DNA from: Microbotryum silenes-acaulis
Taxonomy: Eukaryota; Basidiomycota; Microbotryomycetes; Microbotryales; Microbotryaceae
DNA: 64,000 nucleotides
Assembly: GCA_003665825.1 (NCBI GenBank)
Contig: QPFY01000013.1
Location: 124,001-188,000 of the forward strand
Direction: 5' to 3'
In this document: in pieces, positions 1 through 64,000 of the stretch
How positions within the stretch are numbered: the first letter of the stretch is position 1
Layout: the number at the start of each line of letters is the position of its first letter
Notes under the pieces: generated by a model
What the model was told of the DNA's origin: nothing
Databases searched by the model: none
The model's input: the letters and a program-made list of their open reading frames with translations, nothing else
Program-made: the position numbers and the translations under genes

Positions 1-737
1 AGCAAGGCCGAGATGGAAATGGATAAAACCCATGTTAGGTTCAACTGATCATGGAGATTCAATTTTGTGTGACATTGTCCCATGTTGCGACTCTGTGCGA
101 TCCTTCTTCTGAGATTAGTCGGTCGGTGTGTGGGGGCGGCCCGGGGGTCATATCTGGGCCAAGATGGGCCTTAGTCACTGCGACCCATCGTGTAGGAAAT
201 ACAAGCGTTCTATGCTCCTACTCTTTGGTTCGAATCAGAATTGTACCGCACCATATGGCATAATGTTATTTTTTTGAATTTTCACGTCCAAATCAATGTG
301 CGCAGTCGTTCCAGGATCTCTTCATTGACCACGTATTCGAGTCAGGTCTTCGAGAGCTTCTGATCCTTCAAAGCAAGCTGGAAAATGGGTTGCTCGGAAT
401 CTTTCAAGAAACCTTTGATACGAAAAGGAATCCCTCGGCTAGCGTTGATGTCGAAACAAAGGGACAACGCAAGATATTACTCGAGATTGGAATGCAATGG
501 TCAAGTGAGTTTTGCCTCACCGGTCGCGCACGTCATGGGACGGGGTCGAATCGGGTCGAGCCGAGCCGAGCCGAGCCGAGGAGTGCCACGCGTCCGTCAT
601 TTACGGCCGGCCCGCCGCGCTCGGTCCTGGTTTTGTCTTCGTACCCCACACCCACACCGCACCGCATCCAGACCAAGTGACCCCTCTTTTCTGCTCTCAA
701 AGCACCACCGATCCTGGTCATCTCAATCCAGCCAACG
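1..737. other. Upstream region with a possible orphan exon and a short GC-rich repeat
   Basis: No complete gene is seen here. A stretch at about 303-507 on the plus strand follows a plausible acceptor (tgcgcag) and reads through without a stop in a coding-like way. It could be the last exon of a gene that begins outside the window, but no family is recognised and no upstream exon could be joined. A short direct repeat of the unit gccga lies near 553-581. Typical core promoter signals for the gene at 738 are not obvious. Confidence 0.3.
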
Positions 738-2154
738 ATGGCTTCCCTGCAAGACCGCCTGCAAGCCGCGTCCGAGTTCCTGCTGCAATCCCCACCCGGC
801 GAAGGTCAGTCCGGCGCGTGGTCTCACCCCAGATCCTCGCCTACCGAAGCTTTGCACGAGCTGATCGATCTTTGCTGAATCTGTTGCGTAGTGAACGACG
901 TGTTTTCCGATATCCGCTTGTTGGTCTCGGACGATAACGCGTTGGAAGCGTCGATCGTTCCGACCTTGTCGCTCTACAACCGAACCAACTACGTCGCCGT
1001 CACTCTCGAACACGACCCTTCGACCTCGTTCCTCCTCACAGAAGGGGGGAGGATCGTTTCTTCATCCAAGAATCAAGAAGAAGAACGTTACGTGTGCCCT
1101 TCGTCACAAACGAGTTATAAGGTCAACCATCTCCGCCTCACCGCTTCCGATCCTCGACCGTTTCCAATCGAGCACGAGACTCAGGCGATTCGGGACAAGG
1201 TCGCCAATTTGTTGGCCAAGTTCGTCAAGAATCATTACCACGACGCCAAGTCCGAGGTTGTCGTTTTGGAAGACGGGAATTTCCCGGCGCCGCTGGTTGA
1301 GGAGGAGATCGAGGAGCCCAAGTTGGCTACTGTAGAGGACACCAAGGTCGATGAAAAGGCTAAAGTTGATGAGGAAGAAGGCTCCGAAACGATTGAAGGA
1401 AAGGAAGCAACGGAAGGCGAGGTAGAGCCTTCTACCACGGCATCGGCATCGAGAGAAGAGGACCCGGCTCCGGTCTCGCCTATCCAAGTTGACGACGAAC
1501 CCACACCAGCTGCTGCGCTCGAAGAACCTACAGAGCAGCCCACCGAACCAAAGCCCAAGATATTGCACCCTCGTAGTTCCCGCATCTTTGCGCTGTACTT
1601 TGTCGGTAACAAGCACAACCCTTCCAACTATTGGTCAGTCCCGTTCCCGATGCATCTAGTTTCTTCCTATGTGGGCTGGAGCTGATACGACTCGCACTTT
1701 GAATGATTGCAGGACGGGTCGATGGCGATCGGTGTACACCATTGATTTGGCCAAACGATCCGTCGAAGCCAAAGCCGAGATCAACGTTCATTATTACGAA
1801 CAAGGTCCGTACCTCGGTACTCCATCATCTCTCTTGCGAGACACTGCACCTCCTAACGCTTTCCCTCCCGCTCATCTATTCTGTCGAAAACCAGGCAACG
1901 TACAATTATCAACCCTATTCACCTCCACCATACCACTTCCTACCTCGAACCCTTCCCCCGAATCCTTGATCGCCTTACTCAAATCTTCCGAAACGACTTT
2001 CTCGTCCCAATTGGCGGATGCGTTCGAATCCTTCTCCGAAGAGGGGTTCAAGGGTTTACGAAGGGCCTTACCTAAGAATAAGTGTAAAATGGATTGGGAG
2101 AAGGTAGGTCATTACAAGTTGGGAAGGGAGATGGGAGGAACGACGGAGGTTTAA
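738..2154 (+). CDS. CAP1: F-actin-capping protein subunit alpha
   Basis: Alpha subunit of the heterodimeric capping protein, which binds barbed ends of actin filaments in cortical patches. Four exons are inferred: 738-804, 892-1633, 1713-1804, 1895-2154, giving 386 residues. All junctions are GT-AG and in phase. Family signatures are the N-terminal block VNDVFSDIRLL and the C-terminal block SVYTIDL...INVHYYEQGNVQL, then the final amphipathic region. The protein is longer than the usual ~270-290 residues because of an acidic, Glu/Pro/Thr-rich insert at roughly residues 155-245, between the N-terminal half and the RSSRIFALYFVGNKHNPSNYW segment. The insert looks disordered. The first ATG in good context (aacgatgg) was chosen. 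The beta subunit is not in the window. Confidence 0.93.
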
Positions 2155-2487
2155 GGAGTGCAAAAGGAAGGAGGATTCTCTCAAGGCACGCACGCGCGCG
2201 CGCTATGCGGAGATTCGAGTTCGTTGTCAAGGCTTTCGGTGGGAGGAGGTCGGCGTGGGATTATGTTCCTGGAGTAAATTACAGTTTTACAGGATGATGA
2301 ATGCATTTTCGGATGGGGTTGCCACTCTTCGACGGGGAAACTTCTACGGACTGCAGAGAGAAAAGAGAAAGAGACGAAACAAAGCGCAGAAAGACCAAAA
2401 GGAAAAAGAAAAAAGAGACTCATGCGACGAAAATCAAACCCAAAAAAAACCCCGATCCTCATCCAGCGCGACGAAAACACGTCACCC
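2155..2487. other. 3' intergenic region between convergent CAP1 and TRP4
   Basis: The two genes converge here. The sequence holds a short cg-alternating run (acgcacgcgcgcgcgc near 2188-2203) and a purine-rich, A-rich block at about 2350-2450 that probably lies in 3' UTR. No gene is seen. Confidence 0.6.
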
Positions 2488-4087
2488 TTACTGACTCTTC
2501 TCGACGACCTTCTTCGCGACGTCCCTAAAGTCATTCAAAGCCTTCTTCGCACTCCCGTTCTTGAGACTCTTCCTCGCCAATTCAACACCTTCGAACCCAT
2601 CTTTGGCCTTCCCAGCAACGATCAACACTGCTGCGGTATTGAGGACCACGAAATTCTCGATGGGGTTGGAAGGGCCGAGTTGGTCGTCTAGGAGGGAGTT
2701 GAGGGTCGACGCGTTCTCCGAGGGTGATCCGCCCGATACGAGGGAGAGTGGGGAGCAGGGAAGACCGAAGTCGCGCGTGGGATGGATCACACGAGGGGTG
2801 ATGGTATCGTCTTTGAGATCCCAAATCTGATCAGAAAAAAGTTGGTTCGCTGATGAGTTTGCACGCCGAGTTCTTTGGCATTCGTACGAGCCAAGGAATG
2901 ACTTACATCCGTCTCGCCTTGAATACTGATCTCGTCCAAACCTTCCCTCCCACAAACGACCCAAGCCCTCTTGACGCCCGTGATCCTCAACGCCTCGACA
3001 AAGATTTCCCCGAGGTGTTTCGAATGCACGCCAACGATCATAGCCTTGGGTTTGACTGGGTTGATCAACGGACCCAAGGCGTTGAAGATGGTAGGGAAGG
3101 GGAGGGATTTGCGGATCGGAGCGAGACGAACGAGGGAAGGGTGGTACGTGGCGGCGTAGAGGAAGAGGAAACGGGAGGAGGAGGCGATCTCGGAGAGGGA
3201 GGAGGGTGGGATGAGCGTGACGGGGCAATCGAGGGAGATTAGGATGTCGGCACTACCGGAAGAGGAGGTGGCAGCTTTGTTGCCGTGCTGAATGAACGCA
3301 GTGCGAGGAAGAGGGGGTTCGCAGGGAGAAGGTGGGGGGCGAGAAGAAAAAGTAAGGGTGTGGGGGGCAGAGTGAGGGGGGCATGCAAAGACATGTGATC
3401 ATGTCAGCAAATGAATTCGGAGCAACAGATAATCTAAATACTTGGTAAATCTCGAAGACTGACCTTGTAGACCCTACATCCGACACCCGCTGCGACGATC
3501 GCGGCCGTGGTCGAGACGTTGAACGTGTTCTGGCCGTCTCCTCCCGTGCCGACGATATCGCAGACGGGGCCTTCACCCAGACCTTCTCCGACGTCGACGG
3601 TGACGGCGTTTGATTGCATCACCTTGGCACACTCTGCGACGATCAGAGGGTTGCCATCCTTGCCGGAGAAACGAAGAGCGGCGAGGAAGGCTCCGATCTG
3701 GGCTGGGGCTGCACCGGCCTCGACGGCGAGGTGTTGGAAGGCGAGCGAGACGTCGACCGAGGTGAAGGTCGAGGGCTGGAGGACGAGCTTCTTGACGAGG
3801 AGAGCAAAAGATGCAGGCGAGTACTCGGGCTCGGGTTCGCACGGACTCTGCTTCGGAGAGGGCGACACCGCTCGAGAGTCGTCACTGTGGGAGCATGGCA
3901 GCCGTTTGAGCTACACCTACAGCAAGCGAATCAGACGGTCACTGGCGACCCACCCTACGATCCTGTTGGTGTCATTGTTGAAGGGGGTGGTCGCTCCCGA
4001 GCCCGAGCCCGAGCCGGAGACGGAGACGGAGGCGGAAGAAGCTCCTCTCGACGACTGACCGCGCTGCTGTTCGTTGTACTGCTTCAT
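2488..4087 (-). CDS. TRP4: Anthranilate phosphoribosyltransferase
   Basis: Catalyses the second step of tryptophan synthesis, joining anthranilate and PRPP to give phosphoribosyl-anthranilate in the cytosol. Exons read on the minus strand: 4087-3954, 3884-3464, 3287-2907, 2826-2488 (424 residues, phases close). The PRPP-binding loop [18 protein letters not shown] is clear, followed by [16 protein letters not shown], the NALGPLINP segment and the INPxx-type C-terminal half ending in a Lys-rich helix. The assigned start is an ATG at 4087; it adds a Gln/Ser/Gly-rich leader of about 45 residues (including [10 protein letters not shown]) before the conserved helical domain. The first intron (3885-3953) could instead be 36 nt with donor at 3920; both keep frame. 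The gene is divergent from the PFK26-like gene. Confidence 0.93.
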
Positions 4088-4686
4088 CTGCTGCTCGTGT
4101 GGATCTCGGCGCTTGCGTTCCAGGTCGATTTCGACTTGATGGGCGTAAAAGCGTTTGGTTAGCACGTACACACGGGGTGTGGGTGACAGTGAGAGCGAAG
4201 ATGAGGTGAAAAAGGAGAGAAGCCACTGCAGAACGAGCGCGGACGACTCGGAGCACTCGGAACGTGATCGCCGGGTTTTTTTTGACTCTTCCCAAAGTTG
4301 GTCCGCGGTCGATCTGTGGCGTGCGGCTGGTCGTCCGTCGCACGGGGTCCACGTCCGTGCTCTTGATCGGCGCGCGTCATTGATCGGCGCGCCTCATTAC
4401 TAATAGGCGCTAACTGGTGCTAAACGCCGGCCTCAATCCGCCCCGCCCGCGCATGGGTGCGACTCTCTCCTATTCCTGCTCGTACGACGTAGCCACCTCT
4501 GCCGAGCCCAAATCGATCTTCCCGAATAAAGCTCGTGACTCGTTAGGCCAATTCGACTTGGCTTGGCTGCCTTGGCGCTCAGCTCTTTCGCGCTTCCGGT
4601 TACGCACGCCTGCACATCTTCGATCACTTTCACTTGGGCGGACTCTGATCAGCACCACTCCCGCGACAAGACCCGACCGATCCCGC
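4088..4686. promoter_or_regulatory. Shared divergent promoter region of TRP4 and the PFK26-like gene
   Basis: About 600 bases between two divergent start codons. A branch-point-like gctaac plus acceptor (plus-strand 4124-4164) upstream of the TRP4 start suggests a 5' UTR intron for TRP4. The repeated element gatcggcgcgc occurs twice at about 4366-4391. No TATA box is obvious. Confidence 0.4.
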
Positions 4687-6818
4687 ATGGCCGCACCCTT
4701 GTACACAACCGACAGTGGTCGACTCTACCATGCAGGCCAGATCCTACTCGCATTCGTGGGACTGCCTGGTAGGTCACCTTGGTTAGCTCGCCCCCACTCT
4801 TGTCCCAAAGTGGGGGAGTGATGACCGATAAGCTTCCCTCGTCCTTTCTTCTTGCTGATCGACCCGCCCCTGTCTTGTCTTCTTGGCCTTGTTCTTCTAG
4901 CCCGGGGAAAGACGTCAGTCTCATTTTAGAGCATCACGTGGTCGTCGCATGCGCTGACGCCCTCCCCCCCGAACATCTCATCCGTCTCACCAGACACGTC
5001 TCGCGGTCCGTTGAACGCTACCTGCGATGGCTCGGAGTAAAGATTGAAGGTGAGCACCACTATCACACTATTAACATCATGTCAGTCCGACTGAGTCCCG
5101 CGCTCCCCACAGTCTTCTCCCTCGGCGACCACCGAAGACGAGTGCTCGGACCGTCGGCCAAACTGCCCAAAGACTATTTCTACACCGAAGGGCGCTGTGC
5201 AGAAACGGAACAACTACGTTCACTCGTCAAGGACAGTCTAGAAACAGAGATCATTTCCTTCTTCAACCAACGCAATGGCCAGGTCGCCATCTACGATGCG
5301 AACGTGAGCGCTCGGCGAGGTGCAGTGGAAAGATCGATGTTTCGCTAACTCGATTCTTCACGGGGCTTTGCTTCGAGCCTCACAGAATGGCAAGCGATCG
5401 ATGAGGATAGCCATAAGACAAAAGTTTGAAAAATTGGGCGTCAGCGTCATCTTTATCGGTGAGCACTGGTCACCCAGCCTCATAAAGTTAGCGAGCGGCA
5501 ACCGCTGTAGCGCACACCTAGGCTGACTTGACCACTATACACCACCTCGCAGAAAACATCTGCGATAGGGCCGATATCGTAGAGTCCAACATTCGATCAG
5601 TCAAGATCAGCTCCCCTGACGTGCGTCCTCACGTGCTGATGTCTCAAACTCTGATCGTCATCAACTTCGTCTGATCCGATGCTCCCTCTCCTCAGTACGC
5701 CGGGTGGGATCAAGAGAAAGCCGTTTCCGATTATCTGTCCCGTATTGCCCAACATGAACGTCACTACGAGACCCTTCGGCCGGAGATTGGCGCCTACGTC
5801 AAGATCTACAACGTCGGCGAAAGGCTCGTCGTCAACAACGTGCGCGGCTACCTGCAAAGTCGGATCGTGTTTTACCTGATGAACGTGCATCACAAGAAGA
5901 GGACCATCTGGTTTGCCAGGGTATGCCATTGTATTAGATCCGAGTCGAGGTACTGGCTGCTGACGTCGCATCCTTAACTCGCTTTGCGCAGTCGGGTCAT
6001 TCCCTGATCGAGCACTCTTACAAAGCCGACGCCGATCTCTCCCCACAAGGCATCGAATACGCCGAAAATCTACGCAGCTTTATTGTTTCGAAACGTGCCG
6101 AACTGTTGCAAGAACGCGTCAAAGCCGGCGAGCGCGCGACCGAACGTCGTCTCACGATCTGGACCTCCGCGCGCAACCGCTGCCTTTCGACGTGTCGTCC
6201 TTTGCAAGAGATAGGGTACAAGGTCATCGAGAGGCAACAGATGTACGAGTTGAACCCCGGCGTGATTGACGGGATGGAGCCGGACGAGATTAAGAAGATG
6301 TTTCCCGATGAATTCAAGGCGCATCAGGTCGCACCGTATAGTCATCGATATCCTAGGGCCGAGTCATACCACGATCTGAGCGTTAGGTGAGTGTATTCTT
6401 TTTTCCACTTGTTGGGTGGATATTGACGATGCTAATGCTTGCCCTTGTGCTAGGTTGGAACCGGTGATCCTCGAACTTGAGCGCGAGCCGGCCGACATCC
6501 TATTTATTGGCCATGCCTCGGTGATTCGTTGCGTCATGGCTTATCTCCAGGTACATACGAGAGCCCACTAGACTGACCATTTAGCGACAGGTGCTGATGT
6601 CTCGGCGTTCCTTCGATCCGTACAGGGCCTGACACCGCAAGAGATCCCCAACGTCGAATTGCGCCGAGGCGACGTCGTGCAGGTCTCGCCTAGTTCGTGT
6701 GAGTGGTCCCACATACGGTTTGAACTTGCTTGGTTCGAGTTTCTGATTTGATTTGATTTTTGTCGGATCCTCATCAGATGGAGTCGAGTTGACGACGCAT
6801 TTCATTTGGCAAGCTTGA
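4687..6818 (+). CDS. PFK26: 6-phosphofructo-2-kinase with inactive bisphosphatase domain
   Basis: Makes fructose-2,6-bisphosphate, the allosteric activator of glycolytic phosphofructokinase, in the cytosol. Eleven exons: 4687-4768, 4901-4913, 4994-5049, 5113-5303, 5386-5458, 5553-5620, 5696-5920, 5992-6386, 6454-6550, 6626-6698, 6778-6818; 437 residues, all in phase. The kinase half has Walker A GLPARGKT (split over exons 1-2; exon 2 is only 13 nt) and AIYDANNGKR. The phosphoglycerate-mutase-like half has RSGHSLIE where bifunctional enzymes have RHGES, so the phospho-accepting histidine is Ser; the glutamate (YELNPG) and second histidine (IGHASVIR) remain. S. cerevisiae Pfk26 is known to carry the same His-to-Ser change, so a kinase-only enzyme is inferred. 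It lacks the long N-terminal extension of yeast Pfk26. Confidence 0.92.
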
Positions 6819-7805
6819 GGCGGGAGCACGCTGAGATGTGGGAGGGGGAGCATCGTTCAGCTTGTTGGGCGGGTGGTTGATTGTTGTGGAGGTGGTCCGA
6901 AGAGGTTGCGTGTATCTGTAATGCGATTTTGCGGTGTATGCGAATCATGATGTAGGCCCGGTTGTTCCTAGGTTGTCGGCGCATTCGGTGAGGAATGATG
7001 CGCAGTCCAACGCTCGAGCTTCCTTGCTCGCTTCTTCTCTTTGATGGGATCAGAAGCTTCCTGTTCAATTATCATATTCTGACAACCTTACTGAACATGT
7101 TATCGTGATCCAGGTGTGAGGAGAGACATTCGTAGGTTCAGACTGCGGAAGATCTTCCTCCGAGCCGTGAACAGCCCGCTTCGAGTTTTGGGCGATATTG
7201 CGTTGCTGCGATGGCTTAGTGGTATGGCAAACTGAAATAGCATGCAAAAGGCGCTCGGCGCCCACTCACTAAGATGCTAGGATCCCATTCATGTCAATCA
7301 CTCTCTCCTCTCTGCCCACCGGCGCTTTAACGTCGATATCGCACACAGGAGGTCGCAGCGTGGCCAAAACTCTGCGAAGATCACATTTGACGCGCGCACG
7401 CGATGACCTTGCCCTGACGCCGATCGAGCGCTCACGCTCACGCGTCGCTTCCTTGAACCTCCCTTGTCCCTCGTCGCTCCCACTCTCCACATCTCTTTAC
7501 GCACTATCTCATTCCTCGATGGTCGTCTCGTTCTCAGCTCTGAGAGATTCACGGAGCGCGTCGATAGCGTGGGAAAGCAGGTCGTGATGCGCAAGACGAA
7601 AACAGGCCTCGCCGGGACGGTCAAACTAAAGATCTTGCAAAGAGGGGAACCGGCACCAGCACAACGATCGACGCGTGCAATGAGAAGCCAATCCGTCATC
7701 GACCGCTTTGGGCGCGGAACAGAGGCATATCTCGACCGGGTTGGCGTCAAGGACGAGGTCGAATCTTCGATGATGGCGCGTCTGACGACGATTCCCGTCG
7801 CGTTC
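6819..7805. other. Intergenic region with a decayed coding-like stretch
   Basis: Downstream of the PFK26-like gene nothing is recognised until about 7460. From there to 7895 the plus strand reads in a coding-like way without a stop and runs into the inverted-repeat arm at 7806. It may be the remnant 5' part of the unknown gene described at 7464-8205. Confidence 0.4.
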
Positions 7806-8205
7806 AACTCGACTGAGGCAGAGTTCCAGAGGAGCTTTAGCTCATTCCGACAACACGTCGTGGAGCCTTCCCTTCAGATCGTGGCCCAGGGTTAAAGGTT
7901 TGGGGGCCGCCTCATTGCTACAGCTCGAGGCTTCGCCAACGCGCCGGTACAATCAGGAAAGCGACCTCGACCTCGTCTTGGTGCATATTTCGGGCGATGC
8001 CGTCTCCGAGGCAGGCAAAAGGCAAACCGTCTCAGTCCTCTGCGTCGAGTGTAAGCGAGATGATGTCTTATATGGCTACGCCCAGCCGCAAGAAGTTAAG
8101 AATCCGGTGTTCTGTCTCGGGGCTGACGGTCCGGTCGAGATCAACATAGACACCCCTCAGCAGGCCCTGGAGCACAGCGAAGCTATCCTCTTCAAGGTTT
8201 GCCGA
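7464..8205 (+). pseudogene. Remnant of an unknown gene with an ECK motif
   Basis: Two overlapping plus-strand reading frames (7464-7895, then about 7897-8205) join through a one-base frameshift near 7893. The second half contains SDLDLVL, then VLCVECKRDDVLYGYAQ, then a segment ending EHSEAILFK. The spacing of an acidic D and an E-x-K motif recalls PD-(D/E)XK nuclease-like folds, as found in some fungal Crinkler-type and kinase-associated proteins. This is only a motif-level resemblance. A start codon and intron structure could not be set. The second half is partly duplicated in inverted orientation at 8220-8467. The product is not recognised. Confidence 0.4.
7806..8055 (+). repeat. Inverted repeat, left arm
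   Basis: About 250 bases whose reverse complement recurs at 8220-8467 with frequent mismatches (roughly four in five bases agree by eye). Both arms begin with aactcgact and end with tcgagtgtaag. The arms enclose a unique centre of ~165 bases (8056-8219). They carry the same part of an unknown gene but disrupt its frame at different places. Confidence 0.85.
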
Positions 8206-8219
8206 AGTGGTTCCATCCA

Positions 8220-8467
8220 CTTACACTCGATGCAGACGACTGAGACGGTTTGTTTTTTGCCTGCCTGGGAGACGGCATCGCCCGAAAAATGCACCAAGAC
8301 AAGGTCGAGTCGCCTTCCTGATTGTGTCGGCGTGTTGGCGAAGCCTCGAGCTGTTGGAACGGGACAGTGGCCGAACCTTTGGCCTGGATCACGATTTGAA
8401 GGGACGACTCCACGACGTATCGTAGTAATGAGCTGAAGCTCCTCTGGAACTCTGTCTTAGTCGAGTT
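8220..8467 (-). repeat. Inverted repeat, right arm
   Basis: Reverse-complement partner of 7806-8055. On the minus strand its frame runs through the point where the left arm is shifted, then diverges further on, so neither arm is the intact gene. Its outer edge (8467) abuts exactly the first base of the copia LTR at 8468. Confidence 0.85.
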
Positions 8468-8714
8468 TATCGCAGAAAAGATGCGAGCGCGGAAGTAAAG
8501 CCTTCCGATAGGTGAGGGTGCACGACGCCGAGAAGTCAGGACCACAATGTAGAGCGAGTGATGAGAAAGCTACCAAGAGTAAACAGCCGCGCGGGAAGAA
8601 AACCCCGCGCGCTCCCTAACTTAAACAGATCAAACTCCAATACCAAAGTGACTAATGACTAAACGCACGCGCATCCGCGCAGATACCACAGGCACAAACA
8701 CATATCAAATGACA
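8468..8714 (-). repeat. Copia 3' LTR (247 bp)
   Basis: On the minus strand it starts TGTCATTTG and ends CTGCGATA, so the terminal dinucleotides are TG...TA rather than TG...CA. It differs from the other LTR at three visible sites (near 8602, 8686 and 8693). The last codons of pol extend about ten bases into it: the stop is at 8705-8707. Confidence 0.93.
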
Positions 8715-11700
8715 CTCCCACATGCCAAGGTAGCCAGCGAGACCATCCCGAGTCTCTCGCGATGCGTAGCGAACTTGAGCTTGGATAGGGGTTTTGTCAA
8801 AATGTCGGCCGTGTTCAGATCGGTCGGACAGTAGCGGAGATCGATATCGCCAACCTCGATTCGTTCGCGTAGATAGAAATGATGCACATTCCAATGGCGA
8901 GTACGACCTCGAGCTCCGGGATTCTTCGCCAAATCGATGCAAGGTTGGTTGTCCTCGTGCAGAACAGTAGATCGACCTTGATTGATGCGAAGTTCGGACG
9001 CCAGGTTGCGAAGACCGATAGCCTCCTTTGCTGCAGTTGAAGCAGCCAGAGTCTCAGACTCTGCTGTAGAAGAAGCGACCATCGTTTGTTGCTTCGACTT
9101 CCAGGAAATGGCAGCGCCAGCCATAATAACGACATACGCTCCCACAGATCTGCCGTTGTCGTGATCGCAACCAAACGACGCGTCACTGTACACCTCGAAC
9201 TTGGTAGAACCGCCTACGCGGTAGAGTAGCCCATAGTCGACGGTGTCAGAAAGATAGCGAAAGATTCGCTTGACGCAGATCCAGTCTCCTTCGGTTGGAG
9301 CAGCCACGCACTTCGCCACCGCACGCTTTCGAAGGTGTAGTGTTCGAGTAAGCCTCGAATGTACTTTGATTGGTGGACGAAGATGAAATCCTTGGTACGA
9401 AGAAACTCGAGACCGAGGAACGTCTTGACCGGGCCAAGTCGCTTGAGCTTGTAGACCGCATCGAAAGCCGAAATCTCGGAGTCCAGAAAAGCCTGGTTGT
9501 TCGATGCAGCAAGCCCATCATCAACGTACAATGTGATGATCGCGAACGACTTGCCATGATACTTGAAGTAGAGACAAGCATCGACATTGGAGCGCGTATA
9601 GCCGCGATCCGTCATCAGCTTGTGGAGAGCCGCGTTCCATTGCCGAGGAGCTTGCTTGGTGCCATACATGGATTTGAGGAGCTTGAGAGCGTGACCGGGC
9701 TGAGAACCACCAGTCCATCCTTCAGGAACCTTCATGTAGACATCCTCCTCCATGATCCCGTTGAGAAATGCAGAATCATAGTCGAACTGTTCGAGGACGA
9801 GTCCGAGAGCGGCAGAAATCGCAATGAGAAACAAGATCGTCGTGATCGACGACAGGAGCAAACGTCTCGTTGTGCAAAGCCTTGGATGACGAGACGAGCC
9901 TTGTAGCTGATGATGTTGCCTTCAGCGTCTTCCTTCCGAGTGAACACCCAACAATAGCCCAGGGCGCGTGCCTCGGTGGGTAACCTCGTAAGCTTGAAGA
10001 CCTTGTGCAATTTGAATGAGCCCAACTCCTTGTCAGAAGCGGCCATCCAGTGTTTGGCCTCAGGAGAGACCATCGCTTCCACAAACGTTTTGGGAAGTGG
10101 GGGGTGACGAGACGAAACCATAGCAATGAGCTCTGGTGGACGACAGTAGACCGAGCGAGTAGACACGACACGAAGGGCACCTGCACGATGCTGAGCACGC
10201 AGGCGAGTCAGTAAAATGTTACCGGCATCGACGTTCTCGAGCGCGCCAGGGTTTCGGCCGACACGGTAAGGTCGATACTCGTAACCATCCTCAGGAGGTA
10301 ATGGTTGATCGTGTTCCGCAGGGCTGTCGTCATCGTCACTGTCGATAGCCTCAACAGCTTCCTCGCGTCGATGATCGATCGGGTCTTCTTCAACTTCAGC
10401 GTCTTCGGCCAACGGGCCGATAGCCGGTAAAGGAAAAGGAGCAACGACGTCATCGTCCATATGTTGGAAACGAGGAAGAGGAGCGGGAGCTGGCCAAAAA
10501 GCCGGACCAAGCTCGGGTACGAGCGCAGGCCGTAAAGCCGGAACCGCCTCGGGAAAGAGCGCAGGCTGAAAAGCCAAACCTGCCTCAGGAAGGGGAGCAG
10601 GCCGTAAAGCCGGAATCTGCTCCAAGCCAGGAAACGGCAGTTGGTGTACTAACTCGTATTCCTGTAGAGGTTCAACTTCGTAGATGCGAGGCTCGACAGC
10701 CGAGTCCGCGATCGAAGGAGCCTTGTCGGAGAAGGTGACATCGGAAGAGACGACGATCTTGAAAGACCGACCGTGTTCGACGCGAACCTTGTAGTTGTAC
10801 TCCCCCGAATAGCCGAGGAAAGTACCCTTGACAGTATGGTCATCGAGCTTCTTACGAATCGCCTTGGGGACGAGAACGTAGGCAGTAGATCCGAACGCGC
10901 GAAGATGCGAAACGTCGAGTTGCTTGCCGAAGAAGAGCTCGAACGCAGTCTTGCCCTTGAGATGCGGGTGAGGACCGCGGTTGGAAACGAAAACAGCCGC
11001 TTCCAATGCGTAGAACCAATACTTCTTGGGAAGTCCGGAGTCCTTGAGCATGGCACGAACGAGCGCGAAGAGAGAGCCGTTCGCGCGCTCCGCTTGACCA
11101 TTCTGCTGCGGCGTGTAGCGTGCAGCCAGCTCATGGGTGATGCCAAGTGCCTTGAATTCGTCGCCAAAGAGTTGGTTGACGAACTCGCCTCCATTGTCAG
11201 AACGAACAAACTTGATCTTCTGACCGGACTGCCTCTTGACCTGCGCTTGAAAGCCGCGCCAGACCTCGAGGACTTCGGATGCCGACTTCGAACCAAGTGG
11301 AAAAGCCCACTTATAGGTTGAAAGTTGGTCGACGATAACCATGTAGATGGATCGTCCATTGGTATCGTCATCGTTGACGAATCCCAGATCGATCGAAACC
11401 CGTTGAAGAACATGTTCGGGTTTTCGACTGACATGATTGTGAGAGCCCGCGCGCGCCTTTGCGATGATGCACGGCTCACAGTCTTCAATCTTCTTGTCGA
11501 GTAAACGAATTCCAACGACAGCCTTGGATTTGACGAGTTGAAGAATTGAAGACGGTGCCATGTGTCCGAAGCTCCGATGCCATTCCATGAGCGAAGCTCC
11601 AACGGAAGCACGGGTAGCTGCGACGAGCACAGGCGAGGGTGGAGAAACAATCTCAAAATCGAAGACGTAACTTGGTTGTTTGGCCTTCGTCTTGACAGTT

Positions 11701-13070
11701 TCGGCGACGAGAGAGCCGTCAAGCCAAACCTGTTGAGTATCTCCCCCATGGCCATAAACCAATTTCGCGCCTCCAGCGCGGAGCGACGACATTGAGATGA
11801 GACCATACTTCGATCCAGGGAGGCAGTACATCTCCTTGAACTTGAGAAGGTGACCTTGCGAAGTCTTAACAGACATTCGCCCGTATCCAGTGGCTTGACC
11901 AAGCGAATTGTCGGCCATCTGGACTTGCATCGGGGATTCTTTGAAGTCCGAGAGCAGCGAGCGATCGCCAACAAAGTGGTGACCAGCTCCGGTATCCGCG
12001 ATCCAAACGAAATCGGTATCGGGAGCTCTCGAGGAAGAACCAGCAAGGTAAAGGGAATGGGAGTTCATTGCAACCAACGCGGGGGCTGCAGATGACTTTG
12101 AGCGGTTTTCAGGGCACACAGCATCGCTAGACCAGTGTCCCTTCGCTCCACATGCATGACAGGTCGAATCGGGAGGGCGGCGATTTCCTTGACCGTCACG
12201 ATTGCCTTTCTTGTGACTGCTTTTGCGACGCGCTCCCTTTTGCGATTCGCCTTGCGCAACGAGCGCGGGAACAGGCGACTGAGCAATGGCGCGTCCGGAA
12301 GTCGTGGCAGATAGACCGTTGATGCGACTTGCCAGCGAGATTTTGAACTGATACGACCGTGCCTCTGAAACAATCTCCGAAGGAAGAGCCAGAGGTCGAC
12401 GCAGTGAGCTGGTGAACGACTCGTGTTGCGGGTCGAAGACGGAATCGAGCATCAGCGTCGACTGTTGAGCTGGTGGCATCCCGGAGCCACACGCCTCAAG
12501 ATCTTGTAGAATTCCTTGGATGGTGATCAGGTGGTGAAGCAACTGCCCGCGATCGCCAGACGAGAACTTGCGCGCATAGAGCTCAGTCGTCAAGGCGCCG
12601 ATCTGAGCGCTCATCGTGCCGAGGTAGAACGTGTTCAGCGAGTCGAGTATGTCGTAAGACGTGTAACAACCCCTGACCAGGTGAAGATTGGCCTCGTCGA
12701 GAAACTGAATGATTTCAGCCTGAGTTCGAACCTCCTTCTTTAGCTCCTTGGCGATCTTCGCGTCCATAGCTGCGAAGTCGAGCCGCTCGAGTGGCGAGTG
12801 GAAGCCACGCGATCGATCGTCGATTGCGGCCTGAAGAACAGCCTCCGCAGCCGGGCTCATCCGCCTCGATGCGCAAAGATGCAAATCCTTGGACCCAAAA
12901 CGACCAATAAGACGTCGACGCCAATCCATGTAGTTGGAGGCTCGAAGAATTGGGACATGTAACCCACGATCACTCGTTTCGGTGGAGGGTGTATCGGTGT
13001 CCATTCCGATGGTGGTGCGATGGGAATCGCTTTGCTGACCCGGGCCTCCTACGCTACCCGTTGGGCTCAT
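8705..13070 (-). pseudogene. Copia gag-pol polyprotein, frameshifted
   Basis: The ATG is at 13070. An open frame of ~1070 codons covers gag, a zinc-knuckle-like CHACGAKGH...C (CX2CX4HX6C, last spacing longer than usual), protease motif ADTGAGHH, the HHCC/pre-integrase WHRSFGH...CEPC, and the integrase core with D-D-E (IDLG, RSDNGGEF, then GQAERANGS). A low-complexity Pro/Ala spacer near 10500-10620 precedes reverse transcriptase. Frame is lost twice within ~30 bases near 9855-9890 (GFAQ, then NETFAPV, then SSITT). The polymerase motif YVDDG is intact downstream. Near 9320 the frame shifts again and the ~50-60 residues expected between LEHYTFE and [12 protein letters not shown] are absent. RNase H ([24 protein letters not shown]) follows. 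Start and primer site overlap. Confidence 0.92.
8715..8723 (-). promoter_or_regulatory. Copia polypurine tract
   Basis: On the minus strand ATGTGGGAG lies directly before the TGTCATT start of the 3' LTR, the expected place of the plus-strand primer. Confidence 0.7.
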
Positions 13071-13074
13071 AACC
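13063..13074 (-). promoter_or_regulatory. Copia primer-binding site for an initiator tRNA-Met fragment
   Basis: Directly after the 5' LTR the minus strand reads GGTTATGAGCCC. Its complement GGGCTCATAACC is the anticodon stem-loop sequence of eukaryotic initiator tRNA-Met. Drosophila copia and yeast Ty5 are known to prime from such a half tRNA. The gag-pol start codon (13068-13070) sits inside this site. Confidence 0.85.
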
Positions 13075-13321
13075 TATCGCAGAAAAGATGCGAGCGCGGA
13101 AGTAAAGCCTTCCGATAGGTGAGGGTGCACGACGCCGAGAAGTCAGGACCACAATGTAGAGCGAGTGATGAGAAAGCTACCAAGAGTAAACAGCCGCGCG
13201 GGAAGAAAGCCCCGCGCGCTCCCTAACTTAAACAGATCAAACTCCAATACCAAAGTGACTAATGACTAAACGCACGCGCATCCGCGCAGATACCATAGGC
13301 ACAGACACATATCAAATGACA
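13075..13321 (-). repeat. Copia 5' LTR (247 bp)
   Basis: Same length and ends as the LTR at 8468-8714, with about three substitutions between them, implying a recent insertion. It should contain the element promoter; no clear TATA box was picked out. Confidence 0.93.
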
Positions 13322-13575
13322 CAAAGTAGCTGACGCAATGATGGACAAGTGGGTAGTTAAATTTGGTGCTTCGCGATCTTTGGTCCAGGGAGACGAGAAC
13401 ACGAACTTCAGTCAACGGTCGATAGCAGAGTCAATGATTGGTGAGGAACCAATCAAGAGGACTCCGCACCGCCGCTGACGCAGTCCGCGCCTCCCTGGCC
13501 AAAATGGCTAAAACTACCCAAAACCCCCAAAGACGCTCCTAGCCATTACTGCTCGCGCAGTCCCTTCCAACATGG
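13322..13575. other. Short unassigned stretch between the two retroelements
   Basis: About 250 bases between the copia LTR and the first readable gypsy pol codons. It may be the flank of the copia insertion or decayed gypsy sequence. No gag or protease coding sequence is seen. Confidence 0.4.
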
Positions 13576-14967
13576 GTGACTTTGAAAGATCAGCATGTTG
13601 AAGCCGGTCTCTGGATCCCCGCTTCGACGAAGAATGCGGACCCGATGATGCCTATACTCAAGAAAGATGGGAAGGCAAGACCGGGGGTGGATCTTCGTGC
13701 TCGCAATGCGAACACGGTGAAAATGTCTATCCCGGCGGTCGATGCGGGTTACATTCGTAGTAGCATCGCAACGAACAAGTACCACGTCGAAGTCCACTTG
13801 AAAGGAGCTTTTCAACAGCTTCGTATCAAGCCTTCAGACGTTTGGAAGACCGCATTCACGTCAATCCACGGCGTGTACACGACACCTGTTGCCCAACAGG
13901 GTGACACGAACTCCCCCGCCACACTGGCGCGGATGATCTCCTATGTCTACCAAGGCCTTCTGGGCAAGCAAATGGAGGCATACGCCGACAACATCTTTGT
14001 CGTCGGTAACACATGGAAGGAGATTCGAGACCACACGATCAGCGTACTCGTACGATCTCAAGTGCATGAGCTTTGCTTCAGCGCCTCGAGCCTGAAAGTA
14101 TGCCCCGAGTGGGTTGAAGTCTCGGGAATGGATTGCCAATTCGGTACAATTCGGATGTCCCAGGCTCACAAAGATGCGATCCTGACAATCGCGAAACCAA
14201 CGATGAAAGTGCAACTTCAACGCTTCCTTGGGAGTGTTGAGTGGTCGAGTCGGTACTTCCCGCATCTCGCCGAGATAGTTGCGCCCCTGACCAATTTAGT
14301 TGGAGACGAACCGTGGACCTGGTCCGCGGCGCAAGCCATCGCTTTCGAGGAACGAAGAAGGCGATCGATGATGCCCGACAGCTGACGGTTATACGTCAAG
14401 AAGAACTTGCACCGAGAGACACGGACCCGATTCATCGGTCTGCGCCACCTACGGAGCCAGTGACGAACCCGTCCCCGGGCAAATACATTTTCTTACAATG
14501 CGACGCGTCGTCAGTCAGCACGTCTGCTTGTGTGACTTACGGTGAAAACTGGTGGAACGCTCTTCCGGTTTACCATCACTCGAGAAAATTGACAAACACG
14601 CAGTTGAGCTATCCAACGCACGAGATTGAACTCCTTGCGATCTTCGAAGGTTTTCAGAAGTTTCACAATATCCTTCTGGGCCGCAAGGTGACAGTGATTA
14701 CCGACAATGAATCGTTAGCATCGTTTTTGACGGCGCGACAGATGAACGAGCGCCAAGCACGGGGTCTACAACTTCATATCCCAGTTCGATTTTGTCATCA
14801 GACATATCGAAGGCGATTGGAACAAAACACCTGACATGTTCTCCCGCCAGTACGAGGATGACAACATCTGCGACTCGTATGAGGACCCAAACCTTGACGA
14901 TCTCGACACGGAACATGATCGTGACGATTATTTGCCACTAGGACCAAGGCTGCAGTCGCTGCAGTAG
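13576..14967 (+). pseudogene. Gypsy reverse transcriptase-RNase H fragment
   Basis: The frame starts inside the fingers (PILKKDGKARPGVDLRARNA) and runs through VEVHLKGAFQQLRI, YADNIFVVGN, the connection and RNase H (LQCDASSVST, THEIELLAIFE, VITDNESLA). In active enzymes the first of these motifs has Asp (DLKxxxxQ) and the second is YADD; here they are His and Asn, so two of the three metal-binding aspartates are lost. One-base shifts occur near 14345 and again near 14775 (frame resumes at FISQFDFVIRHIEGDW). The stop is at 14965-14967. Confidence 0.88.
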
Positions 14968-15013
14968 TCGTCTCGCTCAGCCGAGACCAACCGAACAAAC
15001 CAAGACTCCAGCG

Positions 15014-16597
15014 GTGGAGACAACACCGAAGGCGAAGGTGGCGAAGCCTAAGCCGAAGAAACTATCGCGCAAGGAAAAAGCGATTGCTGCGCGACTCGAG
15101 GAGGAAGGTGGAATCCCCACCAATCAAGCTCTGAATCTTGACCCTCAACACCGAGACAGGACGTGGCAAGCAGCCACGGACTACATGAACGATCCTTTCT
15201 TCAAGAAGATCGTGACCACCGTTGATGATTTCGATCGATACACCCTCAGCGCTGATGGCGCTCTGTGGCAAAATGACGAAATTTACGGCGACCCACTGTG
15301 CATCGCAGCAGGCACTGGACGAAAAGTCCGAGAACTCGTGTTGGAACACGCACACGAGATGACAGTACACACTGGTAGCCGAAAGATGATGGCTCACGCA
15401 GCACATCACTACTGGTGGCCTACTATGAGTGCGGATATCGAAGAATATTGCAAGACCTGCGAAGCATGCCAAGTCTCCAAGATTGGTACGCAAATGCGCA
15501 GCGGCAAATTGCACTCGATGCCGATACCGGCAGGTCCGCTACAGACGATCGCAGTGGACTTTCAAGGCCCACTGGTGAAAGCGAAATCGCAAGGAAAGGA
15601 AGTTGATTTCCTGTGCAACTGGATTGACACCTTCTCTGGAGAGGTCATATCCGTGCCTTGCGAACAGACGATTACCGCAAAGGGATGCGCGGAACTATTT
15701 TTTCAATTTGTGTTCCCTCAGTGGGGAATACCGACTCAGATCGTATCTGACCGCGACCCTCGATGGACGTAAGATCTCTGGCGAGCCATGTTTGAAGGGC
15801 TCGGCACGACGCTACTCCTTAGCATGAGTTTTCATCCGCAAACGAACGGGCGCATCGAACGGATGCACCGAGACCTCAACGCGATGATGAGGCAGATCGT
15901 GAACGAAGAACAGACGAAGTGGCCTGATCAACTACCATTCGTGATACATGCCATCAACTCCACGAAAAGCTCCTCGACAGGGTACTCGCCCTACCAGCTG
16001 GCTCGAGTTGTAGCACCGAAGAACGTGCCCGGCTGGGCACGGGCCCCCGACGGCACCACCGCCGGCGACTTGATTGAGCAAGCGGTGCAAAGACGATCGC
16101 GCGCCCGCGACAATGTCTTGAAAGCACGTGGTGACCAAGCTGTCATTGCCAACCGCAAGCGAAAACCCGACGCCGACCCTCAGAAGGCCATAGGAGAATT
16201 CTTTTTAGTGCGCACAGCGAACTTCGCCTGCGCACCCGACCGATCACGCAAGTGGACTGCCCCTTGGGCCGGCCCATTCGAATGCGTGGATTTCATTCCT
16301 GCCACCTCGACGTACACGCTGGAACTCACTCCGCGGTACGCACAACGACGGATTCACCCCCGGTTTCATGGCAGCCAGGTGAAGAAGTGGATCGCCACCG
16401 ACGAAGACCGATTCCCCAACCGCCTTTTCAATGCCAAGCCGCTTTTTCCGATCGACAGCGTGACGATGACCTCTCTCAACGGAGGATCAAACGACTTGCC
16501 GATCCCAGAATCGCGGAACACCTCCGTTCTAACACCGGACCCTACAGAGGACCAGGAGGAAACAGGAGAGGAGGTGGCTACTCCCACACGCCGATAG
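15014..16597 (+). pseudogene. Gypsy integrase with an internal stop
   Basis: A Lys-rich linker leads to the zinc-binding domain HEMTVHTGSRKM...CKTCEACQ, then the catalytic core: D in VDFQGP, D in SDRDPRW, and E in IERMHRDL after a PQTNGR motif. A TAA at 15770-15772 interrupts the core just after DPRWT; the reading resumes in the same frame at DLWRAMFEGLG. The C-terminal part ends at 16597 with a GPFECVDF and FHGSQVKKW SH3-like fold typical of gypsy integrases. No chromodomain is recognised. Confidence 0.9.
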
Positions 16598-16860
16598 ACG
16601 AAAATCCAACCAACTTGGATTTGGGAAGGAGGATGTGAGGCGCGAGCGGCCTCGCACGCACATGACCAAGGCCTGAATCTGGCCGAAACCCGGCTGACCG
16701 AATATCGGACCAGGGCCGGGGGTACGGGCGCGATTTCCAACTACATGAGATCCTGATGAGAGTGCTTCTTACCAAAGGTGGACGTACTTGGTGGTCAAGC
16801 AAGTAGGACTGTCGAGTTTCAGTGTGATACATGACATAATACACGAGATACAGCGGATTG
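16598..16860. other. Putative remnant of a gypsy 3' LTR
   Basis: The sequence follows a polypurine tract and begins TGTGAGGCGCG at 16634. There is no second copy in the window to define its length. No coding sequence is seen. Confidence 0.3.
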
Positions 16861-16864
16861 CCGT

Positions 16865-17075
16865 GCTACGACGGTGGTAGATGCGCCATCCTTAATTGGT
16901 AAACGCACCTTTCTTCCGGAGCAAACGCACCAAACTTGCGCGAAGAATGCATGCACCATTTGTAAGTGAACTTTGCACCTTTCTACCGGGGTAGATGCGT
17001 CAAGCTTCGGGGGTAAACGCGCCCGCGTAATTGGTGATTGCACCATTTGCTCGCGGCATTGACCCATTTTCCTTT
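16865..17075. repeat. Degenerate ~22-bp tandem array
   Basis: About nine diverged units share the pattern gtnnatgcaccnttnttncgg. Examples are ggtagatgcgccatcctt, ggtaaacgcacctttcttcc, gtgaactttgcacctttct, gtagatgcgtcaagcttcg and ggtgattgcaccatttgc. Unit length varies between 20 and 25 bases. The array lies between the gypsy remnant and the kinase-like gene. Confidence 0.6.
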
Positions 17076-17352
17076 TAGAAATGAACGCCCCGCGAGCGCG
17101 CGCCCGCGTTTAGCCACTCTGAAACGCCCCACCACCCACCCCCAACCCCCAACCCCCATTTGTACTCCCCAGCCTTGACATGTCGTTCGGAAAACCCAAG
17201 GTCAACTTATCCGGCCCCTTCTGCGCACTCCCCGCTCCGGACCGGGATTTGGCAGTGCATGGACGATGTGGAGCGGTGCTCCAACCGGCTCATCCTCGAC
17301 GCGCATCCCGAACGAGTTGCCACCACTTCCTCCCGAAGCTCGTCACCCCGTC

Positions 17353-19510
17353 ATGCCCATGATGGATTCGTCGCTTCTGAAACGCGTCGAGCAGACCCTG
17401 GCTGCCTTCTTGGACGAGCACGAGCTTTCGAGCGCCGTCCTCCAAGACTGAGGAGCTGCTGGAGCAGACGCCAGCTCCGCTCCTGTGTACCCGCGGACCT
17501 ACGTGCACCGCCACCGTCCACGACCTTCGGATCCGAGTGCTCGAACCACTCCTCAAATTCCTCCTGAACCAACTGGAGCTAAAAAGCAACCCCGGGGCGT
17601 CCCCAAGTCCGCACTATCGTCTCCAGTTTCGCCCTCAGGACCCGTCCCAGCCGGATGGAGTCACGTTGGCCTTGATGAAGGATCGTCCTGGAACGTGCGT
17701 CGCTCTCATGGTTATCCACTTTGAGGAGGATGACGACTTCGTCTCCTTTGGCCCTCAATCCAACCTGTTCGCACGAAAAGGCGAGTGCAGGTATCACCTT
17801 CACCACGAGCGCCCGATTCCTCTCCAGAACGGCGGCAGAAGTCATGGAGCGCAAGCCATCTTGAACAAGGTCTAACCGCTGAAACTGAGCTTATACTGGT
17901 GCCCACCCCACTGATGACCTCGTACTTTGACTTCTTGTGCAGCTGGCGTTGCTGATGGAATCGGCGGTCGAGCGCCACCCCGAGACCGGCGAGGTCATCG
18001 TTCCTGTACGATTCGGCATGATCCTCAGCACTCAACTGGGCATCTTTGCCGAGGCCAGTGCGTACCCGTCTCGTGTTTTCGTTCTCGCCCGCGCACAGAG
18101 CTTATGTGATTTGCGCTTTCCCAGTTGTGAAACCGCAGAACCCCAAGGACTTCGGGCTCATTTACTCGCCGCTGTTTCACACAATAGGCGCGATACACTA
18201 TCTCGATATGGAGACCTCCTTCACGCTCACACGCGGATCTGTAGCACTGATGTTTCTTGCGTCGATGATCGATCACCTCGCTAAAGCCCCTGAGCCTCCT
18301 TTTGAGGTCGTACAAAGGCTTTTCGGTCAAGCCGACCCAAGTGACGCCAAGAGATGGACGTTCCAGCGGAAGCCGAGGAGACGCACGCCCAAAAAAGGAT
18401 GGACCCCACCATCGAACGTGGAAGTCTTCTCTGTAGACGACTATCGTGTTGAAGCCAAACTGAGTCTCGCAGCCTTGCCAGTACGTCCGCGCATTACGAC
18501 TCTAAGATTGGAACCGCCCTTGATGGCCATGTTCTTCCCATGTCGTTCAGCCTCGAATCTCCATCAGCAATGGCAAGATGCCAGAAACGCGGAGTGGATA
18601 CGAAGTCGTCGAGACTGGCCCAGCTCAAGACAACAGTTCAAAGAAGCACAAATCCGAATCGACGAAGCACAAACCGTGTCAGCGCCTGTGTACCTTGCCC
18701 CCAGCCTTGCTGTCCTTTCTACTTGCCTTCAGGCCGGAAACGCATGGCGACGCAAAGGAAGAGTTCCTGTCGGACTTGGTCAATGTAGAACCACAGTCAC
18801 TTCCGCATTTAGTGCTCCCCCAGTTCATTGCAGAGGGTGGGTTTGCTGTTGTACGTGCGGGTTTGTTGATCGGCAGCTCGTCTGTGCCGGACTTGTCCAT
18901 GGACGAATATCTCTCGTCTTCGATGGACGAACAGCAACACAGTGACTCGGACGCCGACACCGAAATGCATACTGCGGAAGCCGATCGACTTGGTTCATCG
19001 ACCTGGATTCCCCGCACGTCCATTCCGACGGATCAAGCGGTGGTGTTCAAGTCTTTCTGGGATGTTCCGAGTGCCGTGCACGAAGCCTTGTTCTATGAAC
19101 ACGTCTTTCCGCTACTGCCCAGCGAGGCCCGCGCCTTACTCCCGACCTATCATGGTGCCTATCGAGATTCTAAAGGGACCAATCTGGGAATCATTTTGGG
19201 GTACGGAGGCCGGCCGATCGACGAGAAAGAGGTGGACGAGGTCCTCAAGAAGAAAGTGGCGTGAGTCTGGTTGCGCGGATGTACTGGTCTTCTCTCGCCG
19301 TGGGCTTTGCAGCTGACGATGTCATCGTCTCGCGCATGATACAGCGACGCATTCAGAGTCTTCGACAAATGCGGCGTCGAGCACATGGATCGAGAACTGC
19401 GCAATGTCCTCGTACGCAACGACGGATTGTTGTGCATCATCGACTGGAACCTCGCGAGACTCAATTTTGATCGTCGCTTCCTCAAGTATGGGACAGAGTT
19501 CAGGTGGTGA
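17353..19510 (+). pseudogene. Kinase-like gene with one apparent frameshift
   Basis: The coding frame from ATG 17353 (MPMMDSSLLKRVEQTLAAF) is lost at about 17448 and continues one base shifted (KTEELLEQTPAP). Inferred exons after that: to 17869, 17943-18057, 18125-18480, 18551-19260, 19345-19510, all in phase. The N-terminal ~350 residues are not recognised. The C-terminal part resembles a protein kinase: glycine loop IAEGGFAVVRAG, VVFK lysine, EALFYEHVF helix C, then HMDRELRNVLV for the catalytic loop and IIDWNLA in place of DFG. The aspartate of the HRD position is kept two residues after His, so activity is possible but unusual. Without the frameshift this would be a full gene; sequencing error cannot be excluded. 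Confidence 0.65.
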
Positions 19511-21494
19511 GGTGATGCTGAGGAGGAGGGTGGAGTCCCAGTGCGAGAGGTGTAAAATTGAAGTGTGCGTCATTCGATGGTCCTGGAAGTTGGGGAAGAT
19601 GTATATCTCGTGGGAACAGACGCTCCGTTGCATTATGGTGCAAGAACCCCGATGCAGCCTCGTCGAGCGGGGCGCAGCCGTTCCTCGGATCCTTATTGTT
19701 CTGACCTCATGTGACAGCTCTCGAAGCTTCTTGTAAATATTACAGCCCAGTAGCACAGGTACAAAGGTGAATTTGACGAGCGCTGTGGGACGAGATCGTC
19801 GGGACAGGGTCTGTTGAAGATCTTCCCCGACTTCGGAAAAGCCCGGCCTCGAATTTTGGTGGTGTTGCTCCCTCCTGCACCCCACTCCACCATCACCAAC
19901 TACTCATGCCCACCATCTCTCGCTTTATTACTCAATAACAAGATTCTTTCCCCATCGAACACACTTGTGGCCCCTCATCCTTGGTGCAGGGCGGACAATC
20001 GATCAAGTCCAAGACCAATCCAGCCTCGACCACCCGGTCGTGCCATGCACCCCCCGCCGATCGCACCAACTTGAAGCCCGTTGTCGTCCTTTCTAACTCA
20101 TCGGAAACACACTCATGAAAGATCTCCTCGGTCGAGAGGCACCTCTTGTTAGCGGTCAAATTCAAGCAGCGGGTCACTGCGCAGGGGCTCGAAATTGATT
20201 CAGCTTCCCCTGGCAAAACGGGATCCACCGCCACCTTCCGAAGCGAACCATGGGCTGCGACGACCTCGTCGGCAGATTCGGATGAGGCATTTGCCAACAC
20301 TTGCACCAGTGACCTTGATTTGATTCCGACGCCCATTCGGCGTACGACTACGAAAAAAGAGGTGGGCGCCCTCGCAAACGCTTTCATCGGCTTTGCTCTT
20401 GTCCCCATATTGCTACTGCACACCCCCCTGAGCAGGGGGTCGTCGCTTTTGGGATACGGCGTTCTCGAACTCCTTCGACGAGGTTGAGCCCCTATACGAC
20501 GTTAACAGAAGCGGCCTCTTCACCTCGAGGCCCAAGGTCACGCCGACACTCTGCAGGAGCCTACCTCCCTGCCAACTACTGAACCCTAACCGCACCGTTC
20601 CTGTGCGGCCCTCGAACGTGTATGCTTGTACCTTATAAACTGCAGCCTCCGAGTCGCAGCTGTTTTGCGCACATTATGATAAGAGCACAGATTCAACGTG
20701 GCTATAGATATGACGATCCTATGGTGCTTCACTCACCAAGATCCGACCCGAGAAAGAGATGGACGAAAGCTCGAAAGGTTCCCTTTATTCTCGAAGGCTA
20801 CCCCTGGCTCGTCCCGGGCGGCTGCCGGAGCGCTTTCACTGCAGAGAGCCTTCCTCACGTTTGCTTGCTACTTCGCATGGAGACGCCAGGCCGTAGAGCA
20901 TGGTATAGACTACATGTTTCTGTTATTTTTCGCTCGGAATTAACTTGGGGGTACATAACTACCCGCTGTTGGGCTCGCTGTTGGGTTCGAGGTGGGGATA
21001 TGCTTTTCGGAATGCTCTGAAAAGGAAGACGAGAAAGGTCCCGACTCCGATCCCGGTCCCGAGCGGTTTCCATCATTGAAAAGTGATGAACGTACATGAA
21101 AGGGCTTGGAATGTTTTGTTTTGTTGAGACGGGGTGTATTTGTCTACATCGCTTCCTCCCAATGCTGAAGGCTGGCTGTATGCAGGTCGACGAGTCGCCT
21201 CTGAAGTAGCCGAGTTGACTGCACGTCTTGAATGAAGGATCGCCGGCAATAGGCCGGATGGACTTGATTGAGGGTTCGATCGTCGATTAGTAAAACGCGT
21301 CCTTGGTCGAACGTCGCGCGCGCGCTTTCGCTGGGCCTGCGTTATATAAGTGAGAGAGCGCGAGTCGCGAACCGTGCGCGCTTCCGCTAATACTCGCACG
21401 CGCACACACACCTCCCCTCTCGCTTGTACTCACTCCCGTTGTCGATCGCGCGTTCGGACCGGCGTGTATTTGTGTGACTCTTCAGTAGTCCATC
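19511..21494. other. Intergenic region upstream of CDC24
   Basis: Two kilobases without a recognisable gene. A minus-strand frame (19932-20423) and a plus-strand frame (20146-20487) overlap here; neither resembles a known family or shows convincing codon use. The last 200 bases are likely the CDC24 promoter and leader. Confidence 0.5.
21343..21350 (+). promoter_or_regulatory. Possible TATA box of CDC24
   Basis: The sequence tatataag lies about 150 bases upstream of the CDC24 start codon, followed by a purine-rich then cac-rich leader. Confidence 0.45.
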
Positions 21495-24400
21495 ATGGGT
21501 AAGTGAAGCTGCGTCCGCTCGGTGTAGTGGCGAATGACGGGTTAGGTTCCGCGGTCGGCTCACTGTTGGCTGACGATGTATGTGCCGCTGTGACCCTGAC
21601 CGGCCTGACCCACCAACTGCCAATCTCACCGCCCGACGCGCGTGCCTGACTGGACAGCTGCGTCCGCCGGCGCGAACGAATCGCCGCCGCTCTCGTCTGC
21701 GGCGACGCAACGCCCTCTGCTCGACCGCATGCCCTCGACCTTTGGCGACGCCCCCGTGGCGACCAACTCGGTCGTGAACCGCCAGGCCACGGCCTCGTCG
21801 TCGCTGTACCAGAACTGTCGCGCCGTGCTCGACCGACTGGACCGGGTGCCAGGCTTCACCGACCGCTTCGCCAACCCCGACGACGAGAACGAGGCGCACA
21901 TGGCCATCTCGACCGATCCGGTCTCGCGTTCGTTGCAGATGCTGCGCTTGGGCGCCTCGCTGTGCTTCCTCTTCAACGCGTTCGAACTCGAGCGACGCCT
22001 CGAGGTGAACCCGCAGGCGACAATGCTCAACCTCAAGGCGTGTCAGAAGGGGACCGCGCACTTTGTCATGGCGTGCAAGCAGGACCTCAAGTTTCCCGAC
22101 ACCGATCTGTTTGCGATCCACGAGCTCTATGGACAGGACACGAACGGCGTCGTAAAGGTGGGTGTTGCAGCTGCTACCAGTGGATGGCCATGGTTGCTCC
22201 TGTCGCGGAGGTGATGTTGGACCACCACCCCACGTTGGGAAAGGGGACAGCGCTGAAGATGCCAGTCGAATCGAGCTGACTCGGGGTCAACCGTACCCGT
22301 GGCTTGACTCTATTACAGGTCATTAATACGGTCACCAAAGTGCTGAACCTGTTGGAGGATCAGGGTCGACTGCTGCCTCCCAAGGCGACCCCGGCGGTTC
22401 CGCTCGCACCGGCTGGCCCCTCGGACGAGAGGAGCATGATCGTCCGCGAGATACTGGATTCTGAACGCAAATACGTCCAGGACCTCGAGGTTCTACAGGT
22501 CAGTCTTCCTCCTGGCATGAACTATGCCCTAAGACACGGATATCGCCTGTCGGATTATCGGCACGGCCCTGGCGCAAACCCTCCCTTCGAAAGCCCGACA
22601 CAGCTGGTGTCTCCTTTCCAGGGCGCCACATGGATCGCGGGCACGTTGTCCAGCGAGGGGTCTTCGCACTAGCCTTTCACCTGCCAATCTTCCCCTCCCA
22701 TCCCACCTGCTGCAGCCCAACTCTGATCATCTCGCCCTGGTTCCCCACAGGACTACCAACGTCAAGTCCAATCCAATGACATCATCACCCAGGACCAGAT
22801 CCACAACCTCTTCCTCAACCTCAACACCCTGTGCGACTTCCAACGACGGTTCCTCATCGGTGTCGAAGCGAATGCGAGTCGACCACCCGAGGAGCAACGA
22901 TTCGGTCATCTCTTCCTGCAAATGGAGGATCACTTTGCCGTCTACGAACCTTACTGCTCGAATCTTACCGCCGCCCAAGATCTCGCCATCGCGGAGAATA
23001 CCGCCTTATCTGTGAGTGGGACGGGCTTGATCTTGACACGAATGCGACACGACACGCCTTTGCGTTATTGACACCCTAGGTTACGCGCTTTGTACACAGA
23101 AACTTTCGCACGTCCTCGACCCCGTCTCCGAACTTGCCCCCCTGCTCATTAAACCCGTGCAGCGCATCTGCAAATACCCGCTCCTTCTTGGCCAGCTCGT
23201 GAAAAACACCCCCGAATCGAGCCCTTACTATCTCGAACTGCAAGCCGGCCACGCCGCCATCATGCGCGTGACCGATCGTGTCAACGAGACGAAGCGACGC
23301 GAGGACATGCACCAGGCCGTACTCGACCTCGCCTCGCGCGTCGACGACTGGAAGGGGCACGACATCAACTCCTTCGGCGAGTTGTTACTGATGGAACCCT
23401 TTGCTGTCATCAAAAATGACACCGAGCGCGAATACATCATCTACCTCTTTGAACGCATCATCCTGTGCTGCAAGGAGGCGCCGCCGAACCCCAAGGACAA
23501 GAAGAACAGCAAGAGCAACTCGATGATCAGGCGGCCGATCCCGACCTCGTCAACACGACGGCCGACGATGCTCTTGCTCAAGGGTCGGATTTTTATCAAC
23601 AACGTCACGGGCGCGGTGCCGAGCCGAGTCGGAGGTGAGTCCGGCGATGTCGAACCAGGGAGCCGGTGTCCGTGTTCACGAAGGCTGAAAAAAGCACATA
23701 CCTGGCGGTTTTACAGGCCAATGCTTGCTCGATGTCAGATGGCGAGGCGACGTCGCGGAGGAGGCCTTCACGATGCGGTGTCGCACCGAGGAGCTGCTCA
23801 AGCAATGGCAACGGACGATCACCAAAGCGGTCGAAGAGGCGCCACTGCGACGCCGACAAGCCCATCTCTCCGGCGGTCGACGATCCGAACGCGGCATGAA
23901 TTCGCCCATCTCGCAATTCCCGCAGACGCCCATGACCGAGTTCAGTCCGAGCATCGGGTCATCAGGGTACGCGTTCGGGAACGACTGGAACAGCTCGCAG
24001 GCGTCGTCGATGGCCGTACGGAGTAGCAACCCTTATGCCAACGAGTTCGAAGACGACCTCGACGAGAACTATCAGAACCAGACCGAATCGGGCCGATCGA
24101 CGCCGAGTTTACATGGCTACGCGGGTAGCCTTCCTCGACGAGCAGGTGTGGCGACACGGTCCTTGCCCGCCGAGCAACGTGGAGCGCCGGGCGATCCAGC
24201 GAATCGCCCGCGAGCACAGACACAGGATTCGTCGTCGGCCCTCATCAACGAATGGCGGATTCAGACACCGAGTTTGCCGCGAGGTGCAGCGAGCGCTTAT
24301 CCGAATGATCGCAATGTCCGACCCTCAGCGAGCAATCACCAACTGCGGTCACAGCAGAGCACCGAGTGGGGGTCAGCATACCCGAGAGGGCCCGGGCAAA

Positions 24401-25212
24401 TTGATCAGGACGGTGGCCACGAGCACAGCGGCCGACCGCCGTTGCGACACCAGGCCTCGGCCGCGCCGATGCAACGACAGGGCTCGTACGGCACCACGGC
24501 CCCACCACAAGCCCCGGCGATGCTTCGCAACCGATCGGCGAGCAGCCCCAACATGCATCAGCAACAGCAACAACAATTCGGCGGCGCGATGACGACCTCG
24601 ACCTCGGCGGCCGACCAAGAATGGTCTTCCCGCAACGGCGCGTCCTCCCATCCCTATGCGTACGCCTCGACGAACGGTGAAGGCAACAGCAAGAAGCAAC
24701 CGGGTGCGACCAACTCGGGTGCGAGCACACTGGCGTCGCAGTCGTCGGCGTCAACGCACTTGAAGAGGTTGAGCTCGTCGAGCAACCACACCGACCGGTC
24801 TTCGACGACTTCCAACACCTCCGCTGGGCCCATCTACTCGAACGCCACCTCCCCCGTTTCGAGTGCTCCCCTCCCCCCTCTCCCACACGAAGCCGCCCGG
24901 TCCAACGGCGTCTCCGCTCCATCCTCAGCCGTGCGCGTCAAGGTCACCTACAGCGAAGACACCTTTGTCGTCGTCGTCCTCGCGACAGTTTCGTACGCCG
25001 AGTTGCTCGACAAGGTCCTCAAGAAGATTCGTCTTTGCGGTCGGACATTGCAGGACGCGTCTTTCCTCCGTCTCAAGTACCTCGATGAGGACGGAGACAA
25101 GATCGCCATCACGAGTGATGAGGACGTGTTAATGGCGATGGAGGACGTGAGGAATGCGGGGCAGGGGTCGGCGGGGCATCCGACGCTGATCCTGTTCGCG
25201 AGTGTCGATTAG
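21495..25212 (+). CDS. CDC24: Cdc42 guanine nucleotide exchange factor Cdc24
   Basis: Activates Cdc42 at sites of polarised growth. Exons: 21495-21498, 21658-22157, 22319-22498, 22751-23011, 23100-23634, 23717-25212; 991 residues with all phases closing. The first exon holds only ATG G, giving MAASAGANES after splicing. Domain order matches fungal Cdc24: a CDC24-type calponin-homology region (about residues 45-165, with FNAFELERRLEVNP), a DH domain (ILDSERKYVQDLEVLQ to KPVQRICKYPLLLGQLV), a PH domain from about residue 385 to 540 (LLMEPFAVIKND...ILCCKE, EEAFTMRCRTEELLKQW), a long Ser/Gln-rich linker, and a C-terminal PB1 domain (VRVKVTYSEDTFVV, LDEDGDKIAITSDEDVLMAM) that in yeast binds Bem1. 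The third intron is long at 252 nt. Confidence 0.96.
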
Positions 25213-25833
25213 TGACCCTTGGAGCTGGTTTTACTCCCCTTTTGTCTGTGCATCTTTCGTCTTTCCACGCCTCCCCCTCACTCGCAACCTTCGTTCGTTC
25301 GTTCCCTTATCCTTCCGTCTTTTACCCCTCGCATCCCCTATCGCAAATTTGTTTACCCCTCGACATGCACGCTTGTCGTCCGTCACTCGTTCACCCTTGC
25401 CCATACACACACATACGCACACACGCACATGACCCGATCCTAGGGAATGTCTCTGTCTGTTTGTTTTGCTTTCGCTGGTCCCTCCTTTGCTTCCTTTCTT
25501 TGCTTCCGTGTTCGTTCGTACATACAGGGGGCTTTTTCTCAGCCGGGTGCTTTTCTTACTGTTCTTTTTTCGTGTTTTTCTTCCTTTCTTCATTCGTTTT
25601 TGGAACGCTTGGGACTTTGCCAAGTTCATTCTACGCTCCTTTGGGAGAGATGCTCCTTCGGTAGTTTGACAGGGGATGAAACGATCCGACTCCATTCGTT
25701 GCTACAAGAGGGGTGATCAAAAGGTGTACAACAAGATGAACAGTCCAACTGAACGCCCAAGCACACCCGTATACTTCCTAAGCCACATCCCTTAACTACC
25801 TTTTTCTTTTGTATTTTCTTTTTCTTTTCCCAC
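25213..25833. other. T-rich 3' region between convergent genes
   Basis: Pyrimidine-rich DNA with many ttctttc and ttcgttcg runs and a cacacacatacgcacacacgcaca stretch around 25400. It holds the 3' UTRs of CDC24 and the opposing gene. No gene is seen. Confidence 0.6.
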
Positions 25834-28739
25834 CTACCATCCCTCCAAGTCCCTCAAAGCCCTCTGCACCAACTCGGCCGCGGAGAAAGTCGGCTCGACC
25901 TATGAAAACAGAATGAGCTCGAGTCCCTTCTCAGAGGTGAAACTTGGTGCGGAGAACCAACTAACCTCAACTGATGATGCGAAAGACGCCGTTCGAACTT
26001 CGGTAGAAGGAGAGAAATCCGTTCCTTCCACATGTGAACGGGTGGTGGAAGGTGGATGGAGTTCTCCTACCTCCGCTAAAGCGCGAGAGAGTTTAACTTC
26101 CATCGGAGCTGTCGAACCCATCCCAACAAACAAGACAACATCAGCACTCCGTCCTAAACCAATCTAAACCCCGACATAATACTACAGCCCAAACCTCTCC
26201 CAGACGTACAAGCACTCTTATACACCGTCGTCGCCAACTTCAGCGCGCGATGCAAGATCCTCAAACTGTCGAAATCAAACTCTGCTTCCTTCAAAGGTCC
26301 GGTTTGAAGGGCATGGTGTTGGGCTCCGAGGATGGCGAGGGGTATCCAGGTGGGGAGAGAGTCCTGTGGTTGTGGATGGGGTGTGTTATTGGGGTTGCAA
26401 GGTGGTATGAGTGGGGGGTATACGCACTAGTTTGATGACGTAGATCGCACGGGTGTGATTATCGGCGTAGGAATCACCAATCTGTGAAACCCGCCCCGAA
26501 ACAGGGTCCATTCAGCTCCACCACCCCTTCTCTCGAGAATTTATCCAACGCTGTATTCAAACCTCACCAATCCAATCATCTGAACGAACAACCTCAACCA
26601 CTTGAGGAACCTCAACTGCGCACCCTCTACGATCCTCTGCCCCTCTATGGAGGTGGGGTCGTTTGAGGCCCTTCGATCGGCTTCGGTCACGAGGGCGACG
26701 AGGGTGAGGAGGGGGACTACGGGGGAGGTGAGGTGAAGCAATGACCGTCAATCGTGTAAAGACGTCAGAGAAGGTGGACTCGAGCTTACCAGCAAAGAAA
26801 TGCGGCGTTTTGCGCACCATCCTTCGCACATCGTATAGGTCTCGAAGCCTTTCATCGACGGTCGCGAAGAGATGTTGGAAAGCTTGGAGGACGTTCGAGC
26901 TCAAATCAGGGTCTATACAGACAAGGCCCAAATGGTCAGTTCGACTAGAACACCGGTGCACGGGATAAAACTCAGGTGAGGTTGATGCTTGAGCTCGTTC
27001 TCACCTTGCAACCTCAACTTAGCCAACCACCGAAGTTGTCGAATATTGTCAAGTTGCACGTCGTCCCACTCTGCTGGGGCGTCCTTGTTGCACGCGTCTG
27101 AGGTAATCGTCCGTTCTTCAATTTTCGTAATGGGGGATGCATAATCCATCTGAGCTTGTTCGAGTCCATAGATGTCGAGCATCTCGTCCTGTCTGTAGTG
27201 AATGGTATGAAGAAGCCAGGAGATCAGCCAACTTGTCGGGACTCCCCTTTCCCATCCCAACCAACCCAACTCACACAACCAACTCCTTTCCCATTACCAC
27301 CGCATCATAAGCATCAAACACCAGTAACGTATCCCCTTCCAACGTCCTGCCCGCCAACCTCGTCGTCGGATCGCTGTGTTTAGCAATCACCAATGCGCCT
27401 ACGCCTTTCTTGCGCATGTTATCGATGAGTCGTAAACGATGCGAGTTTTGGACTATATTGGTCGTGAAGGGACGCTTGTTCGTGAAGGACGAGGAGATGG
27501 AGCTGGCTCCGGCTAATGATATGAGCAAAAATGGGGTGGTGGGACATCAGCCCCACTTTCGAGGAAACTCCCATCACTTCGAACGACCCCACTCACCCGA
27601 AGTTGCAATCCTGAGGATATTCATCACCTCCAACGACGTCCCCTCCAAATCATCGAACAAGCCCGACCTCTCCGCCGTCTCCACAGCCCTAGCAATCAAA
27701 CTCGAACACGCCGCGTCCCTCCTCTCCCCTAGAGCAAGGGTCGTCAATTCGTCGGGGGAGGAAAGGAGCGAAGGGGCCATGATACCTGTTATACTGGAAT
27801 GGAAGGAACGACGCGCACCGATGGCGGCGAGGGAGGCGAGGACGACCTGGAAATGGAGAGAAACGAGGTGAGTTTTTCATGATCGGAATCCGGGATGTGA
27901 GGAAACAGGAGCTCACATTCTCGTAGCGTGATTCAGCATCGGCCGACGTCCTCCTCGTAATGGTGCTCAACACATCCTCCACTGTTCTCGCCCCAATGGT
28001 GACGAATTTCGAAGCTTGTGCCGAGACTGAACGAGTCGGAGAAGATGAGATCAGTCTTCCCTCCCCGGGAAGAATTTACCTCCCTCCAACCCAGTGAGAC
28101 GCACGTGATATCAAATGCCAATACAGGGAAGCGTTCATCTCCCTTTGCCCTATCCTCGCCATCGGACTACTCGGTCTTAAATTGAGTGGTCCCAATCGAT
28201 TCTGTTGGACGACGACGACACCGCAAGTCGGGGATGAAGTCGTTGATGACTCGGAGGCTGAGGATGCGGCTGAAAGAGCGGCGGCGGTCTGGGCCCTCCA
28301 AACGTCGAGTACTTTGCCGGACCGTCTGCGCTTTTTGGTGGGTCGGCGACTGTAGACGACCAGGACGAGCGTACGATTTAGACAACTTGTACCCTCGTAC
28401 CTTCGTGTGAACTCACTCCAAGGCTGCATCGTCGTCGTCGTCGTGCTCTGACTTTACCCGAAACGTGCCGGAAGCGTTCGTCAGCGCTGCTGCCGTGGTT
28501 ATCGCCGTGGTCGTGGTCGTGGGGGAGACGCGCCCATTCCCAGTCGAGTCGAGGTGGGTGTTGACGCGGTTAAAGAATGATTCTAAGGCTTCCATCGCTC
28601 CGGGTGTGGATCGGCGAGGGGGCGAGGGGCTGATGGCTAGCGCGAAGTGGTTCATCGTGTCACGTGGGAGGAGAGACGCGCGTGGGCTTGACTCGATGAG
28701 AGATGCGTGCGTCTCCGAAAACAGCAATTTCAGGCCCAT
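25834..28739 (-). CDS. Fungal transcription-factor-like protein lacking a visible zinc cluster
   Basis: Twelve exons, read down the minus strand: 28739-28417, 28349-28105, 28026-27917, 27846-27597, 27512-27275, 27192-27005, 26912-26790, 26716-26568, 26481-26428, 26363-26210, 26108-26071, 25899-25834; 645 residues, every junction in phase. The core resembles the fungal-specific transcription factor middle region, in particular LLVFDAYDAVVMGKELVVQD, which matches the D...G-R-P...I-D pattern of that family. A basic stretch RRPTKKRRRSGK near residue 110 could be a nuclear signal. No Zn2Cys6 cluster is visible in the model or in the ~400 bases upstream, so either a 5' exon was missed, the cluster was lost (the gene ends close to the rearranged FunK1 locus), or the protein never had one. 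Confidence 0.75.
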
Positions 28740-29320
28740 TTGTACATCGGAATAAGGTGTCTGAGGGGTCAATTTGTACCTATTTTGAGTCGTACATAGG
28801 AAGAGGACCGAGAATATGAGAGATTCAATGTTATGAAACTGCCAAAAAATCGCTCTCCACCAGCCAGAAATCTGAAAATTGCTCCGACCGGTGCTAACGT
28901 CGCATCGACTTTCACGGCCGGCCGGTCGGACCGGCCCGGCCGCTTGTCGGCTCGGCTCCCTCCGACGTCTGAGCTTCCCCCCTCCTCGCCAACATGCGCA
29001 TTTCCCTTTCGAATCGGGGCCAAGGACGCTGCAAGGACCGCATTGAGCTTAGCGGCTGTTGTGCTTGGTGAAGACTCCGGATCTGGCTTGCGAATATAAC
29101 GAGCAAGGCGCTTTTAAGACTCACCATATCCGAGGGCAAATCCTTCTCCGTTGCGGATCTTGAGCTCAATTTATCACAGTCCTATTTGTGGTTTAGTCCA
29201 CAGACAACTAAGGAACCTACCTTCAACGCACTCTCGGCCAATACGGAGCCATTGCTTGCGCCGAGGTGTGGATGCTGCTGTTCAAGCTGTGGGTAGCGAA
29301 CAGCACCAGACTCGGAGCCC
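28740..29320. other. Intergenic region next to the inverted-repeat locus
   Basis: No recognisable gene. A short palindromic stretch, ggccggccggtcggaccggcccggcc, lies near 28915-28942. Minus-strand frames are open but not convincing as upstream exons of the transcription-factor-like gene. Confidence 0.45.
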
Positions 29321-30052
29321 GTCTCCGAGCCTTTCCGAGGGCCACTGGACTAAAAGGTATCTCTGCCAACAAGCATTGCAATGACAATGCCAACACTCAT
29401 GCTACAAGATCAGAGCGCGTCTTGTCTCCCCCCTGGACCGTAGACGGTGCCCTGTCCCGCGCGGTCCCCTCGACGATGCGCTCGATCAAAGCATCCAAGT
29501 CCGAGGCTAGCTGGCGGTGCGAGAATTCGCCGCTTGCCCAACGAGGTTCGAGGACGGCGGCTTCGTCGACCTGCGCGGCCCACAACTTGCGCTGCACACC
29601 CAGACCGCAGTACTTGGCGACCGTCTGCACGAGCGCACGCAGATTCTCCTTCCAAAACTTCTTGAAGGGCTCGAACCATTGTTGCGCACCCCAGGACGCT
29701 AAGAAGAGCTCGTCTTTCGAGTTGACGGCACCGAGTTGCGAGTTCCACTGCCTCCAGATGCTCTTGACGTCCTCGGACAGCTCGCTCGAGTCGTCGGGTC
29801 CACTGGGCATGATGAAAACGGTGTACACGATCACATAGACCAGCGATTCAATATCATGCCATGGCTCATGAAAGAACGCTGGTCGCCCTTTGTACTCCTC
29901 GACCAGCTCTCTTGCACGAAATGCCAGCGTTCCCTGGCGTTATCGGTTCTCCGCGGTCCGTCATCAGCACTAGTCGATGCCCGGTGGGGCGAAACCAGCC
30001 TTGGTCGGGCCAGAAATGTACTCACAGCGTTTTTCTTGCGTTCCGCCTCCCC
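29321..30052 (-). repeat. 732-bp inverted repeat, left arm, with copy of FunK1 3' half
   Basis: Its reverse complement recurs at 31671-32402 with the same length and apparently no difference, including the intron. It carries a duplicate of the last FunK1 exons on the minus strand: the AERKKNA end of one exon, a GT-AG intron, then GTLAFRARELVEEY to the stop at 29397-29399. This copy has no N-terminal half of its own and is a pseudogene fragment. Confidence 0.95.
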
Positions 30053-32326
30053 GCGCGCATCCACCGCCGGGTCGGCTACTTGGTCCCCGCCCCCCTCGGA
30101 ACGGGACGACAAGTCTCAGTCGCATGGGTCCGACCAAGAAGCAACGTCAGAGCCCAAAGCAGCGTCGGCCACGTCGTCCCCGGCTCAAAGCGACTCCAAG
30201 CCACCCCCCGTTCGTCGTTTCGGTCGCGTTACTAGGCTCAGGGGTCTGGGCTCCTCAACCGGCGAGAGCAATGACGGAGACCGCGAGATCGAATGGGCGG
30301 GGTTAAAGGACTTTTTCCTCGCGCCGTTGACCGACGACATTGACACGACCGTCGTCCCAGAGATCGTGTGGGAAGACGGAAAGCCGACGTTGGTGAGTGC
30401 GCACAGGGCACATGATGACCATCGGTCTCTGGTGAACGTGCCCGAGCTGAGTTTGACCACCAAGTGAACAGAAGAGTCGAGGTCGGTTGCTGAGCTTCCA
30501 AGAAGATAACAAAAGCGTTGACGTTCATAATCCTTCGGTTATCCCGGACGTCGTTCTCCTCACTCGCGAAGCATTCGAGGCCGACCCAAGTCTGGTAGCT
30601 ACCTGGACATCGGACGACGACGTCGACAAGGATGCCTACGATGATCCGCGGTCGTGGTCACAAGTTGCTGCCGTTGCCGAAATTAGCAGGACGCCGAGTG
30701 TCGATCCATCCGACTCCGACTCGGATATATTGTCCGGCCCTGAGCGCCTACGAGAATCCCTTTCCGCGCTCGTCTCGCAATCGCTTCGATCTCACGCGTT
30801 CGGGTTCGACCTCTGTGACAACATCCTCGAGATCGTCCTCCATACTCCAAGCGGTCGTTTTTGCAGCCCCACAATCTACTGTACCGAAGCGAATGGTGAC
30901 CTTGCAACCTTTCTGGCGAGACTGCTCAGCCTGAGCAATCGCGAGCTCGGCATCATCTCCTCACTGCGTGACCGTGTGGATTCGGCCTCGTTCTCGTTTC
31001 CGTCGTGCGAACTTCCATCTCGCGTTCCGCTGTTTGACAAGCGTCTCTCGGGCTCCCCTCCTCTCGAAGATATCAGAATCCTCGAAACACTCTACAAGTC
31101 CGACTCCATCTTTGGACGTCACACTTCGGCGTTCCGCGTTTCGACAGGCGGCGAAGGTTCGACTACGCATGTCGAGTATGCGATGACGGTCTCGTTCGTC
31201 GAAGAAGCTCGCTGCGATGAACACGATCGCATCCGTCTCGCCATCGCTAACGCGTCACCCGAGGATCGACAAGGGCTCACCAACGTCGTCGACGTGTATC
31301 GCGAGCGCGACTTTGTCGTCGTTCCCCGATTCTTCCCCGATACTCTCGACGCCAGCGCGTGGGGTCTCAAGCCGCGAGCGTTGGAGGTGACATTCCATGA
31401 ACAGTGCTTTGAACCGATCTGCGTCGTCGATTCGACCGCAGCGTTGGCACGCGTTATTCTGGGTGCCGTTCAAGGTCGGGACGCTCAGTCTTACTCTGTG
31501 ATATGCTTTCCTCGCGCCGTTGGCTGATCCTATCTACTGCAGGCCTAGACAGTCTTTACCGCCTGCGTATCCTTCATCGGGACGTCTCCGCATCGAACGT
31601 CATGGTCACATCGGACGGTAACGGCGTGCTGATCGACTACGACACTGCGGTGTTCATGGACGGTCCGGAGGGGGAGGCGGAACGCAAGAAAAACGCTGTG
31701 AGTACATTTCTGGCCCGACCAAGGCTGGTTTCGCCCCACCGGGCATCGACTAGTGCTGATGACGGACCGCGGAGAACCGATAACGCCAGGGAACGCTGGC
31801 ATTTCGTGCAAGAGAGCTGGTCGAGGAGTACAAAGGGCGACCAGCGTTCTTTCATGAGCCATGGCATGATATTGAATCGCTGGTCTATGTGATCGTGTAC
31901 ACCGTTTTCATCATGCCCAGTGGACCCGACGACTCGAGCGAGCTGTCCGAGGACGTCAAGAGCATCTGGAGGCAGTGGAACTCGCAACTCGGTGCCGTCA
32001 ACTCGAAAGACGAGCTCTTCTTAGCGTCCTGGGGTGCGCAACAATGGTTCGAGCCCTTCAAGAAGTTTTGGAAGGAGAATCTGCGTGCGCTCGTGCAGAC
32101 GGTCGCCAAGTACTGCGGTCTGGGTGTGCAGCGCAAGTTGTGGGCCGCGCAGGTCGACGAAGCCGCCGTCCTCGAACCTCGTTGGGCAAGCGGCGAATTC
32201 TCGCACCGCCAGCTAGCCTCGGACTTGGATGCTTTGATCGAGCGCATCGTCGAGGGGACCGCGCGGGACAGGGCACCGTCTACGGTCCAGGGGGGAGACA
32301 AGACGCGCTCTGATCTTGTAGCATGA
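30053..32326 (+). CDS. FunK1-type fungal protein kinase, 5' end unclear
   Basis: A member of the fungal-specific kinase-like family (FunK1). Exons: about 30053-30392 (5' limit not defined), 30472-31474, 31543-31697, 31790-32326, phases consistent. The N-terminal half contains the family block RSHAFGFDLCDNILEIVL. The catalytic part has ILHRDVSASNVMV (HRD...N) and VLIDYDTAV in the DFG position, then GTLAFRARELVEEY and WHDIESLVYV, as expected. The final 230 residues lie in the right inverted-repeat arm. No ATG was found in frame between the left arm and the first donor; the open frame instead runs back into the antisense of the left arm. The true start may therefore have been replaced when the inverted copy arose, or lies in a missed exon. 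Confidence 0.75.
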
Positions 32327-32402
32327 GTGTTGGCATTGTCATTGCAATGCTTGTTGGCAGAGATACCTTTTAGTCCAGTGGCCCTCGGAAAGGCTCGGAG
32401 AC
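31671..32402 (+). repeat. 732-bp inverted repeat, right arm
   Basis: Partner of 29321-30052. It begins in the exon that encodes the kinase DFG-like region (ggggaggcgg), includes the last intron and exon, the stop at 32324-32326 and ~76 bases of 3' flank ending ctcggagac. The spacer between the arms is 1618 bases. Confidence 0.95.
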
Positions 32403-32914
32403 GACCGACCTGAACCCAAAGCGCCACTTTCTCTGCCACATGTAATGTACCTGACACGCTTCCCTTCAACAAGTCCGCGGGCCACGTGGCAAGCCGTTTG
32501 TGAGAAAGTTCCGAATTGCCGTCCTTTGTCTCGCACCTGGTCTGGAGGACTCTTTCTTGTTGTGAGAGTCGCTAGGGCCCCTGTGGATTGAAAAGTGACT
32601 GTTACACTCGGCTCTTGTACGTCTTTTCGAGCCCCTTTGCGCGATACCGTAAGCTGCGACCGCACATGCTGGTGTAGGAACGACGTCGGGACGCCGGTTG
32701 GCCGAAGTGAGAGGGAGCGGGTTGATGCGAGCGGAGGAGAGCGAGAGGCGTGAACGGATGGGTGGGCGCCGAACAACTGCCAGAGGCGATCCCCGAGCGA
32801 GTATTAAGGGCTTCTAGCAGCTTGTAGTGACGCATTAGCCCGAGCCCCCCACCCGGAGGGTTCGACCGACGCCTCCTGCTCTCCGCTCGCACACACCACC
32901 CACCTTTCCCCACC
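32403..32914. promoter_or_regulatory. Upstream region of the SNIP1/Pml1-like gene
   Basis: About 500 bases between the right repeat arm and the next start codon. No gene is seen. The 60 bases before the ATG are C-rich, as in many leaders here. Confidence 0.5.
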
Positions 32915-34329
32915 ATGCCAGCCCCTTACGACCGATCCCCACCTCCTCACCTCAAGAACCGCTCCAACGCCAACACCAGCATCTCCTCTCGCTACCCCTC
33001 TGATGCAGGACGTTCGGATCGACCGCACGATCGGGAGCGCTCCCCACCTCTTGCTCGAAGGAGAAATGAGTATGAGCAGCGGGAGAGGTATAAGGGTGAT
33101 GATAGGAGGGATGATAGAAGAGAAGCCAATGGTCGATCCTATGGCCGGGATGCAACGAGGCAGAGTCCACCACCACGATCAAGGGACTTTGATCGCGACG
33201 ACCGACTAGCGGACACGGACAGGTCCCGCCGACCACCCCCTCCTTCCTCCTCAAGACGGTCTCGGTCTAGATCGCCCCCCCGTACCACCCGCTCCGTCGC
33301 ACCACCAGATAGTAAACCCGACTGGGGAGCCCGACGCCGTTCCCGTTCCCGTTCTCGCTCTCGTTCACCCGGAAGACCCAGTCGTGCTCTCGCAAGTCAA
33401 GCCGAACAAATGCGTAAAGATGGGTTCGAACCTTCGTCTCAGCGTGGAGGAGGAGGCGATGAAGGAGCGGTGGAGAAGGTCAAACCTGTTGAACCGAACT
33501 TTGCGAATTCGGGGGCGTTGGCGGCGGAGACAAAGTCAGTAGGCGACCTCAAGAGTTCCCCCATCTCCTTCATGGCTGACCTCCCCGCGGTCGTTCACGA
33601 CGCAGTACCCTCCGAGGCGTGGTCCTGAAATACAACGAACCCCCTGAAGCGAGGAAACCCGTACGGTCGTGGAGACTGTACGTCTTCAAGGGCAAGGAAC
33701 AATTGGGTACGTTTCCTCGTTTGGCCGCAGGGGAAGATCAGATCACAGGTGAAAGACTCTTTCTGACTTTTTCTCCTTCGCTTTATTGGTCAAACGAACA
33801 GACCTTATTCTGGTCCATCGACAATCCGCATACTTGTTCGGGAGGGATAGGATAGTGCGTACCTTTCTCCACCCACCCCCACAACCCCACCTGACCCACA
33901 CCTCCCTCCTCCAGGTCGCCGACATCCCTATCGACCACCCTTCCGCTTCGAAACAACATGCCGTATTACAATACCGACAAGTCCACGAAACGAACGAGTT
34001 TGGGGATACTAAATCGGTCGTCAAGTACGTTCAAGAGTTCTTCGAACCTTACCGGAGATGAAAAGGGAAAGCTGATCTTCATCTCCTTCTGCGCCTACTA
34101 GACCATTCATTATAGACCTCGATTCCGCGAACGGCACTTTGGTCAATGATGAGATGGTCCCCAAGCAGAGGTTTTACGAGTTGAAAACGGGCGACGGTCA
34201 GTCCTAATTTCAAGAAGGTTTGAAAGGTCTTGTTGAGGATAGAGTGCTGATCTGGGGCGAGTTTTCAATACCGTGCCAGTGCTCAAGTTTGCGTTCTCGC
34301 AAAGGGATTACGTCTTGTTGGCCGAATGA
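32915..34329 (+). CDS. PML1: FHA-domain pre-mRNA processing protein, SNIP1/Pml1 family
   Basis: Homologues are the Pml1 subunit of the pre-mRNA retention and splicing (RES) complex and metazoan SNIP1. Exons: 32915-33534, 33606-33706, 33802-33854, 33915-34024, 34102-34196, 34280-34329; 342 residues. Residues 1-170 are an Arg/Ser/Pro-rich, disordered region with RS repeats (RSRSRSRSRS). The family linker GVVLKYNEPPEARKPVRSWRLYVFK precedes an FHA domain: ILVHRQSAYLFGRDR, ADIPIDHPSASKQHAVLQYR, then IIDLDSANGTLVNDE, with the phosphothreonine-binding Arg and Ser/His residues in place. The second exon start was set so as to give ETNTLRGVVLKY, which agrees with relatives. Convergent with the VWA gene. 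Confidence 0.93.
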
Positions 34330-34663
34330 AAAGAACGACACACGAAGATGAGGAGAATAAAGCACAAGAGTGTAGCATCCGCACGTATGGGATTACGAAA
34401 AAGGATCATATCAGGCCCCCTTCGCTTTCATGTACCAATCATCCTTCCTCACGAACTGAACGGCGATAGAGAGAAAAACATTTGCATTGCGAGGGTAAGA
34501 GTCAAAATCGAGTACCCAAAAGTCGTGAACGTGGGAAATGACAAAACGGAGGATGTATGATAAACACCAGACAAGGAAAACGAAGAACGTCAGGAAAGCC
34601 CTTCACCACCCCCCCGTGCTCCAGCTCCTCTCAGCCACGCTGCGCTGCGTTGTGCTCCCCTCC
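34330..34663. other. 3' intergenic region between convergent genes
   Basis: About 330 bases that hold the 3' ends of the FHA gene and the VWA gene. No other gene is supported. Confidence 0.6.
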
Positions 34664-36905
34664 TCAAGCCCTCGGGGGTTGTGTCCTCCAAGCACTCGCG
34701 ATCGTGATCCTCTTGGCCTGCTCCAAGCTGATATTCCCAAACCTCAACTCGATAGCGCCCGCACCATCATCCCCATCGTCCCCCTCTCCCGCGTCCAACC
34801 GTTCGGCCATCGGCGCTTCTTGAAGCGTCATCCGCCCCTTTGCGACAAAAGGCTTGAATTCAGAAATAACCTTTCGTTGCGGACTACCCGGAGTCAAAGT
34901 TGCCGAGCCTAGAGAAGAGGTTGAAGAAGGTCGTGGGGGTACGCTGGGAGGGTAGACGTAGGCGTTTCGATTGTAGCGCGTTTCGAGGTATTTCTTCGTG
35001 AACCGACTACCGACGATCTTTTTCAGTTGGGATTTGGCGTGTTGGAGAGTAGGGGAGGTGGTGAGCACTTGAACGTTATGTTGCGCTTCGGGCGTTTCGC
35101 GCTATTCGGACCGGCCGTTCGTTCGACCCAAGTTAAGGAGTCAGCTATGAACCCACGGGACTGAATCTCAGAGCAGGACCGAGATCATGACGCACATGAA
35201 TCGGCTCAAACTTCAACTGCTTCGTCTCCTCCCCCCTCAATAACAACTTTTGGTGCAACTCCAAAGCGATATCATCGACCGAAGCCTGTCCCTCATGCAC
35301 TCTCTCCGCCACCACAAGACCGACTTCTTCGATGATGCGTTCCATGTCCATTTGTTCGAGCGCGGAACCGACGATCACGTGTGAGAGCAGGGAAGCGGTC
35401 GTTAAAGGGACTAGGACGGCGGAGGTGATGACGGTCAAGGCGCGGAAAAAGTCGAGGCCGAATTGGTAGCCTGATGAAGGGTCGATTTAGTTTGACGAGC
35501 CGAGGTGTCACACGCGGTCAAGATGCTTACCTGATAATGCGGGTTCACAAGCGACGACGAAGAGACCGATGGCTTGTTGCGCCATCAACCTTGCGATCTC
35601 AAGTGGGTCTTCTCCGTCCTGATGAGGTGGAGAACAGAAAGGTTTCAGACGCCGACCGGACGAGTCAAAATGAGGACTCGAAGAAACTTACCGGACCGCC
35701 ATCAGGAAACCCATCACCATACCTGACATGAAAGCCCGAAGAAATCATCAGTTCCCTCATCCCATCTGAAGCTTCTTGTATCGGACTCACTCCCCCAACC
35801 CATGACAAGGCGCATCGGCAATCAATACCGCCATCCTACTCGTCCCCCCACCCAATCTCCAACTCAACCCTAACGAAGCCTTCATCGCCGCCGTCACGCC
35901 TTCCGGTCCATCACCCCCACCTGAAGCGTTGAGCGTTTTGAGATTGGCTTTGACGGATGAGACGTCGGAAGTGAAATCGAAGGAACGGGTGATGTAGGAA
36001 TTGTCTTGAGGTGGGTAGTCCCTGATCATTTGCCGAAAACGTGAAAATTGTGCACCACGGGTAGATCGGGACGGCCGAGGAAGCGAGGCAGAAAGGGGGA
36101 GCTTATAGTCAACACACCCATTATACCATTCCACCGATCATACCGAGACTAACCTGTAAGCGATCAAGCCGATCCTTAGCGCCTCGGGGTTCGGCAATTT
36201 GCCCGAATCGAGGATGTTCTCGACGATCAGTTCGATGTTCTTGGTTGCGCTCTGGTGGGCGACGAGTATAGGGGAATCGGTTTAGTTCTCTTTGATCTGA
36301 TCCCGAATAGACCGAGGGAGGGAGGAACGGATGCTCTGACCCCCCTTAAAGGGCCAGTGCGAGAGGTGACTAACGGCGATATAAGACCCCATCGCTGAAT
36401 GAAGCACGAAGGGAGGAAACGAACCCCGTCAGTGACCCCGCGCCGATTCCCATCAAGTGAATTACACAAACAGACTCACATCCGGTACAATCGAGGATAA
36501 AGACCACTGTACACGACGGGACGCGTGAAGGAGGAGGAGGAATATATGACAATGAGCGGCGGTTCGAGCGCGTCAGTTTGCTTTAGCTTCGACCCTCGTT
36601 TCTGGAGCGACTGTGTGTATGGTCCTGCACCACCAGAATTGGTACACAGTACACACGCTCATTCGTTTTGTTTCGGCACCATCCCTATCGCTCAACGACC
36701 CGGATGACTCCACCACCCCTCCTGCTAAGCGCCTTCCCTCCCCCTTCGAAGCGTAACGTCACCGTCAAATCACGCCCCCTGCCCGAGACTTACGATCCAA
36801 TTCCCTCTTGACGCCCGCACTCGAACTCCCAACCCCGTGTTGATTATTCATCGGTTGGTACTCGATCCCTCCCAAGGAAGCCATCATCTCGTCGTCGAGG
36901 TTCAT
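34664..36905 (-). CDS. VWA-domain protein with intact MIDAS
   Basis: Nine exons on the minus strand: 36905-36794, 36506-36480, 36394-36375, 36251-36154, 36021-35791, 35722-35692, 35618-35531, 35470-35196, 35101-34664; 439 residues, phases close. A von Willebrand factor A domain starts near residue 38 with VFILDCTGSMGSYIA, the DxTGS form of the metal-ion adhesion site, followed by GLIAYRDYPPQ, GGGDGPEG and VLIADAPCHGLGEYGDG, which together resemble the VWA domain of alpha-kinase-type and related cytosolic proteins. No kinase domain follows; the C-terminal ~190 residues are Ser/Pro-rich and basic, of unknown role. The MIDAS is built from exons of 27 and 20 nt. Confidence 0.85.
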
Positions 36906-37980
36906 CGTGCGGCGAAGTGAAGGTAATGAGGACGATGACGAAGGTGGATGAGGAACAATCGACAGGCAGCGCGTGATGCGAGGCCGACACGACGACAGAC
37001 GACGACGACGTACGTTTAACTTCTTGCGCGATCGATTATCAATAATCACGAACTTGAAAACCGAGTCAAATCCCTCGAATTTCTCAGTAGTACACGACCT
37101 TCTTTGTGTTTTGGTGAACTTTGAGATTTTTTTGTTGTTTGGTGGCCGTATTGGAGGGACGAGCAAATTTGCGGGGTGTAATAATGGTAATGGGATGGCA
37201 GTAGCTACCGCACCCTCCCTACCAATTTGGCACTCAGATCGCCGGGCCCCAGCGCGCCGAACTCTCCCAGCGCCTTTGTTCCACTATGGCTAACGTCAAC
37301 TATGGACCCGACCTAGCCCAGGCACGCTTCATCAAAGGGTCTTTGAATAGAACAACAAGCTCGAAACGTACGCTCCAACTTTTACCCGATTTCCCACCAT
37401 CGTCTTTTCCTTGAGCTCTCGTCATGTTCATGCGAAAACGAAGATTCTGCTCCTCAGTTCGAGTCCTCGATCATCGATCATGCATGGTCTTACACTCAAG
37501 CCTGCCAGCCTTCGACAGGCACATACTCACACAAGCCATGTTGGAGAAGCCAGACCACAACGAAGATGGATCGCACGAAGAGAAAACGAGCAATTGTGTT
37601 CCAGAGTTGCAAAAGAAAAGAAAAACCCCGAACGCACGAACGAGCGAGCGAGAGTCGAGATCCAGGCGAATTCTGAAAGCAGAGAAAGAAAGACACACAA
37701 AGATATCACAACAAGTGTAGAAGTAGAAAGAAAAGGGCAGGGTACGATATGGTTCGTAGGACTCCTGATGAAGGAGTCCATCGGAAACAGGAAAGTCTAG
37801 AGAATTCGTATCGTGGGGGGAGCTGTGCGAAGTTCGTACAACCTGGCGACATCAGTTTGGCCAAAGGAGGTCAGAGGCCGTCGATTCGAAACGCACTGTC
37901 TGTTCAGGTATGTGGCGGGGAGGTGGTCGTCAATCAGAAGGGGGAAAGCTGGGGTCGTCAAAATAGTATGCGCACGGTCT
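36906..37980. other. Intergenic region upstream of the VWA gene and downstream of ROT1
   Basis: No gene is recognised. At 37286 an ATG opens a short plus-strand frame (MANVNYGPDLAQARF) that ends after about 40 codons or reaches a possible donor; it was not called. From about 37600 the plus strand is purine-rich (agaaag runs). Confidence 0.45.
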
Positions 37981-39354
37981 CTAAGTCGTCTTTGATGTCG
38001 AGCCGTTTCTGCAAGCACGCGCATGAAGGAATATAAGCAAGCCACTTCTCAGGCTCGGGAGGTTCATGCTCGCGTGCGTCGACTCACGTTGCAGCGGTCA
38101 AATCGGCAGTCGGCAACATCGTCGGTGGTCGAACAGTCAAGAACAACCTGCTTGGACACGATTAACGAAGAATGAGTTCTCTCCCTCATTCTCCCACACC
38201 GGCGCTGGTTTGCGTCCACGCACCTCGGGAAATAACTCCCATCGAACCGAATCAACTGAAGCATATAAGCTTGGTGATGATTATCGATCGTGATGGTCCA
38301 CCCGTTGAATAGTTCAGGCTGGTTGTAGTAGGTCAGGATCTCCGTCTGGGCCGCGCAAGGGTTCTGGACGAGCACGCGTCCGTCGGCGGAGAAGATGCTT
38401 GGGTCCATCGTCACCGAACCGTTGTCATGAAAATAGTAACGACCGTGTTGCCAGATCGCGACGGCTGTTGAGCAGGCCGGTTTCGAGCCTATGCGTAAAG
38501 AGAGGGTGTCAGGGGTCAAAGCGCCGGGCCGACCGACCACGCGTCGCAAAGTGCCAGTCCACGCCGATTCTGAAACTGACCATTCCCATTGAAGCGGTAC
38601 TGGGATTCCTCAAAGTAACCGTCGTTGGTGAACGAGTAGGAGATGCCGGTGTTGATCGGGTACGTGAACGGCTTGTTGTTGTTCATTGGATCCGCAAAGC
38701 CCTGCAGGCAGGGAACATGTTCCGTGTGATTAGACTCTGCTGCTGGGAGGGTATTCTCGGTGCGCTGAGCAGTCCGGGGCGTGTCTTGAGCAGAGCGTGG
38801 TGCTCGTCCGAAGCGGTCAAGGTGAGGCTGGGCGCGCTGGCGGTGTACGTTCACCGGGACCGATGCCTGGCGCACAACTGATCGAACCACCAGCAGCAAC
38901 TACCGCACCGTCGTCACCACGTCCTCCACTATCAGAACATTCTACCATCTGTCGCTCTATGGTGCCTCACATACTCTCCGCAATGCTCATCCCCCGTCTG
39001 CCACGCGCCTGAAATCCTACCAGGGTCGACCGCGCATTACCCAACACCGCCGCCGCGCGCCATGCTGGGCCTCGCTGGGCCTCGCTGGGCACACACACGT
39101 ACACGCCTCACCCGTGCCTTCACACACCGTCCACCACAACCTAGAAGCCGACTCACCGGACCCGTAACGACCGCTCCTGTGCCCGTCGACCATGTCCCCA
39201 CCCAACTAGTCGAATTCGAACTGAAGTCCTGTGCGGCCTCGCAAGGCGTCGCGGTCAGAAGGAGGAGCAGCGTCGAGACTGTCAAGGTGGTCCATGCTGC
39301 GAGCGTGGGGAGCGACAACGACGACGACGACGTGCGGCGTGTTGGGCGACGCAT
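37981..39354 (-). CDS. ROT1: ER chaperone-like protein Rot1
   Basis: Essential ER membrane or lumenal protein in yeast, needed for protein folding and cell-wall beta-1,6-glucan synthesis. Exons: 39354-39157, 38701-38581, 38488-38224, 38147-38088, 38008-37981; 223 residues. A signal sequence (hydrophobic core LLLLLTATPCEA) is followed by the family blocks TWSTGTGAVVTGPGFADPMN, TGISYSFTNDGYFEESQYRF, ILTYYNQPELFNGW, MLQLIRFDGS and RPPTMLPT. The model ends shortly after the last motif without the C-terminal membrane anchor described for the yeast protein. The last 28-nt exon is the least certain; a different 3' end could restore an anchor. Confidence 0.9.
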
Positions 39355-39942
39355 TGTAGGGGAAGGGATGAGGAAGAGGGTGAAGGAGCGAGGGCCTGTG
39401 TGGGGTGTGCTACTCCGAGGTGAGGTGGGATGGGCGTGTCGGAGATGGATGATGGTGGTGATGGCAGACGACGAGCCGAGGCCGAACCGCACTCGCATCG
39501 AACGACTGCCGATCGAAGCGGGGTTGAGCTCGGACCGCTTCCTCCCTCCTGTTCGGGGATTGCACAGCCCGACTCCGAGTCGGAGTCAGCGACTGGACTC
39601 TTGTCCTCAGGAGACGCGATCGGAGCTATACTCATGCTTGAATGGAGTATACATCATCATCAAGAATTCCTGCGACAGGGGCCTGACGAGCCACCTGCGC
39701 TGCACAGTATTCCTGTGAGAAGATTGAGCACCCCTGTACCAGGCCATTTTCAATAGCTTTGAAGATTGATGTTCTCGATTCGCATCCGAGCATCGTAGTA
39801 GCTCCGCGTAGTTCACTTTTTTTTATTAATGCAACGCCTGGAGCGTGGGAGAAAAACACCATATTACAGGTTCCTCCGATGAGATGAACGCAACTACCTC
39901 GTTCCCACTCCAAAGACGTTCAGCCCAACTGGCTCGAGCGTG
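39355..39942. other. Intergenic region between ROT1 and the DEAH helicase gene
   Basis: Contains the ROT1 promoter and the 3' flank of the helicase gene. Open frames on both strands here lack family resemblance. No gene is called. Confidence 0.5.
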
Positions 39943-42899
39943 TCATTTCCCTTCCTTGGCATTGAACACTGTCGGCGCCTGAAGATATAAATGGAATCAA
40001 CATCAGCTTTATGCCTTTCCGTTTCTCCTACCCCCACGACCACGAGAGACGTACCTTAGTTCTCAACCACATTGGCAAAATCGCCGATACTCCACGAGCG
40101 TAGGTCTTGGTTGTCAGGACCTGAAGCAGAAAGCTTGAACCGATTAGGCAGAGCCACAATTTTATGCCCGTGGATATGATCGAAGCACTTACGAGCTCGT
40201 CGTACACGATCGCAGGGACTTTCTTGTTATGCAATGTCGAGCCAGGGTGGATCATGATCGGCTGCGGGTTTGGAAAAATTCAGGCTCGGCTCTTCCCCTC
40301 TCCTTGATGAACTCAAACTCAACCTGGAACTAACCTGTCTCGAAATCGTATGTCTATACGCCCCATCCGGCTGCAACAACGCCGAATTCGCAAACAAGCC
40401 CGCAATCAAACTCGCCAAAACCCTCTCCTCCTCTTCCTCCCCACCTTTCCCCTCCCCCTCCCCTTCTACATCCCAGTCCAATCCCAACCCCTCACACCTA
40501 TCCCTGACCTGTTTCCTCGCATCCAAAACCTGCACCATCGCACGATGATTCACAAAATTCGCGCGACACCATTCCTTCCTTTGTTCGGTACCTTGAATCC
40601 CTTCGTACGCTTGAAGCACGTTCAATAATGTCCAATGGTCTCCAGAACGATGACGAAATTTAATTCGGGCTTTGTTGGCTTCTTCCCTTGTTGCAAAGGT
40701 CGAGATGAAGAGTTGGTCTTTGGAACCTAAGAGAGCGACGAGGTCGATAATCCTTCTTGGACAAGATTCTTCGAAGGAGGTGAGGAGGACTTTGGCGTAA
40801 ATAGGGTCGAGAGGGAGTGAAGCCATTCGTTTACCCAAGGGTGTGATCTGCCCTTTCTTATCCAGAGCTCCTAAACCATGCAACGTCAACAAAGCAAAAG
40901 TGATCGAATCCCTCTCCGGTCGATCCATGAAGTCAAAGGACCATACATCCCCTTGTCCAGCAGCGAGGAGGTGCAAGAGAGCGAAAGTGAGAGAAACGCG
41001 TTGGATCTCCGGTTTGGTCGTCCGGGGAAGGGTGTGGAAGAATTCTTCGGTGTAGAGTCGGAAACAGACGCCCGGACCTTCACGACCGGCTCGACCCGTT
41101 CGTTGAAGAGCCGAGGACTGGGAGATCGGTTCAGAGACCAGCGAGTCGATACCTGTGCTTGGTCGATATTCATCAGCTCAAAAAGCTCGATCTCCAGCTT
41201 TGAGATCGCGCACTCACCAACCGAAGCATGATATTGCTTCTCCTTAGCCAGACCCGTATCAATGACGAACCGAATGCCCGGGATCGTGATGGATGTCTCG
41301 GCGACGTTGGTCGCGAGGATGACTTTGCGGGTGTGGGGTGGGGTCGGGATGAACGCTTTGGCTTGTTCAGCGGGAGAAAGTTTGGCGTAGAGCGGACAGA
41401 CGAGAATCTGCAGCAGTAGACGGGTATGGTATCAGCTGCGGCTAAGCTTGGGTGGGTGCGGGGTACCCGACGAAGGTTGAACTCACCGCATCATGTTCAG
41501 GATGGGACACAACCAAATCCTGGGCATACGACTTGATCGACACACCCAACGCATCGATATCATCCTGACCCGGTAAAAAAACGAGGATATCGCCTCTGAG
41601 TTGTGACTCGGACCTCATGTGGAGTTGGAAGATCACTTTGAGCGCAGCGTCGAGGTAATCGACTTGGGGTTCCTCGGAGTACATGATCGTCACGGCGTGT
41701 TGGCGACCTTTGACGTAGAGTACCGGCGCACTGAATCATCACAATGAATCAGTCTTTTGTTCCTCCACCTCCTGTTCGCTGCTCGCACTCACCCATCGAA
41801 AAAGTCGCTGAACCGCTTGGCGTCGATCGTGGCACTCATGACGACGATCTTCAATTTTGTCGGTTCCTTCTCCTCCCCCTCCCCTTCCTCCTCCCCTCTC
41901 CCACTCTTGCTCTTCTTCTTCCCCTTGCTCCACCTCATCACCCTCTCCCTCCTCCTCTTTTGAATCCCCTTCAAGAACCCCAACAACATATCCGTCCTCA
42001 AGCTCCTCTCATGCGCCTCGTCCAGAATGACCACATCATACCTCAGTAAATCCTGATCGCCCAACATCTCCGCCAACAACGCTCCGTCGGTCATGTACTT
42101 CAACCTAGTCGCGGGGGTCGATCGATCGTCGAATCGGACGGTGTACCCAACTAGACCACCGAGTTTGCAACCTATTTCGGCGGAAACGCGAGAGGCGAGA
42201 GAGGTCGCTGCGACTCGACGCGGTTGGGTGACGGCTATCCTTGGTGATGCACATGGTGTAGATGAGTTGAGAATGAATTGGGGAACCTCTGCGAAAGAAT
42301 CAAAGGCTGAAAAATGAGCCCTTGGATTCAAAATTCGAAGAATCCGTTCGTCGCGCGCCATAAAACATACGAGTCGTTTTCCCACTCCCCGTCTCTCCCA
42401 AAATCACGACCGTATCATTCTCCTCCAAACTCTTCAAGATCGATCTCTTCCCTTGCCAAATGGGCAACTCCATCCTCCCTCTCTCTAGACTTTTGGCCAC
42501 CTCTTTCCGTTTGCTCCTTTCCTCCGCAACGTTCCCACTCCCGTTTGCGGCAAGACGTTTGGCTTGATGTTTGAAGTCCTCTTCATCGGATTCATGAAAT
42601 CCTACGATGTTACCATTCGACTTGGAACTGAGTCGAGGTCGTTTCATAGCTTTGTTCTCTGTCGCGATCGCGATTTGGGCAGAGCGCGACGGCGGCGGAC
42701 TTTGACCTTGTTCGAGCGAAAGCTTCTTCTCCCCCTCATTCATCAAGTTCGAACTGTTCTGCCCATCCTTGACGGTTACTGGTACTTTACTATTCAGTAC
42801 TCGTTTGACGAAGGTGGAAGTGGACTTGGCTTTCAAAGTTGAAGCGATAGCAACTCGAACGTCGTCCGGCGCATCGTCGAAAACGATATGACGAGGCAT
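39943..42899 (-). CDS. DHR2: DEAH-box RNA helicase, Dhr2/DHX33 type, with a one-base frameshift
   Basis: Probable nucleolar helicase in ribosomal RNA processing. Exons: 42899-42371, 42288-41793, 41731-41487, 41407-41218, 41152-40335, 40261-40193, 40120-40055, 39978-39943. A basic N-terminal ~150 residues precede the motor: GETGSGKTTQ (Walker A, completed across intron 1), TQPRRVAA, ILDEAHERS, VMSATID, LVFLPGQDDID, ATNVAETSITI, QRTGRAGR, then the helicase-associated and OB-like parts. A charged Lys/Glu insert sits between the DEAH and SAT motifs. Exon 3 needs one base fewer: GAPVLYVKGRQ reads in one frame and HAVTIMYSEEP in the next, with aaa at 41701-41703 where aa would keep frame. With that corrected the product is 815 residues and all phases close. 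Choice between Dhr2 and DHX33 orthologues is tentative. Confidence 0.9.
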
Positions 42900-44070
42900 G
42901 GGGGAGGTGGGTAAGCTGGTCGGTCAAGAATCCGTGTACTGGTGTGTATGTGTAGTCGATGGTGCACTGCGATAGCGGAGGGAGGGAGGGAGGGTCAAGC
43001 TGGATGTAAGCGCCCGAGCGAAGGTCGAACCAAACGCGACCGCCGTCGGCCGGGGCTGCTTTCTCTCGGCACATTATGAAGACTGAGGTCGGATGCTCGA
43101 AAGCGTTGGAATACTCTTTCAAACTCTTGGGCACCGAATTGAGGAATGATGTACCCCAAAGCATGGAATACCGAAAACCCAGCTTTTTTCTCGAGTTGGC
43201 GCGAATGGTTACCGCAAATCCCGAGCTGTATGATAAAGTATGCTGGAGCACTGATACACTTTGATAGCAGAGCGCTGAATTCATGTCATCCGGTCAGAGC
43301 GAGTACGAGTTGATTATAGCGTCGACTCGGAAGGCGTGGACCTCGGAAATCAAAACCTTGCCATCCGCAAAATGAAATATATCATTAACCATCATCGCTG
43401 TTTTTCGCCACAGAAGTGGTTTTCCCTGGGTTAACTGGGCTATTATAAGTACTGCTCCTTGAACGTAATCTCGAAGTCATCAGTGAGTGATCGATCGATC
43501 GCGCACGGCGGGTTATTTCACCACCCGTGTTATCGCATCAAATTCAAAGACAGTAGTACACTCTGAGAAAAAGTCTGTCCATGTCCCCAGATTTTGCGAC
43601 CAACAGGAAATCGGCGGTGAGCCCAGTCATGTTCAATTTGCGGCAACCGCCGTGATGTTGAGCTTGAAAAAACATGCGCGTGAATGCGAGAAGCTCACGG
43701 GGTCGTCATTATTTCCTGGCAGAGCTCGGGGCTCGGCGGCGCACGCACCGGTGCTGCTGAGCTACGGTCGCTCTCCTCCGTTTGACACAACATACACACC
43801 CCACACCGCCTCCGGGTACTAGCGAGAAACCCTTTGATTGTTTGGACGACACTCTTGCGAATCATTCAAGTGGCTTCCCTCCCAAACACGCGCCCCACCC
43901 TGCTCGTCCCGGTCTGACGGTCGTCTCACAAGTCGTCTCTGGTCGGCTCGTCGTGTGAGCGTCTCACGTCGTCGTCCCCTGCACCGCGAAGCCCCTCCTT
44001 TGAATCTGAATCGGTCGACTGACTACGATAGAGGCTCATTTCTTTATCGCACAACCCCTAGTTCCCAATC
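42900..44070. promoter_or_regulatory. Divergent promoter region of the helicase and RHO2 genes
   Basis: About 1.2 kb without a recognisable gene between two divergent start codons. A plus-strand frame at 43487-43822 has no family resemblance. Confidence 0.5.
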
Positions 44071-45450
44071 ATGGCACCCGAACCCGTACGCTCCTTATCC
44101 CTTGGGGCACTGATACGCATCCCCCCTCTTGTCTCCGCTTCAACGCAACTGACTCTCCCATCTGGTACCGAATCCTTTATCGAACAGACAAAACGAAAGC
44201 TCGTGGTCGTAGGTGACGGAGCGACTGGCAAGACCTCCTTGTTATCAGGTACGGTCTGGTTGCTTTCTACGGGCACTTGAACGTCGCTCCGCTCGCTCGC
44301 TCGGTCCTGGCCTGGGTCGACCCTCCACGTCGGCTTCGCACGTCAGCGCGAGCACGGCCGCCGATACGTCGGGCAGACGACGACAGAGACGCCGGAGACA
44401 CAGCCTCCTTCAGTCTGCGCGATGAGAAAGGAAATTATAGCCATGGGCACGGAACGGGGTCACTGACTTGCGATTTCGTAACTCGTGCAGTCTTTTCAAT
44501 GGGAGAGTTCCCACAAGAGTACGAACCCACCATATTCGAGGTACGTCCCGGGGAGACAGTCTAGCCAATCCCGGAAAAAAAATGCTGATCTGCGCTGTTG
44601 GCCATTCGCACAGAACTACGTCGCAGAGATTCGGTTGGATGGAAAGGCCGTTCAGTTGGCGTTGTGGGATACGGCGTGAGTCGTCGCTCGTGTACGAGGA
44701 GGATTGCCCCCCCCCGGCGAAAGAATCGAGACCCGTGCTGCCCGATTTCCCCTCCGAACTAACTCACGCCACTTTTTTCGCGATGACTCATACAGAGGTC
44801 AAGAATCATTCGAAGTTCGTCCCACCGTACCATTAATGTCTGACCCCACCACCTTGACTAATCAACTCCCTCTCCTCATCCTCATCCTCCTCCCCCCACA
44901 CACAGCGTCTAAGACCCTTATCCTATGCCTCGGCGCACGTCATCCTCATCTGCTACGCTGTCGACTCCCCCGACTCACTCGAGAACGTCACAACGAAATG
45001 GATCGAAGAAGTACGCGCCCACCTCAAAGACGTGCCCGTACTTTTGGTCGGGTTGAAGAAGGATCTCAGGGATGGAAATCAGAGCGCTGCGCGGTGTATT
45101 AGTACACAAGAGGTGAGAAAAAAGCGTGATCAAGTTGAACCCATGTCTACTTGAAGCGATTAACCTAACTCTAGCACCTTCTGACTGACCCCCCCAAACA
45201 GGGCAAACAAACCGCGCGCGATATCGGTGCCAAAGCCTTCTTCGAGACCTCCGCTTTGCTCAACGAAGGTGTAGACGAAGTCTTTGAATCGGCTACTCGG
45301 CAAGCGATGTTGGTCCGAACGACGAACGAAGCTTCGGCACGGAGAATGAATGGCGCGAATGAAGCGAGGATGGTCGGAAGTAATAGGGTCGGACCCGTGA
45401 GGAGTCGGAAGGACAGAGAGAAAGGCGGGTGTGGATGTGTCGTTTGTTGA
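44071..45450 (+). CDS. RHO2: Rho-type GTPase, Rho2-like
   Basis: Small GTPase of the cell-wall integrity and actin pathways. Exons: 44071-44085, 44188-44248, 44491-44540, 44614-44675, 44796-44814, 44906-45112, 45202-45450; 220 residues. Motifs: P-loop [11 protein letters not shown], switch [11 protein letters not shown], switch II DTAGQESFERLRPLSY, the G4 position as GLKKDL and G5 ETSAL. NKxD/TKxD is thus seen in the divergent LKKD form. Rho-insert length and sequence ([16 protein letters not shown]) fit Rho2 best. The tail ends GGCGCVVC, a CAAX box of form CVVC with another Cys two residues upstream, suggesting prenylation plus palmitoylation. The first exon is 15 nt and the switch II exon only 19 nt. 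Confidence 0.92.
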
Positions 45451-45875
45451 GGGGAGGGAGTGATGGGTGTGTTTTTTTTGGCCGACAAATGGACGACGAC
45501 TTCACTTCGCTTCCTGTGCATGTTCTTTCTTGTTTCCTTTTTGCTTCGCTTCGTGGCCTTCAACTTTTCTTCCATCAGTATATTTCACGGCCCTCACGCG
45601 TTCAACTTTCTTTGTCATGCTGCTGACTACTACTACAACGTACTCGCCTAACGAATGCCCCCATCTCGTCTTTTGCACACATTTGTCATCTCATCACCAA
45701 GGACCCACGGTTTTGACTCACGCACAAAAGCGATGTCGAGATAATCAGATAATGATTTTTACAACACTAGCTCATACTACCAGCGAGGACAGCCGAACTA
45801 AAAACGAACCCAAGGGAATCGCAACTGTTTCAACAAGAGTCAACATGAACCCATTCGTGAAACACTCTGGTATCA
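45451..45875. other. 3' intergenic region between convergent genes
   Basis: T-rich at about 45470-45570. It contains the 3' flank of RHO2 and of the opposing low-complexity gene. No gene is seen. Confidence 0.55.
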
Positions 45876-48579
45876 TCACTCCCGTCCTTCATGCCCATGC
45901 CCATGCCCTTGTCCCCCACTCGCACTCGCACCAAGTCCACTCATCTCCACATCCTCCCCTCTCGGCCCTTGACTCGTATTCATCGAACTTCGTCTCGTCG
46001 AATTGCCCGTCCCAGACATCCCATTCCTCATACCTCCACCACCACCTCCAGCCCCAAATTCATTCATCGACCCCGAAGAAGTAGACGAAGTTGCCGTTCC
46101 CGGACGGGACATGACGCTTCTTCGTCGAGGGACCAAAGATCCCGTCGTCATAAGCGGTGGTAGTGGAGTTCCTCCCCTTTCCCTCTTGATGAATGGACCC
46201 GATCCTGATCCCGTTCCCCCCGCAAGCACGGAAGAAGACTCGTCCATCTCAAGTCCCCCAGGTCCTCCCTCCTCCATCATTCCTCTCGCGAAAACCGTTG
46301 ACCCACCACCACCCCCTCCCCCTCCAGAAGTAGCATTCTCCTCATGCCCAATCCCCAATCCCATCGTAGGCAACATCGTATATGCCCCCAACGAATCCGA
46401 ACCACTCCTAGTACCGCCCACTGAGCCCAAACTAGTGAACCCCAACCCTGTTCCACCAACAGGACCAGCCGAAACGGATGCCGAACTACTCATCGTCGTC
46501 GTCGTCGTAGCACTCGACAACGACGATGACGACCCATTCGAATCTCCCAAAACGGCCCTTTCCAACCTACCCAATCGATCCCTGCATAACCTCCTCTCAT
46601 CCTCGACGATTCGTTCAAGTTCGACCACTCGATTCCAAAGCCTTTCGTTCTCCCTTCGGACGAGCGTATCGATCCATCCTTCGTCCAATTGGTTCAAAAT
46701 CATTCGCGCACGACCAAGTTCATGATCCAAAGAACGGGATAGGGTACGAGTTTCGTGGAAGGCGTCGTAGAGGGTTGAGAAGTGAGCTAGGAAGGCATGT
46801 TTGCCCGTTTCCATGATCGAGGATGTTGATGCCGAAGAAGAAGGGTACGCGTTGGACGCCGAAATTGATGAGCTGGCTGCGGGGACGGTTTGATGAGGTG
46901 GGAGGTAGGTCGCGATCGAGCCTGGGGTAGAAGTGATAGAGGAACGATGTTGCGAATGGGGGATCGGGACGGAATAGGTCCCTGTTACCGTAGGGGCGTA
47001 GTAAGGGTCCAAGACAGGAGCGCCTGAAACGGAGCCGTGTCGAGTAGCGCTCGCCGAGTTCGGAACCGACATAGGCGGCAGGTTAGAGTGCCGAGAGTGG
47101 GAATGAGAGTGCGAGTGGCCATGGCTGTGGCTGTGGGCTTGCTGAGAGTACTGCGTATGCAGTGAAGGTTGACCTTGAGTAGCTTCGACCGTATAGGGTG
47201 AGACGGGGATCGCTTGAAGCGGCGTCGGCACGGAAGCATGAGGTCCGCCACCCGGGTTTTTGGCCTGTGCCATGAATTGGCCTTGACCGTTGAAGCTCGT
47301 GCCTCGTCTTCCGTGGCCTTTACCGCTCACTTGGCCCGCAGGCCCATTGGGACCCAAAGGACCTGTGACGAAGTGGCCCGGCGCGGTCCGAGGGGCCTGT
47401 TCAACGACCTCACCAGCAGGCAATGTCGTGATCTTCAACCCTTTCCCGGCCGCTGTCTCGCCCCTTCTTTGCGACAAGCTACCAGGAGAGTTATTATCCT
47501 CTCGAACGGGGTCAAAACTGCTGTTTGTGCTCGTGCTCGCCTTGTTGACGTAAAAAGGTTCGGCGCTACGTGAACCCGAAAGATCTTCCGACTTCGGTAC
47601 CGCAGGGTACTTATCCGGTGTTTTCGAAGTACGCGAGACGAGCGAAGGTCGCCTCGTCGTCACAGGACGTCGCTCCTGCGGCCCACTCGAGGAAGTGCTC
47701 GCTCCCGCCGATTGGGATAGCACGTTCGGGCTTGGGATCGGAAACGTCTGCAACGCCTCGGACGCGACCGAAGCTAGCGAGTCGATCGTCGAGCCGTGGG
47801 ATACGCTGAGGCTCGTGCGAGCGCGTTTGTTGCTTCCGCTCGTATTGGTGTTGTCGTTCGTGAATGCGGAAAGAGCCGACTTGGACGAAGAGGAGGTCGA
47901 GGCTGTAGCGTTGGTTGAGGACGAGGCTTGAGCGCCACCGGCTGCTCCAGCCGGACGACTCGCGCGCCCGCCGGCTGAGAGCGACATCTCCGGTGATCTG
48001 GTTCGGGCCCTGAAGATGGGGTGGGGTAAGAAGAGCAGAGCGCATTCGCACAGTCAGCTACCGCCGTGAATACAGGAACCTTACCCGCGGTGACATCTGA
48101 CAGCAACCCATCTCTCTAGGCTCTCGCGCACCAGAGTGAGCAGGGTTCGCCATGCACGGAGCGCGATAGAGCCACGCGGCAACGGGGGGGGGGGGGGGGG
48201 GGGGCGGGGGGCGAGAGGCTGTTTATGGCCCGGAGCAACGGCCAGAACCAAAGGGGAAAGGCACGACTGACCTCGACGTATTGCGTTCGAGCAACTCCTG
48301 ATTACCACTTCTTCTCTTTGTGGGTCGAGCCACAGGCGGTTCAGATGACAGTCCCCGTATGCCCAGTCCATCCGACGGGCAGGTCGAAGATTCGGCAACA
48401 CCACCCGCAGCGGTCGCCGCGGGGCCCGTAGCGGTGGTGGTGGCTGTCGTGACCGGCAGCAACACCGAAGGGAACGCAGCGGCTCCCACCGTCGAACTGT
48501 TGCGTCGTCGGAAAGGTGGTATGTCGAGGTTCATCTTGAGCTCAGCCTTGTTCAAGCCTCGCATCGTCGTGATCGACAT
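45876..48579 (-). CDS. Unrecognised low-complexity protein with a coiled-coil segment
   Basis: Two exons, 48579-48272 and 48009-45876, 813 residues. The join gives NTSRARTRSPEMSLSAGG in frame; the protein could also start at the ATG 47987. Most of it is Ser/Thr/Pro/Gly/Ala-rich and probably disordered, with a His-Ser run (HSHSHGHSHSHSHSRHS, about residue 390), polyglycine tracts near the C terminus and short basic clusters (KRERGG, PRRRSVMSR). The only likely ordered part, around residues 500-580, is helical and charged (AFLAHFSTLYDAFHETRTLS, ERLWNRVVELERIVEDERR), suggesting a coiled coil. Ser/Thr-rich composition with NLS-like clusters hints at a nuclear or signalling regulator, but no family is recognised. 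The intron 48010-48271 holds a long poly-G run. Confidence 0.75.
48185..48216. repeat. Poly-G tract within an intron
   Basis: An almost unbroken run of more than 20 G on the plus strand, then cggggggcg. In the transcript of the minus-strand gene it is a C tract inside the intron. Confidence 0.85.
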
Positions 48580-51431
48580 TCGATGTACGCCACGTTGGGT
48601 GGAAGCACTACGACGGACCAGTTTGGAATTCGGAGGCAAGGATGAGGTTCGGTGGGCCCGCGCGTAACGGCGCACAGCACGTCGCAGCCGATTTTAGAAC
48701 AGTCAGACGTTTCGGCGGCGTAAGCGGAGCCGCGGGGTTGTGAGCAAGAGGGGCGGCGCCAAAGAGGCAGCAGGGCGTGATCGGTGCCTTGGCAAGCAGA
48801 AAAGTGCGGACGCCGGGGTTTGAATTAATAGCTTTGGATGCGCTTGACCTCGCTTAATAAACCGCTCGACACCACTGGTTGTTCACGCTTGTGTGCGTAC
48901 GGGCTGAAAATGACCTGTCGGTCTGCCGATCTCTCCGGTTGTCGACATGAAACGAGAGCTCCGTAAAAATTTGAGACAAAACGTACTCTGGTGCCGGTGA
49001 TCTTGGTAGGCTGCTTAGGGCGCTCGAGTCCCCGATCGCACATGATCACCTGGCCTCCCGGCAAGCTCGAGCACCGCGGCCAGGAGTGACCACGGACGGT
49101 GGAGTCCGGGGGCGATCAATTCCAAGAGGCGGGCTCCTTAGCTGCGGAGCTTTGAGCCTTTTCCGCCTCCGCTTTTTTTCTACGCAATGATGACACAAGA
49201 TGCAAATGCGTACACTGCTGGGATTGACGCATTACGCCGAGGGCACTGGCAGCGGAGTAAGCTGAGCGGCTCCGTCGACCGTTCGTCGTTGATGCCGACT
49301 AGGACGATAGAAACTTTCGACCGTTTGGATTGCTTGACTAAGATGATTATCACCGACGCAATGAGTCGCACAGGTTTCGTCGGGGAACCGACTCAATTCT
49401 TCCGCCAACGTAATGAATTGAGCATGACATCAAGCTGAAATAACATCTACTGCGGTCGAGTTCGCCCTGGAAGTACGCTCCGTGCTCCTGTAGATACTAG
49501 CATGAGTCGTGGCCCGCCAGCGACTGAACCGACAGAGGTTCCGCGCCGCACCGTCGCGCACGACGGGCCGGGCGCGATAGCCAACTTTAAATTATCAAGC
49601 GATCTCGGATGAAAAAGTGGTTTTCTTACGATAGCGGTCGTACGCGAGTTGCGGGTCGTGTGCTCGTCTAGATCACCATCACATCGCACAGATCCATCTG
49701 GACGTCTTCTTCCCTAACCCACTGTAGATCACCACGGAAGATCCGAATGCCAGACACCGACGTCCGAGTCTCGCATGGACGCCACGGATGCCGCCGCTTC
49801 TGCGCACCCGCGGCATGCGAAATGTCTCAGTTACCAATCGAGCCTGCGCCCAACCCCACTGCGCCTTCTAGTGTTCTAATGCCTTTGCTGGAATGGCGGA
49901 GAGGAGCTTCATGCCGTCTGGTTTTTGCCCTCCAGATCACGTCGTTGGGCCTGTGCCATAGCTCGGCTACCGACTTGACGTGTAGAACCTCGGCACGGCC
50001 GAACTAACCCGAACACCTTCCGAGCTGCTTCAGCCACTCCTGGGCATATAGCAACGCCAAATATCCTCAATGTTAGAAGTGGGGAGAGCCTAACTCTTTG
50101 CTATTAGTCTTGGGTAATTCCTTACTCTGCGCGTGCGCCTTTCTCTGTCTTTGCGTCTGTTTTCCTTTTGCTTTCCCCATCTCCACGCTATTCTCATCAT
50201 CTCACTCGTGTATCTCTGAGCTAGGCCGTGGAGTACCAGGCTCTTAGTCCTTGCTATCAAGTACCGGAGCTCCACGAGACGCCGACTTGCGCGTGGCCCC
50301 GAGGCCGAGGCCCAGCCCCTAATAAGCCGCTTCTGCCTGCGCGCCATCAGTTGTGGAGCTATCATGGTTTCACCGAGATATGCTGTGTCTTCGGCATCAC
50401 TCCTGCTCGAGTCCTCTCTGTGGCTTCGCCCGTTCTGAACTGAACAGGGTAGGAGTTGTGCAAACCTTACAGCCAACGCCAGCGCCAGCACCCACCGGAT
50501 CGAGCGCGGAACGATGGGAGGGTCGCAAAACGATTGGCGAAACCCCTAACGTGCTATACATGAAGCGTCGAACCACTGACGTCAACAAGGGGAGGGTTAG
50601 CGCGCGATCAGCTCTAGGCTCAAGCTCGTTTAGCGGGACGGCTAACCCCTATGCGCTTGTACTTTCACGGCAATGGAGCGACATTTTCATTGATGGGCCC
50701 AATCCAGGGAAAGTGGGGAGGTGGGGGGCGGGGCGAAATTCGACTAGCCCGTTCGGGACGAGGTTGAAGTTTGGCTCTGTGTTCCTACCGCACCCACCAG
50801 AGTCTTCACCAAGTTCCATTCTTCTGAGTCGGTTCCCAAGTCGGTAGGTTCGGGCGGTCATGCAGTGGGGCTGGCCCTCTCCTTCCGACTTTGCAATTAG
50901 ACCTTGTGTCTGGAATATCGAGACTTTTGTGCTCTAATTAGTAATAACTGTTTTTGAGTAAATGGTAGGAAGATCTGAAGCCGTTTGTCAGAAAACGAAT
51001 GAGGACTCAGGGTAGCGGACTCGCTTCACCATTGAGCAGGATCTGTGCCGTTCATGAATCGAAGGTGCGACAACATCGTCCGACTGCCAATTGTGGACCG
51101 GGCCGGAGTCCGGCGGGGGCCCATCGTCCCGGCTTGAGCAAGTGCAGGGTGCATTGAACGTACATGTCACCTGATATCTGTTATTGCATTACTGTAGCGG
51201 AAAAGTCCGGACGCGAAGCTGCACGACTGCTGCGAGTCTTGTCTCAAACATGAAGACGACGGCTGCGGTGCCGTGCCGGGGCGTTGTCTCAGACGGGCGG
51301 TCCGAGCGTCATGAAAGAACGGCACGTGTTTTGGGGGCTCCGTGACCGTCTCCGGTCCGTCTCGCTGCTCAACCGGTCACCGCGCCTTACCCCCTCGTCC
51401 ACCCCCTCGTCACGCCACCGAGTCTGCAGAG
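48580..51431. other. Long gene-poor interval
   Basis: About 2.85 kb between the low-complexity gene and ALG7. Short frames exist on both strands but none resembles a known protein, and codon use looks random. It may contain decayed repeats or an untranslated RNA; nothing specific could be supported. The last ~150 bases before 51432 are a C-rich leader typical of genes here. Confidence 0.45.
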
Positions 51432-53273
51432 ATGTCGACAGGCCTGGCTGAGCCGTTGTTGACGGTGGTGGTGTCGCTCGGGATCAGCATCGTCGCGTAC
51501 GGTCTCACCGCCCGACTGGTGCCCATGCTCGGCCCCGAGCTGGTCAAGAAAGGTCTGGCCGGCAAGGACATGCTCAAGCCGGGTTTCAAGAGGAATGAAG
51601 ATGCACCCGACTCCACACAGACGACCGAGTCCAAGTCGACCAAGAAGAGCAAGGGCGTCGTCGTGGAGGTATCGTCGACTTCGCCCGGGAACGTGCTCCT
51701 GTACGCTTAAAGGGGCTGTGGTCAGCGCTGAGGGTTGTCCTACCGCTTGCCTGACGTGTGCTTCTTGTTACGTACAGTCCAGAAGCAACGGGTGTGATCG
51801 GTGCTTCGGTCTACATCCTGCTGTTGTCCTTGTTCGCCCCGCTGCCGTACCTCGCGCACCTGCTGCCGAACACGTCACTCCTGTCCTTTTCCCACCGCGA
51901 CTCAGTACAGGGCTCCCACATCGCCCAAGCCCAACCTGTTACCACCATGGATCCTTCGCTCGTATTTCCGCACCATTCGTTCGCAACTTACCTCGCCAGT
52001 CTGCTCAGCCTCCTCATGGCCGTCTTTCTCGGCTTTATGGACGACGTCTTTGACATTCGATGGAGGTGGAAGCTGCCAATCCCAGGTCGGTCTCCAGTAC
52101 TGTGAAATCCGATCAGTATGTGTTGAAGCGCCGTATGAATTATGTTGTGTGTTGCACCGTCCACGCAGTCATTGCCTCGGTGCCCCTCCTCGTAACGTAC
52201 GCAGCCGGACACGGTGTAACCGACGTCGTACTCCCCAACGTTTTGGGCGTCCGAACGCTCTTCGATGCCGTCTCTACCAATGGTGTCGTCCATCTTGGTG
52301 AGTTAGCCTGCAAAGCTTGCCATGACTGCACCGCCCCCGCTTGCAGGTGCTGCGGAAGCTGTTGGAAAATATTGACCCGGTGGAATGATGTTGAACGTCT
52401 TGCACAGGCCCCTTGTACTACCTCTACATGTCGATGCTCTCAACTTTCTGCACCAACAGCATCAACATCCTCGCCGGTGTCAACGGAGTCGAAGTCGGCC
52501 AAGCCTTGGTCATCGCCCTTTCGATCGCCCTCAACGATCTTCTTCATCTGACGTTCGACCTCTCGCCCATCTTGGGTCAGACCGCTTCCAAAGTCGGCAT
52601 GGGTTTGGCGAGGGGCTCGGCCGAGCTTAGTGATCGTCACATGTTCTCGCTGTACTTCATGCTGCCCCTCATCGGCGTCTGTTTTGGTCTCTTGAAGCAC
52701 AATTGGTACGTCGCCGACTCGATTCTGCGGACGCCATCATCACAAACTGACACCCGCTACGGTCTCAGGTACCCTGCCCGAGCCTTCATCGGTGATACCT
52801 TCTGTTACTTCTCCGGCATGGCCTTTGCCGTCGTCGGTATCACAGGCCACTTCTCCAAAACGCTCCTTCTCTTCTTCCTCCCCCAAATCTTCAACTTCCT
52901 CTACTCGACGCCCCAACTCTTCGGACTCGTCCCCTGCCCTCGCCACCGCCTCCCTCATTACAATCCCAAAACTCGAAAACTCGAACCTTCGTTCGCTCCT
53001 CTCCCAATCGCGAAGCGAACCAAACTGCAAACACTCTTCGTCGAGACGTGCCATAAATTCGGCTTAGTCCAAGTCAAAAGGGACGTGAAGGGGCAGATCG
53101 AGGCCGTGTCCAACTTCACCGTTCTGACATTGATCATGGTCTGGTTCGGACCGATGACGGAGCCGAATTTGACCAAGTGTACGATGGGGTTACAAGTTGT
53201 GGGGAGCTTTGTCGCGTTTGGGATTCGGTATGGGATCAGTGGGTGGTTTTATGATCTTGAGAGTAGGAGATGA
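51432..53273 (+). CDS. ALG7: UDP-GlcNAc:dolichyl-phosphate GlcNAc-1-phosphotransferase
   Basis: First enzyme of N-glycan precursor assembly, in the ER membrane; target of tunicamycin. Exons: 51432-51700, 51778-52085, 52169-52297, 52408-52705, 52769-53273; 502 residues. A polytopic membrane protein of the expected architecture, with LPEATGVIGASVY, the catalytic FLGFMDDVFDIRWRWKLPIP, LCTNSINILAGVNGVEVGQ (as TFCTNSINILAGVNG), YPARAFIGDTFCYFSGM and the family-specific late loop RHRLPHYNPKTRKLEPS. A Lys/Ser-rich insert lies near residues 60-80. Intron 4 (52706-52768) is 63 nt without a stop, so retention would insert 21 residues in frame. Confidence 0.95.
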
Positions 53274-53520
53274 ATAGATGTAGATCTGGTATTGGAACGT
53301 GTTTGTACAGTCCAAGGGAGGCCTCGACGCTCTCTCGGTTCTCGCGGTTGAGATGGAAGCAACGAGCGGTTGTTCAATGCTGATACAAGTTGGGGTACTC
53401 TACACAGCTCGAAGGCACAATATCGAGGACAACACTGGTTCGCACGCTCATCGGACAAGGACGTGATAGTTAAGGCTACACAACATATAATGATCAAGCC
53501 GGGGTACAAGCTCCTTCAGC

Positions 53521-55306
53521 TCATTCGGCCTCATGCCACTCATCCTCCGGCGCCGGAACCTCATCATACTCGTACTCGATCTCATCCACCGCCTCAAAGT
53601 CCTCCTCCCCACCTTCCACCTCCTCTTCCACTTCCCGAGCACGTCTCTGTAACTCCTTAATCTGTCTCTCAATCTCCTCCCTCTTCGCAACCTTGTTCGA
53701 AACCACCTGCGTACGAACCGCCGCCTTGATCGTCGTAGGTCGAAGCCCTAAAGCCTCAGCAGCTTTGATCGTCGTCTTGGGTTTGACTGGAACAGCACCG
53801 GGCGTGGTCGTCGTTTTAGCCGTAGCAGTCGTAGCTGGTTGAGTAGTTCGGGGTAGACGGGTATTGATATGAGGGGTTCGTGGTTCGCGTGAATCGACAT
53901 GAGGGGGCGCGCTTGACTCACGGGAGTTGACGCGGACCGATCGAGTAGACGTCGGAGTCGTTGTGGGAACGGCGGCGGGGGAGGACGAAGTGATGTCTTG
54001 AGGAGAAACGACGCGAACGCTCCCCGGGATGATGGGAGGCGACGAAGATAACGGTGGTGTCACGGGTGGAGCGGCAGTTGATGAGATGGGGACGACGACC
54101 GGAGCGGGTGAGGTTTGAGTCGTGATGATAGGGGCTTCGCTCGAGGGTGACGGCGACGACGAAAGCGAAGGAAAGTGATTAGCCGCTTGGTCCAAAGCAT
54201 TCGCACCATTCGAGGCTTGACCAGGCAAACCAGGGAAAGTAGGTGGTGTCAAGATGGGGGGTCCACCACCGCCACCTCCCATCGAGCTGCCGCCGTAGCC
54301 AGGGAAATTGTTGACGTTCCCTCCTGCTGGGTTGGGCAAGCCCGAACTTGGTGAGTCGTCCTGGATGATCGAGCTACCCCAGACGCAGCGTTTCGCCTTC
54401 TGGGCTATCTTGGTCGGTGAAGCAACTGGCACGTCGAGCACATTCTTGAGCACACCGCCGATCGCGGCCGCAGCAGAGCCGTCGGCAATTCCTCCCGGTG
54501 TCGGCGAAGCAGCTGCGAGTTGAAGGTCGACGGCGGGCGGGGTGGTCGCTGGTACCCGCGCGGATTTGAAGCTAGGTAAGGCGGATTGGAACCCTGCGGG
54601 AATCGTATTGAGTCCAAGAAGGGGCGGGTTCGGTGTCGGTAAAGGGGCAAAGGTGGGAGGCACGAGACGAGGGCCACCGCCGCCGGTTCCAGACGGGAGA
54701 GCCGCTGTGATATTTCGAAAGATATTGATATGATGAATAACGGACTTGAGCGAAATAAAGAAGAAAATCGGAGTCACGTACAGTTGAAGTAATTGATGTT
54801 GGCTCCGGGTGGTGGGAGTCCGTTCGTCGGCGTTGAGTCCTGAATGATCGATGGGCCTTGGATCCACCTCTTCTCGACGGCATCACCTTCGTAACGACGA
54901 GCGCGGATCTTCTTCACGATATCCTTATTCAATTCTGATTTTGTAAAAGTGGATCAGGACTTTGTCTTCCCGGGATGAGGACAGAGGGCGGCCGCGCGGA
55001 TCCCTACGACGAAAACTCACTCTGATGAGCCATACGCTTCGAAAATGCATGATCCCTCGAGCCATGAGGCGCATGAGCTCGCTTCTTGAACTCATCAGTA
55101 GGTTTCGAATCTCGAGGATGAATCGGTAAAGGTCCATCGGGATGACGACGCAGTAATTGCTCAACCTTGTCGGGAGCCGCACGGCGCCCGAGTTGAGCAC
55201 CCGCTGCGTCAAGGGCGCCGGCTTCGGAACGCTCGGGCGAGGCTGACGAAACCCCGATTCCGGCCATGACCAAGGTCAGGGCGAACAAGAAGTGCAAGGA
55301 CCTCAT
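53521..55306 (-). CDS. Secreted Kex2-processed repeat protein, unrecognised
   Basis: Exons: 55306-55021, 54934-54782, 54704-53521; 540 residues. Starts with a signal peptide (MRSLHFLFALTLVMAGIGVS). Dibasic sites recur: RR, KKR, SKR, EKR, AKR. Two related segments each follow a KR: one reads WIQGPSIIQDSTPTNGLPPP and the other WGSSIIQDDSPSSGLPNP, each continuing G-A/G-N-I/V-N with an aromatic. Between and after them the protein is Pro/Ala/Gly/Thr-rich, with a Thr-rich region and a strongly acidic C terminus (EDEWHEAE). This layout matches Kex2-processed repeat precursors of fungi, which release similar peptides. No homologue is recognised and peptide release is inferred. All splice phases close. 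Confidence 0.8.
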
Positions 55307-55911
55307 CTTTCAGAGAGAGGGAGGTTGCGGTTTTCGTTCCGTGGTGGATGTGTCTGTAAGAGTCGAAAGTGGACGACTCGGGCCAGGTGAGGAGTCGGCG
55401 GTATCGATCGCCGGCCGGCTTCACAGGGCGGGCTGGTCGGTCAAAGCCGTCGGAATAGCTGGAACGAGTGTGGTGTGTGTCTGAACCACCGAGTTAAGCG
55501 AACCGATGCGGAGAGAAGTTAACGATCGAACGAAACGAAACGATGAGAAATGATACAAGGGATGAGGGACTGAAGGGAAGCGAAACGAGCCGGCACGGGT
55601 GAGCGTCGACGGCGCAGGCCTTGATCCGGGATTTGGTCGTCGCCCGCCGAGGGTCTGGATCAAGGCACACGTTAAATGCAAAGGCCGCACGAAGAAATGC
55701 TTAATATTCACCCAGAAGCCCTCTGCCGATCCCAATCAAGGACCTAGGGGAGTCGGGCCCCCGGTAAGAGTGTTACTGGAGCTCTCTAAAGCTGACGATG
55801 GCCCCCAAGCGATAGGGGGAACTTGCCGAATGCAGCCCGGAGCGCGCGCGCGCTTCATCAAACGGAATTAGGTTAATCGCGCGAATAGCAGGGCACTTTG
55901 GTTCCGAAAAT
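55307..55911. promoter_or_regulatory. Upstream region of the secreted repeat-protein gene
   Basis: About 600 bases, with short open frames on both strands but no recognisable gene. An alternating cgcgcgcgcg run lies near 55842. The right side abuts the inverted repeat at 55912. Confidence 0.45.
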
Positions 55912-56214
55912 GGTAACTCTGGTCCCACACCGGAGGCGACTGGTCCCACATCGGAGGCGACTTTGGGATCACATCGGAGCGGACTTTGGGATCACATCCG
56001 AGGTCATTCTTGTACCACGTTCATCGGGACTTTGGTATCACATAGTGTAGACGCCTGTATCTCTTGCAATATGTGATGTATCACTCTGGGTACTGTAGTA
56101 TGATGTATGTACAGGTCTATAGTACTTCTGGCCGGTGAGACGAGGCGGACAATGCAGTAGTTGCTACATCGAGGTTCTTCCCCGCTTGGCCTCTCCGCGC
56201 CCGTGGTGTCAGCG
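55912..56214 (-). repeat. Inverted repeat with 23-bp tandem units, left end of a 4.7-kb segment
   Basis: The reverse complement of 60332-60656 with scattered mismatches and small indels. It shares the core gtagcaactactgcattgt and, at its outer side, several 23-bp units of the type ccgatgtgatcccaaagtcc (here seen as gactttgggatcacatcgg). Confidence 0.88.
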
Positions 56215-56649
56215 GTCCGGCGCCCGAACCGCCAAGGCCGTTTGCGCCGATTAGAGCAGAATTGGCACCGGTCCCTCGCTTCTCTCATCCATGAAGAACA
56301 GTTCATACAGCTTGAGCAAAGATGTAGATTATAGTAAGTAACGCTTCGACATTGACGGACTTTGTATGATCATTGCAATTGAACGATATTTAAACGTAAT
56401 CACATGTAAAAACTTGGCTCGCTTTACCTCTCCTTTATTTAGTGCTGCTCAAAGTGAAGATACGAGTTCTTAGCTCTTTCTTGGTATGACGAAATGTTAG
56501 ACTGTAGCTACTTCGAGCATGCATGACCTAGATCACACTTCAACTTTCGGTCTCGACATTGCGAGCAAGCTTTCCGCCGACTGGTGCTCGAGGTCACGCT
56601 TTCCGCTTCCGAATGACGCCGTTTGCTAGGAGTCGCAACAGCGGAAGTG

Positions 56650-57962
56650 CTACTCTCTTGAAGAATGGTAGAGTGCTTGCATTACTTTGGTAGGTGTTCG
56701 ATATCGCGCGTGGCAATTACTGGCGGAAATGAAGGAAGGGCGAGGGGACTCATGGTCAGTCTTGAGATGAGAAAACTTCCTGGGCAAACTTGGCTTGCCG
56801 AAAGACTTCTTGACGCGCCAACGCACGAATGAAAGGGGTTGGATGTCAGACGTTCGGCGGGGGTTGGCGTCGTTCGTGATTGCCGAGGGCGTACACCAGC
56901 GCCGATGAAAGATCGTCGGCCTGAACGAGGATCTGCACAAGGGACGAAGGAGGAAGGAAAAAGAAAGACATGTCAGCCACCCAAACCAAGTTCCTTTGAT
57001 TTTATATGCGAAATGATCACCTTGAGTTGGCTAGAGCATTGTTTTCCCGGGGCCCTGTAGTTTCTCGTACCCGAGTTCGCCATCCTTTCCTCGATCTCTT
57101 TTGCAGGCCGGGCCCGAGCAACGATGGCCATTCGTAGAACCTCCACAACAGGTCGACCTTCGCGGGTTGACTCCAAGCTTTTAGAAGAGTGATCGGCACT
57201 TCTGGACGTCATCAGATCCCCACTGCCACGTCCGACGGATGTTGATGAGTAGACGAGGGCGCGTCACCGTACGGTCGCTCGACGACAGCGAGACAGCATT
57301 CATTTTGCGTGGAGCCCAGTCATGCTTCTGTTGATATATCTCACCAATAAGAGTTAGGTCGATCACAGGACGAAACAAAACGCAGCGCAGCACGCAGCTT
57401 CGACACACCTCTGTAGCTATGAACCTTGGGAGCTCCAGGACAGGAAGTTTGCTTACAAATTCCATTTGGATTTCTGCTTGCGAGGAACGAGCGGCCTGAG
57501 ACGGAGCTCGTTGTGCTCTGCAGTGGTGAGGATTATGTTTGAGAAAATTGCGACGCGCGTCGTGTTCGACAGTTCGTCGGTCTGCCTTCCGCCGAGAGAG
57601 CTCGCAGGTATGCTGGTCCAAATCTTCTTGTCTTTCCGAGCCAGGAGTGGTGCGCAGACGATGTTGTCAGGTAATACCTCGTTCAAGCTGCCTTCTTAGA
57701 CTCCGTAGTATGAATCGCTTGCCGAAGCCTCTTCGGAGTCGCTGGAACAGTTCTTGCGAGAGTTCGAAAGCCCCGAGGCTGAGGAGGTGCGAGACGTCGA
57801 GGACTTGGGGGAAACCGCGACCAAAGCTGCCGAGAGTTTCGAAGCGTCCTCATCCTCATATAGATCCGATTCATCTTCCGATAGGTATGGGTCTGGCGAG
57901 ATTTGTTGTTGCAGCGCAATGGGTGAGCGGCCCCCTTTGTCTTGAACTTGCAGTTGGTTCAT
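56650..57962 (-). pseudogene. Decayed gene inside the repeat-bounded segment
   Basis: On the minus strand, frames at 57962-57696, 57686-57453 and further down to about 56650 read in a coding-like way. The first encodes an acidic N terminus (PDPYLSEDESDLYEDEDASK) and continues, after an in-frame TAA at 57696-57698, with LPDNIVCAPLLARKDKKIW. A plausible donor (gtaagc) follows, then further fragments. An acidic leader before a Lys/Trp-containing domain is seen in some cut-and-paste transposases, but no catalytic triad could be found. The product is unrecognised; introns and broken frames cannot be told apart here. Confidence 0.35.
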
Positions 57963-58130
57963 CGCTTAAGTTGTTGACATGAGCGTACTTGGCGTCGTCT
58001 AGAAGGTACCCCATCCAGGCGTTGTTGTGCTCGAAATGGGCGAACTATCCACTCAACAAGGAAGGAAAGGAGTGCTTTGTGTGAGGATTGTATGTGTACG
58101 AGTGGGCGAGTCTCGGCTCTGTCGGATGCT

Positions 58131-58200
58131 CGCTCGTTCGAGGCCGCCTGCCAGCGCGGTCGTAACGGGGTCGAGTGACTCGACGATACCAAGGGAGGTA
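58131..58200. repeat. Short inverted repeat, left arm
   Basis: About 70 bases matching, in reverse complement, 58386-58456. The motif ctcgctcgttcgaggccg pairs with cggcctcgaacgagcgag. The pair flanks ~185 bases with cttgagctcgatctc and gacctcgacctc repeats just upstream of the FunK1-like gene. Confidence 0.75.
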
Positions 58201-58385
58201 GCACGTCCCTTACCTCGGTAAGGTTGTACGCGTTAGGGATTGCGCTTGAGCTTGGGCTTGAGCTCGATCTCGCGGACCTCGACCTCGACCTCAGTGACTA
58301 CAAAGTCGGCCGCGACATCGAGCTCAAGCTCACGCTCACACGCAACCCCCAACGCTTACGACCTTGCCGAGGTGAGGGACGCACT

Positions 58386-58456
58386 ATCTCCCTTGGTATC
58401 GTCGAGCCACTCGACCCCGATACAACCGCGCCGACAGCCGGCCTCGAACGAGCGAG
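58386..58456. repeat. Short inverted repeat, right arm
   Basis: Partner of 58131-58200, with a few mismatches (gtcgagccactcgacccc against ggggtcgagtgactcgac). Could fold a long hairpin in the 5' region of the next gene. Confidence 0.75.
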
Positions 58457-58494
58457 CAACCGCCAGAACCGGGAGGATCTCCGAAGCGGTCCGG

Positions 58495-59976
58495 ATGAAC
58501 CTAAAACATTGTCCGGCCCTCGAGGCCTACTTCTTCGGCCATCCGACCGCTGAGGAGCTCGCTAAGAAGATCTGGCCCAAGGAGTCCAAGATCGGCACCG
58601 AAGAAGCGCTGGCCGAGGTCATAGCAGGTGTCATCAACACGGTCAGTCGACGCCTGGATCGCTTGACATCGAGGGTGTGTATTCACATATTTCGTCGAGA
58701 GCTGACTCGCCTTCCCATTGCCGTGTGTCTTACTGTTGGACCTCTAGACTGGAGACCGGCGATTGGTCGCCTGCAGGAACTCGCCCCAGTACGTCGGCGT
58801 CGCACCTGACCGCGTGGAGACGACCGAGAAGACGGCCGACGTTGTGCTCTTGACCCACGCTGCGGTCGCGCACGATCCAACCCTCCCGGATGTATGGGCC
58901 CTTCCCAGTCACGCCGATCCGCAAGCCAAGGAACTCGACGCCGATGCGGGCCCCGACACCACCGTGAACTTCAACGCGAACGAAAACGGCAAGGGCCAGC
59001 ATCACGACGAGGACGATGACGCAGAAGAAGAGAGCACGAACAAGGTCGAGGCCAAGGAGGACCTGAACCAGGCCAAACGCTCCTTTACGCAAGTGGCCGC
59101 CGTCGGCGAGACCAAAGCGGGCAACTTCAACGCCGAGGGCCAGTTGTTCAGACGGTTGTCGGCACTCCTCGCGACGCCGATTCGAGACTATGCGATCGGG
59201 TTCACCCTGCAGTACAACCGTCTCAAAGTCTACGTGATGGCTGCTTGCGGCGTGTTCGTCACCAAACCCAGAACGGTCACCAAAGAGAATGGAGAGCTGT
59301 CGACCTTCTTATACCGTCTCATCAAACACAGTGATCGGCTTAACGGCGTTCTCGCCACCACGACCTCGTTTGACGACCGCTACGGCCCGTTCACGTACTG
59401 CCCCGACTTCTTCCCGCCGGCGGCCTCAGAGTTCAGCTGGGGAGCAACGACGATGTCCAACGTCAAGATTGAGAAGCTTTTGTTCCGTCGACAAGGAGAG
59501 TGCGGTCGCGCGACGTCGACATACAGAATCACCGCTGGCGAGGGCGCCAACGTCAGGACCTGCGCGATGACGATCATTTGGGTCGAGGAGTCGCGCAACT
59601 CGGACTTGGTCGAGATCCGCAACGTGATCCAAGAAAAGAGACCCCGAGGGCTCGCTCCGCTGGTTGGCGTCTTTCGCACCGAGTACAGAACCCTCCCCAT
59701 CTTCCTACCCGGCGACGAATCCCTCGCCGGTATCACCCCGCGGGCCAGGGAGGTCGTCGGCCACGAAGAGTGCTACAACTCACTCGCCACGCTCGAAAAC
59801 ACCAAGCAGCTCGCGCGCGCTCTCGAGGGTGCGATTGAGGGTGAGTGCTCAGAGCAGAGCGGGACAGCGCGCGGAAGGGTGTGCCTACACTGACGACCCT
59901 TTGCCGCGCGTGACAGGGCAGCGTCAGCCATGGGACTCTGGCTTCATCCACCGTGAGGTGTCATATGGCCCGGCGC
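58495..59976 (+). pseudogene. FunK1-type kinase gene truncated at the HRD motif
   Basis: Exons 58495-58641, 58748-59840, then 59917 onward, all in phase. The N terminus (MNLKHCPALEAYFFGHPTAE) and the block RDYAIGFTLQYNRLKVYVMA match the FunK1 layout and correspond to the same regions in the gene at 30-32 kb. After the third acceptor it reads WDSGFIHREVSYG, the place of HRDxSxxN, with Asp replaced by Glu; then all kinase resemblance ends. The DFG-like segment, GTLxF and C-terminal lobe are absent before the right boundary repeat. The start may lie upstream, since the frame is open to about 58240. It cannot encode an active kinase. Confidence 0.8.
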
Positions 59977-60331
59977 TCGGGCGCGCTCGGTCCGGTGTCG
60001 AGCTACTAGTAGTGTCGGCGGCGGTCACTGCAACGGCCCCAGTTCGGGCGTGGGCCAGTGGCGTCAGTCATACGAGTCAAAACAAGGCCAAGCTCGGTCT
60101 ATTATGGGCCAACTCACTGTGGCCAACTCACTGTGAAGGCCCTGGACGTGATGGTCACGGGGTACTGCAGACTGCAGTGGGGGCTGGTGACGAGCGGGCA
60201 GTGAGAGGAGGGTGAGGGAGAGCAAGATTTGAAGCGACTTTCACTTCGTTGCGAAAGGTGGTTGCGGAAGGTCGAGACCTGTCAACTACCTGTCATGAAA
60301 AAGGATTCCGCAACTTGTGAGGTCCCGGGAT
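59977..60331. other. Unassigned sequence after the truncated kinase
   Basis: About 350 bases that follow the end of kinase homology and lead to the right boundary repeat. No coding similarity is seen. A direct repeat gggccaactcactgtg occurs twice near 60106-60137. Confidence 0.5.
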
Positions 60332-60656
60332 CGCTGACACCACGGGCGCCGGAGCGGCCAAGCAGGGAAGAGTTAGAGCCCCGATGTAGCAACTACTGCA
60401 TTGTCCGCCTTGTCTCACCAGCCAGAAGTACTATAGACCTGTACATGCATCAAACTATTGTTCCCAGAGTGACATTGCAAGAGATACAGGCGTCTACACT
60501 ATGTGGTACCAAAGTTCCCATGAACGTGGTACAAGAATGACCTCGGATGTGATCCCAAAGTCCGCACCGATGTGATCCCAAAGTCCGCTCCGATGTGATC
60601 CCAAAGTCCGCTCCGATGTGATCCCAAAGTCGCCTCCGATGTGGGACCAGAGTTGC
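60332..60656 (+). repeat. Inverted repeat, right end of the 4.7-kb segment
   Basis: Reverse-complement partner of 55912-56214. Begins cgctgacaccacgggcgc; shares gatgtagcaactactgcatt and gagatacaggcgtctacac with the left end. The outer part runs into the tandem units listed at 60540-60705. Confidence 0.88.
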
Positions 60657-60705
60657 CTCCGACGTGGGCCCAAAAGCCGACCTTATGTGAGCCCAGAGTG
60701 ACGAG
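60540..60705 (+). repeat. 23-bp tandem array
   Basis: Seven units with the consensus ccgatgtgatcccaaagtcc plus gct. The first four are nearly identical; the last three are diverged (ccgatgtgggaccagagttg, ccgacgtgggcccaaaagcc, cttatgtgagcccagagtga). The left end of the segment has about four such units in reverse. Confidence 0.9.
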
Positions 60706-60954
60706 TGATTAGAGCGGTTATGTCTGGGTGCGCTACTGTAGAGTGTAGATCCTACACGCAGGCTTGCGGCTCCGATTGCGAACTTCGCCGATTCCTACAG
60801 CGCCGATCCCTACAGGTCGGCAGGAACGACAAGATTTTCACATCAAAAATTGGCATTGCATCACCGCCTTAGGTCATCACAGATTTATCATTAAAAGAGT
60901 CATTAAGTACCGACGCTCCCGACCAAATATAATGATCTCTATCCTTCCCTTCTT

Positions 60955-63673
60955 CTACTGCAACCGAACCTGATCGACCCCCGCCTTGACCCTGCCGACC
61001 AAATCTCTCCACCCATCTCTCGCCGCATCCACACTCGCCTCTAACCCCCCAGCCACATTGTTCAACGTCACAGGTCCAATATTGAGGTTGATAGGACCGT
61101 TGGTGTTAAGGCCCATTCCCGAATTCGTATTCGACGCTGAAGCCGTTGACGAAGCTAATGTCGATCGTTGGGCCAATGCCACGGAGTTGGAGAAAGCGGG
61201 CCAGGAGAAGGCGGCGTCTTTGGTCATCTCCAAGAATCTGCGACCTCACGTACATGTTAAGGTTCGTAAAGCTCTTCTGAATACAGGGGAGTTTTGGTCG
61301 GTTTGATGTTTATCAATGAACTCACGTTCTCGAATTGTGCACGCACGTCCCACCGAGTAAGATCCTCGTCCCCGTCATATTTTGAGCCGGCGTACCCACT
61401 CCACCCGGTCCTACGGAGCCTGCTAATCCATGCCCAGCAGCGAATTGAGCATTGAGTGAAGCAACGGTTTTGGCTTCCTCGTACGTCGTGCCTCCGATAA
61501 CGAAGATGATGATCTCTTGCGGTCTGATCGTTGCAAGGAGATCAGCCCCAAGGTCAGTCTCAATATAGGTCGTTCATGCGTAGACAGTGTTCATGTGTAC
61601 CTTGTCACCCCGGTTTGTCCGGCACCTTGTCCCTCAATGAACGGATAACTCGTTTCCTTCAACCGCCCACGAAGGAGTAGATCGATCGTCTCGGCCAAAT
61701 GCGGTGTGTGCTGCGTATAGACATTCTCCACTCCCTGCCAGACGGACAAAGACATTTAGCCAACGCCCCTCAACAGTACAGCACCAACACAACCACACAG
61801 AAAGACCTACCTTCAAACCCTTAAGCGCGCTCTTACCCCTCGTAAAAAAGTTCTCGTTCGCGAACAAATCATCCTGCCTCTGGTCCGCGCCCGCGAAATT
61901 CAACATGACATGCACCATATCGGCATCCTTTACCCCTTGTTGATTCAACAGATCGACCACACCCTGAATGTTGTTCTGGGGTGATTTTTGGTAACGCAGG
62001 GCGTAGAGTATCGCGAGACGTAATTTGGCTTCGGGGAGGATATCTGGTGAGGTGATCATTTGTTGTAAGGAGCGATAGTCGGAGGAATGCGATTCGTTCG
62101 AGGCGAGCGATTGTTCCAATTCTGATACTTCGAGCAAGTTGCGAGCATGAACGAGTCGCGATAGTTCACCGACGAGCGCGACGTGTTTGGAGACGTTGCC
62201 GCCGAGCTTGCGGAATTCGGGGTATTCTTCGATGAATCTGCGCGCGTGTAGGAAGGATTTGTGATCAGAAGGCCGAATAATCATGATCCATGCGACTGAC
62301 CTCTTCATATCCGCGACGGTCTCGATATTCTTGGCGTTCGAGGTGGCTGACTTGGTCGAGTAATCTTGAACGTAACTAGAGAGGTGGGCTCCGAGATCAC
62401 CAAAGTTGTCGTACAGATTCGCGGCGAAGAAAGGGTCCTGATCAGGTGACAAGACGATTTCCTATACGGGGTCGAATCGTTCAAAGAAAGTTGTCAGCCT
62501 TCATCCGCAGGTTTCGTTCGGGTTCGAGTAGGCCTCCAACGTACCTTCAACTCCTCTCTGACCTCGGGTGCGTCCGCCAACGAGACCCTCCCATTCGTAA
62601 TGCCCAATAACTCGTGCACCATAGCCTGATACGTCCACTGACTCAACAACGGCGTGACGGGATCATTCCTCCGGTCCAAGAGCAACAGCAGCGGTGCGGA
62701 AGCGGACTTTCTAAAGTCCCATAATTCGCGTCCATCCTCGTTCATTTGGTACATGAGTTCTTGTCCAAGTTTTTTGGCCAGTGGGGACATTCGTTCGTAG
62801 CGAATGAGAGGTTTTTTCTTGAGGGAGAGAAGTAGGGCGCTGAGGCCTTGGACGTGGCGAGTGAGGGCTGGGGAGGAGGGGGACCAGACCGAGGGGGTGT
62901 CACCAAAGAGGGCCATGGTGTTTTGCGACATGGAGGGGTGTAGTGGTGTCGGGACGATCGATAGTGAGAAGTGGGAAGATGTGAGAGGCGAGTAGTCGGC
63001 AAAGCATTCCTGATTGGGTGTGAATTCTGTCAAGATTAGCATTGGATATCGATGTGGGGGAGGCAGGAATCGACTTGCCTGCACTTCTCGCACGAGCTCG
63101 TGCTCGTCCGCTTCGGCCAGCCTTTCGATCTGACTCTTTTTGAGGACATTGGTAAAGTCTGTAGGTTATCAAAAGTCGCCGGGTCAGCAGTCGACACAGC
63201 GACGATCGGTGAAGCGCGATTCCCGAGATCGATAGCGCACTCACACAACCAATAACCGCCGTACCTCCCTTCCCTCAGCTCCCTCCCACACGCCTCGATG
63301 CTCTCATCGGTGGGCCTGAGCAAGCAGATGCACTTGAGGTGAGGTAGACGCTCGACCGCTCTCGAAGGAGGATAGACACTCGCTCCTCTCGCTGCGCCTG
63401 GCGCGACCGTACTAGGCAGGGACCGTGTTGGGTTGTCGATCCGATCGGTCAGGTAGACCTCATGTGATAATAGAGCTGATTGCGTCGATGCGAGGGAAAC
63501 GATCGCCGTCTGGGATGATCCGAGCACTTGAGTCAGTTCTCATTCACCAACTCCGCCTCTCCCAACCCGGCGGCATCACTCACCGTCTCTGCATCGAGCA
63601 ACAAGACCTTGATCCCGGACGTGTTGGTGGTTATCTTGTTGACGTAGGTCTGGATCGCCTTGAGACAGTCCAT
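60955..63673 (-). CDS. VPS45: Sec1/Munc18-family protein Vps45
   Basis: Regulates SNARE assembly (Tlg2/Pep12 type) in Golgi-to-endosome and vacuolar traffic. Exons: 63673-63584, 63509-63245, 63158-63079, 63009-62545, 62461-62301, 62237-61811, 61734-61601, 61523-61326, 61237-60955; 700 residues and every phase closes. Family blocks: [83 protein letters not shown] split by length, [18 protein letters not shown], and [17 protein letters not shown] followed by HNSRTFLEM. A Gly/Ser/Ala-rich insert is present around residues 115-130 ([17 protein letters not shown]). Intron 3 uses a GC donor (cag|gcaagt). The last ~80 residues are an Asn/Gly-rich tail beyond the usual end. Confidence 0.95.
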
Positions 63674-64000
63674 CGTGGGTTGGCTTGTGAGCTACGTCGC
63701 ACAGCCGCACAGCCGCACAGCCTCGGCGGGTCGGGGTCGTTCACCTCGGACGACTTTCGACGTCTGGCTGCTTCACGATCACGACTTGATGCGGTCGTCT
63801 TTGGGAGAGCTCGTCCGGGTTAATGTACGTTGCTGAGCTGCGAATGGTGCCAATGACGCAAGGCGTTCCCGCGATCAGCGTGGACAGTGTGCTCGAATGT
63901 GGGGGCAAGAGGTAATAACAACCCGTCAAAGGCCAGATATAAGCCCCCGGGGAATTGCCCACTTCCGGGACGTGGAGCGACACAATTTCAACAAGTCCTT
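63674..64000. promoter_or_regulatory. Upstream region of VPS45 to the window end
   Basis: About 330 bases. A short tandem repeat gcacagccgcacagccgcacagcc occurs near 63699-63722, next to the start. No further gene is seen before the window ends. Confidence 0.5.

What the first reader, a model, noticed from the sequence alone, without database searches (positions are those of the whole stretch)
29321..32402. FunK1 kinase gene lies between two identical 732-bp inverted repeats that each carry its 3' half
The arms 29321-30052 and 31671-32402 have the same length and appear identical, including an intron. Both contain the same last exons and stop codon; the 1.6-kb spacer contains the N-terminal half. 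Inversion of the spacer by recombination between the arms would always leave a complete 3' half attached but would swap the flanking context. The geometry resembles an invertible cassette, though a recent inverted duplication or assembly artefact is equally possible.
Basis: partly seen in the sequence, partly recalled or inferred. Interest (0 to 1): 0.75.

Follow-up and report, generated by a model that had tools for sequence, protein, structure and literature searches.

The report
Rearranged kinase gene with inverted duplicate
In an anther-smut fungus, one copy of a large kinase gene family has lost its beginning and gained, next to the break, a perfect backwards copy of its own end; this looks like a recent DNA-repair scar and not a genetic switch.

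Summary
The arms are 29320-30052 and 31671-32403: 733 of 733 bases identical (one base longer than reported), with a 1,618-bp spacer. The genome is a Microbotryum (29.85 Mb) with a very large FunK1 family (PF17667). The right arm is the native 3' end: its flank is unique in the genome and weakly resembles a paralog's 3' flank. The left arm is the newcomer. It ends inside codon 48 of exon 1, where proteins of M. saponariae and M. lychnidis-dioicae carry an ordinary start (MSHAQ...). The start codon, the first ~47 codons and, by inference, the promoter are gone. On its other side the left arm abuts a transposon remnant that lacks its far half. Loss on both sides, an inverted copy of nearby DNA and a CCCC microhomology at one junction point to a template-switch repair scar, or an inverted gene pair with its middle deleted. 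An invertible cassette is not supported: the arm-spacer-arm block, flipped, is its own reverse complement, so inversion changes only the outer flanks. The gene also carries a 729-bp gene-conversion tract shared with a paralog 58 kb away, and a smaller inverted FunK1 3' fragment exists on another contig. Reads are needed to exclude an assembly error.

The parts
28707..29319 (+). remnant of a TIR transposon (held copies with both ends 1.56-1.75 kb, 8-bp target-site duplications), right half missing
   Evidence: matches at 21 further places in the genome (37 matches listed); alignment with 7 held copies; exact 8-bp duplications in 5 of the 6 copies whose two ends were found; ~80% identical up to 29092, then 83-84% to a second subtype up to ~29304
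29320..30052 (-). left arm: inverted copy of the FunK1 3' half (27 nt of exon 3, intron 3, last exon on the minus strand 29397-29933, stop, 77 bp 3' sequence)
   Evidence: 733 of 733 identical to right arm
29856..30392 (+). possible chimeric first exon: ATG 29856 in the left arm (antisense) runs open into native exon 1 across 30053
   Evidence: translation; no in-frame ATG from 30053 to 30392 in that frame; expression not tested
30049..30052 (+). CCCC microhomology at the inner junction (arm and native exon 1 both have a C run here)
   Evidence: native sequence judged from paralog L011, which has five C
30053..31670 (+). spacer: FunK1 exon 1 from codon 48 (to 30392), exon 2 (30472-31474), first part of exon 3 (31543-31670)
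   Evidence: Pfam PF17667; exon borders placed by eye from splice sites and paralogs
30556..31284 (+). gene-conversion tract shared with the paralog at G000:C13:95.2-97.4 kb
   Evidence: 1 substitution in 729 bp, against 18 in 376 before it and 62 in 386 (plus 11 gap columns) after it; amino-acid mosaic
31671..32403 (+). right arm: native FunK1 3' half (exon 3 end to 31697, intron to 31789, last exon 31790-32326, 3' sequence)
32404..33000 (+). native 3' flank, unique in the genome, weakly similar to the 3' flank of the paralog L007
32915..34329 (+). right neighbour, FHA-domain protein (SNIP1/Pml1-like), found beside FunK1 in two Microbotryum species
   Evidence: M. saponariae g06559, M. lychnidis-dioicae MVLG_03349; FHA domain of the M. 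saponariae homolog P0026; ends read by eye

Best explanation
This is a rearrangement scar and not a switch. A break within exon 1 of a FunK1 gene was repaired with loss of the start codon, the first ~47 codons and presumably the promoter, and with insertion of a 733-bp inverted copy of the gene's own 3' half, which was joined on its far side to a broken transposon copy. The likely route is microhomology-mediated template switching: the broken end primed at a C/G run in exon 3, copied 733 bp in inverted orientation and was then joined to the transposon. A close alternative is a head-to-head inverted duplicate of the gene whose middle was later deleted. Shown: both arms, the truncations on both sides, native starts in relatives, the C run at one junction. 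Inferred: the order of steps, the enzyme pathway, the recent date, the loss of the promoter. The gene is probably crippled unless transcription and translation start inside the left arm. The confidence given is for a scar by either route; the two-step route listed among the rivals lies within it.
For: Arms identical. The spacer starts inside codon 48 relative to M. saponariae P0001; the C14 paralogs and P0001 have starts MSQAQ/MSHAQ; residues 1-48 of P0001 match in full only in the two C14 paralogs among six matches. The right flank is unique and resembles the L007 3' flank. The left flank is a transposon copy lacking its right half. Synteny: M. saponariae g06559 numbered next to g06560 (P0001); M. 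lychnidis-dioicae MVLG_03347 and MVLG_03349, and FunK1 P0003 on a contig of the same length, 224,480. CCCC at the inner junction. A second local inverted partial FunK1 copy: 177 bp, 95.5%, C1:1408457-1408633. Templated inverted insertions at microhomologies are known (PMC11724301, abstract and one section; PMC2621351, abstract).
Against: The outer junction shows no clean microhomology, and 733 bp is long for the insertions measured in yeast (mostly 5-34 bp; medians 50 and 150 bp for distant inverted ones in two mutants). No reads, no second strain and no DNA of the relatives were available. The left neighbour was found only in M. lychnidis-dioicae (one hit), and P0003 is a 545-aa 'variant' without the C-terminal end whose N-terminus resembles the L007 type. 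Near-identical head-to-head FunK1 pairs occur here, so the two-step route is nearly as plausible.
Confidence: 0.75

Rival explanations
1. Two-step route (lies within the confidence given above): the whole gene was duplicated head to head as an inverted pair, then a deletion removed most of the left copy, the space between, and the 5' end of the right copy.
For: Near-identical head-to-head FunK1 pairs exist: C1:1394967-1395477(-) and 1407479-1407999(+), 99.96% over 2,610 bp in the two held loci; an equal-scoring pair at C13:111.6(-)/118.1(+) kb. Of 29 neighbouring core loci in opposite orientation within 15 kb, 20 are head to head. It needs only ordinary events.
Against: Needs two events with breakpoints inside exons. 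No trace of the intermediate was seen. Opposite orientation as such is not in excess: 29 of 55 neighbours (150 of 200 core matches used).
Confidence: 0.3
2. Assembly or library artefact: a chimeric join placed an inverted copy of the 3' half at 29320-30052.
For: Arms perfectly identical; no reads were available; chimeras made by whole-genome amplification are often inverted and join at microhomologies (recalled, no call).
Against: A missed-adapter fold-back gives a palindrome without a single-copy spacer (recalled), which is not what is seen. The gene's 5' end is not in the assembly apart from paralogs, which a simple insertion artefact would not cause. A second, diverged (95.5%) example on C1 is unlikely to be an artefact.
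Confidence: 0.12
3. Invertible cassette that changes the expression of the kinase.
For: Identical inverted arms with a 1.6-kb spacer can recombine (sequence).
Against: The block is its own reverse complement after inversion; only the outer flanks change. Spacer in ancestral orientation. No recombinase domain among 10 proteins scanned except a Copia integrase core. Relatives carry a native start here.
Confidence: 0.03
4. Transposon-borne gene capture: the neighbouring TIR element picked up the FunK1 3' half and carried it in.
For: The left arm abuts a TIR-element remnant.
Against: None of the six genome matches of the arm lies inside one of the other 21 element places. No terminal motif of the element and no direct repeat at the ends of the arm or the block, judged by eye. 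The remnant is ~80% identical to its family while the arm is 100% identical to its source.
Confidence: 0.03

Closest known systems
[quoted passage not shown]
   Same: inverted copy of nearby DNA at a breakpoint, sequence lost beside it, short microhomology at one junction, next to repeats (PMC2621351 abstract; PMC11724301 abstract and one section)
   Different: 733 bp is longer than the inserts measured in yeast; the second junction has no clean microhomology; the event itself was not observed
FunK1 fungal kinase family (PF17667)
   Same: two stretches match the PF17667 profile, over the curated cut-off
   Different: 5' end lost; family very large here (142 matches, a lower bound)
Invertible cassettes / phase-variable inversions (recalled class)
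   Same: identical inverted arms around a short spacer
   Different: inversion gives the same block; no recombinase found among the proteins scanned; not shared by the relatives; other orientation not seen
Inverted gene duplications that make hairpin RNA (recalled class)
   Same: a transcript running through both arms could fold into a 733-bp perfect duplex
   Different: no transcript or small-RNA evidence; tools could not test it

Membership tests
FunK1 kinase (PF17667) | match to the Pfam model over its cut-off | tested here: met
   123.2 bits against 24.1, two stretches
FunK1 kinase (PF17667) | complete gene with native start | tested here: not met
   codons 1-47 absent, left arm in their place
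templated inverted insertion / MMBIR | inserted segment is an inverted copy of nearby sequence | tested here: met
templated inverted insertion / MMBIR | 2-5 bp microhomology at junctions | tested here: inconclusive
   CCCC at the inner junction; no clean one at the outer junction
templated inverted insertion / MMBIR | sequence lost at the breakpoint | tested here: met
   FunK1 5' end and right half of the transposon absent
invertible cassette | inversion changes what is expressed | tested here: not met
   by sequence: flipping the spacer equals the reverse complement of 29320-32403; only outer flanks change (follows). An effect of the outer flanks on expression was not tested
invertible cassette | both orientations exist | not testable with these tools
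   no reads, no other strain
invertible cassette | dedicated recombinase | tested here: inconclusive
   10 proteins scanned (8 window ORFs, 2 homologs of neighbours); only a Copia integrase core; not all ORFs scanned
transposon gene capture | terminal repeats and target-site duplication around the captured piece | tested here: not met
   none at the ends of the arm or block, by eye
hairpin-RNA locus | transcript through both arms and small RNAs from them | not testable with these tools
   no RNA data

The most novel reading that the evidence does not exclude
The FunK1 family of this fungus is diversified by frequent exchange among inverted copies, and inverted 3' fragments beside genes (here 733 bp perfect; on C1 177 bp at 95.5%) are by-products or donors of that exchange; in the window the arm has also become the gene's new 5' end and could make a 733-bp hairpin RNA that silences FunK1 relatives.
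Probability: 0.06. Interest if true: 0.6.

Novelty: new member of a known kind. Interest (0 to 1): 0.27.

Why it matters
As it stands it is a clean and probably young example of an inverted duplication with deletion at a gene's 5' end, in a fungus whose RIP-like process mutates TCG sites in repeats. The arm has 42 TCG/CGA triplets, the same in both arms, so the pair can be used to ask whether a 733-bp inverted repeat escapes that process. The wider point, ectopic conversion and inverted duplication in a FunK1 family with about 100 kinase-core loci (102 merged loci), is testable with long-read genomes of the genus.

Tried and rejected
Invertible cassette: rejected on geometry, orientation and lack of conservation in the relatives seen. 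Collinearity of left flank plus left arm with the paralog L007 at first suggested an inverted spacer; the flank proved to be a dispersed transposon (22 places including the window), while the native 3' flank lies right of the right arm, so this was dropped. Gene capture by the transposon: dropped (see rivals). Translocation of the lost 5' end: the segment was not found elsewhere except in paralogs (weak matches at C50 and C3, E 0.26 and 0.56, ignored). The L011 upstream region as a probe (33 matches) gave its two C14 copies, short repeats of about 50-60 bases at its start, and weak matches near two C13 paralogs; nothing at the window. RIP-like index after the formula quoted in PMC10502011, with the overlap term read as TCGA: arm -0.30, window -0.33, transposon remnant 0.09, six held element copies -0.08 to -0.29; no sign of hypermutation in the arm. 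Orphan 3' exons: 8 of 102 matches lack a kinase-core hit just upstream on the same strand (with 141 core rows, unchanged with 150 of 200; 50 core matches were not listed, so 8 is an upper bound); only the window's left arm is a perfect copy of its neighbour. Neighbouring core loci are not enriched for opposite orientation (29 of 55), though 20 of the 29 are head to head. Self-comparison of the window and 74 held loci (several overlap the window, and they are FunK1- and transposon-biased): no other inverted pair of 200 bp or more at 95% or more. Papers: PMC5381629, PMC10502011 and PMC4469406 seen as passages, PMC11724301 as abstract and one section, PMC2621351 as abstract; the search for 'FunK1' plus 'Microbotryum' in the held library gave 0 papers; the other searches were seen as listings.

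Full report
Observation. The inverted repeat is exact: 29320-30052 and 31671-32403, 733 of 733 bases, 1,618 bases apart. It is the only exact inverted repeat of 60 nt or more in the window. In the whole assembly (29,850,648 bases, 88 contigs; the window is C13:124001-188000) the arm matches at 100% only here; the other four of six matches are 65-79% identical.

Organism and family. It is a FunK1 kinase (PF17667, 123.2 bits against a cut-off of 24.1). The family is large: 142 matches to PF17667 (a lower bound) and 102 merged kinase-core loci from 150 of the 200 matches.

Which arm is native. Right of the right arm, 32404-33000 is unique in the genome and a stretch of it, 32532-32672, aligns in order and orientation with the 3' flank of the paralog L007 (62% identity, weak). 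Left of the left arm lies a remnant of a dispersed TIR element found at 21 further places. Of six held copies whose two ends were found, five have exact 8-bp direct duplications at their ends. The window remnant reaches to about 10 bases from the arm and lacks its right half. The spacer's first codons correspond to residue 48 on of P0001; P0001 begins MSHAQ and the C14 paralogs MSQAQ, with a first stretch of 47 residues that the window lacks. A search with those residues matches in full only in the two C14 paralogs, weakly in L007 (residues 1-40, E 0.06), and from residue 42 on in the window, the first few of these in the arm itself. So the left arm has taken the place of the native 5' end.

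Relatives at the same site. The right neighbour (FHA protein) is g06559 in M. saponariae, next in number to the FunK1 gene g06560 = P0001, and MVLG_03349 in M. lychnidis-dioicae; the left neighbour is MVLG_03347, its only hit. The M. lychnidis-dioicae FunK1 P0003 lies on a contig of the same length, 224,480; its locus tag was not seen. Its start is also native (MSHAQ), though its first part resembles the L007 type and the record, called a variant, stops before the C-terminal end. The window's state is therefore most simply derived. The DNA of these relatives was not available.

Junctions. Inner: arm ...GTTCCGCCTCCCC against exon 1 CCCC GCGCGCATCC; the arm's source continues CCCCCTCC and the paralog L011 has CCCCCGCGCGG, so a run of four C is shared. 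Outer: no clean microhomology; an 8-of-9 match GGCTCGGAG/GGCTCCGAG lies beside it, which may be chance.

What inversion would do. With left arm = reverse complement of right arm, inversion of the spacer turns the block into its own reverse complement. The coding sequence, the 3' half and the possible borrowed start (ATG 29856, in frame with exon 1) stay; only the outer flanks swap. The present spacer is joined to the arm that bears the native 3' flank, so it is in the ancestral orientation. Ordinary recombination may flip it now and then, but nothing here marks a switch.

Age. No difference in 733 bp gives an upper 95% bound of about 0.4% divergence (3/733, my arithmetic). The arm's protein part is 171 of 186 identical to M. 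saponariae P0001, so the copy, or its last homogenisation, is younger than that split. The RIP-like process of Microbotryum targets TCG (PMC5381629 and PMC10502011, passages); the arm has 42 TCG/CGA triplets, the same in both arms, and an index like the window's (-0.30 against -0.33). Gene conversion between the arms could also keep them identical, so recency is likely but not proven.

Setting: exchange among FunK1 copies. Window bases 30556-31284 differ from the paralog L007 (about 58 kb away, opposite strand) at 1 of 729 positions; before the tract 18 of 376 differ (5%), after it 62 of 386 (16%, plus 11 gap columns), and in the coding part of the arm 165 of 656 (25%). Against M. saponariae proteins the window is 124/126, 189/236, 106/108 and 171/186 identical to P0001 before, in and after the tract and in the arm, and 66/76, 240/254, 50/66 and 102/151 to P0002, whose sequence follows L007: a conversion tract. 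A second inverted 3' fragment sits on C1: 177 bp, 95.5%, about 0.5 kb beyond the last-exon match of a FunK1 gene; that gene has an inverted twin, 99.96% over 2,610 bp. Against a special design: 29 of 55 neighbouring core loci are in opposite orientation, as chance would give, and orphan 3' exons are few (8 of 102). For the two-step route: 20 of those 29 are head to head.

Verdict. Most likely an ordinary, probably young rearrangement scar: 5' deletion with an inverted 733-bp copy of the gene's own 3' half, by template switching or by deletion within an inverted gene pair. An artefact remains possible until reads are checked.

Noticed in passing
window 30556-31284 and G000:C13:95.2-97.4 kb (L007): Gene-conversion tract between opposite-strand FunK1 paralogs about 58 kb apart: 1 substitution in 729 bp. 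The L007 copy has an in-frame TAA in its last exon.
   Followed up: partly
L060 2345-2521 / 3078-3254 (G000:C1:1407724-1407900 / 1408457-1408633): Second inverted partial copy of a FunK1 last exon, 177 bp, 95.5%; the gene has an inverted twin near C1:1395 kb, 99.96% over 2,610 bp.
   Followed up: partly
window 55926-60620: A FunK1 N-terminal fragment (58748-59893) lies between inverted repeats (302 bp, 86%) that recur through the genome, several times as facing pairs: perhaps the ends of another TIR element with FunK1 cargo.
   Followed up: partly
window 8468-13295: Copia retrotransposon (gag, integrase and RT domains on the minus strand, 9732-13073) with 221-bp direct repeats differing at one base.
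   Followed up: no
G000:C9:1280-1321 kb; C18, C31, C62: FunK1 genes in mirror-image series on C9 and in head-to-tail series with 6,571-6,572-bp spacing on C18, C31 and C62 (coordinates).
   Followed up: no
P0021 (M. saponariae): A 1,180-aa protein with both PF05970 (PIF1-like helicase, name recalled) and PF17667 in its precomputed Pfam list.
   Followed up: no
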